Shown here piece after piece: positions 1-64,000 of a stretch of DNA of 64,000 bases. The translations under genes and the position numbers were made by a program. Each line of letters starts with the position of its first letter. Positions within the stretch are counted from its first letter, which is position 1. The notes below the pieces were generated by a model that worked only from the letters and a program-made list of their open reading frames with translations, was not told where the DNA came from and searched no databases. Origin of the DNA: Mucilaginibacter ginkgonis (GTDB lineage Bacteria > Bacteroidota > Bacteroidia > Sphingobacteriales > Sphingobacteriaceae); assembly GCF_009754905.2 (NCBI RefSeq), contig NZ_CP066775.1, forward strand, positions 1,488,001-1,552,000, given 5' to 3'.

Positions 1-450
1 CAGGAAACCTGTACAAGGGATTCGGTGATCAAGCGGAAACGTTTCTACACAGATATCCTGATTGTCTAATATGACCTGATGGGTCGTAGCGTCGGTAGCA
101 TACAACTCTATTTGGTACTGCAAGTGAGTGTCAGAGTGCTTAAACTGCAACTCTATGATCTCTTTAAGCGGTGCAGGACCAAAAAGCTTAAGTGGCTTAG
201 TGCGCCCGTTAAGATGGAGAGACGATAGCAGGCCCACAAGACCGAGATAATGGTCGCCGTGCAAGTGGCTGATAAAAATATGATCTATACGACTGGCCTT
301 AACATCAAACTTAAGCATTTGCTGTTGCGTGCCTTCGCCGCAATCGATCAGGTAAATATGCTCATTGATATTTAACGCCTGCGAGGTTGGATTCCTGTTA
401 TAAATAGGCGTTGCAGAACTGCTACCAAGTATGGTTACCTCAAACTTCAT
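1..450 (-). CDS. rnz: Ribonuclease Z (tRNA 3' processing endonuclease), N-terminal part
   Basis: RNase Z removes the 3' trailer of tRNA precursors in the cytoplasm. The reading frame begins with ATG at 448-450 and stays open to the window edge, giving the first 150 of about 300 residues. The start MKFEVTILGSSSATP and the metal-binding motif HLHGDH near residue 63 are the family signature of the zinc-dependent metallo-beta-lactamase fold. A further TFPLDHR segment near residue 139 fits the family. The start lies only 15 bp after the stop of the STAS gene, so the two are probably co-transcribed. The C-terminal half is outside the window. Confidence 0.95.
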   Translation of the reverse strand, partial: MKFEVTILGSSSATPIYNRNPTSQALNINEHIYLIDCGEGTQQQMLKFDVKASRIDHIFISHLHGDHYLGLVGLLSSLHLNGRTKPLKLFGPAPLKEIIELQFKHSDTHLQYQIELYATDATTHQVILDNQDICVETFPLDHRIPCTGFL

Positions 451-465
451 AGCAGCTGTGAGGGT

Positions 466-843
466 TTACTTTACTTCCTTTTTTAGTTCTTTCTCTATCT
501 CCTCCATAAAAACAAGGTCGATAGCTTCTTCAACAGAAGGGACTATAGTCATTACGGTATCTAATTGAGAAATAGTAACCAGGCGTTGTACGGCTTCATT
601 AAGACAAGCAAGAATAAATACACCGTCGGCATTTTTACAAAGCCTGTGGCCTACCAATAAACTGCTAAGACCAGACGAGTCTGCAAACTTAACCTGGCAA
701 AGGTCCAGTATGATATTACGCTGCCCCTCGGCGTTGATCAATATCAGTTCTGATTTAAGCTGAGGTGTGAATAATGAATTCAGTTTTGATTCATTCAACT
801 TCACTACAACATACTTCTCGTGTTTATCAATAGTAAATTTCAT
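466..843 (-). CDS. STAS-domain protein, anti-sigma factor antagonist type
   Basis: A 125-residue single STAS domain of the SpoIIAA/RsbV class. These proteins bind anti-sigma factors or kinases and are switched by phosphorylation of a serine. The switch site is visible as ADSSGLSSLLVG at about residues 54-65, and the preceding strand ILDLCQVKF is typical. A Lys/Glu-rich tail (KELKKEVK) extends past the domain. No anti-sigma kinase or sigma factor gene is adjacent in the window. It sits immediately upstream of rnz, a pairing that suggests co-transcription but not a shared function. The partner is unknown. Confidence 0.85.
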   Translation of the reverse strand: MKFTIDKHEKYVVVKLNESKLNSLFTPQLKSELILINAEGQRNIILDLCQVKFADSSGLSSLLVGHRLCKNADGVFILACLNEAVQRLVTISQLDTVMTIVPSVEEAIDLVFMEEIEKELKKEVK

Positions 844-1184
844 TATCGTAGAATTATTGGGCTAAGATATAATTATTTTACCTGTAAATAAAAATCGGAG
901 ATTTGGTGGTGAAAACTAATTATTAATGATAGTTATGATGCTGCATTTCGACAATATGAGGGTGACACCTCTAAGAATGGCTATTTGGGTGAAGCTTGGG
1001 AGTGAATAAAAGCAAATAGTGTTTGGAGAATCTGTAAATGAAAGTGAAATAAAAGATGCTATAGTGTCTTTTTGTTGGGCGTCACCCTCGCAATACTCGG
1101 GTCGGGCTATACGCTGCAAGTCCTCTCCGCCTGCGGCGGATGCGGGCTTTTCGCTGCTATCCCTGACGCGAATGAATAGCCAGT
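844..1184. other. Intergenic region between purC and the STAS gene
   Basis: No convincing gene. A minus-strand open frame covers 916-1188, but it runs through the interspersed repeat at 1078-1172 and its product has no protein-like pattern, so it is not annotated. The promoter of the STAS-rnz pair should lie just above 843. Confidence 0.6.
1078..1172. repeat. Interspersed repeat, copy A
   Basis: Contains GGTCGGGCTATACGCTG at 1100-1116 and CGCTGCTATCCCTGACG from 1152. The same two blocks, slightly diverged and closer together, occur at 14333-14392. The GC-rich centre CGCCTGCGGCGGATG can fold back. It looks like a non-coding dispersed element, probably an old mobile or REP-like unit; its function is unknown. 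Confidence 0.6.
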
Positions 1185-2129
1185 TCAAAGCATGCTAAGC
1201 GCTTGATTTATGTTAGCCTCTACCCTTTTTAAAACATCAGCAGTATCTGTTTTTACAAACCGCTCGCCGGTTATCTGCTCATATAGTTCAATGTAGCGGT
1301 CCGAAATAGATTCAACAATTTCAGGCGTCATCTCCGGAACCACTTGTCCATCCTTTCCCTGGAAACCATTTTCTATTAACCACTTGCGTACAAATTCTTT
1401 TGACAACTGCTTCTGGGGTTCATTTCTCTGCTGACGTTCTTCATAACTATCTGCATAAAAATAACGTGATGAGTCCGGGGTATGGATTTCGTCTATTAGA
1501 TAGATTTGTTCACCAGCTTTTCCAAACTCATATTTGGTGTCAACCAATATCAACCCTTGTTTAGCAGCTATCTGAGTTCCACGCTCAAATATAGCCCTAG
1601 TATAAGCCTCGAGCTTTTCATAGTCTTCTGCCAATACAATACCTCGGGAAAGGATTTCTTCTTTAGATATATCTTCGTCATGCCCTACAGAGGCTTTGGT
1701 TGTAGGAGTGATAATGGGATTTGGGAGTTTATCATTTTCTTTTAAACCCTCCGGCAGTGCAACGCCGCATACCTGCCGTTTGCCTGCGCTATATTCACGC
1801 CAGGCGTGGCCTGCCAGGTAACCACGTATTACCATCTCAACCTTAAACGGCTCGCAAATGCGGCCAATAGTTACAGATGGGTCGGGCACGTTAACAACCC
1901 AATTGGGCACGATATCTTTAGTCGCTTCCAAAAATTTGGCGGCAATTTGATTGAGCACCTGCCCTTTAAAAGGAATAGGTTCAGATAAAACCACATCAAA
2001 GGCGGAGATGCGATCGCTAACCACCATCACCAGGTACTTATTATCGATAGTGTAAACGTCACGTACCTTGCCTTTATAAAGTGACGTTTGACCGGGAAAA
2101 TTAAAGCGGGTCTCTTTTATGGCGTTCAT
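1185..2129 (-). CDS. purC: Phosphoribosylaminoimidazole-succinocarboxamide synthase (SAICAR synthetase)
   Basis: Catalyses the ATP-dependent joining of CAIR and aspartate to give SAICAR in purine synthesis. The 314-residue product has the family's N-terminal [11 protein letters not shown] phosphate loop (residues about 19-29), the [10 protein letters not shown] motif (about 40-49), the [12 protein letters not shown] block and the VDTKYEFG / [11 protein letters not shown] region. The length matches the long form common in Bacteroidota and yeast rather than the about 240-residue E. coli form. The gene stands alone between an inverted repeat (2137-2213) and a dispersed repeat, with no other pur gene in view. 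Confidence 0.97.
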
Positions 2130-2136
2130 AGTATAG

Positions 2137-2213
2137 ATTTGAGATGTGAGACGTGAGATATGAGATAAAATTATACGGAAGTGTCTTTTATCTCAAATCT
2201 AATATCTCATGTC
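2137..2213. repeat. Imperfect inverted repeat of GAGAT-type units
   Basis: The left arm holds several GAGAT/GTGAG units ending TGAGATAAAA; the right arm reads TTTTATCTCAAATC... TATCTCATGTC. The arms can pair to a long imperfect hairpin. It lies between phoH and purC, both on the minus strand, and may act as a transcription terminator or be a dispersed repeat. Confidence 0.6.
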
Positions 2214-3172
2214 TACTGTATATCCCCGTAAGCTTCTAATATGCGTTTAACCAATTTGTGGCGTACTACGTCTTCGCCAGTTAGGTAAATAATGTCTATA
2301 CCTTTTATGTCAGGCAATATCTTCAACGCGGTATGCAGGCCAGATTGTTGTTTTTTAGGCAAGTCTATTTGCGTTACGTCGCCGGTAACAATGAATTTAG
2401 CTGATGGTCCCATACGGGTTAGGAACATCTTTAATTGCATATCGGTAGCATTTTGTGCCTCATCCAGTATCACAAAACAATTATCCAAAGTACGGCCTCG
2501 CATAAATGCCAGAGGAGCGATCTCTATCGTGCGGTTTTCTAAATAAAGCTTCAACTTTTCTGCAGGGATCATATCGTCCAGTGCATCATAAAGCGGGCGC
2601 AAATACGGATCTATTTTTTCCTTTAGATCGCCCGGTAAAAAACCAAGGTTCTCTCCTGCTTCTACCGCGGGGCGAGTGAGTATAATGCGTTTTACTTCTT
2701 TATTCTTTAATGCACGGCAGGCAAGTGCGACGGCTGTATACGTTTTACCCGTGCCGGCAGGCCCTATGGCAAATATGATATCATTTTTAGCGATACTGTC
2801 AACCATGCGTCGCTGATTTGCCGTACGGGCTTTAACTAAAATACCATTAGGCCCAAAAACGATCACCTCGCCTGTGGTTGACTTGTCATTGGCGTTTTCG
2901 GCAGGCTCAGGTGCTTGTACTTTTGAGCCGAATAATCGCTCAATATCCTGTATGTTAAGAGATTCGTATTTTTCTACGTGGTTAAGCAGTTTGGCAAACT
3001 TGTCGTCAAAGGATTTTAGTTCGGCCTCATCGCCTAAAACTTTTAGTTCAGTACCACGGGCAACTATTTTAAGCTTTGGAAATTGTTTTTTAATGATCTC
3101 GAAATGATCATTATTTGGTCCCCACACTACAGCCGGGTTAACATTCTCGAGGGATATCTTAAGTTCGTTCAA
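2213..3172 (-). CDS. PhoH-like P-loop ATPase
   Basis: A 319-residue cytoplasmic ATPase of the PhoH/YbeZ family, which in other bacteria works with YbeY in RNA and ribosome handling. Walker A is GPAGTGKTY at about residues 137-145, preceded by the family's RTANQRRMVDSI segment. Walker B is VILDEAQNA with TGDVTQIDLP following. The N-terminal region (1-110) is the small domain usual in Bacteroidota members. The frame has no upstream ATG, so a TTG at 3170-3172 is the likely start; the conserved beginning NELKISLENV supports it. Divergent from the SAM-hydrolase-like gene at 3275. Confidence 0.92.
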   Translation of the reverse strand: MNELKISLENVNPAVVWGPNNDHFEIIKKQFPKLKIVARGTELKVLGDEAELKSFDDKFAKLLNHVEKYESLNIQDIERLFGSKVQAPEPAENANDKSTTGEVIVFGPNGILVKARTANQRRMVDSIAKNDIIFAIGPAGTGKTYTAVALACRALKNKEVKRIILTRPAVEAGENLGFLPGDLKEKIDPYLRPLYDALDDMIPAEKLKLYLENRTIEIAPLAFMRGRTLDNCFVILDEAQNATDMQLKMFLTRMGPSAKFIVTGDVTQIDLPKKQQSGLHTALKILPDIKGIDIIYLTGEDVVRHKLVKRILEAYGDIQ

Positions 3173-3274
3173 TAGAAATGATTTTTTAGTGGCCGATTTT
3201 TATGCTTAAAAAATTTGAATATTTGCAGCGTTGTTCGCTTGTACAAGGTTAACAATAAATATTTGAAATAGTCA

Positions 3275-4051
3275 ATGCCAATAATAACATTAACAACTGA
3301 TCTGGGCGATAAAGATATCTACCAGGCTGCGCTAAAAGGCAGCATACTCAGTTTGTTACCCGGCGTTACTATTGTTGACATTACGCATAGCGTAGCCGCT
3401 TTTAATACACAGCAGGCTGCGTTCATTTTAAAAAACAGTTTCCATTATTTTCCTGCGGGTACCGTACACCTTATTGGCATCGATACCGTTTTTAACACCC
3501 ACACCCGTTACCTGGCTGTTGCTTATAAAGGCCACTTTTTTGTCGGGGCCGACAACGGCATTTTTTCGCTGATGTTTGACGCCGGGCCTACAGAAATGGT
3601 TGAGCTTAATATTATGCAGGATTTGAAGTTCCTGCACTTCCCTTTGGCCGATATTTTCGTAAAGGCGGCATGTCATCTTGCCGGCGGGGGTTCTCTTACA
3701 GAGATAGGCATACCGATAGTTGAGACAGAAAAGAAAATGAACCTGCAGCCGGTTGTAGACCGTAACCTCATCCGTGGTATGGTGATCTATATCGACTCGT
3801 TCCAAAACGTTATTACCAATATCACTAAAGACTTTTTTAACCAGGTACAGCACGGCAGGCGGTTTGTGCTTTACTTTAAACGCAATGAAACCATTACACA
3901 TCTAAGCTGGCATTACAACGAAGTACCTGAGGGTGAGAAGCTTTGTCTGTTTGGCATTAGCGATCATTTAGAGATCGCTATCAATAAAGGCAACGCAAGT
4001 GGTTTGCTTGGCCTTAATTTGGGTGATAGTGTTATTATTGATTTTCAATAA
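3275..4051 (+). CDS. SAM hydroxide adenosyltransferase family protein (DUF62)
   Basis: A 258-residue member of the family that includes fluorinase, chlorinase and SAM hydroxide adenosyltransferase (SAM + hydroxide to adenosine + methionine). The start IITLTTDLGDKDIYQAALKG is the family hallmark, with ITHSV near residue 37, the HLIGIDTVF strand near 65 and VGADNGIFSLM near 89. The C-terminal domain holds YIDSFQNVITNIT near residue 171. Most bacterial members are hydrolases, so that role is preferred over halogenation. The next gene begins 8 bp downstream, so both are likely co-transcribed. Confidence 0.9.
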   Translation: MPIITLTTDLGDKDIYQAALKGSILSLLPGVTIVDITHSVAAFNTQQAAFILKNSFHYFPAGTVHLIGIDTVFNTHTRYLAVAYKGHFFVGADNGIFSLMFDAGPTEMVELNIMQDLKFLHFPLADIFVKAACHLAGGGSLTEIGIPIVETEKKMNLQPVVDRNLIRGMVIYIDSFQNVITNITKDFFNQVQHGRRFVLYFKRNETITHLSWHYNEVPEGEKLCLFGISDHLEIAINKGNASGLLGLNLGDSVIIDFQ

Positions 4052-4058
4052 CATACAG

Positions 4059-4601
4059 ATGGTTAAGTCATTCATAACTTTAATTATTTGTTTGATCGCT
4101 TTATCTGTATTTGCGCAAACAATTACGCCGGATCCCGATTCTCTTGCTTACCAAAACCAGCGCAAGAAGATAAATACAATGCTGGCACAAAGGGTTGCTA
4201 AATTTGGCGACTATACAATAAGCCTGGGCCAGCATACCGGGATATTTGGGTTGCAGACTAAAAAAGATATACGCCGTTCTAATGAGATATTAATGGATAT
4301 TACGCGTACAGACAATGCCATTCTGGAACAAACTAAAGTATTGTTATCTCTTAAAGACAATCAGCTTAAATATCGCTCCTATCAACAACAAACTGTGCAA
4401 AGCCAAGCCAAAGAGACACAGGATGTTTCGATAGGCTACATGACTACTATCAACAAGCTTCGTGTACAGAATGAAAAACTTACTGCACAATTAAGAGAAA
4501 GTGAAGACCGTAATAGTTCGATTAAAAAGTGGGCTGCAGCGATTGTCGTTGTCATCATCGGGTTAATTTTATTTGTTAACCGCAAACGAACCCGCAATTA
4601 A
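4059..4601 (+). CDS. Membrane-anchored coiled-coil protein of unknown function
   Basis: I do not recognise this 180-residue protein. It starts with a signal peptide-like stretch (SFITLIICLIALSVFAQ, residues 4-20), continues as a Gln/Lys/Glu-rich helical region with likely coiled coil (about 60-150), and ends with one membrane helix (about 156-174) and a positive tail RKRTRN. This suggests a periplasmic coiled coil held by a C-terminal anchor. The ATG at 4059 was chosen over one 60 bp upstream because it puts the signal peptide at the N-terminus and avoids overlapping the preceding gene by 53 bp. Confidence 0.7.
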   Translation: MVKSFITLIICLIALSVFAQTITPDPDSLAYQNQRKKINTMLAQRVAKFGDYTISLGQHTGIFGLQTKKDIRRSNEILMDITRTDNAILEQTKVLLSLKDNQLKYRSYQQQTVQSQAKETQDVSIGYMTTINKLRVQNEKLTAQLRESEDRNSSIKKWAAAIVVVIIGLILFVNRKRTRN

Positions 4602-4630
4602 AGCGTAAATTCGTGCCTTTTGAAATATAA

Positions 4631-6463
4631 ATGGCGAGAGCGAGGTTGAATAGCGGCAATGCTTCTGAAAAAGAATTGCCAAAGGCAAAGATCAATAGGG
4701 AAAGTCTTAAAAACATAGGCAAATTAATCAGTTACATTAAGCCGTATCGTGGCAGATTTATAGCGGCCTTGCTGTTTTTATTTGTGTCGAGTATAGTCGG
4801 CCTTGCGTTTCCATCCTTTTTAGGCGCATTAATTGACGCCGCGCAAGGCAAAACACATTCAAAATATCTTTCGGGCGGATTAACTGTTATTGGGTTAACC
4901 GCTTTCAGCGTGCTATTCGTTCAAGCTTTTGTTTCCTACTTCCGTGTTGTATGGTTTGTGCAGGTCGCAGAAAAAGCTTTGGCAGATATCCGCAGGGACA
5001 CTTATTTTAAGCTGATCACTTTGCCAATGAATTTCTTCAGCAACCGCAGGGTTGGTGAACTGAACAGCCGTATTTCTGCAGATCTTTCTCAAATACAAGA
5101 TGCCATTACTACAACGCTTGCAGAAATGATCCGCCAATTAATATTGATGGTGGGCGGAGTCACCTTGCTGGCTATTGTATCTATAAAACTTACTTTAAGC
5201 TTACTGGCACTTCTGCCCTTCCTTATCGCTTTTGCGGTTGTGTTCGGACGTTTTATACGCAAGATATCACGCCAGGCGCAGGATAAATTAGCCGACTCAA
5301 ACACCATTGTTGAAGAGACCTTACAAGGCATCGCTAATGTAAAGGCCTTTGTTAATGAGGCTTATGAAGCTAAACGTTACAATGGTAATCTGCGGGAGGT
5401 TGTAAACATTGCTGTTAAGGGTGCACGGTTCCGTGGGATATTTGCCTCATTTATTGTGTTTTGCTTGTTCGGTACCATCATCGGCGTTATATGGTATGGC
5501 TCATCATTAGTTAGCCACGGCGAGATGACCGTTGGTGACCTTACAAAATTTGTGCTTTATGCCATATTTGTTGCAGCAGCGATGGGTAGCTTTCCCGAAC
5601 TATACGCCAACATGCAAAAAGCCGTGGGTGCCAGCGAACGCGTGCTGGAAATATTGAATGAAAACGCAGAGCCTGTGTCGATCAACGCAGAGGATAATAT
5701 AATTAAACAAAAGATAAGCGGTAATCTTAGCTTTAATAACGTAAACTTCTTTTACCCTTCACGACCTGAGATCACTGTTTTAAATAGCATTAGCTTTGAT
5801 GCCACAGCCGGCCAAAAAGTGGCGATAGTAGGTCCGAGTGGGTCCGGCAAATCAACAATGGCTGCGCTGATTCTGCAATTCTATTATCCGCAAAGCGGAA
5901 CAATCTTGTTCGATGGAAAGCCGGCGAACGCTTATACCTTAACGGACATCCGTAACCAGGTGGCGATCGTACCACAGGATGTCTTATTATTCGGCGGTAC
6001 GATTTTAGAGAATATTCAATACGGCGCGCTTAGCGCGAGCCGCGAAGATGTGATACAGGCTGCAAAACAAGCAAACGCACATCAGTTTATCAGTAATTTT
6101 CCTGAAGGATATGATACGCTTGTTGGCGAGCGTGGCGTTAAACTTTCAGGCGGACAGCGGCAGCGGATCGCGATAGCAAGGGCACTGTTGAAGAACCCAT
6201 CTATTTTGATACTGGATGAAGCAACGTCATCGCTCGACTCTGAATCTGAACGTTTGGTGCAAGACGCTTTAGAAGTGCTGATGAAAGGCCGCACTTCGGT
6301 GATCATTGCTCACCGCTTATCTACCATCCGCGAAGCGGATAAGATCATCGTATTGGATAAGGGCATTATAACAGAAACCGGCACACACGAAGAGTTAATG
6401 GCGCATGATGGCGGCCTGTACCGCTATTTAAGCCAATTGCAGTTAGAGAGCGCAACGTCTTAA
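4631..6463 (+). CDS. ABC exporter, fused permease and ATPase (MsbA/BmrA type)
   Basis: A 610-residue half-transporter. Residues about 30-320 are a six-helix type 1 exporter membrane domain. Residues about 365-605 are the nucleotide-binding domain with Walker A GPSGSGKS, the Q-loop region VPQDVLLFGG, the signature LSGGQRQR, Walker B ILILDEATSSLDSES and the switch IIAHRLST. It should work as a homodimer in the inner membrane. The substrate (lipid, drug or peptide) cannot be told from sequence. It follows the coiled-coil membrane gene by 29 bp and ends just before a dispersed repeat. Confidence 0.95.
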   Translation: MARARLNSGNASEKELPKAKINRESLKNIGKLISYIKPYRGRFIAALLFLFVSSIVGLAFPSFLGALIDAAQGKTHSKYLSGGLTVIGLTAFSVLFVQAFVSYFRVVWFVQVAEKALADIRRDTYFKLITLPMNFFSNRRVGELNSRISADLSQIQDAITTTLAEMIRQLILMVGGVTLLAIVSIKLTLSLLALLPFLIAFAVVFGRFIRKISRQAQDKLADSNTIVEETLQGIANVKAFVNEAYEAKRYNGNLREVVNIAVKGARFRGIFASFIVFCLFGTIIGVIWYGSSLVSHGEMTVGDLTKFVLYAIFVAAAMGSFPELYANMQKAVGASERVLEILNENAEPVSINAEDNIIKQKISGNLSFNNVNFFYPSRPEITVLNSISFDATAGQKVAIVGPSGSGKSTMAALILQFYYPQSGTILFDGKPANAYTLTDIRNQVAIVPQDVLLFGGTILENIQYGALSASREDVIQAAKQANAHQFISNFPEGYDTLVGERGVKLSGGQRQRIAIARALLKNPSILILDEATSSLDSESERLVQDALEVLMKGRTSVIIAHRLSTIREADKIIVLDKGIITETGTHEELMAHDGGLYRYLSQLQLESATS

Positions 6464-6471
6464 TACAATAA

Positions 6472-6547
6472 GTCATCCCGAACTTGTTTCGGGATCTCAA
6501 ACGACATTCAACCTAAATGTGGGATGCCGAAACCAGTTCGGCATGAC
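6472..6547. repeat. Dispersed inverted repeat (GTCATCCCGA... TCGGCATGAC)
   Basis: Begins GTCATCCCGAACTTG and ends CAGTTCGGCATGAC, so the ends are inverted copies. An inner hairpin CCCGAACTTGTTTCGGG follows the left end. It resembles the units at 8020-8046 and 14967-15052 and looks like a non-autonomous dispersed element that may also terminate transcription. Confidence 0.7.
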
Positions 6548-6568
6548 CTCTAAAAGGGAAACGATAAA

Positions 6569-7966
6569 ATGAACTTAACCATACACGGGGCAGCCCGCCA
6601 GGTAACCGGAAGCATGCATTTGCTCGAGGTTAACGGATACAAAATATTAATAGACTGCGGCCTTGATTACGAGCGCGACCGCAGCACCATTGCCAATGAG
6701 AATTTCCCATTTCGGCCGGAAGAAATAGATGTGGTGATACTTACCCATGCGCACATCGACCACTCGGGTAACTTGCCGACACTTGTTCGATTGGGTTATG
6801 CAGGCCAGATCCTGTGCACCGCCCCTACCGCCGATCTTGCAGAAATGCTAATGATGGATTCAGTTAATATCTTTTTGCGTAAAATGCAAGGCGGCAATAA
6901 GCGTGGAAAGAAGCGGCACCACGACAGTGGTGGCAATCAACCACTTTATCTTCAGAAACATGTAATGGACACTGCAGAACGGTTTGTCACCATAGGTTTC
7001 AATAAACCGTTCCGTATGACCGGCGATATCGAACTGACGTTTATTCCGGTTGGTCATCTGTTAGGCGCGGCTGCAGCTGTTCTAAAGATCAATGACAACG
7101 GCAAAGAGAAAACCATTGCGTTTACGGGCGATATCGGGCGTAAAAACTATCCTGTACTTAATGATCCTCAGCCTTTGCCGCAGGTGGATTTCTTAGTGAC
7201 CGAATCTACTTATGGCGGCCGCCATCATACAAAAGGTAAAACCGTTGAAGAAGTTTTAGTTGAGACGATAGATAAGGCATGTGTGAAAGAGAATGGCAGG
7301 CTAATCATCCCGGCATTTAGCATTGGCCGTACGCAATCGCTGGTTTATTCGCTCAACAAAATTTTTAGCAGCGGTTTATTGCCGCCTGTTAAAGTTTTTG
7401 TAGATAGCCCTTTGGCTATACGGTCTACAGAAACATTCAGAAAATACCATACGTTGTTGAACGAAGAAAGCAGGGACTTTTACGACCGCGAAGGCGACGA
7501 GTTTGAGTTTGATAACCTTACCTACGTTGAGAATATAAACGAGAGCCGTGATATCTCAAATTACTTTGAGCCGTGTGTGATCATATCTTCTGCCGGTATG
7601 CTCGAAGGCGGCCGTATCCAGGACCATTTATTTTACAATATCCAAAATTACTACTGCACTATCTTGTTTATCGGCTATTGCGCAAAAGGCACCCTTGGTT
7701 TCCGTCTTTTACGCGGTGACCCTATTGTTCACATCCGCGACCGCGAGTTAGCCGTTTACGCTACGATAAAACAAACCGACGTTTTAAGTGCCCACGGCGA
7801 CCACGATGATCTTATGGATGTGGTTCGTGGCCAGAATAAAGACAAATTGAAAACGGTTTTCCTGGTACACGGCGATCCGCAGAGTATGGACGCGCTGGCA
7901 GCAGCTATCGAGGATGAAGATTACGCGGTAAGTATACCTGAGAAAGGCATTACTTACACTTTGTAA
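6569..7966 (+). CDS. MBL-fold / beta-CASP RNA-processing nuclease homolog
   Basis: A 465-residue protein of the CPSF73/Ysh1-like metallo-beta-lactamase group. The zinc motif THAHIDHSGNLP (about residues 66-77) gives HxHxDH, and GHLLGAAA and the GDIGRK motif follow. The beta-CASP part carries VTESTYGGRHH, PAFSIGRTQ and SSAGMLEGGRIQDH, and the C-terminal specificity motif is SAHGDHDDL. Relatives are RNA endo/exonucleases, so an RNA-processing role in the cytoplasm is inferred; the substrate is unknown. Length is usual for bacterial members. A strong terminator follows at 7971-7998. Confidence 0.9.
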   Translation: MNLTIHGAARQVTGSMHLLEVNGYKILIDCGLDYERDRSTIANENFPFRPEEIDVVILTHAHIDHSGNLPTLVRLGYAGQILCTAPTADLAEMLMMDSVNIFLRKMQGGNKRGKKRHHDSGGNQPLYLQKHVMDTAERFVTIGFNKPFRMTGDIELTFIPVGHLLGAAAAVLKINDNGKEKTIAFTGDIGRKNYPVLNDPQPLPQVDFLVTESTYGGRHHTKGKTVEEVLVETIDKACVKENGRLIIPAFSIGRTQSLVYSLNKIFSSGLLPPVKVFVDSPLAIRSTETFRKYHTLLNEESRDFYDREGDEFEFDNLTYVENINESRDISNYFEPCVIISSAGMLEGGRIQDHLFYNIQNYYCTILFIGYCAKGTLGFRLLRGDPIVHIRDRELAVYATIKQTDVLSAHGDHDDLMDVVRGQNKDKLKTVFLVHGDPQSMDALAAAIEDEDYAVSIPEKGITYTL

Positions 7967-7970
7967 ATAG

Positions 7971-7998
7971 CAAAGGCCACTCTTTTTAGTGGCCTTTG
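7971..7998 (+). terminator. Intrinsic terminator after the MBL/beta-CASP gene
   Basis: Perfect stem CAAAGGCCAC / GTGGCCTTTG around TCTTTTTA, five bases after the stop codon. The downstream run of T is weak, so it may serve transcripts from both strands. Confidence 0.75.
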
Positions 7999-8019
7999 TA
8001 GTTTGTTAGCTACCTCTCT

Positions 8020-8046
8020 GTCATCCTGAGCAACGCGAAGGATCTT
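8020..8046. repeat. Half-unit of dispersed repeat
   Basis: GTCATCCTGAGCAACGCG followed by AAGGATCTT; resembles one arm of the dispersed inverted repeats at 6472 and 14967. Confidence 0.55.
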
Positions 8047-8102
8047 ATGCGCAAATGCACTACTGAATAAAATTCTTCACCACGTTCAGAACGAAAAAAT
8101 GC

Positions 8103-9068
8103 TTATTCAGCTACCGATACGTTCTTAAAATAATCGATAATCAGATTAGCCAGTTCGGTACCTATACGCTCTTGCGCTTCATTTGTAGAGGCACCAATGT
8201 GCGGAGATAGTGAAATCTTAGAGTGAGTAAGAATATCCTTACGCGGTGTCGGTTCGTTATCAAAAACGTCTAATCCGGCAAAAGAAACTTTATCGTTGTC
8301 TAAGGCGGCAATTAACGCAGATTCGTCAATCAAGCCCCCACGTGAACAATTGATGATACCAACACCTTTTTTCATTTGATCAAAAGAGGCGGCATCCAAC
8401 ACCGGCTGGTCTAAAAACGGTGTATGCAGTGTAATGAAGTCCGCTATAGCAATGATCTCATCTTTAGTTGCAACTTTCACCGGAACGTTAACTTTGATGC
8501 CACCACCTAAAATAACCTCTAATGTAGGGTCGAATGGGTAAAGGTCATAAGCCAAAACTTCCATCCCTAAACCAATAGCTATTTTAGCAACCTCCCGGCC
8601 TATCCGGCCAAAACCAAGTATACCGATGGTGCTGCCACGTAGCTCAACACCTTTTGCGTAAGCCTTTTTCAGATCGTTAAACTTTGTGTCGCCTTCGGCA
8701 GGCATTCTACGGTTTGCATCCTGAAGGAAACGGATACCTGTAAACAAGTGGGCAAAAACCAGCTCCGCAACAGATAATGATGATGAGGCAGGCGTGTTAT
8801 ATACAGCCACACCTTTTTCCTTCGCGTACTCAACATCAATATTATCCATACCTACTCCGCCGCGACCGATCAATTTTAGATTAGGGCAGGCGTCAATAAG
8901 TGATTGTCGCACTTTAGTAGCACTACGTACAGTGATGGCATCGTAATTTTGAAGAGCCTCTGGCAATTGATCCTGAGGTACAAATTCTGTATCGACGGTA
9001 AAGCCTGCACCTTCTAGTAAACGCTGACCTATCGGGTCTATCCCGTCATTAGCTAATATTCTGATCAT
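8103..9068 (-). CDS. serA: D-3-phosphoglycerate dehydrogenase
   Basis: Oxidises 3-phosphoglycerate to 3-phosphohydroxypyruvate with NAD+, the first step of serine synthesis. The 321-residue protein is the short form without the C-terminal ACT regulatory domain. The NAD-binding motif is GILGFGRIGREVAK (about 149-162). Catalytic signatures include IGRGGVGMDNID, the INCSRGGLIDE block and the C-terminal LSPHIGASTNEAQ with the active-site His. It lies downstream of serC on the same strand, separated by a GC-rich hairpin repeat. Lack of ACT suggests no direct serine feedback. Confidence 0.93.
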   Translation of the reverse strand: MIRILANDGIDPIGQRLLEGAGFTVDTEFVPQDQLPEALQNYDAITVRSATKVRQSLIDACPNLKLIGRGGVGMDNIDVEYAKEKGVAVYNTPASSSLSVAELVFAHLFTGIRFLQDANRRMPAEGDTKFNDLKKAYAKGVELRGSTIGILGFGRIGREVAKIAIGLGMEVLAYDLYPFDPTLEVILGGGIKVNVPVKVATKDEIIAIADFITLHTPFLDQPVLDAASFDQMKKGVGIINCSRGGLIDESALIAALDNDKVSFAGLDVFDNEPTPRKDILTHSKISLSPHIGASTNEAQERIGTELANLIIDYFKNVSVAE

Positions 9069-9085
9069 TTCTTTTTAGTTATTGA

Positions 9086-9147
9086 CACCCCCAATCCCCC
9101 TGAAGGGGGTGTATCTGATTCTTACCCCCTTTAAGGGGCAAGGGGGT
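9086..9147. repeat. Pair of GC-rich hairpins between serC and serA
   Basis: Two fold-back blocks, ACCCCCAATCCCCCTGAAGG.. and ACCCCCTTTAAGGGG... Similar blocks of CCCCCT/AGGGGG are frequent between Bacteroidota genes. They may reduce serA expression relative to serC or simply be a dispersed repeat. Confidence 0.6.
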
Positions 9148-9149
9148 TG

Positions 9150-10217
9150 TTATTTATTTTTCTCCGCAAACTCCTGCATCGCGTCTATCAGCACATGTAC
9201 GCTGGTGATAGGTAATGCATTATAGATAGACGCACGGAAACCGCCAACGCTACGGTGGCCTTTTACACCTACTATATCCTTTTCATCACAAAGTTCTAAA
9301 AAGGCTTTCTCATGCTCCGGATTAGTACATACAAAGGTTACATTCATGTAAGAGCGGTCGTCTTTAGCGCACACCGCTTTAAACAATGGATTGCGGTCTA
9401 TCTCGACATAGAGTGCGTCCGCTTTTGCTTTATTTTCTTTCTCGATCGCCTCGACGCCACCTTTGGCTTTTAACCAGCGCAGGGTAAGCATGGACACATA
9501 AATGGCAAATACCGGTGGGGTGTTATACATAGAACCACCCTCTACCTGTGTTGGATAATCGAACATCGCTGGAATGGTCCTGCCCGTTTTACCCAATATC
9601 TCATTTTTCACAATTACCAGGGTAGTTCCTGCCGGGCCCATGTTCTTTTGTGCCCCTGCGTAGATCAAACCAAAATCAGCAACGTTTATAGGATGGCTGA
9701 AAATATCTGAAGACATATCTGCAACCATTGGCACCGGCGATTTAGGATACTCATGCAGCTGCGTTCCATATATCGTATTATTGGTTGTAATATGGAAATA
9801 TGACGCGTCCGCAGGGATAGTGTAATCTTTAGGTATGTAGGTGAAATTATCAGCTTTTGAAGAAGCTATGATCTCGACATTCCCGAAGTTTTTTGCTTCT
9901 TTAAGTGCCTTATTAGCCCATACACCTGTTTCCAGATAAGCTGCTTTGCCGTCCTGAGGTAGTAAGTTAAACGGCACTAACGCGAATTGTGTACTTGCGC
10001 CGCCTTGCAAAAACAATACCGAATACCCCTCGGGTACATTTAACAACTCCTTAACTAATTTAACAGCCTCGGCAAGCACAGCTTCAAACTCTGGCGAACG
10101 GTGCGATATTTCAAGGATAGATAAACCAATACCATTAAAATCAACAACGCCTTCTGCTGCTTGCTTTAATACCTCGTGAGGCAGGATGCCCGGACCGGCA
10201 CCAAAGTTATGTTTCAT
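9150..10217 (-). CDS. serC: Phosphoserine aminotransferase
   Basis: PLP enzyme that turns 3-phosphohydroxypyruvate and glutamate into phosphoserine. The 355-residue length fits the family. The start [12 protein letters not shown], the HRSPEF block near residue 45, [11 protein letters not shown] near 72 and the PLP-lysine segment [12 protein letters not shown] near 190 are all present, as is [17 protein letters not shown] at the C-terminus. It is upstream of serA on the same strand, so both steps of the serine branch are encoded together; no serB is visible here. Confidence 0.95.
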
Positions 10218-10378
10218 ATGTTTTTTGTTATCTGCCGCACTTGATTAGCGACTGCCGAAATTAGCAAATTGAATATTAGTTTGGCAATAAATGGAATGAT
10301 TTATTATCACAGGTTAATCAAAAATTCGTAGTTGATTAACAAATCATCAATGGAAGCACTTACGGAAAAATTAAATTG

Positions 10379-11029
10379 TTAGATAGATTTAAGCCTCGAG
10401 ATCATTTGTGAGGGATCATTAGCAGAGAAAACCGAATTTCCTGCAACGAAGACATTAGCACCAGCTTCCGAAAGTTGTTTGATATTCCCATCGCTCAATC
10501 CCCCATCTACTTCGACGTAAACATCAGCACCTGTATCGTCGATTAATTGTTTAAGATCGGTGAGCTTTTTATAGGTGTTCTGAATAAATTTTTGTCCCCC
10601 GAAACCCGGGTTTACAGACATGATGAGTACCAGGTCTATCTCGGTAATAATGTCAGCCAACAACGCTACAGGAGTATGCGGATTTAGAGAAACACCTGCA
10701 GTGCAACCAAGATCTTTGATGGCCCGAACTGTGCGATTTAAATGTACACATGCTTCGTAATGAACGGTGATATGGTCAGCACCGGCATCTTTGAAGTCCT
10801 TAAGGTACCGGTCGGGCTCAACTATCATCAGGTGGACATCGAGCGGCTTTGTAGTGTACTGCTTTATAGCCTTGATTACCGGAAACCCGAATGATATATT
10901 GGGAACAAACTTGCCATCCATTACATCAACATGTATCCAATCGGCGTCGCTGTTGTTCAGCATCTCTACATCGCGCTGCAGGTTAGCAAAATCGGCAGAA
11001 AGAATTGACGGAGCTATCAAGCGGTTCAT
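10379..11029 (-). CDS. rpe: Ribulose-phosphate 3-epimerase
   Basis: Interconverts ribulose-5-phosphate and xylulose-5-phosphate in the pentose phosphate pathway. From the ATG at 11029 the product has 216 residues and begins NRLIAPSILSADFA as is usual. Metal and catalytic segments HVDVMDGKFVPNISFG, DVHLMI, VNPGFGGQKFI and VDGGL are present, in the expected TIM-barrel order. A GTG/ATG 42 bp further up is in frame but would start inside the dispersed repeat at 11051-11081, so the shorter form is preferred. Confidence 0.95.
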   Translation of the reverse strand: MNRLIAPSILSADFANLQRDVEMLNNSDADWIHVDVMDGKFVPNISFGFPVIKAIKQYTTKPLDVHLMIVEPDRYLKDFKDAGADHITVHYEACVHLNRTVRAIKDLGCTAGVSLNPHTPVALLADIITEIDLVLIMSVNPGFGGQKFIQNTYKKLTDLKQLIDDTGADVYVEVDGGLSDGNIKQLSEAGANVFVAGNSVFSANDPSQMISRLKSI

Positions 11030-11050
11030 GGTTTCAAATATATCATTTTT

Positions 11051-11081
11051 AGACCATGGACAATGGACCATAGACCATAGA
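11051..11081. repeat. Short tandem-like repeat (GGACCATAGACCATAG type)
   Basis: Several slightly different copies of ACCATGGACAATGG / ACCATAG occur in tandem and can also pair with each other. This kind of GACCATGGTCC-like unit is frequent between genes in this group. It lies just upstream of rpe. Confidence 0.5.
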
Positions 11082-11144
11082 TTTAATGAGAAACGCTGTT
11101 GAGTTGCTCTGATATATGGACTATCGTCGATAGTTCGCGTAGCG

Positions 11145-11414
11145 CTAATCGCAGTTCTGCAGCAGGTCGTAGTATTTAGACATTAGTTCCGTATCATAGT
11201 TAACGAGGGAATTGTAGGCCTCAGCAACCAGTTCCTTTAAGATTGCAGCACCAAGTTGCCCGGCGCCACCGGGTAGTTCTTCATAATATTTTATCAGGTC
11301 TTTTACGCGAACAATTTCATACAAAAGAGATTGCACCAGATCATTGCCGGTGCCTTGCCGCAAATTTTCGGGCCCGCCGTTCAGGAATTCAAGTGGGTCA
11401 GACGGGGCATTCAT
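11145..11414 (-). CDS. Small conserved-looking protein of unknown function
   Basis: I do not recognise this 89-residue protein. From the ATG at 11414 it begins NAPSDPLEFLNGG; helical segments SLLYEIVRVKDLIKYYEEL and ILKELVAEAYNSL follow, and no signal or membrane segment is seen. A TTG start 48 bp upstream would add 16 residues and cannot be excluded. It sits between the pnp terminator and rpe on the same strand. Amino acid composition is protein-like, which supports a real gene, but its role is open. Confidence 0.65.
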   Translation of the reverse strand: MNAPSDPLEFLNGGPENLRQGTGNDLVQSLLYEIVRVKDLIKYYEELPGGAGQLGAAILKELVAEAYNSLVNYDTELMSKYYDLLQNCD

Positions 11415-11520
11415 GTATGGTAGCGTCTTTTGTAAATAATAAGTTTTAGCAACTTCACGCAATTAAAAGGGAAGAATTAAAAAATTGTTTTCAATTGTTG
11501 AAAAATAGTTAAAACAAAAA

Positions 11521-11541
11521 AGCCCTCACGTTGTGAGGGCT
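11521..11541 (-). terminator. Intrinsic terminator of pnp
   Basis: Stem AGCCCTCAC / GTGAGGGCT with a 3-base loop. On the minus strand it is followed by a run of T (TTTTTTGTTTT), 25 bp after the pnp stop. Confidence 0.9.
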
Positions 11542-11565
11542 TCATTATCAAGTTTGTTAAATGTA

Positions 11566-13692
11566 CTATTTATTTTCCTGACGTTCCGGCTTTGGGATCA
11601 AAACTTTGCGCGAAAGTTTCAATTTACCTTGCTTATCAACATCTATCAACTTCACTTTTACCATCTCTCCTACTTCAAACACACCGTCCATAGTTTCTAA
11701 ACGTTTGTGGTCAATTTCAGAGATGTGTAATAGGCCGTCTTTACCAGGCATTATCTCAACAAACGCGCCAAAAGGCATTATTGAGCGTACTTTACCCTCA
11801 TAAATTTCACCAACCTCAGGGCGGGCAGCAATTGCACGGATGCGTGCCACTGCAGCGTCGATCTTATCTTTATGGTCTGCAAATACCTGAACAACGCCTT
11901 GATTGCCAACCTCTTCAATGTTAATGGTAGCGCCGGTTTCGCGTTGCATTTCCTGGATGATCTTACCACCGGGACCTATAACCGCACCGATAAATTCTTT
12001 ATCGATCTTCAGGGTTATGATGCGCGGAGCAAACGGTTTGTAATCTTCGCGAGGCGCAGTAATAGTTTTAGCCATTTCGCCAAGGATGTGTATACGGCCT
12101 TGTTTAGCCTGGTCTAAAGCGTTGGTTAACACTTCCCACGAAAGGCCATTGATCTTCAAGTCCATCTGGCAAGCAACAATACCGTTAGCGGTACCGGTAA
12201 CTTTAAAGTCCATATCACCTAAGTGGTCTTCGTCACCCAAAATGTCAGAAAGGATAGCATATTTAGTACCCATTTCATTAGTGATCAATCCCATTGCTAT
12301 GCCCGATACAGGCGCCTTGATTTTCACACCGGCATCCATCAAAGCCAATGTACCTGCACACACAGTAGCCATAGATGAAGAGCCGTTAGATTCCAAAATA
12401 TCAGATACCACACGGATTGTGTATGGATTCTCATCATCAGACGGGAGCACTTGTTTTAACGAGCGCATAGCCAGATTACCGTGGCCAATTTCGCGGCGAC
12501 CGGCACCACGGTTAGGACGAACCTCGCCGGTTGAGAAACCAGGGAAGTTATAATGTAATAAGAACTTGTTGTAGCCATTGATGAAAGCGCCATCTATCAT
12601 CTGCTCGTCGGTTTTAGCACCAAGGGTTACAGAGGTTAATGATTGTGTTTCGCCACGGGTAAACACTGCCGAACCGTGAGCAGCAGGTAAATAGCTTACC
12701 TCGCTCCAGATAGGGCGTATCTCAGTAGTTTTACGGCCGTCAAGGCGCTTACCTTCGTCTAATACCAAATTGCGGATGGCATCATACTCTACGTCGTGAT
12801 AATATTTCTTTGCCAGGAATTTGGTAATGTCGTCTATCTCGCCTAAAGTTGCGATGAAGTTGTCGCGTACTTCTTTGAATTTAACCGCACGCCCATCTTT
12901 GCTAGATGCTGATGACGCAACTGCGTACACCTGGTCGTAAGTAGCAGCATAAATGGCCTTTTTCAAGTCCTCATTGCTGTGCTCGTGGCTGTAAGTACGT
13001 TTTTCTGTTTTGCCAACTTCTTGTGTCAGTTCTTTTTGTGCAAGGCACTGAACTTTAATAGCCTGGTGTGCAAATTTGATAGCTTCAACCAATTCAGCTT
13101 CCTGAATTTCTTTCGACTCACCCTCAACCATGTTAATGTCGTGCTCAGAACCTGCCACAATGAATTCTAAAGTAGCGCGCTCCAATTCGCTTAAGCGGGG
13201 ATTGATCACCAACTGCCCGTCGATCTTTGCAACGCGCACTTCTGAAATAGGGCCGTTGAACGGAATATCAGAAACGGCTAAAGCTGCTGACGCTGCCAAG
13301 CCTGCAAGCGCATCAGGCATAATATCCTTATCGGCAGATATCAACGATATCATTACCTGTGTATCCGCGTGATAATCCTCAGGGAACATCGGGCGTAATG
13401 CGCGGTCTACTAAACGGGAAATCAATACCTCATAGTCGGACAAACGTGCTTCGCGGCGTAAAAAGCCACCCGGGATACGGCCGGTTGCCGCGTATTTTTC
13501 CTGGTAATCTACAGACAGTGGTAAAAAATCTACCCCTTCTTTAGCCTCCGGCGATGATACTACAGTAGCCAGCAACATGGTGTCGCCCATTTTTACTACT
13601 ACAGAACCGTCTGCCTGTTTAGCCAGTTTACCGGTCTCGATCTCGATGGTACGGCCATCGCCCAGATCAATAACTTTGTTAATTACTTTCAT
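11566..13692 (-). CDS. pnp: Polyribonucleotide nucleotidyltransferase (PNPase)
   Basis: 3'-to-5' phosphorolytic exoribonuclease, a trimer in RNA decay. The 708-residue product shows the usual order: first RNase PH domain (1-140), helical linker, second RNase PH domain (about 315-540, with [13 protein letters not shown] and the catalytic region [15 protein letters not shown]), KH domain (about 565-620, [12 protein letters not shown]) and S1 domain (about 635-700, [19 protein letters not shown]). It lies downstream of rpsO behind a terminator, the classical rpsO-pnp order, and ends at its own terminator. Confidence 0.98.
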
Positions 13693-13768
13693 TTTGTTAA
13701 TTCGGCACGCTTTTCATCTTTGGGAGCGCGCCATTTTTCTATGTATAAAATTGTTGTTTCTAATCAAA

Positions 13769-13801
13769 AAAAGCCATCGGGGAATATCCCGACGGCTTTT
13801 T
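13769..13801 (-). terminator. Intrinsic terminator after rpsO
   Basis: Stem AAAAGCC-TCGGG / CCCGA-GGCTTTTT, read on the minus strand with a T run at its end, 19 bp after rpsO and before pnp. It may allow partial read-through into pnp. Confidence 0.85.
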
Positions 13802-13819
13802 GTCAATTTTGCTTAAAAG

Positions 13820-14098
13820 TTACTTAATGATATCACGTAGCTCTAATGCTTTGATGATAGCACGGTACCTGTTAATGTCTTTTTTGTATAGGTAAGCCAG
13901 CAATGCACGGCGTTTACCTACCAGTTTTTGCAATGATAATTGCGTAGAAAAATCTTTTTTGTTTTTCTTTAAGTGGCCGGTCAAGTGCGCAATACGGGTT
14001 GTAAATAATGCAACCTGGCCTTCTGCCGAACCTGTGTTGGTAGCTTCGCCACCGTGTTTTGCAAAGATCTCTGCCTTTGCTTCTTTACTTAAATACAT
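13820..14098 (-). CDS. rpsO: 30S ribosomal protein S15
   Basis: A 92-residue primary rRNA-binding protein of the small subunit; family length is about 89. Characteristic segments are TGSAEGQVALFTTRI, HLKKNKKDFST and the C-terminal LVGKRRALLAYLYKKDINRY. In E. coli S15 represses its own translation through its leader RNA; the 5' region here is AT-rich and I see no clear copy of that structure. Confidence 0.98.
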   Translation of the reverse strand: MYLSKEAKAEIFAKHGGEATNTGSAEGQVALFTTRIAHLTGHLKKNKKDFSTQLSLQKLVGKRRALLAYLYKKDINRYRAIIKALELRDIIK

Positions 14099-14533
14099 TA
14101 CGTTGAATAATATTAAAGCGTGTAACTTTTGTTAATTGTGGTGCAAATGTAATGAAAAAAATTGAAAAATTTCACAATCCTTCACACTTAGAATTTAAGC
14201 GCCCACAATGGCAAACCTTTGTCTATTATATCTTAGACACACTTTTTGGAAACTTATGTGATGAAAATTCAGTGATTAAGCATTTCACATTTATTTCAAT
14301 TTCTTTCACAATTCCTCTACAAATTCTCACATGGCGTCCCCGCCTTTGGCGGTCGGGCTATATGCTGTATCTGCTGCTATCGCTAACGTGAACCAACCAC
14401 GCAATTGCCTACCGAAAAAATACTTTTGAGATTGCTTCGTCGATTTATTCCTCGCAAAGACGTGATGGAGATTTTCCCCTTGCACCAACCCTCCTATTTT
14501 TTACTTTTGAATTTTACCTTTTGAATTTTCAAA
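14099..14533. other. Intergenic region upstream of rpsO and of a thioesterase gene
   Basis: No gene recognised. It holds the second copy of the dispersed repeat (14333-14392) and, at about 14430-14466, a piece GATTGCTTCGTCG... CCTCGCAAAGACG that resembles one arm of the dispersed inverted repeat at 14967-15052. The rpsO promoter should lie at about 14100-14160. Confidence 0.6.
14333..14392. repeat. Interspersed repeat, copy B
   Basis: GGTCGGGCTATATGCTG followed within a few bases by TGCTGCTATCGCTAACG; matches blocks of copy A at 1078-1172 with a shorter spacer. Confidence 0.6.
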
Positions 14534-14944
14534 ATGCCATACGCCGTTTTTGAAACCGAGCACCGGGTGCGCCCCGACGATATAGATATGTTCCACCATG
14601 TGCACAACAGCAAGTATTTCGACTATGTGCTGGCCGCCCGTTATGAGCAGATGGACACCTGCTACGGCATGAGCATGGAGAGCTTTATAACCAAAGGCTT
14701 CGGCTGGGTAGTGCGCGCCGTGCAAATGGACTTTAAACGCCCGCTGGCTATGGGCGATTACTTCCTGGTAAAGACAGGCATAGAAACTATTGACGAGCGT
14801 GGCTGCCGGGTGCATTTCAGCATCAGCAACAAAGCTACCAAGAAAATTTGCTGCGACGGTTGGTTCGATTTCAGTATGATCGAGGTAGCGACAGGTAAGG
14901 CTGTAAAGCTTCCTGCGCATGTGATCAAACATTACCAGATGTAA
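14534..14944 (+). CDS. Acyl-CoA thioesterase, hot-dog (4HBT) family
   Basis: A 136-residue single hot-dog domain. The segment VRPDDIDMFHHVHNSKYFDYVLAA carries the Asp and HxxN arrangement of the YbgC/4HBT active site, and VQMDFKRPLAMGDYFLVKT is the usual central strand. Substrates are probably acyl-CoA or acyl-ACP thioesters in the cytoplasm. It is monocistronic: a dispersed repeat follows and ddl lies in the opposite direction. It is clearly distinct from the second thioesterase at 18631. Confidence 0.85.
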   Translation: MPYAVFETEHRVRPDDIDMFHHVHNSKYFDYVLAARYEQMDTCYGMSMESFITKGFGWVVRAVQMDFKRPLAMGDYFLVKTGIETIDERGCRVHFSISNKATKKICCDGWFDFSMIEVATGKAVKLPAHVIKHYQM

Positions 14945-14966
14945 AGACCGACCCATTTACAAATTT

Positions 14967-15052
14967 GTCATTCCGAGCCTGCGAGGAATCTTCTGCCTTA
15001 TAAATTCTGCTCCACTTGGAGAAGATTTCTCCTCATGCTTCGTCGAAATGAC
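14967..15052. repeat. Dispersed inverted repeat (GTCATTCCGAG... CGAAATGAC)
   Basis: Left arm GTCATTCCGAGCCTGCGAGG-AATCTTCT, right arm AGAAGATTTCTCCTCATGCTTCG-AAATGAC, together forming a long imperfect hairpin. Typical of the non-coding dispersed units of Bacteroidota genomes. It lies between converging genes, where it can act as a bidirectional terminator. Confidence 0.75.
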
Positions 15053-15063
15053 AAAAGGGATGA

Positions 15064-16053
15064 TTAACTATTAGCCGCCCCGTTTATAATATCTCCATAA
15101 AACTTCTGCAGGTCCAAACCGGCAGCGCGTACCTGCTGCGGTATCAGGCTGGCTGCCGATTGCCCCGGCGTGGTATTTATCTCTATGAAATAAAAATCGC
15201 TGGTTTGTTTTTGCAGGATGAAGTCAACCCGCACCATGCCTTTACAATTAAGGCGCAGGTACACTTCGGTTACAATTTCTTGGATGGTTTCGTTTTGTTC
15301 GGCAGTAAGGTCCGCGGGCGTTATCTCTTTACTTGCGCCGGGTGTATATTTAGCTTCATAATCAAAAAACTCTTTGTGCGTAATAATCTCCGTAGCCGGT
15401 AAAACCGTAAGGTGATGATCCAATCGCGCAATGCCGATGCTAAATTCGCGGCCCTCGATAAATTCCTCAACCAATATCTGGCTGTCTTCGTGGAATGCCT
15501 TTTCCAACGCGCCGGGCAGTTCGGCTACGTTGTGCACTTTGCTCATGCCCACACTGCTGCCACCATTGTTTGGTTTTATGAACAAAGGAAATCTCAAAGT
15601 CGCGGAGACGGTAGTTACGTCGTGCAGGTCTTTTTTAAATAACCTGAGCGACTTTGCGGTATGCAAATGTTTTATGCCATGAACAATGGTTTTGGTGTTC
15701 GCTTTGTTCATGGTCAGGGCTGACGTGGCAGCGTCGCAGGTATTGTAGGGTATGCCCAGCATGTCCAGATAGCCCTGCAGCTTGCCGTCCTCACCGGGCG
15801 TGCCATGCACGGTAATAAATGCCGCGTCGAATTTGACTTTATCACCATCAATGGTAAGACTAAAATCGTTTTTATCAACTCCTATCTTACCGCCGGCCGA
15901 TTCATAAAACCAAGAATCCCGGTTGATCAGTATCGTATAGACTTTAAACTCGGCAGAGTCAAGGGTAGCAGCAATATTTTTCGCGCTGTTAATAGAAACT
16001 TCATATTCGCCGGTGTAGCCACCCGCAAGCAGGGCAATGTTTTTTACAGACAT
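15064..16053 (-). CDS. ddl: D-alanine--D-alanine ligase
   Basis: ATP-grasp enzyme that makes the D-Ala-D-Ala dipeptide for peptidoglycan. From the ATG at 16053 the product (329 residues) begins SVKNIALLAGGYTGEYEVSINSAKN. The motifs HGTPGEDGKLQGYLDMLGIPY, KPNNGGSSVGMSKV, EEFIEGREFSIGI and the C-terminal FIEINTTPGQSAASL-PQQ match the family. An ATG nine bases upstream is possible. Divergent from the PASTA gene cluster, which also serves the cell wall. Confidence 0.96.
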   Translation of the reverse strand: MSVKNIALLAGGYTGEYEVSINSAKNIAATLDSAEFKVYTILINRDSWFYESAGGKIGVDKNDFSLTIDGDKVKFDAAFITVHGTPGEDGKLQGYLDMLGIPYNTCDAATSALTMNKANTKTIVHGIKHLHTAKSLRLFKKDLHDVTTVSATLRFPLFIKPNNGGSSVGMSKVHNVAELPGALEKAFHEDSQILVEEFIEGREFSIGIARLDHHLTVLPATEIITHKEFFDYEAKYTPGASKEITPADLTAEQNETIQEIVTEVYLRLNCKGMVRVDFILQKQTSDFYFIEINTTPGQSAASLIPQQVRAAGLDLQKFYGDIINGAANS

Positions 16054-16206
16054 AGTTCTCAAAGATAATTATAAGCTATAAAGCCCCATCAAATAGTTTA
16101 AACTTCCCGTCTAGTGTTATCAAATTTCACACACACGTGCCCAATTTGCCGGCGTATCGTTACCGAATACTTGAATCGCTCATATGCTTTTCGACTTGCT
16201 GTTTCA

Positions 16207-16255
16207 CTGTTTCACTTGAAACAGGTGAAACACCTGTTACATACTTTAAGTATGT
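16207..16255. promoter_or_regulatory. Three consecutive palindromes in the ddl / PASTA divergent region
   Basis: The region 16054-16488 between the divergent genes has no gene. It holds three adjacent palindromes: CTGTTTCA-CT-TGAAACAG (16207-16224), CAGGTG-AAA-CACCTG (16222-16236) and ACATACTT-T-AAGTATGT (16239-16255). Such stacked symmetric sites suggest operators for dimeric regulators. Binding protein and target gene are unknown. Confidence 0.5.
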
Positions 16256-16488
16256 GACGGGATATTGCTTTTAGTTTGTTATCAGTAACTTACAGCGTTT
16301 ACCTGCAAGCACTACTTTGTCAGTGTTTCGACAAAAGATGACTGATAAGTCATAAATTGCAACCATTTTGACACTGCTGAATTGAACTTGTCATATGTGC
16401 GGAAACACATTTGAACCATCGTTTCCAAAATTATATTTATGTTTGATAGCCTTTAACCAGGCACAAACAATTGTACTTATAAACACAG

Positions 16489-17280
16489 ATGAACAAACTC
16501 CGGGCTTATTTAAAGACCAAAAGTTTCCGCAATAATATATTAGGTGCCATAGGTGCGGTAGTTGCCGTGTTGCTTATCGCGTACCTTTCTTTAGGTTACT
16601 ATACCCGTCATGGCGAGGGTGCGCCTGTACCACAGCTAAAAGGGATGCAGGTAAGCCGGGCCATGAGCCTGTTAGACCAGCAAGGCTTTAAATACCAGAT
16701 AGATTCTGTTTATGTGCTTGACCAGGCACCGGGGACGGTGATAGAACAAGACCCCGATGCGGGCACCAACGTAAAAGAGAACCGCACCGTTTATCTTACT
16801 GTGGTAACGCAACTTGCACCAAACGTACAACTGCCTGATCTGGAGCAAAGCACCTACCGCGAGGCCGTTGCCACGCTATCTAATTTTGGCTTGAAGGTTG
16901 GCGACACTACGTACAAAGCAGATATTGCCCGCGACCGCATACTCGCGGTAATGTTTGGCGGCCAGCCTATAAAAACCGGCACAAAGCTGCCAAAAGGATC
17001 TAAGGTTGATCTGGTGCTGGGCGATGGTAAAGGTGCCAGCGAAGTTGAGATCCCTGAATTGGTGAACCTCGATCTTGACGCTGCTAAATTCGCCATCCAT
17101 GGCGCAGGGCTGGTATTGGGGACCATTATGTACCAGGGAACCATTACAGATTCTACCAATGTAATTGTGGTTGCACAGACGCCAATGCGGGCCGATTCGA
17201 CAAGCAAAACCAGTATAGGCACACGTATAAACTTAACTGTTAGCCAGGGTAAGAAAACAGATGAACAACCCCAGCATTAA
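16489..17280 (+). CDS. PASTA-domain membrane protein
   Basis: A 263-residue protein with a short cytoplasmic tail, one membrane helix (about 18-40, ILGAIGAVVAVLLIAYLSLGYY) and three PASTA repeats (about 45-105, 110-180, 185-255), the domains that bind peptidoglycan stem or beta-lactams in Ser/Thr kinases and PBPs. There is no kinase or transpeptidase domain, so it is a stand-alone periplasmic sensor or scaffold. It overlaps the rhodanese gene by 20 bp and leads the plus-strand run up to 20033 that contains mltG, which fits a cell-wall function. Confidence 0.85.
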   Translation: MNKLRAYLKTKSFRNNILGAIGAVVAVLLIAYLSLGYYTRHGEGAPVPQLKGMQVSRAMSLLDQQGFKYQIDSVYVLDQAPGTVIEQDPDAGTNVKENRTVYLTVVTQLAPNVQLPDLEQSTYREAVATLSNFGLKVGDTTYKADIARDRILAVMFGGQPIKTGTKLPKGSKVDLVLGDGKGASEVEIPELVNLDLDAAKFAIHGAGLVLGTIMYQGTITDSTNVIVVAQTPMRADSTSKTSIGTRINLTVSQGKKTDEQPQH

Positions 17281-17575
17281 TGCGCAGGAATTTTCGCAAC
17301 GGCTTAACAATAACGAATCACTCAATATTTTAGACGTGCGCGAAGCTATAGAGTATCACACCTATAATATCGGCGGACAAAATATATCCGTAAGCCGTTT
17401 ACAAGAGGACTTACAAACTGTAAACTTTGATATGGAGGACGAGGTTATTGTGATTTGCAAAGTGGGTAAACGCAGCGAAACGGCGCAATCAATTCTCATT
17501 CAAAACGGTTATCAGAACGTCAGGAACCTTACTGGTGGTTTACTGGCACTACAAAAACTAAATTCTAACAAATAA
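17261..17575 (+). CDS. Rhodanese-like single-domain protein
   Basis: A 104-residue single rhodanese domain. The start of the domain has ILDVREAIEY, and the active-site loop is ICKVGKRSETA, with a Cys followed by the short loop typical of sulfurtransferases. It lies in the cytoplasm and overlaps the end of the PASTA gene by 20 bp, which indicates translational coupling. The physiological sulfur donor and acceptor are not known. Confidence 0.85.
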   Translation: MNNPSINAQEFSQRLNNNESLNILDVREAIEYHTYNIGGQNISVSRLQEDLQTVNFDMEDEVIVICKVGKRSETAQSILIQNGYQNVRNLTGGLLALQKLNSNK

Positions 17576-17578
17576 TTT

Positions 17579-18631
17579 ATGGCTGAAGGACAATCATCTG
17601 GCGGCACTTTTAAAAAATTCATCATCGCGCTGGTGGTGATCGTAATAATTGCATTAGCCGGTACCGGAATTTTTTACTACCTGAGGTACTTTGGTCCTAA
17701 TGTGAGTGGCAAACAGGAATACTTGTATATACACACCGGCGCCGATTTTAAGGAAGTGTTCGATTCCGTCAAAACCCACCAAATGGTGAACGACACTACT
17801 ACTTTTTTATGGGCGGCGCATAACATGAAATATGTGAACAGGGTAAAACCGGGCCGCTACAAGTTGAAGGAAGGTATGAGTAACCGTGCGCTGATTAATA
17901 TGCTGGCATCGGGCACACAATCGCCGGTTGATATTTCATTCCATAACCTAAGGTTAAAAACACAGTTTGCAGGCTTTATGGGTAAAAAGATTGAACCCGA
18001 TTCATTGTCCCTGATCCGCCTGCTCGATTCCGCGTCTTACATAAAACAATACGGTTTTAGCACTGAGGATGTGTATACCATGTTTTTGCCGAACACTTAC
18101 CAGGTTTACTGGAATATCACGCCCGAGAAGTTCTTTAAAAAGATGTATGGTGCTTACGAGAAGTTCTGGACACCTCAGCGTAAGCAAAAAGCCGTCGCCC
18201 TTAATCTCACCCCTATTGAAGTTTCGATCTTAGCATCCATTGTGGACGCCGAAGCCCTACATGACGACGAAATGCCTAAAATTGCAGGCCTTTACCTAAA
18301 CCGACTGAACAAGGGTATGAAGCTTCAGGCCGATCCCACAGTGATCTACGCTATGAATGATTTCACCATTAAAAGGGTGCTCAACAGATATTTGTCTAAC
18401 CCGTCGCCGTACAATACTTATGTTCATACGGGACTGCCCCCCGGCCCGGTGATGATGCCGTCTATCAATGCCATTAACGCGGTGTTAAACCGTGATAACA
18501 ACGCTTATCTGTATATGTGCGCTAAAGAGGATTTTTCCGGCTATCATAACTTCGCCACCAACGAGGCAGACCATAAGGCCAATGCACGGCGTTTTCAGCA
18601 AGCATTAGACCAGCGGAATATAAAACGGTAA
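17579..18631 (+). CDS. mltG: Endolytic peptidoglycan transglycosylase MltG
   Basis: Cleaves nascent glycan strands at the inner membrane and is thought to set glycan length. The 350-residue product has one N-terminal membrane helix (about 12-34), a LysM-like small domain (about 45-110) and the YceG catalytic domain with LASIVDAEA (about residue 219), IAGLYLNRLNKGMKLQADPTV and PPGPVMMPSINAI. The start is four bases after the rhodanese stop, so they are in one operon. Confidence 0.93.
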   Translation: MAEGQSSGGTFKKFIIALVVIVIIALAGTGIFYYLRYFGPNVSGKQEYLYIHTGADFKEVFDSVKTHQMVNDTTTFLWAAHNMKYVNRVKPGRYKLKEGMSNRALINMLASGTQSPVDISFHNLRLKTQFAGFMGKKIEPDSLSLIRLLDSASYIKQYGFSTEDVYTMFLPNTYQVYWNITPEKFFKKMYGAYEKFWTPQRKQKAVALNLTPIEVSILASIVDAEALHDDEMPKIAGLYLNRLNKGMKLQADPTVIYAMNDFTIKRVLNRYLSNPSPYNTYVHTGLPPGPVMMPSINAINAVLNRDNNAYLYMCAKEDFSGYHNFATNEADHKANARRFQQALDQRNIKR

Positions 18632-19050
18632 TGTTTACACACACTACCAAAATAAGGGTACGCTATGGCGAAACTGACCAGATGGGTTATATGTATTACG
18701 GCAACTACGCCCAGTTTTATGAGGTTGGCCGTGTGGAAATGCTGCGCAGTTTAGGCCTCACCTACAGCTCCATGGAAGCATCAGGCATTATGATGCCCGT
18801 TATGGAGATGAAATGTAAGTATTTAAAGCCAGCCCGTTATGACGAAGAGATAAGCGTAAAAGTGATAATGGATAAGATGCCCGGCATACGTATTCATTTC
18901 CGTTACGAACTTAACAATGAGCAAGGCGAGCTGATCAACACGGGAGAAACAGCCCTGGTGTTCGTTAATATGGCCAGCGGAAGACCATGCCTGCCGGGAC
19001 AGGATTTCCTTGATGCAGTAAAGCCATTTTTCGATAAATTAGAAAAATGA
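18631..19050 (+). CDS. YbgC-type acyl-CoA thioesterase
   Basis: A 139-residue hot-dog thioesterase. IRVRYGETDQMGYMYYGNYAQFYEVGRVEMLR carries the YbgC-like Asp and the YxxYxxxxE pattern; the substrate loop is followed by VKVIMDKMPGIRIHFRYE. Its ATG overlaps the mltG stop codon by one base (TAATG), and its own end overlaps the next gene by four bases, so it belongs firmly to this operon. YbgC-like enzymes are often linked to the envelope, which fits. Confidence 0.88.
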   Translation: MFTHTTKIRVRYGETDQMGYMYYGNYAQFYEVGRVEMLRSLGLTYSSMEASGIMMPVMEMKCKYLKPARYDEEISVKVIMDKMPGIRIHFRYELNNEQGELINTGETALVFVNMASGRPCLPGQDFLDAVKPFFDKLEK

Positions 19051-20033
19051 AATGGCTGCACCGTTTTCTAAGCAAGTTTAGATTTTACCAGTGGATCATA
19101 GACTGGACTAAGGTTGCCATTATTCCGGGCTTTAGGCCGTTACCGCTGCATACTGTCGCGGTTTTCTTTTTTAAAGAGATCCAACAAGAATCGCTGGTAA
19201 ATAAGGCGTCTTCATTGGCCTACAGTTTTATGCTTGCCTTCTTTCCTGCCATCATTTTCCTTTTCACGCTTATCCCGTATGTTCCCGTACACCATTTTCA
19301 GGACGAGCTTATCGGACTGATCGCAACAGTGTTGCCGCATAATGCATACCTCGCATTCGAGAGCACTATTAAAGACATCATTAAAAACCAAAACGGTTCT
19401 TTGCTATCAATTGGCTTCGTTTCGGCGGCTTATTTTGCTACAAATGGCATTTATAAATTAATGCAGGCCTTTAATAAATCATCGCTTATTAAAGAAACCA
19501 GGCCGTGGCTAAGGCGCAGGTGGATTGCTTTGGTACTCACATTTGTGATCAGTATGTCGCTGTTCCTAGCCATTTGTATTTTAATTGCCGGGCAGGCGGT
19601 TATTGTTTTCATCCGCACCAGACTGGATACTGATGGCTGGTTTTGGAGTTATGTAATTTCATTTGTACGATGGCTTATTGTAGTGGTGATCTTCTTCTTT
19701 ACCCTGGCATTGCTATACCGTTATGGCCCTGCACACAAGCGCCGCCGCTGGAAGTTAGTAAGTCCGGGCGCTATTCTGGCTACTACCCTTGCAGTGCTTA
19801 CTTCTATGGGATTTAGTTATTACATCAACAATTTTGGTGCTTATAACAAAGTTTATGGCTCTATCGGCACCCTTATCGTGGTAATGATATGGCTGTATTT
19901 AAATTCGCTGATCATTTTGATTGGCTTTGAATTGAACGCCAGCATTGACCTTTCCAAGCAGAATGTGAAGATCGCGAAGCCTAGGTTTAACACCTTTAAA
20001 TCGGCGGCGCAAAAAATAGAGCAGCATAAATAG
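19047..20033 (+). CDS. YihY/BrkB family inner membrane protein
   Basis: A 328-residue multi-spanning membrane protein with about six hydrophobic helices between residues 40 and 300. SLAYSFMLAFFPAIIFLFTLIPYVP and the PGAILATTLAVLTSMGFSYYINNFGAYNKVYGSIG segment are hallmarks of the family formerly called RNase BN. Function is not firmly known; it is not a nuclease. Four-base ATGA overlap with the thioesterase gene. Last gene before the tRNA. Confidence 0.9.
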   Translation: MKWLHRFLSKFRFYQWIIDWTKVAIIPGFRPLPLHTVAVFFFKEIQQESLVNKASSLAYSFMLAFFPAIIFLFTLIPYVPVHHFQDELIGLIATVLPHNAYLAFESTIKDIIKNQNGSLLSIGFVSAAYFATNGIYKLMQAFNKSSLIKETRPWLRRRWIALVLTFVISMSLFLAICILIAGQAVIVFIRTRLDTDGWFWSYVISFVRWLIVVVIFFFTLALLYRYGPAHKRRRWKLVSPGAILATTLAVLTSMGFSYYINNFGAYNKVYGSIGTLIVVMIWLYLNSLIILIGFELNASIDLSKQNVKIAKPRFNTFKSAAQKIEQHK

Positions 20034-20091
20034 CTGCACGTCAGGGGCTTATAACCAAATTTTTAAATAATTAAAAAAAGTAAACTCCGGG

Positions 20092-20122
20092 TTTCGTAAT
20101 CCGGCGCGGATTTGTACTTTTG
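20092..20122 (+). promoter_or_regulatory. Promoter of tRNA-Ser
   Basis: TACTTTTG at 20115-20122 fits the Bacteroidota -7 box TAnnTTTG exactly, with TTTC about 19 bp upstream as a weak -33 box. Transcription would start at the tRNA 5' end at 20128. Confidence 0.65.
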
Positions 20123-20127
20123 TCCCC

Positions 20128-20212
20128 GGAGAGATGGCAGAGTGGTCGATTGCGGCGGTCTTGAAAACCGTTGACTGTCAAAGGTCCGGGGGTTCGAATC
20201 CCTCTCTCTCCG
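20128..20212 (+). tRNA. tRNA-Ser (anticodon UGA)
   Basis: An 85-base serine tRNA. Acceptor arms GGAGAGA (20128-20134) and TCTCTCC (20205-20211) pair fully, followed by discriminator G. The anticodon loop CTTGAAA gives TGA at 20162-20164. A long variable arm and the T-loop GGTTCGAATCC are present. CCA is not encoded. It is the integration target of the adjacent element; its 3' end is duplicated at 44069. Confidence 0.95.
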
Positions 20213-20213
20213 C
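20197..20213. repeat. Attachment site, left (tRNA 3' end)
   Basis: AATCCCTCTCTCTCCGC, part of the T arm and acceptor stem of tRNA-Ser. The identical 17 bases occur at 44069-44085. Confidence 0.9.
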
Positions 20214-20236
20214 GAAATATAGTTTAAGTTTTTGAA

Positions 20237-20268
20237 AAACGCCTCAAATCATATGATTTGGGGCGTTT
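20237..20268 (+). terminator. Terminator after tRNA-Ser, carried by the element
   Basis: Stem AAACGCCTCAAATCA / TGATTTGGGGCGTTT with an overall T-rich tail. It lies inside the element, so it replaces the terminator displaced to 44108-44140. Confidence 0.75.
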
Positions 20269-20301
20269 CTTGTTTTAGAGCTACCCAATCTAATGTATAA
20301 T

Positions 20302-20361
20302 ATCTCAATCTGATTGAGACCTCTTGCGAGACCTATCATCGGTTTCTAAATTAGGTCTCGC
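20302..20361. promoter_or_regulatory. Possible integrase or excisionase arm sites, left end of element
   Basis: Direct copies of GAGACCT at 20316-20322 and 20328-20334, an inverted AGGTCTC at 20353-20359 within the perfect inverted pair GCGAGACCTA / TAGGTCTCGC, and a palindrome TCTCAATC-T-GATTGAGA at 20303-20319. Located between the att site and the integrase start, as arm-type sites are. Binding is inferred. Confidence 0.5.
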
Positions 20362-20407
20362 TAAAACGGTAAATGTTTATTTATTAACCTTTTAATAGTT
20401 CAAAGCG

Positions 20408-21655
20408 ATGATCAGAACAGTTTGTATCAATTTTACGTTGAAGAAAACCAAAATCCTTAAAGACGGCACTGCTCCTATATATCTAAGATTGACAGTGGCC
20501 TCAGAAAGAGTTGAATTTACCACACGCCGATACATCAGGCCGGAACGCTGGAATAACGCCCAACAGAAGATGTCAGGCACTACAGATGAGGCCAGAGTGT
20601 TCAACCATTATTTGAAAACCTTAGAGCAGCAGGTTTTTGAAGAACACCGTCAGATGTTGGATAATAAGCAATTAATTACTGCCGATGCTTTAAGAAACAG
20701 GTTGCTTGGAATAGAACAGCAGGTAAAAGAAAAAATGCTTGTCCCCATTTTCCAGGATCATAACAAACGTATCAAGTCTTTACTCGACAAAGAATATGCT
20801 AAAGGAACATTAGCACGTTATGAGACCAGCCTAAAGCATACTGTTGAGTTCATGCAATGGCAATACGGGAAATCCGATATAGCCATCAAAGCTATAGATC
20901 ATGAGTTTATAACAAGCTACGATTTCTATTTAAGGTCTGAAAGAAGTTGTGGCAACAATACAGTTGTCAAATACATAAAGAACTTTAAGAAAATCATCCG
21001 CATCTGCATGGCTAACGGCTGGCTGGATAAGGATCCCTTCATCAACTACAAAGCAAAAGTAAAGGAAGTAATCAGGGATTATCTTACTAAAGAAGAAATA
21101 CAAGCCATAGCAGATAAAGAACTGGTGACGGATCGCGTTAACCAGGTTAGAGATATATTCCTATTCAGTTGCTTTACAGGTCTTGCCTATGCTGATGTTA
21201 AAAAATTAAAAAGAACAGAGATATCAAAAGGTATTGATGGCCAGTGGTGGATTTTCACGTCTCGGCAAAAAACGGACACTGCATCAAGAATTCCATTGCT
21301 TCCAACAGCCTTAAAGATTTTAGAAAAGTACGAGAACAATCCAGAATGCCTGCATAAAGACCGTGTCCTTCCGGTACTTTCAAATCAAAAAATGAATAGT
21401 TATTTAAAAGAAATCGCAAGTGCGGCGGGCATTACCAAGGAATTAACCTTTCACATGGCCAGGCACACTTTCGCGACGGCTGTGACACTTGGCAATGGCG
21501 TTTCTATTGAAAGTGTGTCTAAGATGCTCGGTCATCGAAATATTCGCACCACGCAGCATTATGCAAAAATTCTTGACGCTAAAGTGAGTGAGGATATGGC
21601 TATTCTAAAGGAAAAATTCTTGTCAATAGAAAATAAGTCATTAATGTATAATTAA
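20408..21655 (+). CDS. Tyrosine integrase of the element
   Basis: Catalyses site-specific recombination at the tRNA end. The 415-residue protein has the Bacteroidota arrangement: arm-binding-like N-terminus (1-90), SAM-like core-binding domain (about 105-215) and catalytic domain (about 220-400). Catalytic residues seen are HMARH (about 348-352), GH in LGHRNI, and the nucleophile Tyr in TTQHYAK (about 384). The usual first catalytic Arg is replaced in FTGLAYADV, as in many Bacteroidota conjugative element integrases. A second, frameshifted relative is at 44337. Confidence 0.95.
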   Translation: MIRTVCINFTLKKTKILKDGTAPIYLRLTVASERVEFTTRRYIRPERWNNAQQKMSGTTDEARVFNHYLKTLEQQVFEEHRQMLDNKQLITADALRNRLLGIEQQVKEKMLVPIFQDHNKRIKSLLDKEYAKGTLARYETSLKHTVEFMQWQYGKSDIAIKAIDHEFITSYDFYLRSERSCGNNTVVKYIKNFKKIIRICMANGWLDKDPFINYKAKVKEVIRDYLTKEEIQAIADKELVTDRVNQVRDIFLFSCFTGLAYADVKKLKRTEISKGIDGQWWIFTSRQKTDTASRIPLLPTALKILEKYENNPECLHKDRVLPVLSNQKMNSYLKEIASAAGITKELTFHMARHTFATAVTLGNGVSIESVSKMLGHRNIRTTQHYAKILDAKVSEDMAILKEKFLSIENKSLMYN

Positions 21656-21690
21656 CCTGACACAATTTTTTAACTCTAAAATCTTATAAC

Positions 21691-22230
21691 ATGAAAAATG
21701 ACTTCATAATTCCCGATGATATAATTTCCAGTAAGATATTTTATATCAGAAAGCAAAAGGTAATGCTGGATTTCGATTTGGCCGAGCTCTACAAAGTAGA
21801 AACTAAACAACTTAAAAGGCAGGTCAGACGAAATTTGGAGAGGTTTCCTGGGGAGGATTTTATGTTTGAATTAACACCTGAAGAATATAATATTTCAAGG
21901 AGCCAATTTGGCACCTTGAAACAGGGGCAAAATATAAAATATGCACCGATGGCCTTCACCGAACTAGGGATTAGTATGCTTTCAAGTGTTCTAAACAGCT
22001 CTGACGCTATTCAAATAAATATCCGAATTATGCGCATTTTTGTGAATGTACGTCAATTGCTGTCTGATACAACTGAAATAAGATTGGAAATAGAGAAAAT
22101 TAGAAACGAGCTTTTCAATCAAGGAAAAAATATGGAAATCGTTTTTGCTTATCTTGATGAATTATCGAGCAAAATTGCTGATCATTCAACATTAGAAGTG
22201 AATAGGAAAAGAATTGGGTTTAAACCTTAA
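21691..22230 (+). CDS. ORF6N-domain protein, copy 1
   Basis: A 179-residue protein. The first 95 residues are an ORF6N domain (KIFYIRKQKVMLDFDLAELYKVETKQLKRQV), a DNA-binding fold common in phage and mobile elements; the C-terminal part is a coiled-coil-like helix (about 125-165). It lies 35 bp after the integrase on the same strand, and a related pair recurs at 44337-46143. This suggests a role tied to the integrase, perhaps control of integration, but this is inference. Confidence 0.88.
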   Translation: MKNDFIIPDDIISSKIFYIRKQKVMLDFDLAELYKVETKQLKRQVRRNLERFPGEDFMFELTPEEYNISRSQFGTLKQGQNIKYAPMAFTELGISMLSSVLNSSDAIQINIRIMRIFVNVRQLLSDTTEIRLEIEKIRNELFNQGKNMEIVFAYLDELSSKIADHSTLEVNRKRIGFKP

Positions 22231-22718
22231 ACAAGTAAACTATTTAAAAAATTGGTAAAAGGACGGGAATTAAACCAATCCCAAGTATTCTCTTATTTTT
22301 CAATATTTTACAAGCGCGCAAGCGTGGAAAATTCCAAAATGTACTCCAAAATCTTACAACTATTTAATTCTCATAAACTTACATAAAGATAAGTGTGTAA
22401 TATGGATTGATGTAGTATATTTTATAAAATAATGACAACTTTGCTCACACTGACTTATCAACTGATATTGAATTACTTATTAAACTTAGTTGCCCGTTTA
22501 CAGCTTCTGATAATGTATTAATAATCGTTTAAGCCTTAGGAGATATAGGGACACAAGAATTAATTAAATACAAATCCAACTTTTCTTGGTTTTTAATTCA
22601 GAGAGTGCTATATTTGTATAAACACAAAAAAAGCTATACAGGTGGAATTGTATAGCTTTTGAGTTTTTGCTAACGCCATCTTGTTAATGGCAATTATTAA
22701 AAATAAATCTTTTTCGTA
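22231..22718. other. AT-rich intergenic region with one hairpin
   Basis: No gene recognised in 488 bp. A hairpin AAAAGCTATAC / GTATAGCTTTT at 22629-22660, followed by TGAGTTTTT, can act as a terminator from either side; its downstream flank probably also carries the promoter of the gene at 22719. Confidence 0.6.
22629..22660. terminator. Bidirectional-looking hairpin terminator
   Basis: Perfect 11-bp stem AAAAGCTATAC / GTATAGCTTTT with a 10-base loop, T-rich on the plus-strand side. Confidence 0.6.
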
Positions 22719-23348
22719 ATGAGTACAAATTTAAACACTTTATTTGAAGATTCCAAGGAAAATGATAAGGAATCGACAAAATTGCCGAGTCAAATACGAT
22801 TCGAAGACAAGATGGAACAGGAAATTCCCGTCCTTGTAGAGATTATAAACAGTGCGTTTGACGAGATGAGGAATCAGGTTAATAACATCAGCCCTGATTT
22901 CAGAAATCATCTAACAAAGCCGAATCGCATGAATGAGCAGGTTAAAGGGAAGCTGATTGAACATTATGGAGATAAAATTAAATCTCTGAGATATAATCGC
23001 TTTGGATTGTTTCTAAACGATTATGTCTTTTTGTTTAAGAAGTTTAATAACAAGGGCTTCCCTTCAAACATACGAACTGGAAACAGCGTTATGTTGTCAA
23101 CTAAAGGCAAGCTCAATTTTCAGGGAGAGCCTGAGATTATTTTTATCGGCTTTACAGTTACTCATGGCTATGAGGACATGAGAACTATTAAGGCAGTGAA
23201 AATTGTTGATGAAGAAGTGCAGTGGGCTGTAAACTTACAAGGCCTTGCAGGCGATTTAAGAAGAAAGAATACGCCAACGGTTATTCCACCAACAGGACAA
23301 AGCTTAGTTGTAAAGCCAAAAATACAACAGCAAAAAAAGACTGGCTAA
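22719..23348 (+). CDS. Unknown protein paired with a Xre-ImmA protein
   Basis: I do not recognise this 209-residue protein. It has an acidic/polar N-terminus (1-30), a helical region (about 30-85), a mixed strand region (about 90-185) with aromatic FGLFLNDYVFLFKKF, and a Pro/Gln/Lys-rich tail. No signal or membrane segment. It precedes the Xre-ImmA/IrrE gene by 63 bp, separated by a terminator-like hairpin at 23365-23389. The pairing resembles a toxin or stress protein with its ImmA-type regulator, but which is which is not shown by the sequence. Confidence 0.65.
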   Translation: MSTNLNTLFEDSKENDKESTKLPSQIRFEDKMEQEIPVLVEIINSAFDEMRNQVNNISPDFRNHLTKPNRMNEQVKGKLIEHYGDKIKSLRYNRFGLFLNDYVFLFKKFNNKGFPSNIRTGNSVMLSTKGKLNFQGEPEIIFIGFTVTHGYEDMRTIKAVKIVDEEVQWAVNLQGLAGDLRRKNTPTVIPPTGQSLVVKPKIQQQKKTG

Positions 23349-23364
23349 AGTCTTTTAAACAATT

Positions 23365-23389
23365 AGCGGAGAGCCACCTCTCCGCTTTT
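23365..23389 (+). terminator. Terminator or attenuator between 22719 and 23412 genes
   Basis: Nine-base-pair stem AGCGGAGAG / CTCTCCGCT with loop CCAC and a TTT tail, 17 bp after the first stop and 23 bp before the next start. It could reduce read-through into the Xre-ImmA gene. Confidence 0.7.
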
Positions 23390-23411
23390 AATTAAAGAAA
23401 GGCAAACTATC

Positions 23412-24485
23412 ATGACTATCAATCCACGTATGCTTATTTTGGCAAGAGAAGCAAGAGGGCTGTCTCAAGCTGAATTAACAAAAACTTTAATAACAATTAG
23501 CCAAGCAACTTATTCAAGAATTGAAAAAGGAATAGTGGAAATCCAAGAAAACCAACTTAATGAACTATCAAAACACCTCGATTTTCCTGTGTCATTTTTC
23601 AATAGAGAGGGAAAAATACCAGGGTCATATCAGGAATATTTTTACCGAAAAAGACAGACATTACCCAAAAAACAACAAATAAAACTTGAAGCAACTTTTG
23701 ATTTGATCAGAATGTTTTGTGAAGATCTTTTGGAATCTGTAGACATACCAGATTTTTCGTTACCTGAGATTGAAATTGAACACACAAATACGGCAGAAGT
23801 AATTGCAAACAAGGTTAGAAGATATTTAGGGATTGAAAGGGGGCCTATCGCTAATTTGATCGAGCTATTGGAGAGAAACGGAGTAATGATCTTTTTGCTA
23901 CAGAATGCTCCGGACAAGTTTGACGGGACTACCGTAATTACCAAAAGTGGAACTAGGGTTATTGTCCTTAATGAAAACATGCCCAATTACAGAAAAAGAT
24001 TTACAATTAGCCATGAACTTTGTCACATACTTTGTCATATTCCTTTTACTAGCGAAAATCCGTTTAAAACCGATGCAGATATTGAAAAGGAGGCCGACAC
24101 ATTCGCATCTGAGTTTCTTATGCCTTCGGATCAAATAAGAAATGAATTGTATAGGCTTACCTATGCAAAGCTTACAGACATCAAGGGCTATTGGAAAGTA
24201 TCCAAAAGCTCAATTATTTACAGAGCACATAAGTTAGGGTGCATTGATATGAACAGATTTATTTATTTGATGACTGAATTAAGTCGTTACAATGAACGCA
24301 AGGTGGAAAAAAATGATGTTCCAATGGAAGATCCCCAACTATTGAGACTTATTACTGATACTTTCCACAAATCTCTAGGCTTTACAGATGAAGAATTTAT
24401 GTCTGCTTTAACAATAAACAAAGACGATTTTGATTTTTTTATTCTTAACAAAAAAAGAAGCACAAAAATGAGAATAGCTGTATAA
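23412..24485 (+). CDS. Xre HTH regulator fused to ImmA/IrrE zinc peptidase
   Basis: A 357-residue protein. Residues 5-62 are a helix-turn-helix (AREARGLSQAELTKTL... TYSRIEKG). Residues about 150-260 are an ImmA/IrrE (COG2856) domain with the zinc motif HELCH at 201-205 and the downstream EKEADTFASEFLMP that supplies the third ligand and helix. In ICEBs1 and Deinococcus such peptidases cut a repressor. Fusion with HTH suggests it both binds DNA and senses or cleaves a partner, probably the product of 22719. Confidence 0.9.
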   Translation: MTINPRMLILAREARGLSQAELTKTLITISQATYSRIEKGIVEIQENQLNELSKHLDFPVSFFNREGKIPGSYQEYFYRKRQTLPKKQQIKLEATFDLIRMFCEDLLESVDIPDFSLPEIEIEHTNTAEVIANKVRRYLGIERGPIANLIELLERNGVMIFLLQNAPDKFDGTTVITKSGTRVIVLNENMPNYRKRFTISHELCHILCHIPFTSENPFKTDADIEKEADTFASEFLMPSDQIRNELYRLTYAKLTDIKGYWKVSKSSIIYRAHKLGCIDMNRFIYLMTELSRYNERKVEKNDVPMEDPQLLRLITDTFHKSLGFTDEEFMSALTINKDDFDFFILNKKRSTKMRIAV

Positions 24486-25156
24486 GATATTCGTAACATT
24501 TGAACTTCAAGCTGTTCCTTAGGATTACTAAAATAAGTGATTTTGGACCAGCTTTTTTTCGTTAAATAAATTTATGAGGGTACTAGTGCTATGAATAAAA
24601 GACTGGCATATAAAACATAAACAAAGGCATATAATCTCACATGGGGAAGAAATTTCGGTGACATTAAAAGAGTTACTAAAGTCGTATTTAGAGTTTTAGA
24701 GTTTGATGATATCTTGCATTATCAGAAAATGATTGTTGCATTGCATAGAACTAATGAGATAATGCAAAAAATTGATGATGTGATGGAGGCTTAAAGCTTT
24801 ATTACCTGCATTTATATTTCTAAGATTGCTTTATACTTATGAATGATTACTTCTTAAAGTTTCTAAAGATGAACGCACCATCTCATTGCACCGCTTAAAC
24901 AACTGGCAGCAGCAAGCAGGAAAACTGTCAAGGGCCTTTAGATTTGTCAGTAGTTAAAAGTAACTATCTTGTTGATAAGGAGCAGGGTGAACTCAGTCAA
25001 GGGCTAGGTTAACGACCTATGCGCCGTATTAGTCTCTGCTCCAAATCACAAGATCATGTCGTGACCAGTTAGAATAGTAGACTTTAAGGTCTTGTAAAGG
25101 CATTAGTCATCGGCATATCTTTTTAATTGGGTTTTTCACTCTTAAACTGACGAACA
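24486..25156. other. Region upstream of the IS110 transposase with a possible gene remnant
   Basis: No intact gene. From about 24610 to 24793 one plus-strand frame reads through a protein-like stretch ending RTNEIMQKIDDVMEA-stop without a start codon upstream, so it may be a remnant cut by insertion. The part from about 24840 to 25156 is the left non-coding flank of the IS110-type element and holds a structured segment at 24979-25042. Exact IS ends could not be set because the family lacks clear terminal repeats. Confidence 0.5.
24979..25042 (+). ncRNA. Possible IS110 bridge-RNA region
   Basis: GGAGCAG at 24979-24985 pairs with CTGCTCC at 25036-25042, enclosing an inner hairpin TAGGT / ACCTA (25005-25019). 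It lies 115-178 bp before the transposase start, where IS110 elements of the IS621 type encode their bridge RNA. The full RNA would be longer, and the guide loops cannot be assigned here. Confidence 0.4.
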
Positions 25157-26154
25157 ATGAACTTCACAAATTTTGTAGGCGTAGATGTTTCCAAACTGAC
25201 CATTGATGTGCATCTAAGAGGAAGCAATGCTTTCAAAACCTTTGCTAATAATACCAAGGCTTCACTGCGCTACTGCTATGGACTAACAAGCTTCTTCCAA
25301 GCGTCGATCGAGGTGGTTTTATAGTATGCTTTGAGCATACCGGCATGTACAGCATTGGACTTGCTATTCATTTACAGGAAGCAAACGTCCCATTCGCAAT
25401 GATCTCTCCACTAGAGATAAAGAAGTCGCTTGGTATGCACCGGGGTAAAAGTGATTTTATTGATGCTAAGCGCATAGCGAATTATGCCTGGCTGCACCGG
25501 GACGATATCAAACCATCCGTATTGCCAGCTAAAAGTATACTCAAACTTAAAACGCTGCTGACCTTGCGCGACCGCCTGGTACGTGACAGGGGTGGCTTCG
25601 AAGCAACCTGTAAAGAACAGCGTTTGTTACTAGGAATAGCCGACAATGCAGAGGTGTTCGAGGTCTATAAAAGCATGATCGCTCATTTGACCACACAAAT
25701 CAAAAACCTAGATGCGCAAATATTGAGTGTTGTTGATAATGATGTCGCTTTAAAGAAGACATATGATCTGCTAACCAGTATGAAAGGCATTGGCCCTGTC
25801 ATTGCAGCGAATATGATTACCAGTACGCATAACTTTACCCGTTTTACAAATTGGCGAAAGTTCGCTTGTTATATCGGAACGGCTCCATTTGAACATACAT
25901 CCGGTACAAGCGTCAGAGGAAAAACGCAGGTTAGCCATTTGGCTAATAAACAGCTTAAAAAGCTGCTTCACTTAGCGGCAATCAGCGCTATCATTCATAA
26001 CAAAGAGCTAAGGGCCTATTACAAAAGAAGGGTTGGCGAGGGCAAAAGCAAGATGAGTACAATAAACGTTCTACGTAATAAGATTTTGGCCCGCATGTTC
26101 GCACTTATTAACCGGCAATCAAGCTATGTTGAATTGGCGAAATATCCAGTCTAG
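25157..26154 (+). pseudogene. IS110-family transposase, frameshifted
   Basis: The N-terminal part starts with ATG at 25157 and reads NFTNFVGVDVSKLTIDVHL, the RuvC-like beginning with the first acidic residue. It hits TAG in VVL-stop near 25323. The other frame then continues IVCFEHTGMYSIGLAIHL, with the DEDD motif segments SDFIDAKRIANYA and the C-terminal SMKGIGPVIAANMI transposase_20 region to 26154. So one frame change near 25310-25322 breaks an otherwise complete DEDD recombinase of about 330 residues. It is likely inactive unless this is a sequencing error. Confidence 0.88.
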
Positions 26155-26245
26155 ACAGGTAGCATCTTAACGCTTAAACACCGCAGCAGCTTCCGGGCAG
26201 GTTCTGTAAAGGGCAGCTAAGGTAGCGTAGCGGACGTAGCTGTTT

Positions 26246-26291
26246 ATATACCCTTTACAGGTTCTGAGTGGAACTGAACTTTGTGACTGCG
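26246..26291 (+). repeat. Direct repeat flanking the SDR gene, copy 1
   Basis: Begins ATATACCCTTTACAG and ends TTTGTGACTGCG. A diverged copy of about 45 bp is at 27184-27228, with a one-base gap in the alignment. Together they flank the SDR gene. Confidence 0.45.
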
Positions 26292-26357
26292 ATAAGATGA
26301 AAGTAGTTTACGTGTAACATTGTTACTCTTAATCACTCTAATCTACAACTATCTAAC

Positions 26358-27059
26358 ATGGCAAAGAAGGTTATTATTATAGGCGCATCCTCAGGAATAG
26401 GTAAAGAGCTCGTTCTTCAGTTGGCTAAAGCTGACTACCTTATTGGAATAACAGGTAGAAGAATAGAACTATTAGAACAGCTAAGAAAGCAGCATCCTGA
26501 CAGAATATATTGCAGCCAGATAGATAATACGCAACTTGATGATTTGGATGTGAGGCTTGAAAGCCTGAAGATTCAACTTGGAGGCTTGGATATGCTAATT
26601 CTGAGTTCTGGTATAGGAAACATCAATGAATCACTCACCTTTGATATCGAACAGGATACAATAGACTTGAACATAACAGCTTTTACAAAAATTGCTGGGT
26701 GGGCATTTAGAACATTTCAACAGCAAACCTACGGACATTTAGTAGCCATAACTTCTCTTGCAGGCATGACAGGCAGCCCTGTTGCGCCAGCATATAATGC
26801 AAGTAAAGCTTACCAGATCAATTATCTCAAAGGCCTTCGTAAGAAGGCTAATCAGTTGAAACAATCAATAATCATTACAGATGTAAGGCCAGGTTTTGTT
26901 GATACGGCAATGGCAAAAGGTGATGGCTTATTTTGGGTGGCACCAGTAAAAAAGGCAGCGGCCCAAATAATTTCAGCGATAAGTAAAAAAAAGCAAGTAG
27001 TCTATATAACAAGGCGGTGGACGTTAGTCGGCATAGTACTAAAATTTTTGAACGTGTAA
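26358..27059 (+). CDS. Short-chain dehydrogenase/reductase
   Basis: A 233-residue classical SDR with Rossmann fold. The cofactor loop is IIGASSGIGKEL (about 6-17), LSSGIGN stands in the NNAG position, and the catalytic Tyr-Lys pair is YNASKAY (about 149-155) with the Ser in TSLAG (about 135). Followed by DVRPGFVDTAMAKG. The substrate cannot be told. It is a single gene between the IS110 copy and a converging HEPN gene and is cargo of the element. Confidence 0.9.
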   Translation: MAKKVIIIGASSGIGKELVLQLAKADYLIGITGRRIELLEQLRKQHPDRIYCSQIDNTQLDDLDVRLESLKIQLGGLDMLILSSGIGNINESLTFDIEQDTIDLNITAFTKIAGWAFRTFQQQTYGHLVAITSLAGMTGSPVAPAYNASKAYQINYLKGLRKKANQLKQSIIITDVRPGFVDTAMAKGDGLFWVAPVKKAAAQIISAISKKKQVVYITRRWTLVGIVLKFLNV

Positions 27060-27366
27060 GTAGCACAGGTTATTAAAGAACATATTGGACTGCACAAAAG
27101 AATCGACAAAAATAAAATTATTGTTTGACATTGTCTTAGAAATACGATGCTGCAGGTAAAGTAAAAATTAAGTCGCATCGTTCATATACCCTTGACAGTT
27201 TTCCTGCGGTGCTAATTTTGTGATGGCGGTGTAAGGCGATAAAGAAAATAGCAAATTTGTTGAAGCGCAGCGAAAACAATTTTGCCTGGGCGTTAGGGCT
27301 GTCGGTGAAATGAAATATTTAGCGACAGCGAATATAAATGAACCGTTTGCCGCGCCGCTATTCGGC
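27060..27366. other. Intergenic region between converging genes
   Basis: No gene recognised in 307 bp. It contains the second copy of the diverged direct repeat (27184-27228) and imperfect palindromes such as TAGCGACAGCG and CGCCGCTATTCGGC. Confidence 0.5.
27184..27228 (+). repeat. Direct repeat flanking the SDR gene, copy 2
   Basis: Begins ATATACCCTTGACAG and ends TTTTGTGATGGCG; diverged copy of 26246-26291. Confidence 0.45.
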
Positions 27367-28815
27367 TCAATTCTCAATCAGTTTAGTATACAAGGCTTCT
27401 GCCATATCAATGATCATACTTACCCTTTTTAATAGTTTGTTAACGGAGTCCTTATCTACATTGAAATTGTCTACATAACGAGCAGCAGAATAAGCAGATT
27501 GTAAAAGCTTGAAAAGGCAGATATCTTCAGCCACATTGTAATCAAAAACATTTTTAAAGTCGTCCGTAAATATCTGTGTAATCCGCAGCATCCTCGCCAG
27601 GTTATGAATGCTTATTCGATACCCGAGGCATAGTCTAATAATAACGCTCAATGCATTTTCAACCGCCTGATGTATAAGGAACAGGCTAAGGTTATAGTTC
27701 CCCTCCTCGTAACATCGTTGAGCGGCTTCAAAAAACGACTTCCCTTGCATACCCCAGCGTTTCCACGTTTCTTCCGTTGTTTTAGTGGTAAGTTCGTTAA
27801 CGAAATTCTTCACAGCAGGTATAACGAAGTCCTTAGATTGATAAGCGATCTGACGATTTAGTAGAGCATTGTAAAAAAAATTGTTCTCGCCATTTATTGC
27901 CCTTATAAACGCGTCGAATTTATGCACTAATGCGCAAACATCTATCATAGGTTTGCATAAATCTTCGATCCTGTTTACCAGTTCATGTTCAGTTGTTTTA
28001 TTATTCTCACTAACTAAAATTAAAAGGTAATATGCCTCAGGTCTTGGATATGTTCCTAAATGAATAATGAGATCTACATTTTCAATACTGGAAACAATCT
28101 TATCTGTCAGCTTTTCCAGTCCGGCCAATTCTGCAATTGTTGGTACAATATTGAATGAGCAATTGGTTTGATAAATTACTAAGTTGTTTTCTGTTCTGCC
28201 ATTTGCTTCTTTTAGATCATTATTTCTAGTAATGGTGTCTTTTTTTAATGTTAGTGTGATTTCCCTTTGCCTGATCACCCATGACGCTTCATACAACTTC
28301 TGAATGCTTTCATAAACCCAGATGAAATCTGCAACGCTCAGCGATTCATCAATACTTGAAGTGGATAGAGCTATCTCGAGCCATTCATGCAATTGGTCAT
28401 TATAATCATCCAAAGGTCTTTCTAGTACTTGTAAGATAACCTCGTACGGATTGGCAAGTCCCTTAAAATCAAGAATGCCAGGGTAGTGAATCCATTCCCT
28501 TCGTTCCTGTTCGATCTGATCTTCTATTTTTAAATAAATACGGTCTTTCAATAACCGGAACCGCTTGGTTTTTGAGAATAAAAAAACGGCCTCCAGTAAT
28601 TTTATGGTTATCTCATAAGTGAACAACACATTCGCCGGGCCGCTGCGGCCATCTTCGAAAACTTCATCTGAAAGCAAATATTTTCTCCATATTGCCAAGG
28701 CTTTTAAATGTCCCGGCAACCAATCAGATGAAAAAAACTGGGCTATAACTGATAATGGGTCTGCTTTGTCGTTAACATCCAAAAATTTGAGATAGTAGTT
28801 TTGATGCAGGTTCAT
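27367..28815 (-). CDS. Nucleotidyltransferase-like and HEPN-domain protein
   Basis: A 482-residue protein from the ATG at 28815 (14 more residues from an upstream start are possible). The N-terminal 200 residues are mostly helical and unrecognised. The middle (about 225-320, VDLIIHLGTYPRPEAYYLLILV) looks like a nucleotidyltransferase-type alpha/beta domain. The C-terminal about 100 residues are HEPN-like (YNLSLFLIHQAVENALSVIIRL, then HNLARMLRI). MNT/HEPN arrangements are frequent in toxin-antitoxin and Bacteroidota element proteins. Function is not known; the domain calls are from pattern only. Confidence 0.65.
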   Translation of the reverse strand: MNLHQNYYLKFLDVNDKADPLSVIAQFFSSDWLPGHLKALAIWRKYLLSDEVFEDGRSGPANVLFTYEITIKLLEAVFLFSKTKRFRLLKDRIYLKIEDQIEQERREWIHYPGILDFKGLANPYEVILQVLERPLDDYNDQLHEWLEIALSTSSIDESLSVADFIWVYESIQKLYEASWVIRQREITLTLKKDTITRNNDLKEANGRTENNLVIYQTNCSFNIVPTIAELAGLEKLTDKIVSSIENVDLIIHLGTYPRPEAYYLLILVSENNKTTEHELVNRIEDLCKPMIDVCALVHKFDAFIRAINGENNFFYNALLNRQIAYQSKDFVIPAVKNFVNELTTKTTEETWKRWGMQGKSFFEAAQRCYEEGNYNLSLFLIHQAVENALSVIIRLCLGYRISIHNLARMLRITQIFTDDFKNVFDYNVAEDICLFKLLQSAYSAARYVDNFNVDKDSVNKLLKRVSMIIDMAEALYTKLIEN

Positions 28816-29025
28816 ATGGCAATCATTAACACTGACGCTTATCCGGCAGGTAGACAAATGACCGCATTACCAATAATGTACCGAACTATAAATGATTGTT
28901 TTTTACAATAAGAAAGTTGTAATTTATAATTTGCATGATCTAAGAATTCGGAAGTGACTAATCTTAATTTTTAAAAATGCCTAAATATAAGTCTGCTATT
29001 ATTAATAGTTGATTTTGCAAGTCTT

Positions 29026-30198
29026 ATGCTGCCATTAACATTATTTAATTCTATTGTTGAAGTAGGTGCTATCCAAGGAATAGTTATGGGACTGGTTTTG
29101 TATCGTCTGCCAGTGAAAGATCCTAGTAAAAAACACCTCTCTTTAATACTCTTTACGCTGGCGCTCCTAAATTTTAAGATACTTCTGCATACACTTGGTT
29201 TATGGAATTCTCATTTATTCCATTTTTTTCCATTAGCAATTGATACAACCTTACCGCCACTGCTGTATTTGTATATATGCTTAATTACAGCACAAGAAAT
29301 AGCTTGTAAAAAGATTCTGCTTTACTTTATTCCTACGCTAATTTTTATGGCCTATGCAATATTAGTTTATGTATGGATAATCCCTGTAACGGATATTAGA
29401 CATAAAGACATTTTAGCTAACAAATTTTTCTTTAACCAAATAAAAAGCCTGGAAGATTTTGTTGCCGTTATATCTGCTGTTTTTTATTGGCTGTTTGGGT
29501 TTAAACGTATCCATAATTACAGGAAATGGTTGTTTGATACACAGTCTGATAGTCGTTTGCAGGAGTTAACCTGGCTTAAGAACCTTTTAATCATGTCTGC
29601 AATAATGATTTTGGGCTTAATTACAGTTGTTTTGATCGAAGATATTTTTACGAGCGGACCGCACTCTTTTTTAACTATTGAGATTTTTTATACGTATTTA
29701 ACATTAACTATTTATTACCTGTCTTTAAAAGGCTATTCATTGTACAGTTTTTCTAACCCTGTCAATTTAATTGCTGATAAGATAAAGTTGCGCCAGTTTT
29801 CTGATATAACAGCGGATGAATATTCGGATGATTTGACCTTAAACACCGAAGACAAAGCCTATTTGACCATCAAGGAATCCATACTATACAGTATGAACGT
29901 CGAAAAGATTTATCTAAACCAAGAACTTAATATAAAGCAAATGGCTCAGCATGTAGGATATCCGGTGGCAATGGTATCTGCGGTAATTAATAAAAGCTTA
30001 GGCGTTAACTTTCGTAATATGGTCAATCAGTACCGAATAAAGGAGTTTAAAGAGCGCTCAATAAATCCCCCTATGCATCTTTCCTTATTCGGTATAGCCT
30101 TAGAGTGTGGTTTTAATTCGGAGCCCAGCTTTTTTAGAATTTTCAAACAGGAAACAGGATTATCCCCTAGCGATTACATAAAAAATCATAAGATATAA
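29026..30198 (+). CDS. AraC-type regulator with a seven-helix membrane domain
   Basis: A 390-residue protein. Residues about 5-245 contain roughly seven hydrophobic helices; residues about 285-388 form an AraC DNA-binding domain with two helix-turn-helices (IKQMAQHVGYPVAMVSAVINK, and FGIALECGFNSEPSFFRIFKQETGLSPSDY). Such membrane-bound AraC regulators are common in Bacteroidota, where they may sense a membrane or extracellular signal. The secreted peptidase gene 75 bp downstream is a plausible target. Confidence 0.9.
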   Translation: MLPLTLFNSIVEVGAIQGIVMGLVLYRLPVKDPSKKHLSLILFTLALLNFKILLHTLGLWNSHLFHFFPLAIDTTLPPLLYLYICLITAQEIACKKILLYFIPTLIFMAYAILVYVWIIPVTDIRHKDILANKFFFNQIKSLEDFVAVISAVFYWLFGFKRIHNYRKWLFDTQSDSRLQELTWLKNLLIMSAIMILGLITVVLIEDIFTSGPHSFLTIEIFYTYLTLTIYYLSLKGYSLYSFSNPVNLIADKIKLRQFSDITADEYSDDLTLNTEDKAYLTIKESILYSMNVEKIYLNQELNIKQMAQHVGYPVAMVSAVINKSLGVNFRNMVNQYRIKEFKERSINPPMHLSLFGIALECGFNSEPSFFRIFKQETGLSPSDYIKNHKI

Positions 30199-30272
30199 TT
30201 TATTCACACTCAAAACGTGTTTTGAGTGGCCCAGAATGCTATTACAAGCTTGTTTTGAATTAAAAACAGAAC

Positions 30273-31067
30273 ATGAAAAAAAGCATTCTTTTACCGACCA
30301 TCACTACAGCAATTGTATTTACTACTTATACATTTGCCGCAACCGCGCTAATTGATTTACCCAAACATAGCTTTCCGAAACAAGACAGTATTTTTCTAAA
30401 AACTCACTGGCAGCAAATGGGCGGATTTGAACAGGAAACGCCGGATCATTTAAGGCTTGGATGCTGGAGTACCGCATTTGCGCAGATTGTATATTACCAC
30501 CGTTTGAAACCTTTTGGGCATGTTAGTTATACATCCAGTCACGGTTACGTGATTAACGAAGATATAGACAGTTCAAAAATTGATCTTGCAAAATTGTCTA
30601 TGCAGATAGATAAAGTCACACCAACCGCCAATATCGATGCCTTAGCAAAGTATAATTACTATGCCGCATTAGCAGTCAACAAAGATTTTGGAACAGATAA
30701 TTATATGCATAAGTTAGCATCATCAGGTTTGCTTGAACAGCATTACAAAATAAGAGTTAGCCGCTACATTTCATGGAATCATATTCTACCTTATTCATCG
30801 GGGAAACTGGAGCGCATTGTAATGCAAGAAATCAGTTCAAAAAGGCCATTGTTTCTGCACTTTGCCAACCTAAAGGATTTTGGGCATTCTGTGGTTATTG
30901 ACGGTTATAAGCAAATTAATGATCGGTTTTTTGTTCATTTAAATCAGGGGCAAGGCGGCCCGCAAGATGGCTGGTACGATTTTGATGAAGATTTATTACA
31001 TAAAGGCGACCGCAATTTAAGGGTTATTTATACAATCAGGCCAATGCCAAAATCACAGTTGCACTAA
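30273..31067 (+). CDS. Secreted papain-like cysteine peptidase (C10/C39-like)
   Basis: A 264-residue protein with a signal peptide (about 1-24). The catalytic Cys is in RLGCWSTAFAQIVYYHRLKPFG (about residues 67-88) and the His in KDFGHSVVIDGY, followed by HLNQGQGGPQDGWYDFD, matching the streptopain-like pattern of a Cys, a His and an Asn/Gln-rich last strand. It lacks the large pro-domain of streptopain, so it is not a classical C10 enzyme. It is exported from the cytoplasm; the substrate is unknown. It follows the AraC-type membrane regulator. Confidence 0.72.
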   Translation: MKKSILLPTITTAIVFTTYTFAATALIDLPKHSFPKQDSIFLKTHWQQMGGFEQETPDHLRLGCWSTAFAQIVYYHRLKPFGHVSYTSSHGYVINEDIDSSKIDLAKLSMQIDKVTPTANIDALAKYNYYAALAVNKDFGTDNYMHKLASSGLLEQHYKIRVSRYISWNHILPYSSGKLERIVMQEISSKRPLFLHFANLKDFGHSVVIDGYKQINDRFFVHLNQGQGGPQDGWYDFDEDLLHKGDRNLRVIYTIRPMPKSQLH

Positions 31068-31111
31068 CAAGAGTAAAAGACAATCGAGTCGCTTTCCTTA
31101 CGAATAAAGGT

Positions 31112-31142
31112 TTTGTACATTTACGCTAATCAGCTACATTTG
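31112..31142 (+). promoter_or_regulatory. Promoter of the Xre gene, nearly leaderless
   Basis: TTTG at 31112-31115, 19-bp spacer, TACATTTG at 31135-31142. Both boxes match the Bacteroidota consensus. The predicted start of RNA coincides with the ATG at 31147, so translation would be leaderless or close to it. Confidence 0.75.
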
Positions 31143-31146
31143 AATT

Positions 31147-31548
31147 ATGTCAGAGACAACCTTACACATCGGAAGAAAGATCAGCAAGATACGCGAGCTT
31201 AAAGGAATCAAGCAGGAAACGTTGGCGACCCTAATGGGCGTGAGTCAGCAAGCGATTTCCAAGATCGAGCAAAGTGCGGAAGTTGAAGATTTGGCATTAA
31301 GTAAAATCGCGGACGCATTAGGAGTAACACCAGATGCAATTAAGAATTTTAGTGAAGATGGTATTGTTAATTATTTCAATACTTTCAATGACAATAGCCA
31401 AAATCATGGAGCCGTTGGTTCCCAAAATTTTAACTGTACTTTCAATCCTTTAGATCGACTGTTGGAGCTATTTGAAGAGAATAAAAAGCTTTATGAACAG
31501 CTTTTAGCAAGCGAGCGTGAGAAAGTTGAAATTCTTAAGAATAAATAA
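31147..31548 (+). CDS. Xre-family regulator with coiled-coil tail
   Basis: A 133-residue protein: N-terminal HTH (about 7-63, KISKIRELKGIKQETLATLMGVSQQAISKIEQ), a linker rich in Asn/Gln, and a C-terminal coiled coil (about 95-130). This form is widespread in Bacteroidota and often autoregulated. A strong promoter precedes it. The palindromes at 31589-31644 lie just downstream, before the RRM gene, and may be operators for it. Confidence 0.9.
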   Translation: MSETTLHIGRKISKIRELKGIKQETLATLMGVSQQAISKIEQSAEVEDLALSKIADALGVTPDAIKNFSEDGIVNYFNTFNDNSQNHGAVGSQNFNCTFNPLDRLLELFEENKKLYEQLLASEREKVEILKNK

Positions 31549-31588
31549 TCCTTTCTTGATTGTCAAGTTATACTGCAAAGTTCAATTA

Positions 31589-31644
31589 TTAGAAATGCAT
31601 ATCTGCATTTCTAAGTTTCTGCATTTACAGAAATGTTCATTTCT
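31589..31644. promoter_or_regulatory. Cluster of overlapping palindromes of AGAAATG units
   Basis: TTAGAAATGCA-TATC-TGCATTTCTAA (31589-31614) is a perfect 11-bp inverted pair. It is followed by TTTCTG-CATTTA-CAGAAA (31616-31633) and AGAAATG-TT-CATTTCT (31629-31644). The cluster is upstream of the promoter at 31676, so it would act as DNA, possibly as operators. Confidence 0.6.
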
Positions 31645-31675
31645 ATAAATACACAAATCAAGTATTCTGCAATTC

Positions 31676-31683
31676 TACATTTG
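31676..31683 (+). promoter_or_regulatory. -7 box of the RRM gene
   Basis: TACATTTG fits TAnnTTTG exactly and lies 17 bp before the ATG at 31700. No clear -33 TTTG is seen, which may mean that an activator is needed. Confidence 0.55.
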
Positions 31684-31699
31684 TATATAATTCGAGATA

Positions 31700-32047
31700 A
31701 TGGTTAAATTATTTGTCGGCGGTTTCCCGCTTGACATAGACGAAATAGGTCTCGCGAAACTTTTCGCAATACATGGTTATATAGAGACAATAAAAATTGT
31801 CCGGGATAAAAAGACGCGCTTATGCAAAGGCTATGCCTTTATCGAAATGAAAGACAGCCCGGGGGCAGAATCTGCTGTTGAGTATTTGGATAATTATATA
31901 ATTAGCGGCAAAGCTCTAACCGTTAAAATTAGTGAGACACTTCAAGAGGTTTCTCAACCAAAATATGTTCCGGTTCAAAAAAGATCGTTTCAAATCTCCG
32001 AAAAGGCTAACGAAGTAGTAAGAAAGAAACGGCCACGACGGGCTTAG
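31700..32047 (+). CDS. RRM-type RNA-binding protein
   Basis: A 115-residue protein with one RNA recognition motif. RNP2 is KLFVGGF (about 3-9) and RNP1 is KGYAFIEM (about 43-50), with the aromatic Phe/Tyr positions kept. A basic C-terminal tail (KKRPRRA) may add RNA binding. Bacterial RRM proteins of this kind resemble cold-shock RNA chaperones in cyanobacteria and Bacteroidota. It converges with the relaxase gene, 23 bp apart. Confidence 0.93.
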   Translation: MVKLFVGGFPLDIDEIGLAKLFAIHGYIETIKIVRDKKTRLCKGYAFIEMKDSPGAESAVEYLDNYIISGKALTVKISETLQEVSQPKYVPVQKRSFQISEKANEVVRKKRPRRA

Positions 32048-32070
32048 ATTTTTATAATTTTTTAAATTGG

Positions 32071-33330
32071 TCAACCCAGCCTGTGACCTTTCTTCTTCTT
32101 TTTCCTGCGTTTAAACTCGTTTACCTGCGCGTTATCCAAATCAGCAGCATGGTGATCAAGGCCGAGCAGATCGCTGATAAGATCGCTACGAGATAAACCC
32201 TGACAATCCACCTGCTGCCTGTCCTGCTGTTGAGCAGATAAGCGTTCCGAAAGTCCTCCTCCGTTTTCTTTAACTTGAACACGATCAATTCCGTTGCTTG
32301 ATTTGTTTCCTTCAGCCTGCCTGCTGTCAGCGCGATATACATTTCCGTTTTTGACCGGTAAATATCCAGTGCTTTGCTGTACATCCTTTCTATTTCCGGC
32401 AGCAACTTCCTGATCTGCAAAAGCTCTGAGGGTTGTTCGGCTGGTTGATCGGATGTTGCCTTTTCGTTCTGTATTTGCGGATTGTCCGGCATTTCTGGTT
32501 TGCCCTGTTATACTGTACTCACCTCCGGCTCTTGTTCTAACATTTGCCTGGTGTATTGCTGTGCGATCTCTTTCTTGTTCATAACTGATATTGTTTTTGA
32601 TGGCCTGCCACTTGTAAGCATTACCCAAATGGGCACCTTTAAACTGCATACCCTTATACCCGTAAGATATACCGCTTACAAATCCTGTGCTGGCCTGGTT
32701 AAATAATAAGTTCACTTGTTTTGCTTCCAGCAGTCTGATCAATTCATTAGCTGAATTAATATTCTGGTTTAAGGCTTCTTTAACGATCTCCTGAAGTTGT
32801 ATCTTTACCGATGGCAAACTCGTCCGCTTCATCATTTCCCATTCATCCTTGGTCATTGCACTTTCCTTAGATTGTTTGCTCGAAATGACCTCGGTCAATC
32901 CAAACTGCTTTTCAAGGCTTCGTAATACCTGTTCGCTACGCTGGTAGTCTTTGCTGTCAGACACTACTGTTCCGTCATAGCCTATGCGGTTGACCAGTAT
33001 ATGCAAATGGGGATGCTCTGCATCAAAGTGCCGGAAGATTACATGCTGGTTCTGAACAAATCCCATTTTGTTCAGATATTCATTTGCAATATTGTTCATT
33101 TGTTCATCGTTCAGATCTTCAGACGGCGGAAAGTTGATCGAGGTATGGTAAAAGTATTTTTGCAGGTTGGGACGCATAACCCTGACCAAAGCTACTTCTG
33201 CCATGATAGAATGCTCGTTGCCCGATGTAAAAGTCGAATCGAGAATTTTAGCGACATCCCTATCGACCTTTTGTAGATTGTAGCGTAAAGCACTGCGGAA
33301 CCCCTTTCCTTTTACCTGGTCGCCTGTCAT
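32071..33330 (-). CDS. Relaxase (mobilization nuclease, MOBP/MobA type)
   Basis: Nicks oriT and leads the transferred strand. In the 419-residue protein the metal-binding motif is HFDAEHPHLHIL (His at about 101, 108 and 110), and a His in YHTSINF lies near 72. The catalytic Tyr is probably in the first 40 residues (FRSALRYNLQ). Residues after about 260 are low-complexity, basic and probably disordered, and are encoded by the same DNA as a second gene in another frame (32121-32492). It overlaps the mobC stop by four bases, so the two are co-translated. Confidence 0.9.
   Translation of the reverse strand: MTGDQVKGKGFRSALRYNLQKVDRDVAKILDSTFTSGNEHSIMAEVALVRVMRPNLQKYFYHTSINFPPSEDLNDEQMNNIANEYLNKMGFVQNQHVIFRHFDAEHPHLHILVNRIGYDGTVVSDSKDYQRSEQVLRSLEKQFGLTEVISSKQSKESAMTKDEWEMMKRTSLPSVKIQLQEIVKEALNQNINSANELIRLLEAKQVNLLFNQASTGFVSGISYGYKGMQFKGAHLGNAYKWQAIKNNISYEQERDRTAIHQANVRTRAGGEYSITGQTRNAGQSANTERKGNIRSTSRTTLRAFADQEVAAGNRKDVQQSTGYLPVKNGNVYRADSRQAEGNKSSNGIDRVQVKENGGGLSERLSAQQQDRQQVDCQGLSRSDLISDLLGLDHHAADLDNAQVNEFKRRKKKKKGHRLG
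32121..32492 (-). CDS. Membrane-anchored protein nested in the relaxase gene
   Basis: A 123-residue frame on the same strand lies fully inside the 3' third of the relaxase gene. Its product is protein-like: a polar N-terminus (1-25), a long amphipathic, coiled-coil-like helix (about 25-90, LLQIRKLLPEIERMYSKALD), then one clear membrane helix (about 97-119, VYLVAILSAICSALITMLLIWI) and RR end. The relaxase protein in the same DNA is low-complexity, which suggests the nested frame is the constrained one. A role in mobilization or membrane docking is inferred. ATG at 32492; a weak AGGG is 10 bp upstream. Confidence 0.6.
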   Translation of the reverse strand: MPDNPQIQNEKATSDQPAEQPSELLQIRKLLPEIERMYSKALDIYRSKTEMYIALTAGRLKETNQATELIVFKLKKTEEDFRNAYLLNSRTGSRWIVRVYLVAILSAICSALITMLLIWITRR

Positions 33331-33662
33331 TGCATTAATGCTTTTAACACATCCTGCAAGGTCTTCAGAAGCATTGTAAGGATGTTAAGATAAGCAGGTG
33401 ACAACTTGCCTGCATGCAACTGCTTTACAGCCTGGTTCAGGTTGATACCGATCATGTGCAGTTCCCGGTAAACTGCCGCATTTAGCGGGGATAGTTTGAC
33501 CATCGGGAATCTGCCGGTAAATGCTTTCTGCCTGATCCAGTTTGCGGGTGAAATGCCTGATGCTTCCGCAAAGGAATTCACCTTTTTGTTCTCTGCCTCA
33601 GTCAGCCGGATGTTCACCTGAACCACCCGCTTTTCTTCTTCTTGTAATGCTGGTCTTCCCAT
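33327..33662 (-). CDS. MobC-type relaxosome accessory protein
   Basis: A 111-residue ribbon-helix-helix-type protein. The N-terminal VQVNIRLTEAENKKVNSFAEASGISPANWIRQKAF segment is the MobC/ParG-like DNA-binding core; the C-terminal helix (about 75-110) matches the MobC domain that opens DNA near oriT. Stop and relaxase start overlap by four bases. It is next to the inverted repeat at 33706-33750, the probable oriT. Confidence 0.9.
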   Translation of the reverse strand: MGRPALQEEEKRVVQVNIRLTEAENKKVNSFAEASGISPANWIRQKAFTGRFPMVKLSPLNAAVYRELHMIGINLNQAVKQLHAGKLSPAYLNILTMLLKTLQDVLKALMQ

Positions 33663-33705
33663 GAGATGTACATTTAAACGAAGTGTAAAATGGTACTGCC
33701 TCCGA

Positions 33706-33750
33706 ATGGAGCAAGCCGTTTAAGCGTAGCGAAAACATGGCTTGCTCCAT
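33706..33750. other. Candidate origin of transfer
   Basis: A perfect 12-bp inverted repeat ATGGAGCAAGCC / GGCTTGCTCCAT with a 21-base loop lies 44 bp upstream of mobC, the place where oriT is usually found in mobilizable elements. It could alternatively be a terminator of the HTH gene (no T run is seen) or an operator of the mob operon. No nick site is assigned. Confidence 0.55.
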
Positions 33751-33765
33751 ATCAAAAGGACAGAA

Positions 33766-34056
33766 TTATTTACTGAAACTGATCCGTTTGCTTTTGACTT
33801 CTCCCCGTAAAACTTTCATGATATCCTCGTAACTGTAATAGAGGATACCGCCGATTTTGGTGAATGGGATAGTACCGTTATCCCTTAATGTCTGGAGGGT
33901 ATTGTTGGAGATTTTAAGCAGGTTCTTGACCTGGTAACTCTTTAAAAACTTTCGCGGTTCTTCTGCCGATCCGCCGCTGATTAGGGCTTTAATCTGGCCA
34001 AGCAGTCGTTCGCCGAACTCTTGCAAATCTTCCCTGGTGATAATTTCTGTTGCCAT
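33766..34056 (-). CDS. Excisionase-like helix-turn-helix protein
   Basis: A 96-residue protein. The C-terminal half (about 40-90, YQVKNLLKISNNTLQTLRDNGTIPFTKIGGILYYSYEDIMKVL) is a winged MerR/Xis-type DNA-binding domain of the kind found next to mobilization genes in Bacteroidota. N-terminal residues are helical. It may regulate excision or the mob genes. It precedes the mob operon on the same strand, with the candidate oriT in between. Confidence 0.88.
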   Translation of the reverse strand: MATEIITREDLQEFGERLLGQIKALISGGSAEEPRKFLKSYQVKNLLKISNNTLQTLRDNGTIPFTKIGGILYYSYEDIMKVLRGEVKSKRISFSK

Positions 34057-34192
34057 AGCTTTTCAAATTTGTTAAACATTTTAATAGCAGATAAGCAAAA
34101 TGTGAACTCATATTAGCTTATCCCAATGCATCCGGATAATAGAAGCCTCCCTTTGATACAAAATTGAGTGAAAGAAATTGGAATTTAATCCG

Positions 34193-34225
34193 ATATAGTC
34201 CGAGTCGGAGTGAGAAAAACTATAT
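34193..34225. promoter_or_regulatory. Palindromes upstream of the RES operon
   Basis: TCCGA-G-TCGGA (34199-34209) is nested within ATATAGT / ACTATAT (34193-34225). This lies about 90 bp before the RES gene and may be an operator or hairpin of the operon's leader. Confidence 0.4.
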
Positions 34226-34316
34226 TAAGTATCGGCTCCAATTTAAATATCATATATAAGAAATGTAAGTTGATTCAATTTATACGTACTTTACAAGTGC
34301 AATCTTTATCACTTTT

Positions 34317-35435
34317 ATGAGAATTGAAAATTTTTTAAGCGATTCAATATTTGACTTACCTATTAAACAACCCCCCAAACAAGATTTTAAACAATTTCTA
34401 TTTCGACAGCTTGATATATTTATTCAGAAATTAGAAGAAACACAAATTAGCGAGTCTTCATTTGACACTTTGGAGCACTACCCCATTGCACGTATCTTAC
34501 AACGGCAACTCCATTTTATAGGCAAGATCAAAGAGACAGTTAATGCTTATTATAATGGTAAGCCCTCTGAAGCCTACGCTCACTTATCTGAAGGCTTAGT
34601 AAATCCTAATAAAGACTTCAACGAGGTTCTGCATTTCAAAACTTACCTACCTAAGGAAAACTTTTACCGTATACGAATACACAAAGAAAACTATCCGATA
34701 CCAGTTAACAGTTTTTTTCATATTCCATTCGAAAAAAGAGGATTAGTTAAAACACAACGTTTTAGTATTCCAGGATTCCCTTCTTTATATATTGGTTCAT
34801 CTTTATATGTCTGCTGGGAGGAGATGAATCGGCCTAATATCAACGATTTTCAGGCCGTCCGTTTGAGCCTTACAAGTTCCTTGAAAGTATTAGATCTATC
34901 TCCACCACCAAATGTAAACACTATTTCTTCCGAAAGACGCTATCACTACTTAATGATATGGCCGCTTGTAATGGCCTGCTCTGTTCAAATTCGTAACCAT
35001 AAGGATACTTTTAAGCCAGAATATATAGTTCCTCAGTTGTTGCTGCAATGGGTGAGGGAAAAAGAAGACATAGATGGTATAGCTTACCAAACGACACATA
35101 TAGATTTCAGAAATAATATATCTAAAGGTGACTTTTTCAACCTTGTTTTGCCTGTCAAGGATAACAGGGCAAGGGGGTTATGCAGCCATTTAAAATCAAA
35201 ATTTGTTATGACTAACGCTACTTCGATTCAACTAAGCCAATGTAGTAACAGTGGGCGTCATTATACACTTCTTCAAAGTGAACTGGAATCGCTTAATGCA
35301 CGAGCGCACAAAATTGAAGTAATACCAGGAAAATCTAGCTTTTATGGGTTATCAGTTCTTGGGGAACTTGAAAGGACTTTAAACTATTCAGAAGAACAAC
35401 CGATTGGCATAGAGCAGGATGAATTAGCGGATTGA
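34317..35435 (+). CDS. RES-domain protein (NAD+-degrading toxin family relative)
   Basis: A 372-residue protein. The N-terminal 110 residues are helical. Residues about 114-300 match the RES fold: FYRIRIHKENYPIP, then FSIPGFPSLYIGSSLYVCWEEM, where RES proteins carry the G-PxLYxA-xxxxAxxE pattern. Known RES toxins cut NAD+ and pair with a Xre antitoxin; here no Xre gene is adjacent, and the protein is twice the usual length. First gene of a four-gene plus-strand block. I cannot show that the active-site residues are all kept. Confidence 0.72.
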   Translation: MRIENFLSDSIFDLPIKQPPKQDFKQFLFRQLDIFIQKLEETQISESSFDTLEHYPIARILQRQLHFIGKIKETVNAYYNGKPSEAYAHLSEGLVNPNKDFNEVLHFKTYLPKENFYRIRIHKENYPIPVNSFFHIPFEKRGLVKTQRFSIPGFPSLYIGSSLYVCWEEMNRPNINDFQAVRLSLTSSLKVLDLSPPPNVNTISSERRYHYLMIWPLVMACSVQIRNHKDTFKPEYIVPQLLLQWVREKEDIDGIAYQTTHIDFRNNISKGDFFNLVLPVKDNRARGLCSHLKSKFVMTNATSIQLSQCSNSGRHYTLLQSELESLNARAHKIEVIPGKSSFYGLSVLGELERTLNYSEEQPIGIEQDELAD

Positions 35436-35503
35436 CCGTTGATTCAATACAACATAAAACACGTGTCAAGATTTTTATTGTATGATGATTAGAATACAAT
35501 TAG

Positions 35504-36223
35504 ATGGAAAATATTTACAATGATCCCATTATCTCGATTTTTTGGGATAAGGTGACTAACTGGATGGCTTTTCTTCAGCAAAATCCATATTGGCGCAAGT
35601 TTAACAAAGAGAAAATTAGTTACACACTCATATACGACGAGCATGTTAATGAAGATGGTATTCATGAGTTTGAATTCGATGAACAAACAAAGAAAGAGCA
35701 TGAGTTTTTAATGTGTTATGTCGAACTTATTTCATGTCTGAACGCCCTTGTAGAGTGCGAATATTATTTTCGTCGCTATCCGTTTAATGGGTTGCCCGTA
35801 CGTCATGCTGACTACTTGACGCGTAATTGCGAAGTGTTTTTTAACAAAATATATGAATTTAGGGAACGCATTAAAAATCTGGGTGCTGCATATAAAGCGG
35901 TTTCTCCAAACCATTATATGGATACTGGTCGACTCATCAAGCATTACGATAACAGCTTTAGTTACGAATTAAAGGAAAGGAATTTGTTAAATCATCACAG
36001 CCGTTTTAGTGATATAGCGCTAAACAAGTTGGGGATAATAAAGATACTTGAGGAAGAAGACACTAAGTTGGCATTTTTAGAAAGCTCTAATGTGGAATAT
36101 CGCCGCATTTGTAGATTGTGGGTTAAAAAAGTACAAACTAGAAGTGAGGTCGTAAAAAAATACCTAGTTGCAATTACAGAACATCTAACAAGGTATTGTG
36201 GATTTTTGAATGCTGTTAAATAA
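35504..36223 (+). CDS. HEPN-like helical protein of unknown function
   Basis: A 239-residue protein, almost fully helical, with no signal or membrane segment. A candidate HEPN motif R-x4-H is ERNLLNHH at about residues 158-165, with Asn after the Arg as in HEPN RNases. A second polar helix RNCEVFFNKIYEFRERI precedes it. The HEPN call rests on this motif and the helical pattern only. It lies 68 bp after the RES gene and 93 bp before the GHKL gene, in the same direction. Confidence 0.5.
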   Translation: MENIYNDPIISIFWDKVTNWMAFLQQNPYWRKFNKEKISYTLIYDEHVNEDGIHEFEFDEQTKKEHEFLMCYVELISCLNALVECEYYFRRYPFNGLPVRHADYLTRNCEVFFNKIYEFRERIKNLGAAYKAVSPNHYMDTGRLIKHYDNSFSYELKERNLLNHHSRFSDIALNKLGIIKILEEEDTKLAFLESSNVEYRRICRLWVKKVQTRSEVVKKYLVAITEHLTRYCGFLNAVK

Positions 36224-36298
36224 TGCATATCAAATTTTCAACTATAATAAGGTAATTCGCACACATTAGGTGTTGCTTTTCTACATACGAAATATTGT

Positions 36299-36306
36299 TA
36301 ATTTTG
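36299..36306 (+). promoter_or_regulatory. Possible internal promoter of the GHKL-PRTase pair
   Basis: TAATTTTG fits TAnnTTTG and lies 10 bp before the GHKL start. The -33 region is only weakly matched (TTG / TTTC). The transcript would be nearly leaderless. Confidence 0.45.
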
Positions 36307-36316
36307 ACATTGACTA

Positions 36317-37519
36317 ATGATTATTTTTAACCATAAAACAAGCTTAAACTCACTCGAAGACGCATATGAAAAACTCGGAGCCGATAACTCGGTTGACATC
36401 AAGATTTCTAAATCGTTTTCAAATGATGATTTCGGCTTAACACCTGCAATTATCCAATTTTTCGCGACATGGTATCATAGTAACTCTGGAAAGATCATTT
36501 TTGATATAAAAACGGAAGACGTTTCTAATGTTAATTCAGAGTTGTCAGACAAATACTTATCAGATTTTTATCGTCTTGATTTTCTTTTTACCTGCGTGGT
36601 ATATTGTTGGATTAGGCCGATTGAAGATATAGAAGGACGGAATATAAAACCGTTGTTGCGGTTACAGAACGAAAGTCATCACCGCAAAATGAGACGGCAA
36701 CAAATCAACGGGTTTCAAGCAATTTTAGCATGCTTTGACCATCTCGGCAATCAAAAGGGTCTTTTAAATGCCTTCTACACAGATGATGAATTTATTGATA
36801 ATGAAATTGACTTTGATAGAGCGATCGACAAGTCTTTAAGGCAAGTCACATCTTTGAATGTTCAACTTCAACTATCAAATTTTGCTCCCGTGAGACAGGA
36901 TGTAATCGATGTTATTTTTGAGCTCGTAAAAAACACAAATGATTGGGCAAGAGCAGATATCAATGAGCGACCATTGACCCCAAATAGTCGAGGATTATAC
37001 CTTAAAACCCATCGTCGTACTAAGGCCAGTTTTCTAGATATCTACCATGAATATGCGGGATTAAATGGTTTTTTCACCTCAAACTATTTTGAAACAAACT
37101 CAAATAACGAATTATATTTTTTAGAAATATCTGTGTTTGACACTGGCGTTGGTTACGTTAATCGCTTCACTAAAAGACCCACTAATGACTTTTCAACGGA
37201 AGAGCAAGTCGAGGTTATAAAAGAGTGTATGTTGGTCAATAATACATCAGCAACCGGATTAACCGGGAAGTCAAAAGGTAAAGGCTTAGATCGGATCATG
37301 AGAACACTGAACGATAAGGGTTTCTTCTGGCTAAGAACAGGTAATGTTTCTGTTTTCAGAAATCTCATTCAAAATCATTACAAACCCGATGGACTGGTGA
37401 CTGATATTCAGCTCTATGATTGGCGGGAAAATTCTAATGATCGGTTCACTCCTCTCTTCTTGGTCAAAGGAACCGTTGCAACTCTTATATTTCCTTTAAT
37501 GAGGAGGAGCAATGTCTGA
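36317..37519 (+). CDS. GHKL-type ATPase
   Basis: A 400-residue protein. The Bergerat ATP-binding motifs are in order: N box VIFELVKNTNDWA (about 197-209), G1 VFDTGVGYV (about 273-281) and G2 GKSKGKGLDRIMRTL (about 318-332). The first 190 residues are not recognised. No histidine-kinase dimer domain, transducer domain or membrane segment is seen, so it is neither a normal sensor kinase nor a complete MutL or gyrase-like protein. It overlaps the next gene by eight bases, so both products are probably made together and act together. Confidence 0.82.
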   Translation: MIIFNHKTSLNSLEDAYEKLGADNSVDIKISKSFSNDDFGLTPAIIQFFATWYHSNSGKIIFDIKTEDVSNVNSELSDKYLSDFYRLDFLFTCVVYCWIRPIEDIEGRNIKPLLRLQNESHHRKMRRQQINGFQAILACFDHLGNQKGLLNAFYTDDEFIDNEIDFDRAIDKSLRQVTSLNVQLQLSNFAPVRQDVIDVIFELVKNTNDWARADINERPLTPNSRGLYLKTHRRTKASFLDIYHEYAGLNGFFTSNYFETNSNNELYFLEISVFDTGVGYVNRFTKRPTNDFSTEEQVEVIKECMLVNNTSATGLTGKSKGKGLDRIMRTLNDKGFFWLRTGNVSVFRNLIQNHYKPDGLVTDIQLYDWRENSNDRFTPLFLVKGTVATLIFPLMRRSNV

Positions 37520-39923
37520 ATTTTATATCTATTCCTCGAAATATAATACTTTGAATGATTATGCTGAACTAGTCCCAAGATCTGTAACATTTATTTTTTC
37601 TCCCAATAATACACTTTCAGAGAAAAGCGCGCAAACAGAAATTAAAGAGTTTTATCAAACAAATTATCAAACCGACGAGATTATTATTATCGGTGGTACT
37701 TATCAGCAAAAACAACTCGAAGAAACCTTCATTATAAATCAACTTAGCACTTTCAAAAATGTTCCTAAGTTAAAAGCCGATCATCTTGCTGAACATGTTC
37801 ACGTCATGATTTTTAACAAAGACGGTCAACTAACTTGCTGTAACAGAAAAAAATCTATTGATAATGAAACATTAAATAAGTTATTAAATATAGGTATTGT
37901 ACTCATCTTTAAAAATAGAGGTGGACTAATTGAAGCAAAGGGTGATGCTCATCATTTTATATTTCCATCTGGAAAACACTGTGATAAGTTTCTCCGGACA
38001 GGCAATGTTTTGATGAATACTGCTGAAATCTATTTCATTGCATTTAGGCTTCTAGGATACTTTAACGAAAACAAGCACAAAAAGATCTTTTGTGATACCT
38101 CGTCAATTAACACACTAGCATTTGCATTAGCAGAATTGAAAAGCCGATTTGTTAAAAAACTACCTTTCATTCCAATTGAAAGTTTTTCATCCTATGAGGG
38201 TTTATTTTCAAAAAAAGTTCGGTTTTTTAATGATTCATTAATTTTGATATCGTCTTCTACTTCAGGTAATATTATTGAACGTATCCTCGAGCATGATGAG
38301 TCCGTAGATTCACGAAATATTATCATTATATATTTTTTAGGATCCTCAAAAGAATTTAAAAAGAAAGAACATAACATCTTGAGTAATTTAACTCTCTCGG
38401 AAAATAATCCCGTTGGATTTGAATTATATGATACGTATACAGGCAAAGAATGCAGCTTCTGCGCTAAAGGTTCATTTCCCGTCGAAGTTAAAGGTGATGT
38501 ATTTTTGCTCGAAAAACCAAAGGTTAATAAGCTCACAATTCGTGTTACTGATGCGCCTAAACGCTTAGCTGATTTTGTCCAACAATTTATGGCATCGATG
38601 CGCTTTAAAGAGCTTGTTTTTAAGGTCAATTATAAAGAAACGTACGAAGCGAATAGGAAGTACGAGATTTACTTCGACATCTATCAAGTATTAAATGAAA
38701 TTGAAAATCCACGTTACAAAAAGTATCGTCTTAAGCTTTATGATTTCATCAATCAATTCATCCCAAGTAACGCAAAATTTCTAATCGCCTTACCGGACGA
38801 GGGATCTAAAAAGCTGGCGGCAATGATATTGAACCACCTTAAACTCAATTATATCGTTGGTCAGGAACCGAAAATTGTTGATTTCGATAATGTTGCCGAA
38901 GTTATAGTTGATGAGAAAGTTGAAGGTGCAGCCGTAATCATAGCTTCATGCATTTCTAATGGTAAAAACCTACTTTATCTTAGCCGTGCTTTTCGTAATT
39001 ACGAACGCCTAAAGCTCATTTACTTTATTGGCCTAACGCGGACTCATAATCAAGAGGATCTAGATTTTCTTAAGAGTAACCTACGTCAAGGAAACTATGG
39101 TAAGGAAACCCATTCTTTTGTAGAAGTGGAAAGTTTCTTCTGCAATCGTGATGTGAAAGGAACCAACTGGCTGAATGAAAAAGAATTTATTCAATCTCAA
39201 TTATTACCATTAGCCAACGCTATGGAATATGAGAACGCAAAGCATTTTTTGGAAGAACGTGTCGAAATTATTAATGACAGTCAAAGCAAATTGAACAAGG
39301 GGCTTGCAAATGAACTTTTCTACCCAAGTACTGACACTGAACAGCTAGAGTTGAGAAAGGGTTTTGCGTTCATCAATTTCGGTACGAAATTCGAAGACCT
39401 AAGCCAAGCTGATGTTTACTTTACAATTTCCGCGATACTGAACCAGTTGAGAAATGCCAAGGAGCAAGGTCATTGTTTACGTCAATCAGAGTATGTGAGA
39501 AATCTCATTGATCCTGGCAACTTCAATAGGTTTAATGATGGTATTATTCAAGCAAGCATTTTACGTGGTGCGCGGACAACCGAGCTTGCTTACCGGATCG
39601 ATGATGACGCTAGTTTGAATATGAAATTAATTTTAGAAAAGATTATTTCAGAACATCATACGCCACAAGGCGAAGGATTGATAGAATTCTTATATGCGAT
39701 TGCCACCCAAAAATTGACTCTAAAGCAAGAACACCTCGAACAACTAAGCCACCAGATTGATCAAATACACAATAACGAGCTGGTTTTGTTATTCAACAAA
39801 TATATTAAAAACGAAATCATTAAAGAAAAGCCGACTTTACAACAAAAAATAACAGATCTCGAAAACCAAAATCAGGAACTCTTTGAGAAGATAGCGTTAT
39901 TAGAGGCAAAAATTCTAAGGTAA
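37512..39923 (+). CDS. Large protein with two phosphoribosyltransferase-like domains
   Basis: An 803-residue cytoplasmic protein. One PRTase-like unit covers about 130-270: FPSGKHCDKFLRTG resembles the orotate-PRTase entry motif, and LILISSSTSGNII stands where the PRPP loop should be. The second covers about 430-540: FLIALPDEGSKKLAA, then AVIIASCISNGKNLL. Neither loop has the usual acidic pair, so nucleotide or PRPP sensing rather than catalysis is likely. A CSFC motif lies near 313, and a coiled coil closes the protein (about 770-803). Starts eight bases inside the GHKL gene. Confidence 0.7.
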   Translation: MSEFYIYSSKYNTLNDYAELVPRSVTFIFSPNNTLSEKSAQTEIKEFYQTNYQTDEIIIIGGTYQQKQLEETFIINQLSTFKNVPKLKADHLAEHVHVMIFNKDGQLTCCNRKKSIDNETLNKLLNIGIVLIFKNRGGLIEAKGDAHHFIFPSGKHCDKFLRTGNVLMNTAEIYFIAFRLLGYFNENKHKKIFCDTSSINTLAFALAELKSRFVKKLPFIPIESFSSYEGLFSKKVRFFNDSLILISSSTSGNIIERILEHDESVDSRNIIIIYFLGSSKEFKKKEHNILSNLTLSENNPVGFELYDTYTGKECSFCAKGSFPVEVKGDVFLLEKPKVNKLTIRVTDAPKRLADFVQQFMASMRFKELVFKVNYKETYEANRKYEIYFDIYQVLNEIENPRYKKYRLKLYDFINQFIPSNAKFLIALPDEGSKKLAAMILNHLKLNYIVGQEPKIVDFDNVAEVIVDEKVEGAAVIIASCISNGKNLLYLSRAFRNYERLKLIYFIGLTRTHNQEDLDFLKSNLRQGNYGKETHSFVEVESFFCNRDVKGTNWLNEKEFIQSQLLPLANAMEYENAKHFLEERVEIINDSQSKLNKGLANELFYPSTDTEQLELRKGFAFINFGTKFEDLSQADVYFTISAILNQLRNAKEQGHCLRQSEYVRNLIDPGNFNRFNDGIIQASILRGARTTELAYRIDDDASLNMKLILEKIISEHHTPQGEGLIEFLYAIATQKLTLKQEHLEQLSHQIDQIHNNELVLLFNKYIKNEIIKEKPTLQQKITDLENQNQELFEKIALLEAKILR

Positions 39924-40248
39924 TTTGCAAATATTGGCTTCAAATAGGCATAGTCTCAAACTCTTTTGTGCCTTCGCATTATTGATTTGGAAAGTAATCT
40001 TCATTAAATTGAGCTCCGGACAATATTAGACTGTTGGGAGTGGCTTTAACTTATATTTATGCTCAAATGGGAAGTATCTAACCCAGAACCGAAGTCTTAG
40101 GCTATTTATACTAAGAGGAATGGTTTGGATTTTCACTACAATTGACCTATGTTAAAAGGAGAATTTATCAATTAAAGCGAAATTGATTACTCAACTGAAC
40201 AATGCGTGAATCCTAACAGAAAACCGTTACCTGATACGGGTGCTGACA
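39924..40248. other. Intergenic region between converging defence genes
   Basis: No gene and no clear terminator hairpin recognised in 325 bp of AT-rich sequence. It separates the double PRTase gene from the converging type IIG gene. Confidence 0.5.
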
Positions 40249-43200
40249 CTATGGGTTCAATGTTTTAATCAAATAAATTTCCTGCTTACTTAATTTATAA
40301 AGGCTAAAAATTAGATCATTTATAAAATCTTCAGTGTTTTTTATACTGGTTTGGATATCCTGATAAATAAGAACATTCTCATTAAATAAGTCCATCCATT
40401 CAAATTCTTCCTTTTTTGAAAGTAGATCGAGACCAGTAGCTCTCAATGTTTTGTTCAATTCATCAACAAATTGTGGAAAGGAACAGTCTTGCCAAGCTTT
40501 AAGTTTTGATAGTTCAGCACTAACGAACTTACTTGAGAGGTAGGAATAAAATTTATGGGTAATAGCCTCTGATTTTTTGGACAGTTCAATTAATATTTTG
40601 CACTTTTCAATGATTTTGAAATAGTGACTTTTTTCATTACTTAATTCAGATTTATCTAGATATAATGGTAGATCGGCGATTTTTTCTGTGCTTAATTGGT
40701 TGAACTGGCCTTGCACGATGTAATACTGAAGCAAGCTACTGTTTAAAATCGCATTGACATACATAGTTAACTCTATAGAATTTGTCTTTGTTTCTTTAAT
40801 CTTATCTATAATGGCAGAATTTGGAAAAATGAAATTTTGTCCTCCAGACCCTCCTCCAGAAGAGTAAAAAGACTGATCGGAAAACGTAAATACGTCCATA
40901 TTTTTCGTATTAACGACGATTTTTGATGACTCGAACGGTACATTGCGCCTTTCATACAAAGGGAGATACCATTTTTTCTGACGCATAATTTTTTGAACTG
41001 CTCCAGCGGAACTATAATTTTGTTTAATTTCATCGGTGGAGAAGCCTAAAAATTCTTTAAGCGTGATTACTTTGTTTTCGTTTATGGTAGATCTGTTTAA
41101 TAAAATTTTATCGAACTGCAAAAGATAGTCCTTGATTTTTTCGGTTAGATTGTGTTGACCAACATATATAACAAACGTATCTGTGTTATGGATGAACCAC
41201 TTTTTTAAGTGTTCCGGTTTATAGTAGAGCTTAATAAAATTTTTATCTTCTTCATCTAATAAAATCCAGTCGTTGTTTATTTTTAAGAAAACATCACCTT
41301 TCTGCCACTTGATATCTTTGTTTTTGTTTAATATGAAGATGCCTCTACCTAGATAATCTTCGCTTATTAATTTTGAAATGACATGTTTATTTGTCACCTT
41401 GTCTGCACCCGTCACTAGACCTTGAGAAATATCAAATACTTCTCCTAAAGGAACAATAAAGTTAGAATAGCTAATTTCAAATGAATTGAAATTCCAAGGT
41501 TTATATGTATCAGATTTTAATTTTTGCACGTCATAATTCAAATGATTTAGCTTGTCGAAAAGAACATTTTGAAGGGTCTCATAGTTATTGAGAGCTTTGA
41601 ATCGGAATGTATATTGACTCACCTTCTCTTTCTTCTGAGTTAGAATTAAACTCGTTGTTCCCACATCATCAAATACTTTAAGGTTATTGAAATCTACAAT
41701 TTCGACAATCTTTGACTCCTCTAACACTTCTTTTCTTACGTTGTTAGCCCAATCAGCATTAGTAAATTCTCTTGGAACAATTAAACTCTGAACTCCACCA
41801 TCTTTTAAAAGGTCAATCCCGTGTTTTATAAAAAAGTAATATGTGTTTGATCTACGTCTATAGTAACCATTCCATTTCGGAACTTTTTTGAGGTCTTCAA
41901 AAATGTTTGAATGACCTTTTTCTCCAACATAAGGAGGATTTCCAATTATGACATCAAATCCTCCTCGTTCAAAAATATGAGGAAACTCTTTTAACCAATC
42001 AAATGCATTTTTACCAGCAATATTTGCATCACTAATTAATGAATTACCACATTTGATATTGTTATTTAGATCATTTAATTTCCTGTTAGTCTTAGCTGTT
42101 CGTAACCATAAAGACAGTTTTGCAATCTCAACGCTCTCTTCATTTAAGTCAACTCCAAAAAGATTATTCTCAAGAATGCTCTTCTCAACATCACTGAGCA
42201 AAAGAGTATCGCTAAACAGCTTCGCTTGCAATTCGTCGATATAACGATGCTCGTTGATCAAATAGTCTAGCGCTTGATTTAGAAATGCACCTGAACCACA
42301 TGATGGGTCGCAGATTGTTAATTGTAAAAGCCATTTTCTATATTCAGTCAGATTATCAACTAGACTCTGAATCGTCCTTTTTTGCCGCCTTCGATCTAAT
42401 GTATAATCTTCCTCAATTATCTTTTGATATACCTTTCTTTCTAAGCACAGCTTCCCAATTGTGTTATCTACGATGTATTTTGTGATATACTTTGGAGTAT
42501 AAAAAACACCATCCTTTTTTTGCTTGGTATTAGATTTATCAAATTCGAGGCCTTCGAGTTTCGCCTTTATTTCATCAAGTTCATTAAGTGAGTTTTCAAA
42601 AATATGACCTAAAATATTTACATCAACTTCACTTTGAAAATTATATTCGGATAAAGTAAACGTATGTCTGTAAAGAAGCTCGTCATCGATATTAACAATA
42701 TCAAGAATTTCATCTGGTTTGAAAAGGCCCCCATTATAGGCAAAAACATCATATCGTTTACCTTTAAAGCCTAAATTAAGGTAATTAAAGTACTTCTTAA
42801 ATCGATCATATAGCCTGACGTCTTCATCACGATCCTGCAAGTCCCTCCAATCATTTAAAATAAGTCTAACAGAATTTGGTGGTAGTAACTGCCGATCTTC
42901 AGCAAAAAAAAGGAACAAAAATCTATCTAGCAGTTTTTGTGATTTTTTGAATAGCAGCAGTGGCTCAAGACTGGAATTTTTCAGCACTAAACTTTGGTAT
43001 AATTCTCTTTTAAACAAAGAATAGTCAAAGTATAACTTCTTTGTAATCTCTTTCTCTTTGCTTACAGATTCCTCTTTAATTATTTTTGGTAAATTCTTAA
43101 ATATGTTATCATAACTTAAGCATAAGTATAATAGAGCGAAATCTTCTTCTGTAAGCGTAAATAAATTAAACTCCAGATATTCAGTTGCGTTTTCTATATA

Positions 43201-43629
43201 AAAACGAAGCTTTTCAAAATTCGAGGTAATAATATATACGCATTCAGGCTGATTGTTTTTATAACCAAATGCTTGTGTTTCGACTTTAGTTAAATCTGTA
43301 GTATTTATCCCTTTAAGTTCTATAACTGCTGTAACTTTCCCATTTATAATAATTGCTCCATCCGCTTTTCGACTGTCTTTAGCATTTTTATATTCAGTAG
43401 TTAAATTAAAATAAGGAGCTGGATTCTTTGTATAGCCGAAAATATTTACAAACAAATCAATGAGAAACTCACCCTGATATTGCTCTTCCTTGCTTCTACG
43501 GATGTTTTCCTGAATTATTGCATTTTGAAAATGTCTTCTAAATAACTGCCATTTTATCGATATGGCGGTTCTATCTTGGCTGTTTAGATATTTATTTTGT
43601 ACGGATTTTTGGAAAAAAGTATTGCTCAT
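40249..43629 (-). CDS. Type IIG restriction-modification enzyme (nuclease, methyltransferase and recognition in one protein)
   Basis: An 1126-residue protein that should both cut and methylate DNA. An N-terminal PD-(D/E)xK nuclease is suggested by ADGAIIINGKVTAVIELKG (about 86-105, D then ExK). The gamma-type adenine methyltransferase has motif I DPSCGSGAFLNQ (about 440) and motif IV NPPY (about 563). The C-terminal third (about 720-1000) is the recognition domain. The ATG at 43629 is preferred over one 30 bp upstream, which would lie ahead of the RNA start predicted from 43649-43679. It protects the element or acts against phage. Confidence 0.92.
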   Translation of the reverse strand: MSNTFFQKSVQNKYLNSQDRTAISIKWQLFRRHFQNAIIQENIRRSKEEQYQGEFLIDLFVNIFGYTKNPAPYFNLTTEYKNAKDSRKADGAIIINGKVTAVIELKGINTTDLTKVETQAFGYKNNQPECVYIITSNFEKLRFYIENATEYLEFNLFTLTEEDFALLYLCLSYDNIFKNLPKIIKEESVSKEKEITKKLYFDYSLFKRELYQSLVLKNSSLEPLLLFKKSQKLLDRFLFLFFAEDRQLLPPNSVRLILNDWRDLQDRDEDVRLYDRFKKYFNYLNLGFKGKRYDVFAYNGGLFKPDEILDIVNIDDELLYRHTFTLSEYNFQSEVDVNILGHIFENSLNELDEIKAKLEGLEFDKSNTKQKKDGVFYTPKYITKYIVDNTIGKLCLERKVYQKIIEEDYTLDRRRQKRTIQSLVDNLTEYRKWLLQLTICDPSCGSGAFLNQALDYLINEHRYIDELQAKLFSDTLLLSDVEKSILENNLFGVDLNEESVEIAKLSLWLRTAKTNRKLNDLNNNIKCGNSLISDANIAGKNAFDWLKEFPHIFERGGFDVIIGNPPYVGEKGHSNIFEDLKKVPKWNGYYRRRSNTYYFFIKHGIDLLKDGGVQSLIVPREFTNADWANNVRKEVLEESKIVEIVDFNNLKVFDDVGTTSLILTQKKEKVSQYTFRFKALNNYETLQNVLFDKLNHLNYDVQKLKSDTYKPWNFNSFEISYSNFIVPLGEVFDISQGLVTGADKVTNKHVISKLISEDYLGRGIFILNKNKDIKWQKGDVFLKINNDWILLDEEDKNFIKLYYKPEHLKKWFIHNTDTFVIYVGQHNLTEKIKDYLLQFDKILLNRSTINENKVITLKEFLGFSTDEIKQNYSSAGAVQKIMRQKKWYLPLYERRNVPFESSKIVVNTKNMDVFTFSDQSFYSSGGGSGGQNFIFPNSAIIDKIKETKTNSIELTMYVNAILNSSLLQYYIVQGQFNQLSTEKIADLPLYLDKSELSNEKSHYFKIIEKCKILIELSKKSEAITHKFYSYLSSKFVSAELSKLKAWQDCSFPQFVDELNKTLRATGLDLLSKKEEFEWMDLFNENVLIYQDIQTSIKNTEDFINDLIFSLYKLSKQEIYLIKTLNP

Positions 43630-43648
43630 ACCTATTTGTGGGTCGAAT

Positions 43649-43679
43649 CGAAAGTACAAACTACATATAAATGCACAAA
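43649..43679 (-). promoter_or_regulatory. Promoter of the type IIG gene
   Basis: On the minus strand TTTG (43676-43679) is followed after 19 bp by TACTTTCG (43649-43656), one mismatch from TAnnTTTG. It predicts RNA starting near 43643 and a 14-base leader to the ATG at 43629. Confidence 0.6.
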
Positions 43680-44068
43680 CTTATCATCTTACAAAAAATC
43701 TTTATGAATTTCTTATAAAAGTTGGCAAATTAATTAATCCAATTCTGTTGTATAAAATTCACTATAATAGTGGTCTATATCGAATTGTCCTGTTAACCGC
43801 TTAGGGACACAAACAGAACGATCTGTCCTTAGTACACTGATATTTTAAGTTAATCACTGCAAACAACGTTATTAAGACAGTATATAACCCTAATATCTGT
43901 ATTTGACAAATGAAGAACATACAACATATACTTATAATATGAAATAGAACTCGTATATTTAATTACCGATTGAGATTATTCAATTTGATTTGAGAGGGTC
44001 TTTCAAGAGACCCATTTTTCAAAAAGCTTCAATATATAGCTCAGAGTGCGATATTAAAGAGGATTACA
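43657..44068. other. Right end of the element, non-coding
   Basis: No gene recognised. At 43996-44013 there is a hairpin GGGTCT-TTCAAG-AGACCC followed by ATTTTTC. It holds GAGACC, the motif also seen at the left end of the element, so it may be an arm-type site, a terminator, or both. Confidence 0.5.
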
Positions 44069-44085
44069 AATCCCTCTCTCTCCGC
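44069..44085. repeat. Attachment site, right (tRNA end duplicate)
   Basis: Exact 17-base copy of 20197-20213 in the same orientation. The flanking bases differ from the tRNA, so the copy is limited to the recombination core. Confidence 0.9.
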
Positions 44086-44107
44086 TGATTTCAATATCAA
44101 AACATAC

Positions 44108-44140
44108 AAAAGCCCGTAAATCTCATGATTACGGGCTTTT
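44108..44140 (+). terminator. Hairpin terminator after the right att site
   Basis: AGCCCGTAA / TTACGGGCT stem with A-rich left and T-rich right ends (TTTTCTTTTG). It lies 23 bp after the att copy, like the terminator after the tRNA at 20237. It probably belongs to the left end of the second module. Confidence 0.8.
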
Positions 44141-44181
44141 CTTTTGTTATCAGATGTACAAAATGTTCACCAAAACCCATT

Positions 44182-44236
44182 ATTCTGGTGAGTGATTCGG
44201 TGAGTCAGCGATCAAAAAAAGCTGACTCACCAGAAT
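44182..44236. promoter_or_regulatory. Possible integrase arm sites, second module
   Basis: GGTGAGT occurs at 44187-44193 and 44199-44205, and inverted as ACTCACC at 44225-44231, within two perfect inverted pairs: ATTCTGGTGAGT / ACTCACCAGAAT and GGTGAGTCAGC / GCTGACTCACC. The layout copies that at 20302-20361 with a different sequence. Confidence 0.5.
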
Positions 44237-44336
44237 CGCATCAAAATGCTGATTATCAACATGTTCAATCAATGAACATCTTGTCTACAAGTAGCTGCAA
44301 ACTTAATTTTGTTTCACTTTTAATGTATTAAACATT

Positions 44337-45550
44337 ATGAAAACTACGTTCAGTTTGCTTTTTTATTTAAAGAAGCCAAAAAATTATGAAGACGGGCCTG
44401 TACCCGTTTATTTAAGGATTACGGTAGCCGGTAAAAGATCGGAAACCGCATCAGGCCGCGAATGCCTGCCCTCACTATGGAATGCGCCAAGGGCAGGATG
44501 AAAGGTAACAAAGAAGAAGTTAGATCATTTAATGCCTATCTCGACAACCTGCAATATCAAGTTTACGAGACTCACCGCGTTATGACGGACGCGCGCAAGG
44601 TGATTACAGCAGAAACCCTTAAAAATTCTTTGCTCGGAAAAGGTGACAAACCGCTAATGTTATTGAACATTTTTAAAGACCATAATAGGAAGGTTGCAGC
44701 ACTGATTGGTGACGAGTATGCTTCGGGTACTTTAACGCGTTACGAGACATCTTTGAAGCATACACGGAACTTTTTAGAATGGAAATATCAGGTCCCTGAT
44801 ATAGACATCAAGGAGATAGACCATGATTTTATCACTAGTTATGAATTCTACCTGCGATCCGAGCGGAAATGTGCGAATAACTCTGCTGTAAAGTACATTA
44901 AGAATTTTAAAAAAATTATCAGGATTTGTTTAGCAAGCGGCTGGTTAACTCGCGATCCTTTTTTGAATTATAAGGCAAAAGTAAAACAGGTAGACAGAAC
45001 TTTTCTGAATCAGGAAGAAATTCAATTATTAGCGGATTATACATTTGTTACCGATCGTTTAAACCAGGTCAGGGACACATTTTTATTTTGCTGTTTTACG
45101 GGACTTGCTTATGCAGATGTTCACAAACTCAAGAAATCTGAAATCGTCAAAGGCTTAGACGGGGAAATGTGGATTTACACAAAAAGAAAAAAGACCGATA
45201 CACCAAGCCGCATACCTCTGCTCCCATCGGCTTTAATTATTTTAAACCGTTATGAAGATCACCCTTTTTGCGAAAGCCAAGGAAAAGCATTGCCTGTCTC
45301 ATCTAATCAAAAGATGAATGCATACCTAAAAGAAATAGCAGGCGTTGCGGGTATCAATAAACCATTGACCTTTCATATAGCCAGGCACACCTTTGCAACT
45401 ACTGTAACGCTATCAAATGGTGTTCCAATTGAAAGCGTCAGTAAAATGTTAGGGCATACGAACATTAAGACTACCCAGCATTACGCAAAAATACTTGATC
45501 TGAAAGTTGGAAACGATATGGCTGCTTTAAAAGCAAAATATGCCGGATAA
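44337..45550 (+). pseudogene. Second tyrosine integrase, frameshifted
   Basis: The frame from ATG 44337 encodes the N-terminus (KTTFSLLFYLKKPKNYEDG, ending RECLPSLWNAP...) and stops at 44499-44501. The other frame continues with AKGRMKGNKEEVRSFNAYLDNL to 45550, including HIARHTFAT and TTQHYAK. Joined, it matches the 20408 integrase along its length. One base missing near 44484-44490 explains the break. The catalytic part from 44462 could still be made, but without the N-terminal arm-binding region. Confidence 0.88.
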
Positions 45551-45609
45551 ATCAATTTAATCAGGTTGCTATTCGCAACTTAATTTCCGTAATCATTTAA
45601 GCTACTATT

Positions 45610-46143
45610 ATGAGCGATTTAATAATCAACGAAAATCTTCTTGCAAGCAAGATCTATTATATAAGAAAACAAAAAGTCATGTTGGACAGGGATCTTGCCA
45701 CACTGTATGGTGTCGAAACCAAAGTTTTAAAGCAATCTGTTAAGCGACACGCTAAAAGATTCCCAGTAGATTTTATGTTCGAAATGAGTAGCGATGAATT
45801 CAAAAATTGGAGGTCACAATTTGTGACCTCCAATTCTGATCTAATGGGGTTGCGCTATGCACCCTACTGTTTTACAGAACAAGGCGTCGCAATGCTATCC
45901 AGCATTTTAAATAGCGAGACAGCAATAGAAATAAATATTCAGATAATTCGCCTTTTTACCAAACTGCGTCAGTTGTTAAATGACGAAACTGATTTGAAAA
46001 TTGATGTTGAGCAGATTAAAAGGAAACTGGAGTACCACGATAAAAATATCGAGCTTGTATTTAAGTATCTTGATGAACTTATCGAAAAAAGAAACGTTAA
46101 TCAACCCAGAAAGACAATAGGCTATAAATCTGATGAATTATAA
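45610..46143 (+). CDS. ORF6N-domain protein, copy 2
   Basis: A 177-residue homologue of the protein at 21691: ORF6N domain KIYYIRKQKVMLDRDLATLYGVETKVLKQ, the conserved FTEQGVAMLSSILNS block and a C-terminal helix (about 125-165). It lies 59 bp after the second integrase. The gene looks intact although the integrase is broken. Whether it still has a function is unknown. Confidence 0.88.
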   Translation: MSDLIINENLLASKIYYIRKQKVMLDRDLATLYGVETKVLKQSVKRHAKRFPVDFMFEMSSDEFKNWRSQFVTSNSDLMGLRYAPYCFTEQGVAMLSSILNSETAIEINIQIIRLFTKLRQLLNDETDLKIDVEQIKRKLEYHDKNIELVFKYLDELIEKRNVNQPRKTIGYKSDEL

Positions 46144-46306
46144 ATAACGATAAGGGAGGAAAAATGAACCCAGTCCCAAAATTGCTGAATATCAACTAAA
46201 TACAAAATTCAATTTTACTAATACACGAATTACTCCCTAAGAAATTGTACCTGTTAATCGTATTACGAATTTAAGTATCTAAAGACCAATATTATTGACT
46301 CCTAAG

Positions 46307-46672
46307 TTAGATTTTATTTATTAAACGTTCTATCACCAGCATTAGTGGTTCAAGATCGAACGGCTTTGAAATAAAGTAATCGCAGCCATAACTTCCATTT
46401 TTAATACCCTTGTCCGAGTGTGCTGAAAATATAATTACAGGTATCATGGCATATTCTGATAACGACTTTAGTTTGCTGCAAATTTCACCCCCGTTAAAGC
46501 CAGGCAACAGATAGTCCAATAAAATTAGATCTGGCTTGTGAGCTCGAATAACATTTTCGATATCATTTCCATGATTAAATCCAATTGACTTATACCCCTC
46601 AAACCTGAAAAGTTCATGCAATACATATAGCAGATCAAAATCATCATCAATTATAAGTATCTGTTTTTTCAT
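46307..46672 (-). CDS. Single-domain response regulator
   Basis: A 121-residue receiver domain with the acidic pocket IIDDDFD (about 6-12), phosphoacceptor Asp in LILLDYLLPG (about 53), the Ser in FSAHS (about 83) and Lys in FISKPFD (about 103). There is no output domain, so it acts by protein contact, or as a phosphate relay or sink. The ATG at 46672 is preferred to a GTG 18 bp upstream. First gene outside the tandem integrase region; on the minus strand like the following signalling operon. Confidence 0.9.
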   Translation of the reverse strand: MKKQILIIDDDFDLLYVLHELFRFEGYKSIGFNHGNDIENVIRAHKPDLILLDYLLPGFNGGEICSKLKSLSEYAMIPVIIFSAHSDKGIKNGSYGCDYFISKPFDLEPLMLVIERLINKI

Positions 46673-46887
46673 AGGCGTCTCTTTAAGCACAATTTTAGGC
46701 GAAACAACATTTGATAAATCAGTTTTTAAGTATCTATTGGCGTATTATACTCTATAGGTATTTTAGATAAAAAGTTACCCATAAGATACTCTCTGATAAT
46801 AATAGTGGTCAAAAATAAGACTGTAATTTTTGACAACGGAGGTAGAAACGCTATAATTTTATACGGTAATTACGCAAAATTGGCAGG

Positions 46888-47547
46888 TCAAATCACACCA
46901 TTCAATATGGCAAAACGTATGAGTGCTATTGTGTTGCGCGACCCTGTTTTGTCTATTAGTTGTTGCCTGTGATTTTCCACAGTACGCTTGCTAATGAATA
47001 GCTTATCGGCAACTTCCTGATTGGTGAGCCCTTCAGAGAGATGACTCAATATTTCTGCATCTAAAGATGATATTTCGAGGTTGTGTCCGCTGTCTTGAAT
47101 TACCGTTTCCGGTATGGAAATCAATCGATCTAAAAACCGTTTGGAAAGTTCTGCGCATAAATAATGCCCGTGGTTATAGGTATGATGAATTGCGAACAAT
47201 AGTTCTGCAGCACTAACACTTTTTAGAAGATATCCCCTGGCGCCATTCTTGAAAGCTTTAACAATGTATTTTTCGGAGTCAAGGGCACTAAGGACGATTA
47301 CTTTAATTTCAGGAAATCCTACCGTTAAGCGGGCGGTCAGGTCTATTCCACCTAATAAAGGCATATTTAAATCGGCCAATACGATGTCGGGCTTCGCCCC
47401 CATTTGCAGAAGCTGCAGCACGCCCTCCCCAGTATCAGCCTCTGCGATAATATTAAACGACACATCTTTTTCAAGCATGGCCTTAACGCCCCCTCTCAAA
47501 ATAAGATGGTCATCTGCAAGAATTATATTAATCTGCGGTTTTATCAT
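46888..47547 (-). CDS. LuxR/NarL-type response regulator
   Basis: A 219-residue regulator with a receiver (ADDHLILRGGVKAML..., phosphoacceptor in IVLADLNMP, about residue 60) and a C-terminal LuxR HTH (SHLSEGLTNQEVADKLFISKRTVENHRQQLIDKTG). It activates or represses target genes when phosphorylated. Its start overlaps the stop of the histidine kinase gene by one base, so they form a two-component pair in one operon with the CheB/CheR protein. Confidence 0.95.
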   Translation of the reverse strand: MIKPQINIILADDHLILRGGVKAMLEKDVSFNIIAEADTGEGVLQLLQMGAKPDIVLADLNMPLLGGIDLTARLTVGFPEIKVIVLSALDSEKYIVKAFKNGARGYLLKSVSAAELLFAIHHTYNHGHYLCAELSKRFLDRLISIPETVIQDSGHNLEISSLDAEILSHLSEGLTNQEVADKLFISKRTVENHRQQLIDKTGSRNTIALIRFAILNGVI

Positions 47548-49112
47548 TACGATGGCCTTGTATCCAATGTTACAGCGACGGTGGTGCCCTCACCAGGTTT
47601 AGAGTTGATGACCAATGTACCGTTATACAAGCTTAACCTGTTTTTTATGCGCGACAATCCGGACCCCATTGATATATAATCAGGACCATCTAAAAAACCG
47701 CTTCCGTTATCAGATACACTCAATTCAACTTTTGCGCCCTTTCTTACGTCAATAACAATCAGGCTAGCATTGGCGTGCTTCATTGCGTTATTGACCAATT
47801 CCTGCAATATCCTGAAAATGTTGGTCTCCAATAAAATATCCATGCGCCTTTCAAGCCGACTTAAATTTGTTCTTATAGTTAGATTGGAAGTGGACAAACG
47901 CTTTGCCATCTCATCAATAGTTGTCGGTAATCCAAAATCGGTTAATATTGACGGTGCCAGTTCAAAAGAAATATTGCGCGTTTCGCGGGTGGCCATAGCC
48001 AATAGATCAGACACTTCCTTTATAACTTCGTCAGGCCGTTCCGCATCAAGTACAAGTTCTAATTTAAGCCTTATGCCATAAAGTAACTGACTCACACTAT
48101 CATGAAGGGCATCGCTAATTCGTATCCGTTCATTCTCTTCGGCATCTACAGTGGCCAGGGCTATATTTCTTTGTTGTTCGCGCTTAATTCGTTGTGCTTC
48201 TTCTTCTAAATTCTTTCTTAAGGTAATGTCTGTCATTGTACCTATAAACCTATCAGATTGATGTTTTCCAGTATGAACATGACCTCTGATATTTACAAAA
48301 CAGTCTTTGGTTATTTTGTTGCTAAAACGGCATTCAATGTTAATTTCTTGTTTATGAATTATTGCATTTCTAAACGCTTTATCCACGCTTTGTTTGTCTT
48401 CCGGATTAATAAGGTTAATGAACGATTGGTACTTGCCGTCAAACTTCGGTCCGGGTAGGCCGCATATCTTTAAGTTAGATTCATCAAGATGAAATATCAT
48501 CGTGTCCGCGTTTAAATCCCACGTACCTGAAGACGATGCTTCTAAAGCCAGTTCTAACCGTTCTTTTGTTTTAGACAAGTCATTTTCTGTTTTTACCCGC
48601 TCAGTTATGTCTATTACGGCAATGTCACATTGCAAAGGAAGTGATCGCACGGGCTGAATGGCTATACCCTCCATTTGAACGTAAAAGTCGCCTTGCCTGG
48701 CCGAATTAATTTTTAATTGGCAGCTTTGTTTTTCGCCGCTGCTAAGCATTTTCCGCAAAAATATATGGTAAATATCGCGATGGTCTTCTGTAACAAAGCT
48801 TTGTAGTCTTTTACCCACAACCACGCCACGCGCGACACCTAAAAGGTTAACTCCAGCGTTATTCACCTCCGTAACTAATCCGTTTTTATCTAAAATATAG
48901 TAACCTATAGGCGCCAGGTCATAAATACCTGAAAACTTAATTTGTTGCAGTTCAAGTTTTTCGTTAGCAATTCTAAGCTCATCATTTTGCATCTCAAGCT
49001 CGGCCTGGTGCAAATGCAGATCTTCTAATACTTTTTGTAAACGAACCTCATTGGATGTTAGCTCCTTTGACTTTTCCGTTGCAGCAACTTGCCCTTTTTT
49101 AGACATCGGCAC
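47547..49112 (-). CDS. PAS-domain histidine kinase (HisKA_3 type)
   Basis: A 521-residue cytoplasmic kinase without membrane helices. An N-terminal coiled coil (15-55) is followed by PAS domains (about 60-175 and 185-300), the HisKA_3 motif ISDALHDSVSQLLYG (phospho-His about 337) and the ATPase domain with N box LQELVNNAMKHA and G1 VSDNGSGFLDG. It should phosphorylate the LuxR regulator encoded directly downstream. It overlaps the CheB/CheR gene by 14 bp, so signals to it may come from that protein. Confidence 0.94.
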   Translation of the reverse strand: MPMSKKGQVAATEKSKELTSNEVRLQKVLEDLHLHQAELEMQNDELRIANEKLELQQIKFSGIYDLAPIGYYILDKNGLVTEVNNAGVNLLGVARGVVVGKRLQSFVTEDHRDIYHIFLRKMLSSGEKQSCQLKINSARQGDFYVQMEGIAIQPVRSLPLQCDIAVIDITERVKTENDLSKTKERLELALEASSSGTWDLNADTMIFHLDESNLKICGLPGPKFDGKYQSFINLINPEDKQSVDKAFRNAIIHKQEINIECRFSNKITKDCFVNIRGHVHTGKHQSDRFIGTMTDITLRKNLEEEAQRIKREQQRNIALATVDAEENERIRISDALHDSVSQLLYGIRLKLELVLDAERPDEVIKEVSDLLAMATRETRNISFELAPSILTDFGLPTTIDEMAKRLSTSNLTIRTNLSRLERRMDILLETNIFRILQELVNNAMKHANASLIVIDVRKGAKVELSVSDNGSGFLDGPDYISMGSGLSRIKNRLSLYNGTLVINSKPGEGTTVAVTLDTRPS

Positions 49113-52044
49113 CTATTTTTAGAACTACAATAGGGGTGGTATTTATGTCGCCGAAAAATGGTGTGGCAGTTAATAAAAATTTAGTCTGAACCGGATTTTT
49201 AATGCTGATAGTTGCTTCCTTAACGCTGTGGTTTGCTATTGCAGACTGCATTAGTTTTGCAGGCTCGTCAGACTTCCAAAGCTTTTTAAAAAACGCTGCC
49301 CCATTTTGATTTTTAAGTTCATTGTGTTTAACGCCCAAAATCTTCAAGGTTGCGGCATTAAAATCCAAAACCTCAAGGGTATCGCTAAACCTTATGATGG
49401 CGTCAGATAATCCATCTGTTAGTGTGTGGGCGTAATTTTCAAGCATATCCAGCTTTGACTGCATTTGCTTAAAATCTGTAATAAGCGTTAAGGTCAAAAC
49501 CGCGCCGGAGATATAGTTATCTAAAGTTCTGTAAGGCATAATGCGCACCCTATACCATTCGTTATCTTTTGTACGTATGTCTGAAACCTTGATCGCGAGT
49601 TTATCTATCACCTCTCTGATGTCGTGTTCATTGATAGGCTCCTCAAAATTTGATACTACGTGGCTGATAGGTCGGCCTATATCGCTTGCTATCAAATTGA
49701 AAAGTATGCGAACCTGTGGAGTATAGCGTAGGATGTTTAAATCGTTGTCTAAAAACAATGTCGATACCTCTGTTGCCTCTAAAAGATTTTTCATATCATT
49801 ATTAAGCCGCGTAAGCTCTTCGGCTTTTAAATGATACTGGCTGTTCACAGTCATTAATTCTTCGTTTAAAGACTGCATCTCTTCTTTAGTAGTTAAAGAC
49901 TCTTCGTTGGTGCTTTGCAGTTCTTCATTAGCACTTTGCAACTCCTCATTACTTAATCGTAATTTCTCAATCGAGTTTTCCATGCCCTCTACTGTCGATG
50001 ATAACTGTTGTTTAGTGTATATCAGTTCTTTTTTCAACTCTTCAGCAGCTATATCCACAGAAGAGGCTGCGCTTTTTGCCAACTTTACATTGTGGCTTTG
50101 CAAACCAAGATCTTCGAAAGAGATCAATAAAAGATGATGCTCCCCCCCATCTTTTATTGCAGCAGCTTTTATTGTTACCAAGCGCAACTGGTCATCAAGG
50201 TTAAATTTAACAACCTCAGCTGTAACAGCTTTGTCAGTCTTAAGAGCTTCTTGCATCAGCATGGTTAACGGATATCTCAACTCTTCCCTGGCTAATCGTA
50301 AAATATTATTGATCATATTTTCACCTCGGGGCAACTCTAAAAATTTGCTTGTATTGCCATTGTTATAAAGAATATCCCCTTTTTCATTAACCAATACAGA
50401 CGCCGGTAAAATCTTATCGATCAAAGCCTGTGTAAAAATCTCCCTCACCCCTTTTTTTTGCACGGGAGCAACAATTTCATCTTTGGTCTTTTCGTGATTT
50501 TGCTTAGCGGGGTGCGACGGGAACTCTATCATGTTACTTAACATTACACTGCCCTCCAATCTTTTAAATATCTTCCACTTGGGATCTGCAGGCTTAAACA
50601 TCTCAGAGAAACCGCCAATAGTTTCAGCGGGCCCCATAAACATTAATCCTGCGGGGTTAAGCGCGTAGCAAAATAAGGGTATAACTTTTTTCTGTAACTC
50701 CGGCGTAAAGTAAATCAGCATGTTACGGCAACACAACAGATCGAGTTTTATAAACGGCGGATCCTTAATAAGATTTTGCTGCGCAAAAACCACAATTTCC
50801 CGTAGATTTTTTTTTACTCGATAGCCCTCTTCTTCTTTCGTAAAAAAGTTCTCTAAACGTTGCTCAGATACTTCAGACACAATATTGCCGCGATATCTGC
50901 CCGACCGGGCATGTTCAAGAGCAATGGGGTCGAGATCCGTTGCATAAATCTGCAAATCTGGCGGCACCTTAAGGTCTAATTCCTTAATAACTTCTTTAAT
51001 GATAATCGCAACTGAGTATGCTTCCTCCCCCGTCGAACAGCCCGCAATCCAAACCCTAAATTTATCTTTCCCATTATCTGCCTTAAGCTTATCTTTAATA
51101 AGCGTTTTAAGAGAGTCAAAAGCAGCGGCATCTCTAAAAAACTTAGTTACCCCAATCAGTAATTCTCCAAACAACGTATCTATCTCGTCTGGGTTGTCTT
51201 GCAGGTAATCTGCGTACTGGCCATAATCTGTAAATTGAAAAAGTGCAAGCCGCCTATCTATACGCCTGGCAATAGTGCTTTTTTTGTATAACGAAAAATC
51301 ATTACCGGTTTGCGAACGCAGAAACATAAGGATCTTCTGCATGGCGTTAGTTGTCTTTAAAGACATTTTTGTATCCTCACCCGTCTCTTCGGCAATGGCT
51401 GGATGGTTTAAATATTGAATGATCTTTAACGGAATCTCTTCCGGCGCAAGTACATAATCTATTAGGTTTGTGTCGATGGCGGCACTTGGCATGCTAGGAT
51501 AATCAGCAGTTTCTGGGTCTTGGGCAATGGTTAATCCAAGGTTTTCTTTGATCATCCGTATACCGGTTTCTCCGTCAGAACCCATTCCTGACAACACTAC
51601 TGCAACTGCCCTGTTCCATTGATCGTTGGCGAGACTTTGAAAAAAATAGTCGATTGGTTGACGGATGCCTTGCGGTTTAGATGCTTTCATCAACAGTAAT
51701 TTCCTACTGTGGATGCCCATATCTTTATTAGATGGGATAATGTAAACATGATTTGCTGCTACAAGCATGCCGTCTGTAGCTTCTATAACCGGCAATGGCG
51801 TAAACCTGCGCATTACCTCAGTAAGTTCACTTTTATGGCTTGGGTCAAGGTGCATTACTACAACAATAGCCATTCCGCTGTCAATTGGCATCTGCGAGAA
51901 AAATTTCTCGAAAGCGGGGAAAGACCCTGCCGATCCACCTATTGCAATTATGGGAAAAGAACTTGTTTTCACCGTTTTGCCAGAACCCGATACTTTTGAC
52001 GTAACAGAGATCTCGGGAGACACGGCTTTTCGCTTGTGAACCAT
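49099..52044 (-). CDS. CheB/CheR fusion protein with PAS domains
   Basis: A 981-residue fusion. CheB methylesterase (about 30-215): IAIGGSAGSFPAF with the Ser, HLDPSHKS with the His, GMGSDGETG with the Asp. CheR methyltransferase (about 235-500): FRVWIAGCSTGEEAYS binding SAM, and LLCCRNMLIYF. Then a PAS-like unit, a long coiled coil (about 690-760, repeats of SNEELQSANEELQS) and two PAS-like domains to the end. No receiver domain is fused. In other bacteria such fusions feed kinases outside chemotaxis; no chemoreceptor gene is near. Overlaps the kinase gene. Confidence 0.95.
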   Translation of the reverse strand: MVHKRKAVSPEISVTSKVSGSGKTVKTSSFPIIAIGGSAGSFPAFEKFFSQMPIDSGMAIVVVMHLDPSHKSELTEVMRRFTPLPVIEATDGMLVAANHVYIIPSNKDMGIHSRKLLLMKASKPQGIRQPIDYFFQSLANDQWNRAVAVVLSGMGSDGETGIRMIKENLGLTIAQDPETADYPSMPSAAIDTNLIDYVLAPEEIPLKIIQYLNHPAIAEETGEDTKMSLKTTNAMQKILMFLRSQTGNDFSLYKKSTIARRIDRRLALFQFTDYGQYADYLQDNPDEIDTLFGELLIGVTKFFRDAAAFDSLKTLIKDKLKADNGKDKFRVWIAGCSTGEEAYSVAIIIKEVIKELDLKVPPDLQIYATDLDPIALEHARSGRYRGNIVSEVSEQRLENFFTKEEEGYRVKKNLREIVVFAQQNLIKDPPFIKLDLLCCRNMLIYFTPELQKKVIPLFCYALNPAGLMFMGPAETIGGFSEMFKPADPKWKIFKRLEGSVMLSNMIEFPSHPAKQNHEKTKDEIVAPVQKKGVREIFTQALIDKILPASVLVNEKGDILYNNGNTSKFLELPRGENMINNILRLAREELRYPLTMLMQEALKTDKAVTAEVVKFNLDDQLRLVTIKAAAIKDGGEHHLLLISFEDLGLQSHNVKLAKSAASSVDIAAEELKKELIYTKQQLSSTVEGMENSIEKLRLSNEELQSANEELQSTNEESLTTKEEMQSLNEELMTVNSQYHLKAEELTRLNNDMKNLLEATEVSTLFLDNDLNILRYTPQVRILFNLIASDIGRPISHVVSNFEEPINEHDIREVIDKLAIKVSDIRTKDNEWYRVRIMPYRTLDNYISGAVLTLTLITDFKQMQSKLDMLENYAHTLTDGLSDAIIRFSDTLEVLDFNAATLKILGVKHNELKNQNGAAFFKKLWKSDEPAKLMQSAIANHSVKEATISIKNPVQTKFLLTATPFFGDINTTPIVVLKIGADV

Positions 52045-52173
52045 AAATAGGCAGGTGTAATGATTGGTTTCTAAAGTTACTCTTTTGAATGGAAGTAACT
52101 GCTAAAAGAACATCAATCCTTAATATGGTTTTGATAGATGTTAAAGCTTTTATCTAAGCGTGGCCGGTAGCTG

Positions 52174-52695
52174 TTAAATAGTGTGGCGTGCCGCTATTTG
52201 CAGCAGAAGCTTACGATCGCCATTAGATTCATCGATACTCTGCAAGAGCAGTTGATCTATTTCTTTTGACTTAAACCCTTTTGCAACCATTTTAAGTAAG
52301 CGAAAAGAGGTAGCTTCTACGCTTTCTATAACAGAAAGATAAAATATAATAGAAAGATCGCGCAAACTTTGTTGGTCTTTATTTTCAAAAACAGCGGTAA
52401 ATCCCTCTTCTATAAAGTTGGTTAGGTCACCACATTCTGACAAGTCAGCCTCTTTATCAAGCGTTAAATAGATCTTCCTCATACGCGCAATTTGTTTTTG
52501 AACGTCCTGAAGTGTTTCTGCTATCGCGAATTTCAGGTCGTTAAATTCAGATTGGTCTTCCAGTTCGGGCAGCCGTTCAAGCAAATGCACCTTTACACAA
52601 AAAACACGGTTCAAATGCTTGACAAAAAACCGGTTACGCTGTATAACGTCAAGTGCAAGGCCGGATGGTGGCATTTGGTCAGATTGGTTATTCAT
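52174..52695 (-). CDS. DUF892 (YciE/YciF-like) ferritin-like protein
   Basis: A 173-residue, mainly helical protein. Segments HLNRVFCVKVHLLERLPELEDQS and LKFAIAETLQDVQKQIARMRKIY fit the DUF892 family, usually a ferritin-like four-helix protein linked to stress; VIESVEATSFRLLKMVAKG is the later helix pair. Some metal ligands of ferritins are not obvious here, so an iron role is uncertain. It lies between CheB/CheR and the desaturase on the same strand. Confidence 0.75.
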   Translation of the reverse strand: MNNQSDQMPPSGLALDVIQRNRFFVKHLNRVFCVKVHLLERLPELEDQSEFNDLKFAIAETLQDVQKQIARMRKIYLTLDKEADLSECGDLTNFIEEGFTAVFENKDQQSLRDLSIIFYLSVIESVEATSFRLLKMVAKGFKSKEIDQLLLQSIDESNGDRKLLLQIAARHTI

Positions 52696-52715
52696 TGGGG
52701 TCGAATTGCAATAGG

Positions 52716-53819
52716 TTATTTATGAAATGTATTTATAGCGATCTTTTTCTGCTTGTGCGGCAAAAAGTATTCTTCATAGAACTGCTTCTTATTATCATGG
52801 TATTTTGTAACTACCCCAAGCATGCTCATTAACTTGATGTAATACCAAGCCAGATCGATCTGATGTGGCTGAAACCCACTGCGCGCACTCTTTGGGTACA
52901 AGTGATGGTTATTGTGCCATTCACCCGCCACATAACCGGGCCATAGTTGATTTATAGAATTATCAGTATTATTATAATCAGTTCCCTCACGCTGCTTTTC
53001 CTCTCCTTTGGCATGGCCCTCATAATTGAACGTCCTTACGCCGACAGCCCAGAAACCCGCGGCGCCAAAGAGGCTTACGGCAAGCGCGTTGCCGCCCATC
53101 ACAAAAAATACGCCATACCAAAATGCCCAGTTGAGCACCCACGATAGCACCGCACGGGCAGGATGTGCGTAAGATCCCCATATTTTATATTGCTCAAATG
53201 AATTGGCCTTAATGCCGGTATGGTTCATTAATTTAACTACTCGCCAGTAATCATTGGCCGACAGATCCTTTGCTATGGGCTGGTGATTAACATCAGCTAA
53301 AAAGCAATACAAAAATCCGGCTTTAGCATTGTAAGGGTCGCCCGGTTTGTCTGATTTTGCGTGGTGCACATGATGAGAAACGGCATATATCTCTTCGGGT
53401 ATTACATTAATGGTTAGATTTTGGGTAATGAACCGCCAGAAGCTATTGCGAAATTTGTATGCGCCGTGAGTGCAGTAGCGATGGTGCCAAATAGTGCCAT
53501 GCGTTCCCATTACTATCATCCCATATAAAAAGGCGGCTAAAATTGTACCCCAGCTCAGATAAAAAAACAAAAACGCAACAAAAAAGCACGATAGTAAAAT
53601 CACCTTCATCCAGCTGAAAAATGGCAGCCAGTTTTTTTTAGAACGAAAAACGTTTAACCGTCTAAAAAACTCAGACCATATTTGCCTTTTAGAAGGCGTA
53701 ATTAATTCCCCGCGGGCATCTGCCCAACCATACGCAGGGACTTGTAATACATGGTCAAAAAACGGCATCACATGATGGTTAAAGAGTAGACTATTGCCTA
53801 ATTCAAATTTATGTATGCA
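52716..53819 (-). CDS. Membrane fatty acid (acyl-CoA) desaturase
   Basis: Introduces a double bond into acyl chains at the membrane with a di-iron centre. From the ATG at 53819 it has 367 residues. The three His boxes are HHRYCTH (about 128), SHHVHH (about 166) and HNNHH (about 290), in the usual acyl-CoA desaturase spacing, with hydrophobic helices in between. An ATG 27 bp further up is possible. Adjustment of membrane fluidity under stress is the usual role. Confidence 0.93.
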   Translation of the reverse strand, partial: CIHKFELGNSLLFNHHVMPFFDHVLQVPAYGWADARGELITPSKRQIWSEFFRRLNVFRSKKNWLPFFSWMKVILLSCFFVAFLFFYLSWGTILAAFLYGMIVMGTHGTIWHHRYCTHGAYKFRNSFWRFITQNLTINVIPEEIYAVSHHVHHAKSDKPGDPYNAKAGFLYCFLADVNHQPIAKDLSANDYWRVVKLMNHTGIKANSFEQYKIWGSYAHPARAVLSWVLNWAFWYGVFFVMGGNALAVSLFGAAGFWAVGVRTFNYEGHAKGEEKQREGTDYNNTDNSINQLWPGYVAGEWHNNHHLYPKSARSGFQPHQIDLAWYYIKLMSMLGVVTKYHDNKKQFYEEYFLPHKQKKIAINTFHK

Positions 53820-54035
53820 CATTTTTATTCCCGTGTGTAAACCCACCTTTCAGGTGGTGGTTTTTACGCTATATATGGTCGAAACTCTTGAAATGAAACA
53901 GATCGATTTAGCAGGGGTTGTAATGATATATCCGCCTCAAATTAGCCAGCATCTTTGCTGCAAAACCCCGATTTTAAAATAACCATCACAACATTGTTGC
54001 AATGGTTTTCATACTACTTTTTAAATAAGCACACC

Positions 54036-55136
54036 ATGCCCAATAGCGTTAAGCAAATTCATTCTACTTTTAAACAAAGTATCTGGTTAGATTATATAGA
54101 CAGAAACATTATTCGCACTGATAAACTTCAAAGTCTTATCGATGATGACGGCATTCGTGGAGTGACCTCTAACCCTGCTATATTTGAACAGGCGATAAAT
54201 AATAGTGCAGATTACGACGCTGATATATTAAAGTACGGGAAAGTTAATGCCGACCCGGAAAGTATTTTCTTTAAACTTGCTATAGATGACATTCAGAACG
54301 CTGCAGACCTGTTTGAACCGTTGTATAACGATGGTATTGCAGGTGCAGATGGCTATGTAAGTTTGGAGGTGTCGCCGCTTTTAGCTCTTGACGAGCTCGC
54401 TACCATTGCCCAGGCACGGCAACTGTGGGCCGCGGTTAACAGAAAAAACCTAATGGTGAAGATCCCCGGAACGTGGCCCTGTCTGCATGCTATTGAAACT
54501 GCAATAAGTGAAGGGATAAATATAAACGTAACGCTGCTTTTTAGCCTATCAAGATATGAAGAGGTTGCAAATGCTTATATAAACGGCTTGGAGCAAAGGG
54601 TGGCAGCAGGTCATGGAATAAGCGAAATTGCCTCTGTCGCAAGTTTCTTTCTTAGCAGGATTGACTTAATGGTAGACCCTATTTTAGACGGAAAAGATCT
54701 TACAGAGATGCGCGGCGAAGTTGCAATTGCCTCTGCAAAAGCAGCTTACAAAATTTATAAGCGCCTGTTTAATGGGCCGCGCTGGGAAAAGCTCGAAGCC
54801 AAAGGAGCCAAACCTCAACGCCTCCTATGGGCAAGCACCGGGAATAAAAACCCTGCTTACCGTGATACCAGGTATATGGAAGAACTGATTGGACCAGACA
54901 CCGTTAATACTGCGCCAATGAGTTTGATAGACGCTTTCAGAGACCATGGAATTGCATTACCCCGCCTTGAAAACAATACAGAACATTCTTTTAACATTCT
55001 TTCGGCACTTGAATTAGCCGGTATAAACATGGAGTTAATCGCAGCCGATCTTGAACAAGAAGGCATTAAAAAATTTGAAGAACCTTACAAAAAACTTTTA
55101 GCGGCTATTACGAATAAATTGGATAATAAAATCTAG
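54036..55136 (+). CDS. tal: Transaldolase
   Basis: Transfers a dihydroxyacetone unit between sugar phosphates in the pentose phosphate pathway. The 366-residue protein starts PNSVKQIHSTFKQSIWLDYIDR and contains the family signature DDGIRGVTSNPAIFEQA (about 40-56) and the Schiff-base Lys in LMVKIPGTWPC (about 142). Length is that of the long type. An earlier in-frame ATG would add 27 unrelated residues. Divergent from the desaturase. Confidence 0.95.
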   Translation: MPNSVKQIHSTFKQSIWLDYIDRNIIRTDKLQSLIDDDGIRGVTSNPAIFEQAINNSADYDADILKYGKVNADPESIFFKLAIDDIQNAADLFEPLYNDGIAGADGYVSLEVSPLLALDELATIAQARQLWAAVNRKNLMVKIPGTWPCLHAIETAISEGININVTLLFSLSRYEEVANAYINGLEQRVAAGHGISEIASVASFFLSRIDLMVDPILDGKDLTEMRGEVAIASAKAAYKIYKRLFNGPRWEKLEAKGAKPQRLLWASTGNKNPAYRDTRYMEELIGPDTVNTAPMSLIDAFRDHGIALPRLENNTEHSFNILSALELAGINMELIAADLEQEGIKKFEEPYKKLLAAITNKLDNKI

Positions 55137-55275
55137 ATATGTCTCATTTTTACAGGAACGAAGCCCTAACAACGAAACTAACGCCAATGCAGAATTTAAT
55201 TAAAAATAAAAAAATTAAATAATAGAACAATAGTTGGTAACTAAGGTTGACCTTATATAATAAACAAAAATCAAT

Positions 55276-55482
55276 ATGGCAACCACCAAACACAGCCACC
55301 ACGAAGAGGCGGCAACACATCATGAAGAAGCAGCAAAAAGTCATCGCGCTGCGCACAAAGAGCACTCCGATGGCAACGATGAAAAGGCTGCTCATCATGC
55401 TCATAAAGCAAGTGGCCATCATGCTGCTGCAGGAGAGCATGCGAAAGAAGCCTCGAAGAAACATGCTACCAAACACAAATAG
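55276..55482 (+). CDS. Histidine/alanine-rich small protein
   Basis: A 68-residue protein of low complexity: 16 His, many Ala, Lys and Glu, no Cys. Repeats of HHEEAA and HHAHKA types suggest helical tandem units. No signal peptide. Possible metal (nickel, zinc, copper) buffering or DNA binding like small histone H1-type proteins; neither is proven. An overlapping frame in the same direction (55247-55501) and one antisense are open too but have unlikely products. A terminator follows. Confidence 0.75.
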   Translation: MATTKHSHHEEAATHHEEAAKSHRAAHKEHSDGNDEKAAHHAHKASGHHAAAGEHAKEASKKHATKHK

Positions 55483-55506
55483 GTCAATCTATTTTGTTTA
55501 AAAAAT

Positions 55507-55522
55507 GCCTCCCGACGGAGGC
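55507..55522 (+). terminator. Terminator after the His-rich gene
   Basis: GCCTCC-CGAC-GGAGGC hairpin followed by TTTTTTATTTT, 24 bp after the stop. Confidence 0.85.
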
Positions 55523-55641
55523 TTTTTTATTTTAGAGGTCAGCTTTATATCAGAACTGAATTATTGCCACATTAAAACCCTATACTTACATAATTGTAAA
55601 TTATTAACCCACAAGCAGATTTAGCCATAAACACCGCGGGA

Positions 55642-56295
55642 ATGATAAAAATTATTTTAGCCGAAGACCATAACGTTGTAAGAAATGGTATAAAAGCACT
55701 GCTTGAGAAAGAAAAGGATTACAAGATAGTTGGAGAAGCTGTTAACTCAGAGCAGCTTTTAACAATTTTGCAAAACCAGGAAGAACCTGATATTTTATTG
55801 AGCGATATAAACATGCCCGGTGTTAACGGCCTGGACTTGATTCCCAAACTCAGGGAAACGCACCAGAAAATGAAGATCGTAATGTTAAGCATGCTGGATA
55901 AAGAGAAATATATCGCTCATGCATTTAGCTCTGGTGCTAACGGCTTTCTTCTTAAAAGCATTACACCTGATGAATTGATTTTTGCTATACGTCATGTACA
56001 CATGTACGGCAAATATATTTGCTCGGAATTGTCTCTTCGCCTGCTCGATAAGTTATTGGCAACAAATAGTGTGACAGAAAACCAACCCAGCCCTTCTGAT
56101 CTAAAACTTTCCGTAAGAGACCTTGAAGTGTTACTTCTGATTGCAGACGGTTTGACAAACGCAGAGATTGCGGAAAAACTTTTTACCAGTAAACGTACTG
56201 CTGAGGGCTATCGTAAAGGGCTAATGGAAAAAACCGGCTCTGTGAACACCGCTTCGCTGATAAAATTTGCGATGAAAAACAACTTAATAGAATAA
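55642..56295 (+). CDS. LuxR/NarL-type response regulator, second
   Basis: A 217-residue regulator with a receiver (AEDHNVVRNGIKALLEKEKD, phosphoacceptor in ILLSDINMPG) and a LuxR HTH (IADGLTNAEIAEKLFTSKRTAEGYRKGLMEKTG). It is similar along its length to the regulator at 46888. Its likely partner kinase is at 57129, on the opposite strand about 850 bp away. The HTH has GYRK in place of the usual NHR, so its target site may differ. Confidence 0.94.
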   Translation: MIKIILAEDHNVVRNGIKALLEKEKDYKIVGEAVNSEQLLTILQNQEEPDILLSDINMPGVNGLDLIPKLRETHQKMKIVMLSMLDKEKYIAHAFSSGANGFLLKSITPDELIFAIRHVHMYGKYICSELSLRLLDKLLATNSVTENQPSPSDLKLSVRDLEVLLLIADGLTNAEIAEKLFTSKRTAEGYRKGLMEKTGSVNTASLIKFAMKNNLIE

Positions 56296-56473
56296 TACTC
56301 AATTTTCGCAGTTGTTAATAGCGTATAAATTACGTGCCTTTTATGGTAGCAATACGCATTACGCTTTTTTTTGTGGTGCTTACTTTCGGGTTGTAGCAAT
56401 TGCAGATACACCCCCGGGATGAGCTTTATTTTTCCTGATGACGATTCGACTTGCTACAGGAAAGGAAAGATAT

Positions 56474-56737
56474 ATGCCCAAACGAGTTTTATTATTAGGT
56501 AGTGATTTGTTTTTAAGCAATCTTCTAGCAGATGTTTTCAATATCTCAGATTTTGAGGTTTATAAATGTGTCAATTTCTCTACTGCAGCAGATCTAATCA
56601 GTAAAAAAAACTTCGATTATTTCTTAACAGACCGGGAGTTTGCTCCGGCAGAGAAGTTTTTTTTTAAAGGTTTTATTGATATGACACATTACAAGAAATA
56701 TTTGCCGGCGATAATGTTTTACAGCAAAAACTTTTAG
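56474..56737 (+). CDS. Degenerate receiver-like protein
   Basis: An 87-residue protein from the ATG at 56474. It reads like the first half of a receiver (PKRVLLLGSDLFLSNLLADVFNI, then FDYFLTDREFAP with Asp in the phosphoacceptor place) but has Gly-Ser-Asp instead of the acidic pair and lacks the C-terminal part with the Lys. It may be a remnant or a non-phosphorylated receiver. An in-frame ATG 36 bp earlier is possible. Confidence 0.55.
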   Translation: MPKRVLLLGSDLFLSNLLADVFNISDFEVYKCVNFSTAADLISKKNFDYFLTDREFAPAEKFFFKGFIDMTHYKKYLPAIMFYSKNF

Positions 56738-56789
56738 TCAAATCAATGTGTAATGACAACGCATTTTGGCTTGCTAATCCCTCTTTGAT

Positions 56790-57116
56790 TTGACTTTAAA
56801 ATATCCCCCCCAAACCCGTGTAAACAGGGTATTTTTGCTTGGCCAAATTTCTTCTGCACCCATCCATGAGCCCGGCAATGCGGGTATTACATTTACGCTC
56901 ATTACAAAAGAAATTATCCCTAAAAAAGAAAGCAACATTGAGCACATTGAGTTTCATTTTGTAAGGGTTACTGACAAAGCCATATTTGACAAAACATCGT
57001 TGCACATTGGTAAGATTATACATCTCGAAGGTAAGATCCATACCTACAGCACATTTGAAGATGGAATAAAACGCTATCACACAGAAATTGTGGCTGGCCA
57101 ACTACAGCTATTTTAA
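56790..57116 (+). CDS. Small SSB-like OB-fold protein
   Basis: A 108-residue protein that resembles single-stranded DNA-binding proteins: VNRVFLLGQISSAP opens the OB fold as in SSB, followed by EFHFVRVTDKAI and IIHLEGKIHTY-stretches. The acidic SSB tail is missing, so it is not a main SSB. In the frame there is no ATG, GTG or other good start before TTG at 56790, just before a run of seven C. It converges with the kinase gene at 57129, 12 bp apart. Confidence 0.65.
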   Translation: MTLKYPPQTRVNRVFLLGQISSAPIHEPGNAGITFTLITKEIIPKKESNIEHIEFHFVRVTDKAIFDKTSLHIGKIIHLEGKIHTYSTFEDGIKRYHTEIVAGQLQLF

Positions 57117-57128
57117 TACTGCCTAACT

Positions 57129-59318
57129 TTAAAATTGTATAGGAAATTCCAATACAACCTGCGTACCCATATCCAACCCGGATGTTAGTTGTAAAGATCC
57201 GTTAAGCAATTTCAAATTATTACGTAGCGAAGTAAGGCCAATACCATCACCCCCGCTTTGGTTGACGTCGAAGCCTTTACCATTATCTTTAACAAGTACC
57301 GTCATTTTTTTTGTTGTAATTTCAACATTAAGCTTAGTTATTGATGCCGCCGCATGTTTAACCACGTTGAGGATCACTTCTTGTATCATGCGATAGATCG
57401 CCAGCTCCATAAATGGGTCTATCCTGAAATTATCTGGACCGTTAAACTGTAGAAATAACCCAATAGATGTTTCAAATTGTTCGGCCATATCCTCAAAAGC
57501 TGCTTTGAGGCCAAAGTCTTCTAATAGCTTTGGCATCAACTCGTGGGACAAGCGTCGGCTTTCGCTTATGGCATCCATCAATAAGTTTTCTGTTTGCCTT
57601 ACAGTTTTAATATTATCAACTACATTGTTGTCTGTGCCAAACTTTAATTGGTTTAGGCTTAGCTTCACACCGTAAAGTACCTGGCCTAAACCGTTGTGCA
57701 AGCTTTCTGCAATACGTTTACGCTCCTCTTCCTGTGTGGTAATTATTGCTTTAAATATTTGCTGCTGTTTTTCCAACTCCAATGCTTTCTGTTCTTTAAC
57801 CAGTTTTTTGGTTTTTTCGCGCGCTAGTTTACCCGCAGTAATATCCAATGTTACACCAAGTACCCTTTCAACATCCCCATTAAGGTTGCGCACAACATCA
57901 GCCTTTAACCTTAAGGTTTTTTTACTCTTCCCAATTTTAAAATCAATTGTTTCATCAAACGGGCCCAGCCCGCTATTGATATATTTGATAATTCTGCGAG
58001 TGACATAGGTGTTGTATGGTGTCACATACGTCACAAAGACTTCCGGACTAAGGGTAGCCGTCTTTTCCAGGTTGAACAGGCGGTACATGCCTTCAGACCA
58101 AGTCATTACCTTGCCTGCAAGTTCGTAATCCCAGCTACCGATCATGGCCAGTTCTTCGGTTTGCTCCAGCAAGTTTAATATTTTTAGCTTTTCAAATTCG
58201 GCGTTTTTGATATTGGTTACATCTAAGTTGGTTGCAATGATGCTGCTACCCATCTTTACAAACATGCATGCAAACCATCTGTTTATCCCCTCAAACGGAT
58301 AAAAATAGTCAAACCCTTCACTTCGGCCGGTATCCATAACCCGTAAAATGGTGTCGTAAATACCCATCTGCTTAATGCCGGGGTATTCCACCGAATAAAG
58401 CTTGCCCACCAGATCTTTTCTATTGGTTTGCTTTTCTAATTCAGCATTGGCTACCTTGATTCTAAAGTCGGTTATATTTCCTTCTTCGTCATATACTGCA
58501 TCCATAACCGATATAGCCAGAAGGCTTGTATCAAAAACAGATTGAAGCAGATCATTGGCGTCAAGCAATTTTTCTTCAGCTAACTTACGGGCGGTAATAT
58601 CCGTAGAGCTTACTACCACACCATCAGCTAATTTGATGATAGAATGATGGTACCAGCCATTAAACTGTTCATGGTTGTACTCCAACTCGTATTGGCATGA
58701 TTCACCACTTTCAGTAACCGCTATCATACGGTCAAAAAAACCGGTGTCAATAACTCCGGGATTTTCATCAAGTAACAGCTTGCCTATAACATGACCCGAA
58801 CTTTCCTTCGACACGTTATTCTGCAGCAACCATTTAAAATTAATGATCTTGTGATTGTTATTCCTTATCGCCTCAAAAACTTGGGTAAAATTTAAACTTC
58901 CGTCAAGAGTGGCACGCAGGAGATTTCTATTGGCATGGAGTTTCTCTTGTTCGCTTAAAAGTTCCTTTTGAGTGCCTTTTGCTTTTTCAATTTCAGAGAA
59001 ATAAACAATTAGGCCGTTATTGTCAACACGATGAACCGCAATGCTCATCCAAAAATGGTCATAAGGGGAAATATATTCACAGGATAATGACTTGCCTGTA
59101 TTCTTCACTTCTTCTAACAGGTCCGGCACGGGGGTGCCATAGTATAGCGGAAAACTGTCAAGGAGTTTTGCGCCTATTTGTACAGAACCGAATTCTGATA
59201 GAGACTGCCGTGCCTCTTTACTTATGTAGATCAGCCTGCCTTCTCCATCAAGTTTAAAGCACGCGACAGCTATCGTATCCAGTATTTCTATTGCTACTGA
59301 ATCGGGGGTGGGGGCCAT
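57129..59318 (-). CDS. Multi-PAS histidine kinase (HisKA_3 type)
   Basis: A 729-residue cytoplasmic kinase. Four or so PAS-like domains cover about 10-490, followed by a coiled coil, the HisKA_3 motif RKRIAESLHNGLGQVLYGVKLSL (phospho-His about 544) and the ATPase domain (N box IQEVILNVVKHA, G1 VKDNGKGFDV, G2 GDGIGLTSLRNN). No membrane helix was seen, so its signal is internal or from other proteins. The LuxR regulator at 55642 is the probable partner. Confidence 0.94.
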   Translation of the reverse strand: MAPTPDSVAIEILDTIAVACFKLDGEGRLIYISKEARQSLSEFGSVQIGAKLLDSFPLYYGTPVPDLLEEVKNTGKSLSCEYISPYDHFWMSIAVHRVDNNGLIVYFSEIEKAKGTQKELLSEQEKLHANRNLLRATLDGSLNFTQVFEAIRNNNHKIINFKWLLQNNVSKESSGHVIGKLLLDENPGVIDTGFFDRMIAVTESGESCQYELEYNHEQFNGWYHHSIIKLADGVVVSSTDITARKLAEEKLLDANDLLQSVFDTSLLAISVMDAVYDEEGNITDFRIKVANAELEKQTNRKDLVGKLYSVEYPGIKQMGIYDTILRVMDTGRSEGFDYFYPFEGINRWFACMFVKMGSSIIATNLDVTNIKNAEFEKLKILNLLEQTEELAMIGSWDYELAGKVMTWSEGMYRLFNLEKTATLSPEVFVTYVTPYNTYVTRRIIKYINSGLGPFDETIDFKIGKSKKTLRLKADVVRNLNGDVERVLGVTLDITAGKLAREKTKKLVKEQKALELEKQQQIFKAIITTQEEERKRIAESLHNGLGQVLYGVKLSLNQLKFGTDNNVVDNIKTVRQTENLLMDAISESRRLSHELMPKLLEDFGLKAAFEDMAEQFETSIGLFLQFNGPDNFRIDPFMELAIYRMIQEVILNVVKHAAASITKLNVEITTKKMTVLVKDNGKGFDVNQSGGDGIGLTSLRNNLKLLNGSLQLTSGLDMGTQVVLEFPIQF

Positions 59319-59599
59319 AATTGAGATGACTAATTGATTGGGTCTAAATCCTCCTGTAACTCATACTAACGTCTGCGTTAGATGTTTAACAGCTTCACAA
59401 CACTATATGTCATTAAGCTGATAACAAGTGTAGCCAATTTAGATATTACGTACGTATAAATACTATCCTGTAGAAATATTTACTAATATAATAACACCAA
59501 AAAGAAGTACTTAAGCCTCTCATTTTCAGTATTTATCGCGTATATGGGTTTAATTGGGCTCATTAGGTTTGTAATGTTCATTCATATTACTCATCTGTT

Positions 59600-59863
59600 A
59601 TGTCCGCAACGGTTACTTATAAAGTTAGATTCAATTATCAGGATATAAAGTTTTTAACTCGTATATCACAAGTGCAACTTAATGATGTCTCCATTTTCCA
59701 TTTGAGAACCTTAGCAACTCAATACCTTATTCTAAACATTGCCGGGGTTTGGCATTTCATCAGTGATTTTAAACCTTGTGACCAGCTTAAACAAGCAATT
59801 ATTAAGCAATTAGTAGCGCATATCCCCGCCCAAATAACCGTCTCTTTAACCCATACGGCATGA
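59600..59863 (+). CDS. Small protein coupled to the secreted adhesin gene
   Basis: An 87-residue protein I do not recognise. It is mixed in structure with VTYKVRFNYQDIKFLTRISQ at the start and no signal peptide. Support for it being real: it ends in a four-base ATGA overlap with the following gene, which indicates translational coupling, and its composition is protein-like. It could be a cytoplasmic regulator of the adhesin. The upstream 281 bp (59319-59599) hold no gene. Confidence 0.5.
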   Translation: MSATVTYKVRFNYQDIKFLTRISQVQLNDVSIFHLRTLATQYLILNIAGVWHFISDFKPCDQLKQAIIKQLVAHIPAQITVSLTHTA

Positions 59864-62800
59864 TCAGGCGATTAATTTTATTCTCGTGCGTTTTGCTAAA
59901 TTTTTCCATCATTTCAAATAAAGCACTAGCGCAATATGCCATTGGTGGGACGGCGGGACCCGCGCTTTATAATGCTGTTTATTGGTTAACATGGGATGAA
60001 AATGCAACAAATACAACGTTGATAACGGCTCCTCAGGGTGCCGATAAAGACCATATTATTAACGGCACATATACCTGGCAATTGTCTCCATCAGTACGCA
60101 TTACCGCGATATTAAGCAATGAGGTATTTGTTAATGGCGACAAGATGATCTCTTATACGCCCGGTAACTTTTCCGGAGATGGCCTGGATCTTATATACTC
60201 AGGTAATAACCTACCTAAACCGGCTTCGCGCGGTGTAGCAAACTCGGGCCTGGCAACTATAAATGGCGAGACAATAACATTCGACATTGACCTAACCGTA
60301 TCTGTCCTTATCAACGGCGTATACATAAATGTTGCCTACCCGGGTATGATCATAGCAGATGCAGAATCATTAAATGCAGGCGACGAGTTTATATCCGGAA
60401 CTTCTACTAATGCGGTTGCATTTCAGTTGCTTAACAAGCGTACCGAGGGTAATGCAAATGACAGCCATTATAAATTGCAACTTACAGATTCTGGCCGGTC
60501 ATTTAAATTGTTTGTTGATCAGCCCCCGGGCGATGTTGGCGTACAAGCGGTTTTGTTTGCCAAGGGGGCTACCAGCCTAAAAGACGTAAAAATTGAAGGC
60601 CAGGGTTTAACAGCGGTTGCCATAGGGCTTATACTACCTTTTGATTTTGGAGACGCGCCTGCAACTTTTGGCGCACCTGCACATTACATAGATGATTTTC
60701 AAACACAGGATTATTTTACTACAGACGGCACATATGCTGTGGTTGAATACAACATTAGCCCGCTTATACCAAAAGCAAGCGTTTATATTGGTGCCGGCAA
60801 TGTAGATGCCGATGGCCAGCCCAAATTTAGCACTGGTGCCAATGCAGATGATACTACAGCAAACAATGATGAAAACACATTAAATGTTTCTTCGCTGCCC
60901 GATATACGAGTAAACCAATCAGGCGATATTACACTTAGTGTACCGGTCACTAACACTAAACAGATTGCGGCAACGCTATATGCCTGGATAGACTTCAATG
61001 GCGACGGTATCTTTGAAACTTATGAAGGTACAAGTCTACCCGTACCACAAAATACCAATAACCAATCAGTAAACCTGATCTTTAAAGGAGCCTCTTTCAG
61101 CAAATTGCTGAGAGCAGGCGCCCTTTATGGCCGTTTACGGATCACGACCTCAGCATTAACAGATGACGGCGTATCGCAGGTGGATGAACGCAGCATCAAT
61201 TTCGCTGCAGATGGTGAGGTTGAAGACTATAGATTTAAGGATGTACTTGGCAGCGGCGTGGGCATTTCGGGCCACATATATGACGATGGTAATGGAGGTT
61301 CTGATAATTTAATATCAGGCAATAAGATTTCGGTAGTATCGGGGCAACAACTATATGCCTACCTGGCCGACAGCACCTTAAAAATAATTAATAAAATACC
61401 GGTTGACACTGCAGGCTTTTACCACTTTGACGATGTCGTAAGCGGCAATTATTCAGTTGGCATTTCTGTATTAAATGCCTTGGTAGGTGCAACCCTTTCT
61501 TCAACCACACCTGCCCTTCCCAAGCCCTGGGTACCATCTGCCGATGGGTACGGGATTAACAACGGTAACCGCAATGGTATAGAACCAGGAATTCCTGATT
61601 TAAAGATTGTCGTGACAATGCCTGGTAACGGGAAGGGTGTAACGGATGTAGATTTCGGCGTAGATCAGCGCCCTATTGCAGTAGCGGATCATGATACAAC
61701 GAAAATAAATCAACCGGTTACGATAAACGTCGCGCGCAATGATAGTGATGCAGACGGTTCCTTAGAGCTAAGCGCAATATTGTTGGTTGACCCTGCAGAC
61801 AAAATAAGTAAATCTACGATTACCATCCCTGCACAAGGAAGCTACACAAGCACAAAAGCAGGAACGGTCGTCTTTACGCCAACGGCTACTTTTATTGGCA
61901 AAGCAACGCCGGTAGCCTACACCATAACAGACAACTACGGGGCTGTTAGTTTGCCTGCTTTAATTTATGTTGCTGTGAAGCCGGTTGGCGTAAAAGATAC
62001 AGCATCTACCAGGGTAAATGTCCCTATTAACATAGTTGTAAAAAACAACGACGGCCCGAGTGGCAATGGCACCTCAGTTACTGCCGGAAACGGAAGTCAT
62101 GGTACTACTGTTACCGGCACCACCGGAGCCGTTACTTATACACCTAATCCGGGTTTCACAGGTACAGATACATTTACTTATACTTTAACTACAGCAGACA
62201 CAACTGCCTCAGATCCTATCACTGTAACGATCAGGGTCTTTGCAGATAGCGCGGCCTTATCTCTCACAAAGGTCGCGCTTAATACTGGCTCAAAAGCCGG
62301 CGATGTGATTAACTATCAACTGGTAGCAAAAAATACCGGGAATGTGCTGCTTACCAATATCGGCATTAAGGACGACCGCGCGGATGCGGGGTCAATCTCG
62401 CCTGCGGTGATCGCATCTCTTGCGGCAGGCGCGTCGGTGAACCTTATCGCAAAACACACATTAACACAAGAGGAAGTAAATCGCGGAACTTTTGCTAACC
62501 AGGCATCGGCATCGGGAACAGATCCGTCCGGAACGCCCGTTAACCAACCAAAGTCTGATGATCCCACAACGCCGGCACCAAATGATTCAACGCGCGTCAC
62601 TATCGTAGCGATGCCCGGCTTGGCTGTTGTTAAAACAGGCGTATTCGCCATAAATAAAATTACATATACGTTTTTAGTGACCAACACCGGTAACGTAACG
62701 CTTACCAATTTAAATCTCACAGATGCAAAGCTTAACCTAAGAAACGTAGTACTCACACTGCCTGTTGGTGGATTGCAGCCGGCCGCTAGCGTTAATTTCA

Positions 62801-63492
62801 CTGCATCTTACACTGTTTTACAGGCAGACAAAGTTGTCGGCAGTGTCACAAATACAGCTAACGCAACGGGGACACCGCCTGCCGGTACACCTGTAACCGG
62901 CACAGGTACAACTACCACTCCGGTTGGTCGATTGCCAACTGCTATAGATGATGTTGCACAGACAGATGCTAATAAGGCAGTGATTATATCTGTATTGGCC
63001 AATGACGACGCAGCAGGATCCACATTTAACATACCGACACTTTTAATTACAACTCAGCCTCAAAACGGAATCGCCACAAAGAACAATGATGGTTCAGTTA
63101 CTTACACGCCTAACAAGGGCTTTACCGGGCAGGATGTTTTTAATTACCGTGTAACTGATGTATTGGGTTACACTACAAATATTGCCACGGTGACCATTAC
63201 TGTAAACTTCATAGGTATTATTAATATCCCCAATCTGTTTACACCTAATGGCGACGGACGGAATGATGTCTTCGAGATCAGGGGTTTAGAACAGTATGCG
63301 GCTAACCATCTTACCATTGTAAACCGCTGGGGTAATGAGGTTTACAAACAGGATAGTTATCGAAATAACTGGCCCGGCGACGGGCTGAATGAGGGCACGT
63401 ACTTCTATATACTTCAGGTTAAAAAAACTGCTGCCGATAGCTGGCAGGTTTTCAAGGGTTATGTAACGCTACTACGTACAGTTAACCGGTAG
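59860..63492 (+). CDS. Large secreted adhesin-like protein with type IX (type B) sorting domain
   Basis: A 1210-residue exported protein. Signal peptide about 1-24. Then an unrecognised region (25-260), a GEVED-type domain (about 300-458, ending DGEVEDYRF), an SdrD-B-like piece (about 470-600), cadherin/Ig-like repeats (about 605-800), two DUF11-type repeats (about 800-1030, each ending with Thr/Pro-rich linkers), an Ig-like repeat (about 1030-1115) and the gliding-motility-type C-terminus PNLFTPNGDGRNDVFEI from about 1121. The type B sorting domain sends it across the outer membrane by type IX secretion. The next gene is the usual PorP/SprF partner. Confidence 0.92.
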   Translation: MIRRLILFSCVLLNFSIISNKALAQYAIGGTAGPALYNAVYWLTWDENATNTTLITAPQGADKDHIINGTYTWQLSPSVRITAILSNEVFVNGDKMISYTPGNFSGDGLDLIYSGNNLPKPASRGVANSGLATINGETITFDIDLTVSVLINGVYINVAYPGMIIADAESLNAGDEFISGTSTNAVAFQLLNKRTEGNANDSHYKLQLTDSGRSFKLFVDQPPGDVGVQAVLFAKGATSLKDVKIEGQGLTAVAIGLILPFDFGDAPATFGAPAHYIDDFQTQDYFTTDGTYAVVEYNISPLIPKASVYIGAGNVDADGQPKFSTGANADDTTANNDENTLNVSSLPDIRVNQSGDITLSVPVTNTKQIAATLYAWIDFNGDGIFETYEGTSLPVPQNTNNQSVNLIFKGASFSKLLRAGALYGRLRITTSALTDDGVSQVDERSINFAADGEVEDYRFKDVLGSGVGISGHIYDDGNGGSDNLISGNKISVVSGQQLYAYLADSTLKIINKIPVDTAGFYHFDDVVSGNYSVGISVLNALVGATLSSTTPALPKPWVPSADGYGINNGNRNGIEPGIPDLKIVVTMPGNGKGVTDVDFGVDQRPIAVADHDTTKINQPVTINVARNDSDADGSLELSAILLVDPADKISKSTITIPAQGSYTSTKAGTVVFTPTATFIGKATPVAYTITDNYGAVSLPALIYVAVKPVGVKDTASTRVNVPINIVVKNNDGPSGNGTSVTAGNGSHGTTVTGTTGAVTYTPNPGFTGTDTFTYTLTTADTTASDPITVTIRVFADSAALSLTKVALNTGSKAGDVINYQLVAKNTGNVLLTNIGIKDDRADAGSISPAVIASLAAGASVNLIAKHTLTQEEVNRGTFANQASASGTDPSGTPVNQPKSDDPTTPAPNDSTRVTIVAMPGLAVVKTGVFAINKITYTFLVTNTGNVTLTNLNLTDAKLNLRNVVLTLPVGGLQPAASVNFTASYTVLQADKVVGSVTNTANATGTPPAGTPVTGTGTTTTPVGRLPTAIDDVAQTDANKAVIISVLANDDAAGSTFNIPTLLITTQPQNGIATKNNDGSVTYTPNKGFTGQDVFNYRVTDVLGYTTNIATVTITVNFIGIINIPNLFTPNGDGRNDVFEIRGLEQYAANHLTIVNRWGNEVYKQDSYRNNWPGDGLNEGTYFYILQVKKTAADSWQVFKGYVTLLRTVNR

Positions 63493-63511
63493 CCTCAGGC
63501 GCCACAATATT

Positions 63512-64000
63512 ATGAAGATACAACTCACACTTTTATTACTTTGCTTTACGCTGCTGGCCTTTGGCCAACAAGATGCGCAGCAAAGCCAGTATATGTTTAA
63601 TGGCATATATATTAACCCTGCCTACGCGGGTTACAAAGAAAATATTAACCTGCATAGCTTTTACCGCTCGCAATGGACGGGTATTACAGGTTCACCTGTT
63701 AGTCTATCGCTTGCAGTAGATGCCTCGGCCAACGACGGCAATGTGGGTTTGGCCTTGCAAATAGCTAATGACAGAATTGGTGCGCAAAGCGATTTTTCTA
63801 CCTATGTAAATTATGCTTACCGGCTAAGGTTAAATAACGACGGCAGTTCAAGACTGGCCTTGGGTGTCGGTCTTGGTGCTGTATCATTAGGTCTTAATAG
63901 TGCATTACTCAATCCAAATGATCCCGAGATAAATCAGCCGCTCAGCAACCAAAACGTTATTTTGCCCGACGGCCGCATAGGGGTCTTCTTTTCTAATAAC
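63512..64000 (+). CDS. PorP/SprF family type IX secretion protein (partial)
   Basis: The first 163 residues up to the window edge. A signal peptide (about 1-19, QLTLLLLCFTLLAFGQ) is followed by QQSQYMFNGIYINPAYAGY, the hallmark of PorP/SprF outer-membrane proteins that are paired with type B sorting-domain cargo. Begins 19 bp after the adhesin stop, so it is in one operon. The remainder, likely another 130-150 residues, is outside. Confidence 0.93.
   Translation, partial: MKIQLTLLLLCFTLLAFGQQDAQQSQYMFNGIYINPAYAGYKENINLHSFYRSQWTGITGSPVSLSLAVDASANDGNVGLALQIANDRIGAQSDFSTYVNYAYRLRLNNDGSSRLALGVGLGAVSLGLNSALLNPNDPEINQPLSNQNVILPDGRIGVFFSNN

What the first reader, a model, noticed from the sequence alone, without database searches (positions are those of the whole stretch)
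36317..39923. Overlapping GHKL ATPase and tandem PRTase-like protein whose PRPP loops lack the acidic pair
The genes overlap by eight bases, so the proteins are likely made in a fixed ratio. In the 803-residue protein both loops (ISSSTSGN near residue 247 and ASCISNGK near 475) have the shape of the PRPP loop but not its DD/ED pair. Active PRTases need these acids. This suggests two sensor-type domains joined with an ATPase that has no kinase dimer domain.
Basis: partly seen in the sequence, partly recalled or inferred. Interest (0 to 1): 0.7.

Follow-up and report, generated by a model that had tools for sequence, protein, structure and literature searches.

The report
ATPase paired with disabled nucleotide-making enzyme
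Two overlapping genes, found side by side in scattered bacteria and often next to DNA-restriction genes, pair an ATP-binding switch protein with a protein that contains two copies of a nucleotide-making enzyme fold whose active-site acids are gone in every relative, so they are probably an anti-virus alarm rather than metabolism.

Summary
A (36317-37519, 400 aa) and B (37512-39923, 803 aa) overlap by 8 bases, and both B loops lack the acidic pair. The pair is PADLOC's unpublished candidate defence system PDC-M65 (E 1.7e-126 and 2.6e-302). Confident models show a SpoIIAB-like GHKL domain in A and two orotate-PRTase folds in B (Z 12.1 and 10.6). New here: the first fold of B descends from pyrE_Therm orotate PRTase. 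A profile of it retrieves such enzymes, and profile-profile comparison gives 96% over 174 columns, including the substrate hood and a C-terminal CxxC. It has replaced the acids (ED to S[AS]), the ERKE lysine region (to SFxSY) and the PPi loop (to DTSSI). The acid pair is absent in all 70 homologues aligned, and the replacements are nearly invariant, so this is repurposing, not decay. A and B co-occur in 5 of 5 genomes, lie adjacent across five phyla, co-diverge (r 0.94) and sit near type I restriction genes about 40 times more often than chance. Best explanation: a self-contained defence module in which the pseudo-OPRT of B reads a ligand and A is its ATP-driven switch. Defence activity, ligand and output are inferred.

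The parts
36317..37519 (+). Gene A, 400 aa, PDC-M65A: N-terminal domain plus GHKL ATPase domain
   Evidence: ORF; PADLOC PDC-M65A E 1.7e-126; model pLDDT 92.2, pTM 0.93
36317..36706 (+). A residues 1-130: alpha/beta N-terminal domain of unknown fold
   Evidence: secondary structure of the model; not covered by fold matches; STAS relationship tested by hhalign and not supported
36707..37516 (+). A residues 131-400: GHKL ATPase domain, closest solved folds SpoIIAB and histidine-kinase CA domains
   Evidence: VIA-align Z 11.4 to SpoIIAB 1l0o, 140 residues, 3.1 A; the protein ends right after the last GHKL strand
36920..36934 (+). N box E202-L-V-K-N206
   Evidence: E202 and N206 invariant in 65 homologues
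37139..37153 (+). G1 box D275-T-G277-V-G279
   Evidence: D, G and G invariant in 65 homologues
37277..37288 (+). G2 box G321-K-G323-L324
   Evidence: invariant in 65 homologues
37501..37509 (+). GAGGAGGAG, ribosome-binding-like sequence for B inside A
   Evidence: sequence
37512..37519 (+). 8-base overlap of A stop and B start
   Evidence: sequence
37512..39923 (+). Gene B, 803 aa, PDC-M65B: N domain, two PRTase folds, C-terminal helical domain, coiled tail
   Evidence: ORF; PADLOC PDC-M65B E 2.6e-302; model pLDDT 92.3, pTM 0.84
37512..37925 (+). B residues 1-138: variable N-terminal domain; a separate gene in a Spirosoma plasmid relative
   Evidence: L009 encodes B as two ORFs overlapping by 4 bases, matching residues 1-138 and 139-770; highest entropy of the main domains
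37926..38501 (+). B residues 139-330: pseudo-orotate-PRTase domain 1 (D1)
   Evidence: fold match to OPRT 4ohc Z 10.6, model 119-317; hhalign to pyrE_Therm OPRTs 96.3%, E 1.5e-9, 174 columns, 50 column shuffles at most 24.2 against a score of 63.2
37950..37997 (+). Retained OPRT hood motif HHFIFPSGKHCDKFLR (residues 147-162)
   Evidence: aligned with HFVLSSG[RK]HSxxYLQ of pyrE_Therm OPRTs
38088..38111 (+). FCDTSSIN (193-200) in place of the PPi loop; D195 invariant
   Evidence: 70/70 D; OPRT has PAIGG there
38181..38201 (+). SFSSYEG (224-230) in place of OPRT ERKEGE; S227 and Y228 invariant
38247..38270 (+). Loop 1, ISSSTSGN (246-253), acidic pair replaced
   Evidence: no acidic pair in 70/70; S247 invariant
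38451..38462 (+). C314-x-x-C317, shared with the C-terminal CPxC of pyrE_Therm OPRT
38556..39179 (+). B residues 349-556: second OPRT-like fold (D2), less conserved
   Evidence: fold match to OPRT 4rv4 Z 12.1; sequence alone is weak (score 21.3 against at most 16.6 in shuffles)
38943..38966 (+). Loop 2, ASCISNGK (478-485), aligned with VVEDLISTGKS of the genome's own OPRT
39312..39821 (+). B residues 601-770: C-terminal helical domain with invariant Q632, R673, D676, Q680, R685, E725
39837..39917 (+). B residues 776-802: C-terminal helix, probable coiled coil, not conserved
   Evidence: model; alignment

Best explanation
A and B are the two subunits of a self-contained, horizontally mobile anti-phage defence module (PDC-M65). 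B descends from orotate phosphoribosyltransferase. Its first PRTase domain has kept the fold, the substrate-side hood and the phosphate-binding end of the PRPP loop. It has exchanged the acids that hold ribose and Mg-PRPP and the PPi-binding basic residues for a new, almost invariant set (H148, R162, D195, S227, Y228, S247, S251). It therefore most likely binds a nucleotide-like ligand without phosphoribosyl transfer. The second PRTase domain most likely completes an OPRT-style pseudo-dimer. A is a SpoIIAB-type GHKL protein that binds ATP and works as the switch of the complex. The output comes from the strictly conserved C-terminal helical domain of B, since no third gene travels with the pair. 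Shown: gene pairing, folds, ancestry, loss of the canonical motifs, defence-type context. Inferred: complex formation, ligand binding, switch logic, defence activity, nature of the output.
For: Defence context: PADLOC PDC-M65A/B. In 50 genomes, about 10 pairs have a strong N6-methylase gene in the fetched flanks against 0.25 expected, 9 of the 10 in the same direction. Several pairs are embedded in type I RM operons. Other loci have TIR, Qat or SIR2-like neighbours. In the window: relaxase, integrase and a type IIG restriction enzyme. Unit: B and A found in the same 5 genomes of 395, adjacent in nearly every locus with room, mirror-tree r 0.944 against at most 0.139 in permutations. No recurrent third gene apart from RM genes. 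Fold: B; A. Ancestry of D1: and the reciprocal search, where a pyrE_Therm profile ranks first the two true OPRTs and then B proteins among 5434 ORFs. Loss with replacement. The genome has its own ordinary OPRT.
Against: No experiment on PDC-M65 was found (no paper in the library names it). No coordinates were available to test the pocket or an A-B interface. The pocket of D1 is so conserved that a changed enzyme activity is as compatible as binding. About four fifths of the 50 tested loci have no N6-methylase gene in the flank. The output domain has no identified relative.
Confidence: 0.5

Rival explanations
1. B is not a sensor but an enzyme with changed chemistry: the invariant D195, S227, Y228, S247 and R162 of D1, or R673, D676, Q680, R685 and E725 of the C-terminal domain, form an active site that makes or destroys a nucleotide, with A as ATP-dependent regulator.
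For: These residues are more conserved than expected for a mere binding scaffold: 9 invariant positions in the D1 alignment and 9 in the C-terminal alignment. The replaced loops are fixed, not degenerate. The pair appears to need no other gene.
Against: All canonical PRTase catalytic features are gone. No known enzyme family matches the C-terminal domain.
Confidence: 0.28
2. A-B is an accessory of restriction-modification: it controls or supports type I RM enzymes beside it and is not a defence system of its own.
For: Enrichment and co-direction with hsd genes, several times inside the operon.
Against: Most loci have no N6-methylase gene within the fetched flanks. The positions relative to hsdR/M/S differ. 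There is no recognised DNA-binding domain. Plasmid and island copies stand alone.
Confidence: 0.12
3. A-B is a stress or metabolic regulator of the partner-switching kind (SpoIIAB/RsbW-like) that only hitch-hikes on mobile islands.
For: SpoIIAB is the nearest solved fold of A. PRTase-fold regulators exist (PurR, PyrR, GfcR; established knowledge).
Against: No STAS or sigma partner: the STAS comparison of the A N-domain does not exceed shuffles. Patchy presence (5 of 395 Bacteroidota genomes) and a strong defence context.
Confidence: 0.08

Closest known systems
PADLOC candidate system PDC-M65 (PDC-M65A + PDC-M65B)
   Same: Both proteins match over their full length; same gene order and adjacency
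   Different: Nothing in the architecture; PADLOC gives no description of mechanism or domains. The OPRT ancestry and the site replacements are added here
Orotate phosphoribosyltransferase, pyrE_Therm (TIGR01367)
   Same: Fold, SGxHS hood, phosphate-binding TSG end of the loop, C-terminal CxxC; significant profile match to D1
   Different: Acidic pair, ERKE basic segment and PPi loop replaced; two domains in tandem; extra N- and C-terminal domains; tied to a GHKL gene
PRTase-fold regulators (PurR, PyrR, haloarchaeal GfcR)
   Same: A PRTase fold used for sensing in place of, or besides, catalysis (established knowledge)
   Different: By established knowledge these keep the acidic pair and respond to PRPP or nucleotides; B has lost it and has no DNA- or RNA-binding domain recognised here
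SpoIIAB / RsbW anti-sigma kinases
   Same: Nearest solved fold of the A GHKL domain (Z 11.4), no transducer or histidine dimerisation domain
   Different: A has a 130-residue N-terminal domain and a pseudo-OPRT partner; no STAS or sigma partner found
GHKL-containing defence proteins such as Vibrio VcSduA (Shedu with GHKL, PMC12137116)
   Same: A GHKL ATPase in phage defence, there required for protection
   Different: VcSduA is one protein with a PD-(D/E)xK nuclease; A ends after the GHKL domain and B has no recognised nuclease

Membership tests
PADLOC PDC-M65 | A and B match the two PADLOC profiles over full length | tested here: met
   E 1.7e-126 (2-396 of 400) and 2.6e-302 (1-770 of 803)
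PADLOC PDC-M65 | the two genes are adjacent and co-occur | tested here: met
PADLOC PDC-M65 | protects against phage | not testable with these tools
   needs expression and phage challenge; no paper found
Type I PRTase / orotate PRTase | PRTase fold | tested here: met
   D2 Z 12.1 and D1 Z 10.6 to OPRTs; Foldseek E 8.6e-6 to UMP synthase
Type I PRTase / orotate PRTase | PRPP loop with [DE]D acidic pair (PS00103) | tested here: not met
   0 of 70 B proteins, 18 of 21 OPRT controls
Type I PRTase / orotate PRTase | ERKE-type basic segment with the catalytic lysine after strand 2 | tested here: not met
   replaced by SFxSY, S227 and Y228 invariant
Type I PRTase / orotate PRTase | N-terminal substrate hood SG[KR]HS | tested here: met
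Type I PRTase / orotate PRTase | phosphoribosyl transfer activity | not testable with these tools
   pyrE complementation or enzyme assay needed
GHKL ATPase superfamily | N, G1, G2 boxes and GHKL fold | tested here: met
Sensor histidine kinase | DHp dimerisation domain with phosphoacceptor histidine | tested here: not met
   no HisKA-type Pfam match in 65 A proteins at E 0.01; no invariant histidine in A (H142 at 88% is the most conserved)
MutL/MORC/Hsp90-type GHKL | transducer domain after the GHKL domain | tested here: not met
   A ends 7 residues after the last GHKL strand (386-393 of 400)
SpoIIAB/RsbW | STAS antagonist or sigma partner | tested here: inconclusive
   hhalign of A 1-130 against STAS not above shuffles; other partners not tested

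The most novel reading that the evidence does not exclude
B is an immune sensor made from a disabled orotate PRTase that reads a phage-altered nucleotide, perhaps a deoxy- or modified nucleotide: the lost acidic pair is the one that holds the ribose hydroxyls. Binding releases an ATP-driven A-B complex to stop infection. That would be, to my knowledge, the first immune receptor derived from de novo pyrimidine synthesis. The accessory thymidylate synthase ThyX beside the pair in five Hyphomicrobiales loci would fit, but it is not specific to this pair.
Probability: 0.2. Interest if true: 0.85.

Novelty: new variant of a known kind. Interest (0 to 1): 0.55.

Why it matters
If right, bacteria have turned a core pyrimidine-synthesis enzyme into a defence component by changing its active site while keeping the fold and substrate hood. 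That makes a direct question testable: which small molecule does it read during infection? It also turns an anonymous candidate entry (PDC-M65) into a concrete hypothesis with named residues to mutate.

Tried and rejected
B as ordinary or housekeeping OPRT: rejected, since the genome has its own OPRT at G000:600265 and B lacks every catalytic motif. Loop loss as local decay in one genome: rejected, 70/70 homologues. A N-domain as STAS: tempting from its secondary structure, but hhalign was below shuffle level. TNFAIP8 match of the A profile (E 4e-4): helical segment only, not supported by the fold search, set aside. ThyX as a dedicated third gene: five loci carry it and two complete genomes also have ThyA, but closely related thyX genes sit beside other P-loop ATPase cassettes in rhizobia, so it is not specific. 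RES gene and 239-aa gene upstream as part of the module: no homologues near other pairs. Two weak PDC-M65B hits (L007, L008) are true pyrE_Therm OPRTs, which exposed the ancestry. First genome-contig scan with the single protein found nothing. D2 and the C-terminal domain gave no significant sequence relative outside the family. Attachment repeats of the island were not recognisable.
Full report
Check of the observation. Two ORFs, A 36317-37519 (400 aa) and B 37512-39923 (803 aa), overlap by eight bases. A GAGGAGGAG just before the start of B may let ribosomes start there independently, so coupling is likely but a fixed ratio is not shown. The two loops are at residues 246-253 and 478-485, and neither has the acidic pair.

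Identity. Pfam and NCBIfam give no meaningful match to A or B. PADLOC matches both over full length: PDC-M65A (E 1.7e-126) and PDC-M65B (E 2.6e-302). PDC entries are described in a later paper as unpublished candidate systems of the PADLOC authors (PMC11811056). A preprint of that group reports defences embedded in other immune systems (Payne et al. 2024, doi 10.1101/2024.01.29.577857, seen only as a citation in PMC12255303). No paper in the library names PDC-M65.

Family. Scans gave 80 loci in named genomes, 11 plasmid records and 2 viral contigs, from Bacteroidota, Alpha-, Beta- and Gammaproteobacteria, and single Planctomycetes, Verrucomicrobia and Acidobacteria assemblies. No match in 50,697 phage records. 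A lies directly upstream of B on the same strand in essentially every locus with enough contig. Leaving out split or interrupted copies, 64 of 89 pairs overlap. In 395 Bacteroidota genomes the strong hits of A and of B fall in the same five genomes. Pairwise distances of A and B correlate at r 0.944, against at most 0.139 in 500 permutations. The pair is therefore inherited and transferred as a unit.

Context. In 50 genomes holding the pair, 60 strong N6-methylase genes were counted in 248.6 Mb, so about 0.25 would be expected in the fetched flanks. The script lists 12; in my check two of these (L044, L063) do not agree in length with the local ORF, leaving ten. In several loci the pair sits inside or at the end of an hsd operon: hsdR-M-S-A-B in L043 and L061, hsdM..S-A-B-hsdR in L059, A-B-hsdM-S in L033. 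Other neighbours include TIR genes and a Qat system. In the window the pair lies between mobilisation genes (relaxase, NikA/MobC-like) and a tyrosine integrase, beside a type IIG restriction enzyme.

Structure. The model of A (pLDDT 92) has a GHKL domain at 131-400. Foldseek found only weak matches, mostly GHKL proteins (MORC2, Grp94, Hsp90; best E 0.05). VIA-align ranks SpoIIAB first, Z 11.4 over 140 residues, before histidine-kinase CA domains and topoisomerases. The N, G1 and G2 boxes are invariant, there is no transducer domain, and no dimerisation-histidine domain was detected. The model of B (pLDDT 92, pTM 0.84) matches UMP synthase and OPRTs (Foldseek E 8.6e-6). VIA-align places OPRT on residues 349-556 (Z 12.1) and again on 119-317 (Z 10.6). 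B is therefore a tandem OPRT-like protein, flanked by a variable N domain (a separate gene in a Spirosoma plasmid) and a C-terminal helical domain.

Ancestry of domain 1. A profile of D1 searched against 349 proteobacterial genomes found a few B relatives and about 45 short ORFs of roughly 193-290 aa, nearly all matched in the same first third of the profile. All 16 fetched carry HFVLSSG[RK]HS, and the two tested are pyrE_Therm orotate PRTase (TIGR01367). Profile-profile comparison of D1 with these 16 gives 96.3%, E 1.5e-9 over 174 columns, reaching to a shared C-terminal CPxC/CxxC. Fifty column shuffles reach at most a score of 24.2 against 63.2. In reverse, a pyrE_Therm profile against 5434 ORFs of the loci ranks first the two true OPRTs (L007, L008, which had been weak PDC-M65B hits) and then B proteins.

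What was lost and what replaced it. OPRT EDVITTGGS became [IV]S[AS][ST][TS]SG; OPRT ERKEGE became SFxSY[ED]G; the PPi loop PAIGG became DTSSI. S247, D195, S227, Y228, R162 and H148 are invariant or nearly so in 70 homologues. Loop 2 aligns with VVEDLISTGKS of the genome's own OPRT, with A-S in place of E-D. The positions are fixed rather than drifting, so the site was rebuilt for something else. The second most constrained region is the C-terminal domain: R673, D676, Q680, R685, E725, Q632. Its profile found no other architecture in 345 genomes.

How it most likely works (inference beyond the facts above). With no recurrent third gene, sensing and output must lie within A and B. The retained hood and phosphate-loop end argue for a nucleotide-like ligand in D1; loss of the acids argues against Mg-PRPP chemistry. 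A, with intact ATP motifs and a SpoIIAB-like fold, is the natural switch. The C-terminal domain of B is the best candidate for the output. Confidence in the whole picture is 0.5. Confidence that the pair is a defence module of some kind is about 0.75, and that both PRTase domains lack ordinary PRTase activity about 0.93.

Novelty. The gene pair is a member of a catalogued but uncharacterised candidate system. The GHKL plus tandem pseudo-OPRT architecture, the pyrE_Therm ancestry and the replaced site were not found described in the papers searched, which cover open-licence papers only.

Noticed in passing
L012, L013, L018, L084, L096; L102-L106: An accessory ThyX (thymidylate synthase) gene lies directly beside the A-B pair in five Hyphomicrobiales loci, upstream or downstream, and the two genomes tested also have ThyA. 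Related thyX genes lie beside other cassettes with a 600-700 aa P-loop ATPase, metallophosphoesterase or ~330-aa proteins, or DNA methylases. ThyX may be a general accessory of rhizobial defence islands.
   Followed up: partly
window 34317-35435 and 35504-36223: RES-domain gene (372 aa, PF08808 E 1.8e-5) followed by a 239-aa gene without any family match, just upstream of A-B; a possible separate toxin-type pair.
   Followed up: partly
window 40249-43659: Type IIG restriction enzyme-methyltransferase (PADLOC E 3.2e-268) on the opposite strand next to the pair.
   Followed up: no
window 32071-34056 and 44462-46143: Relaxase, NikA/MobC-like gene, HTH_17 gene, tyrosine integrase and an ORF6N gene (PADLOC PDC-S05) frame the region like a mobilisable element.
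   Followed up: partly
window 30273-31067: Peptidase C10 (streptopain-like family) protein, 264 aa.
   Followed up: no
L009 7974-8417 and 8414-10327: In a Spirosoma plasmid B is split into two ORFs overlapping by 4 bases exactly at the border of the N domain and D1.
   Followed up: yes
A residues 141-142 (window 36737-36742): Invariant D141 and 88% conserved H142 at the start of the GHKL domain, outside the classical motifs; role unknown.
   Followed up: no
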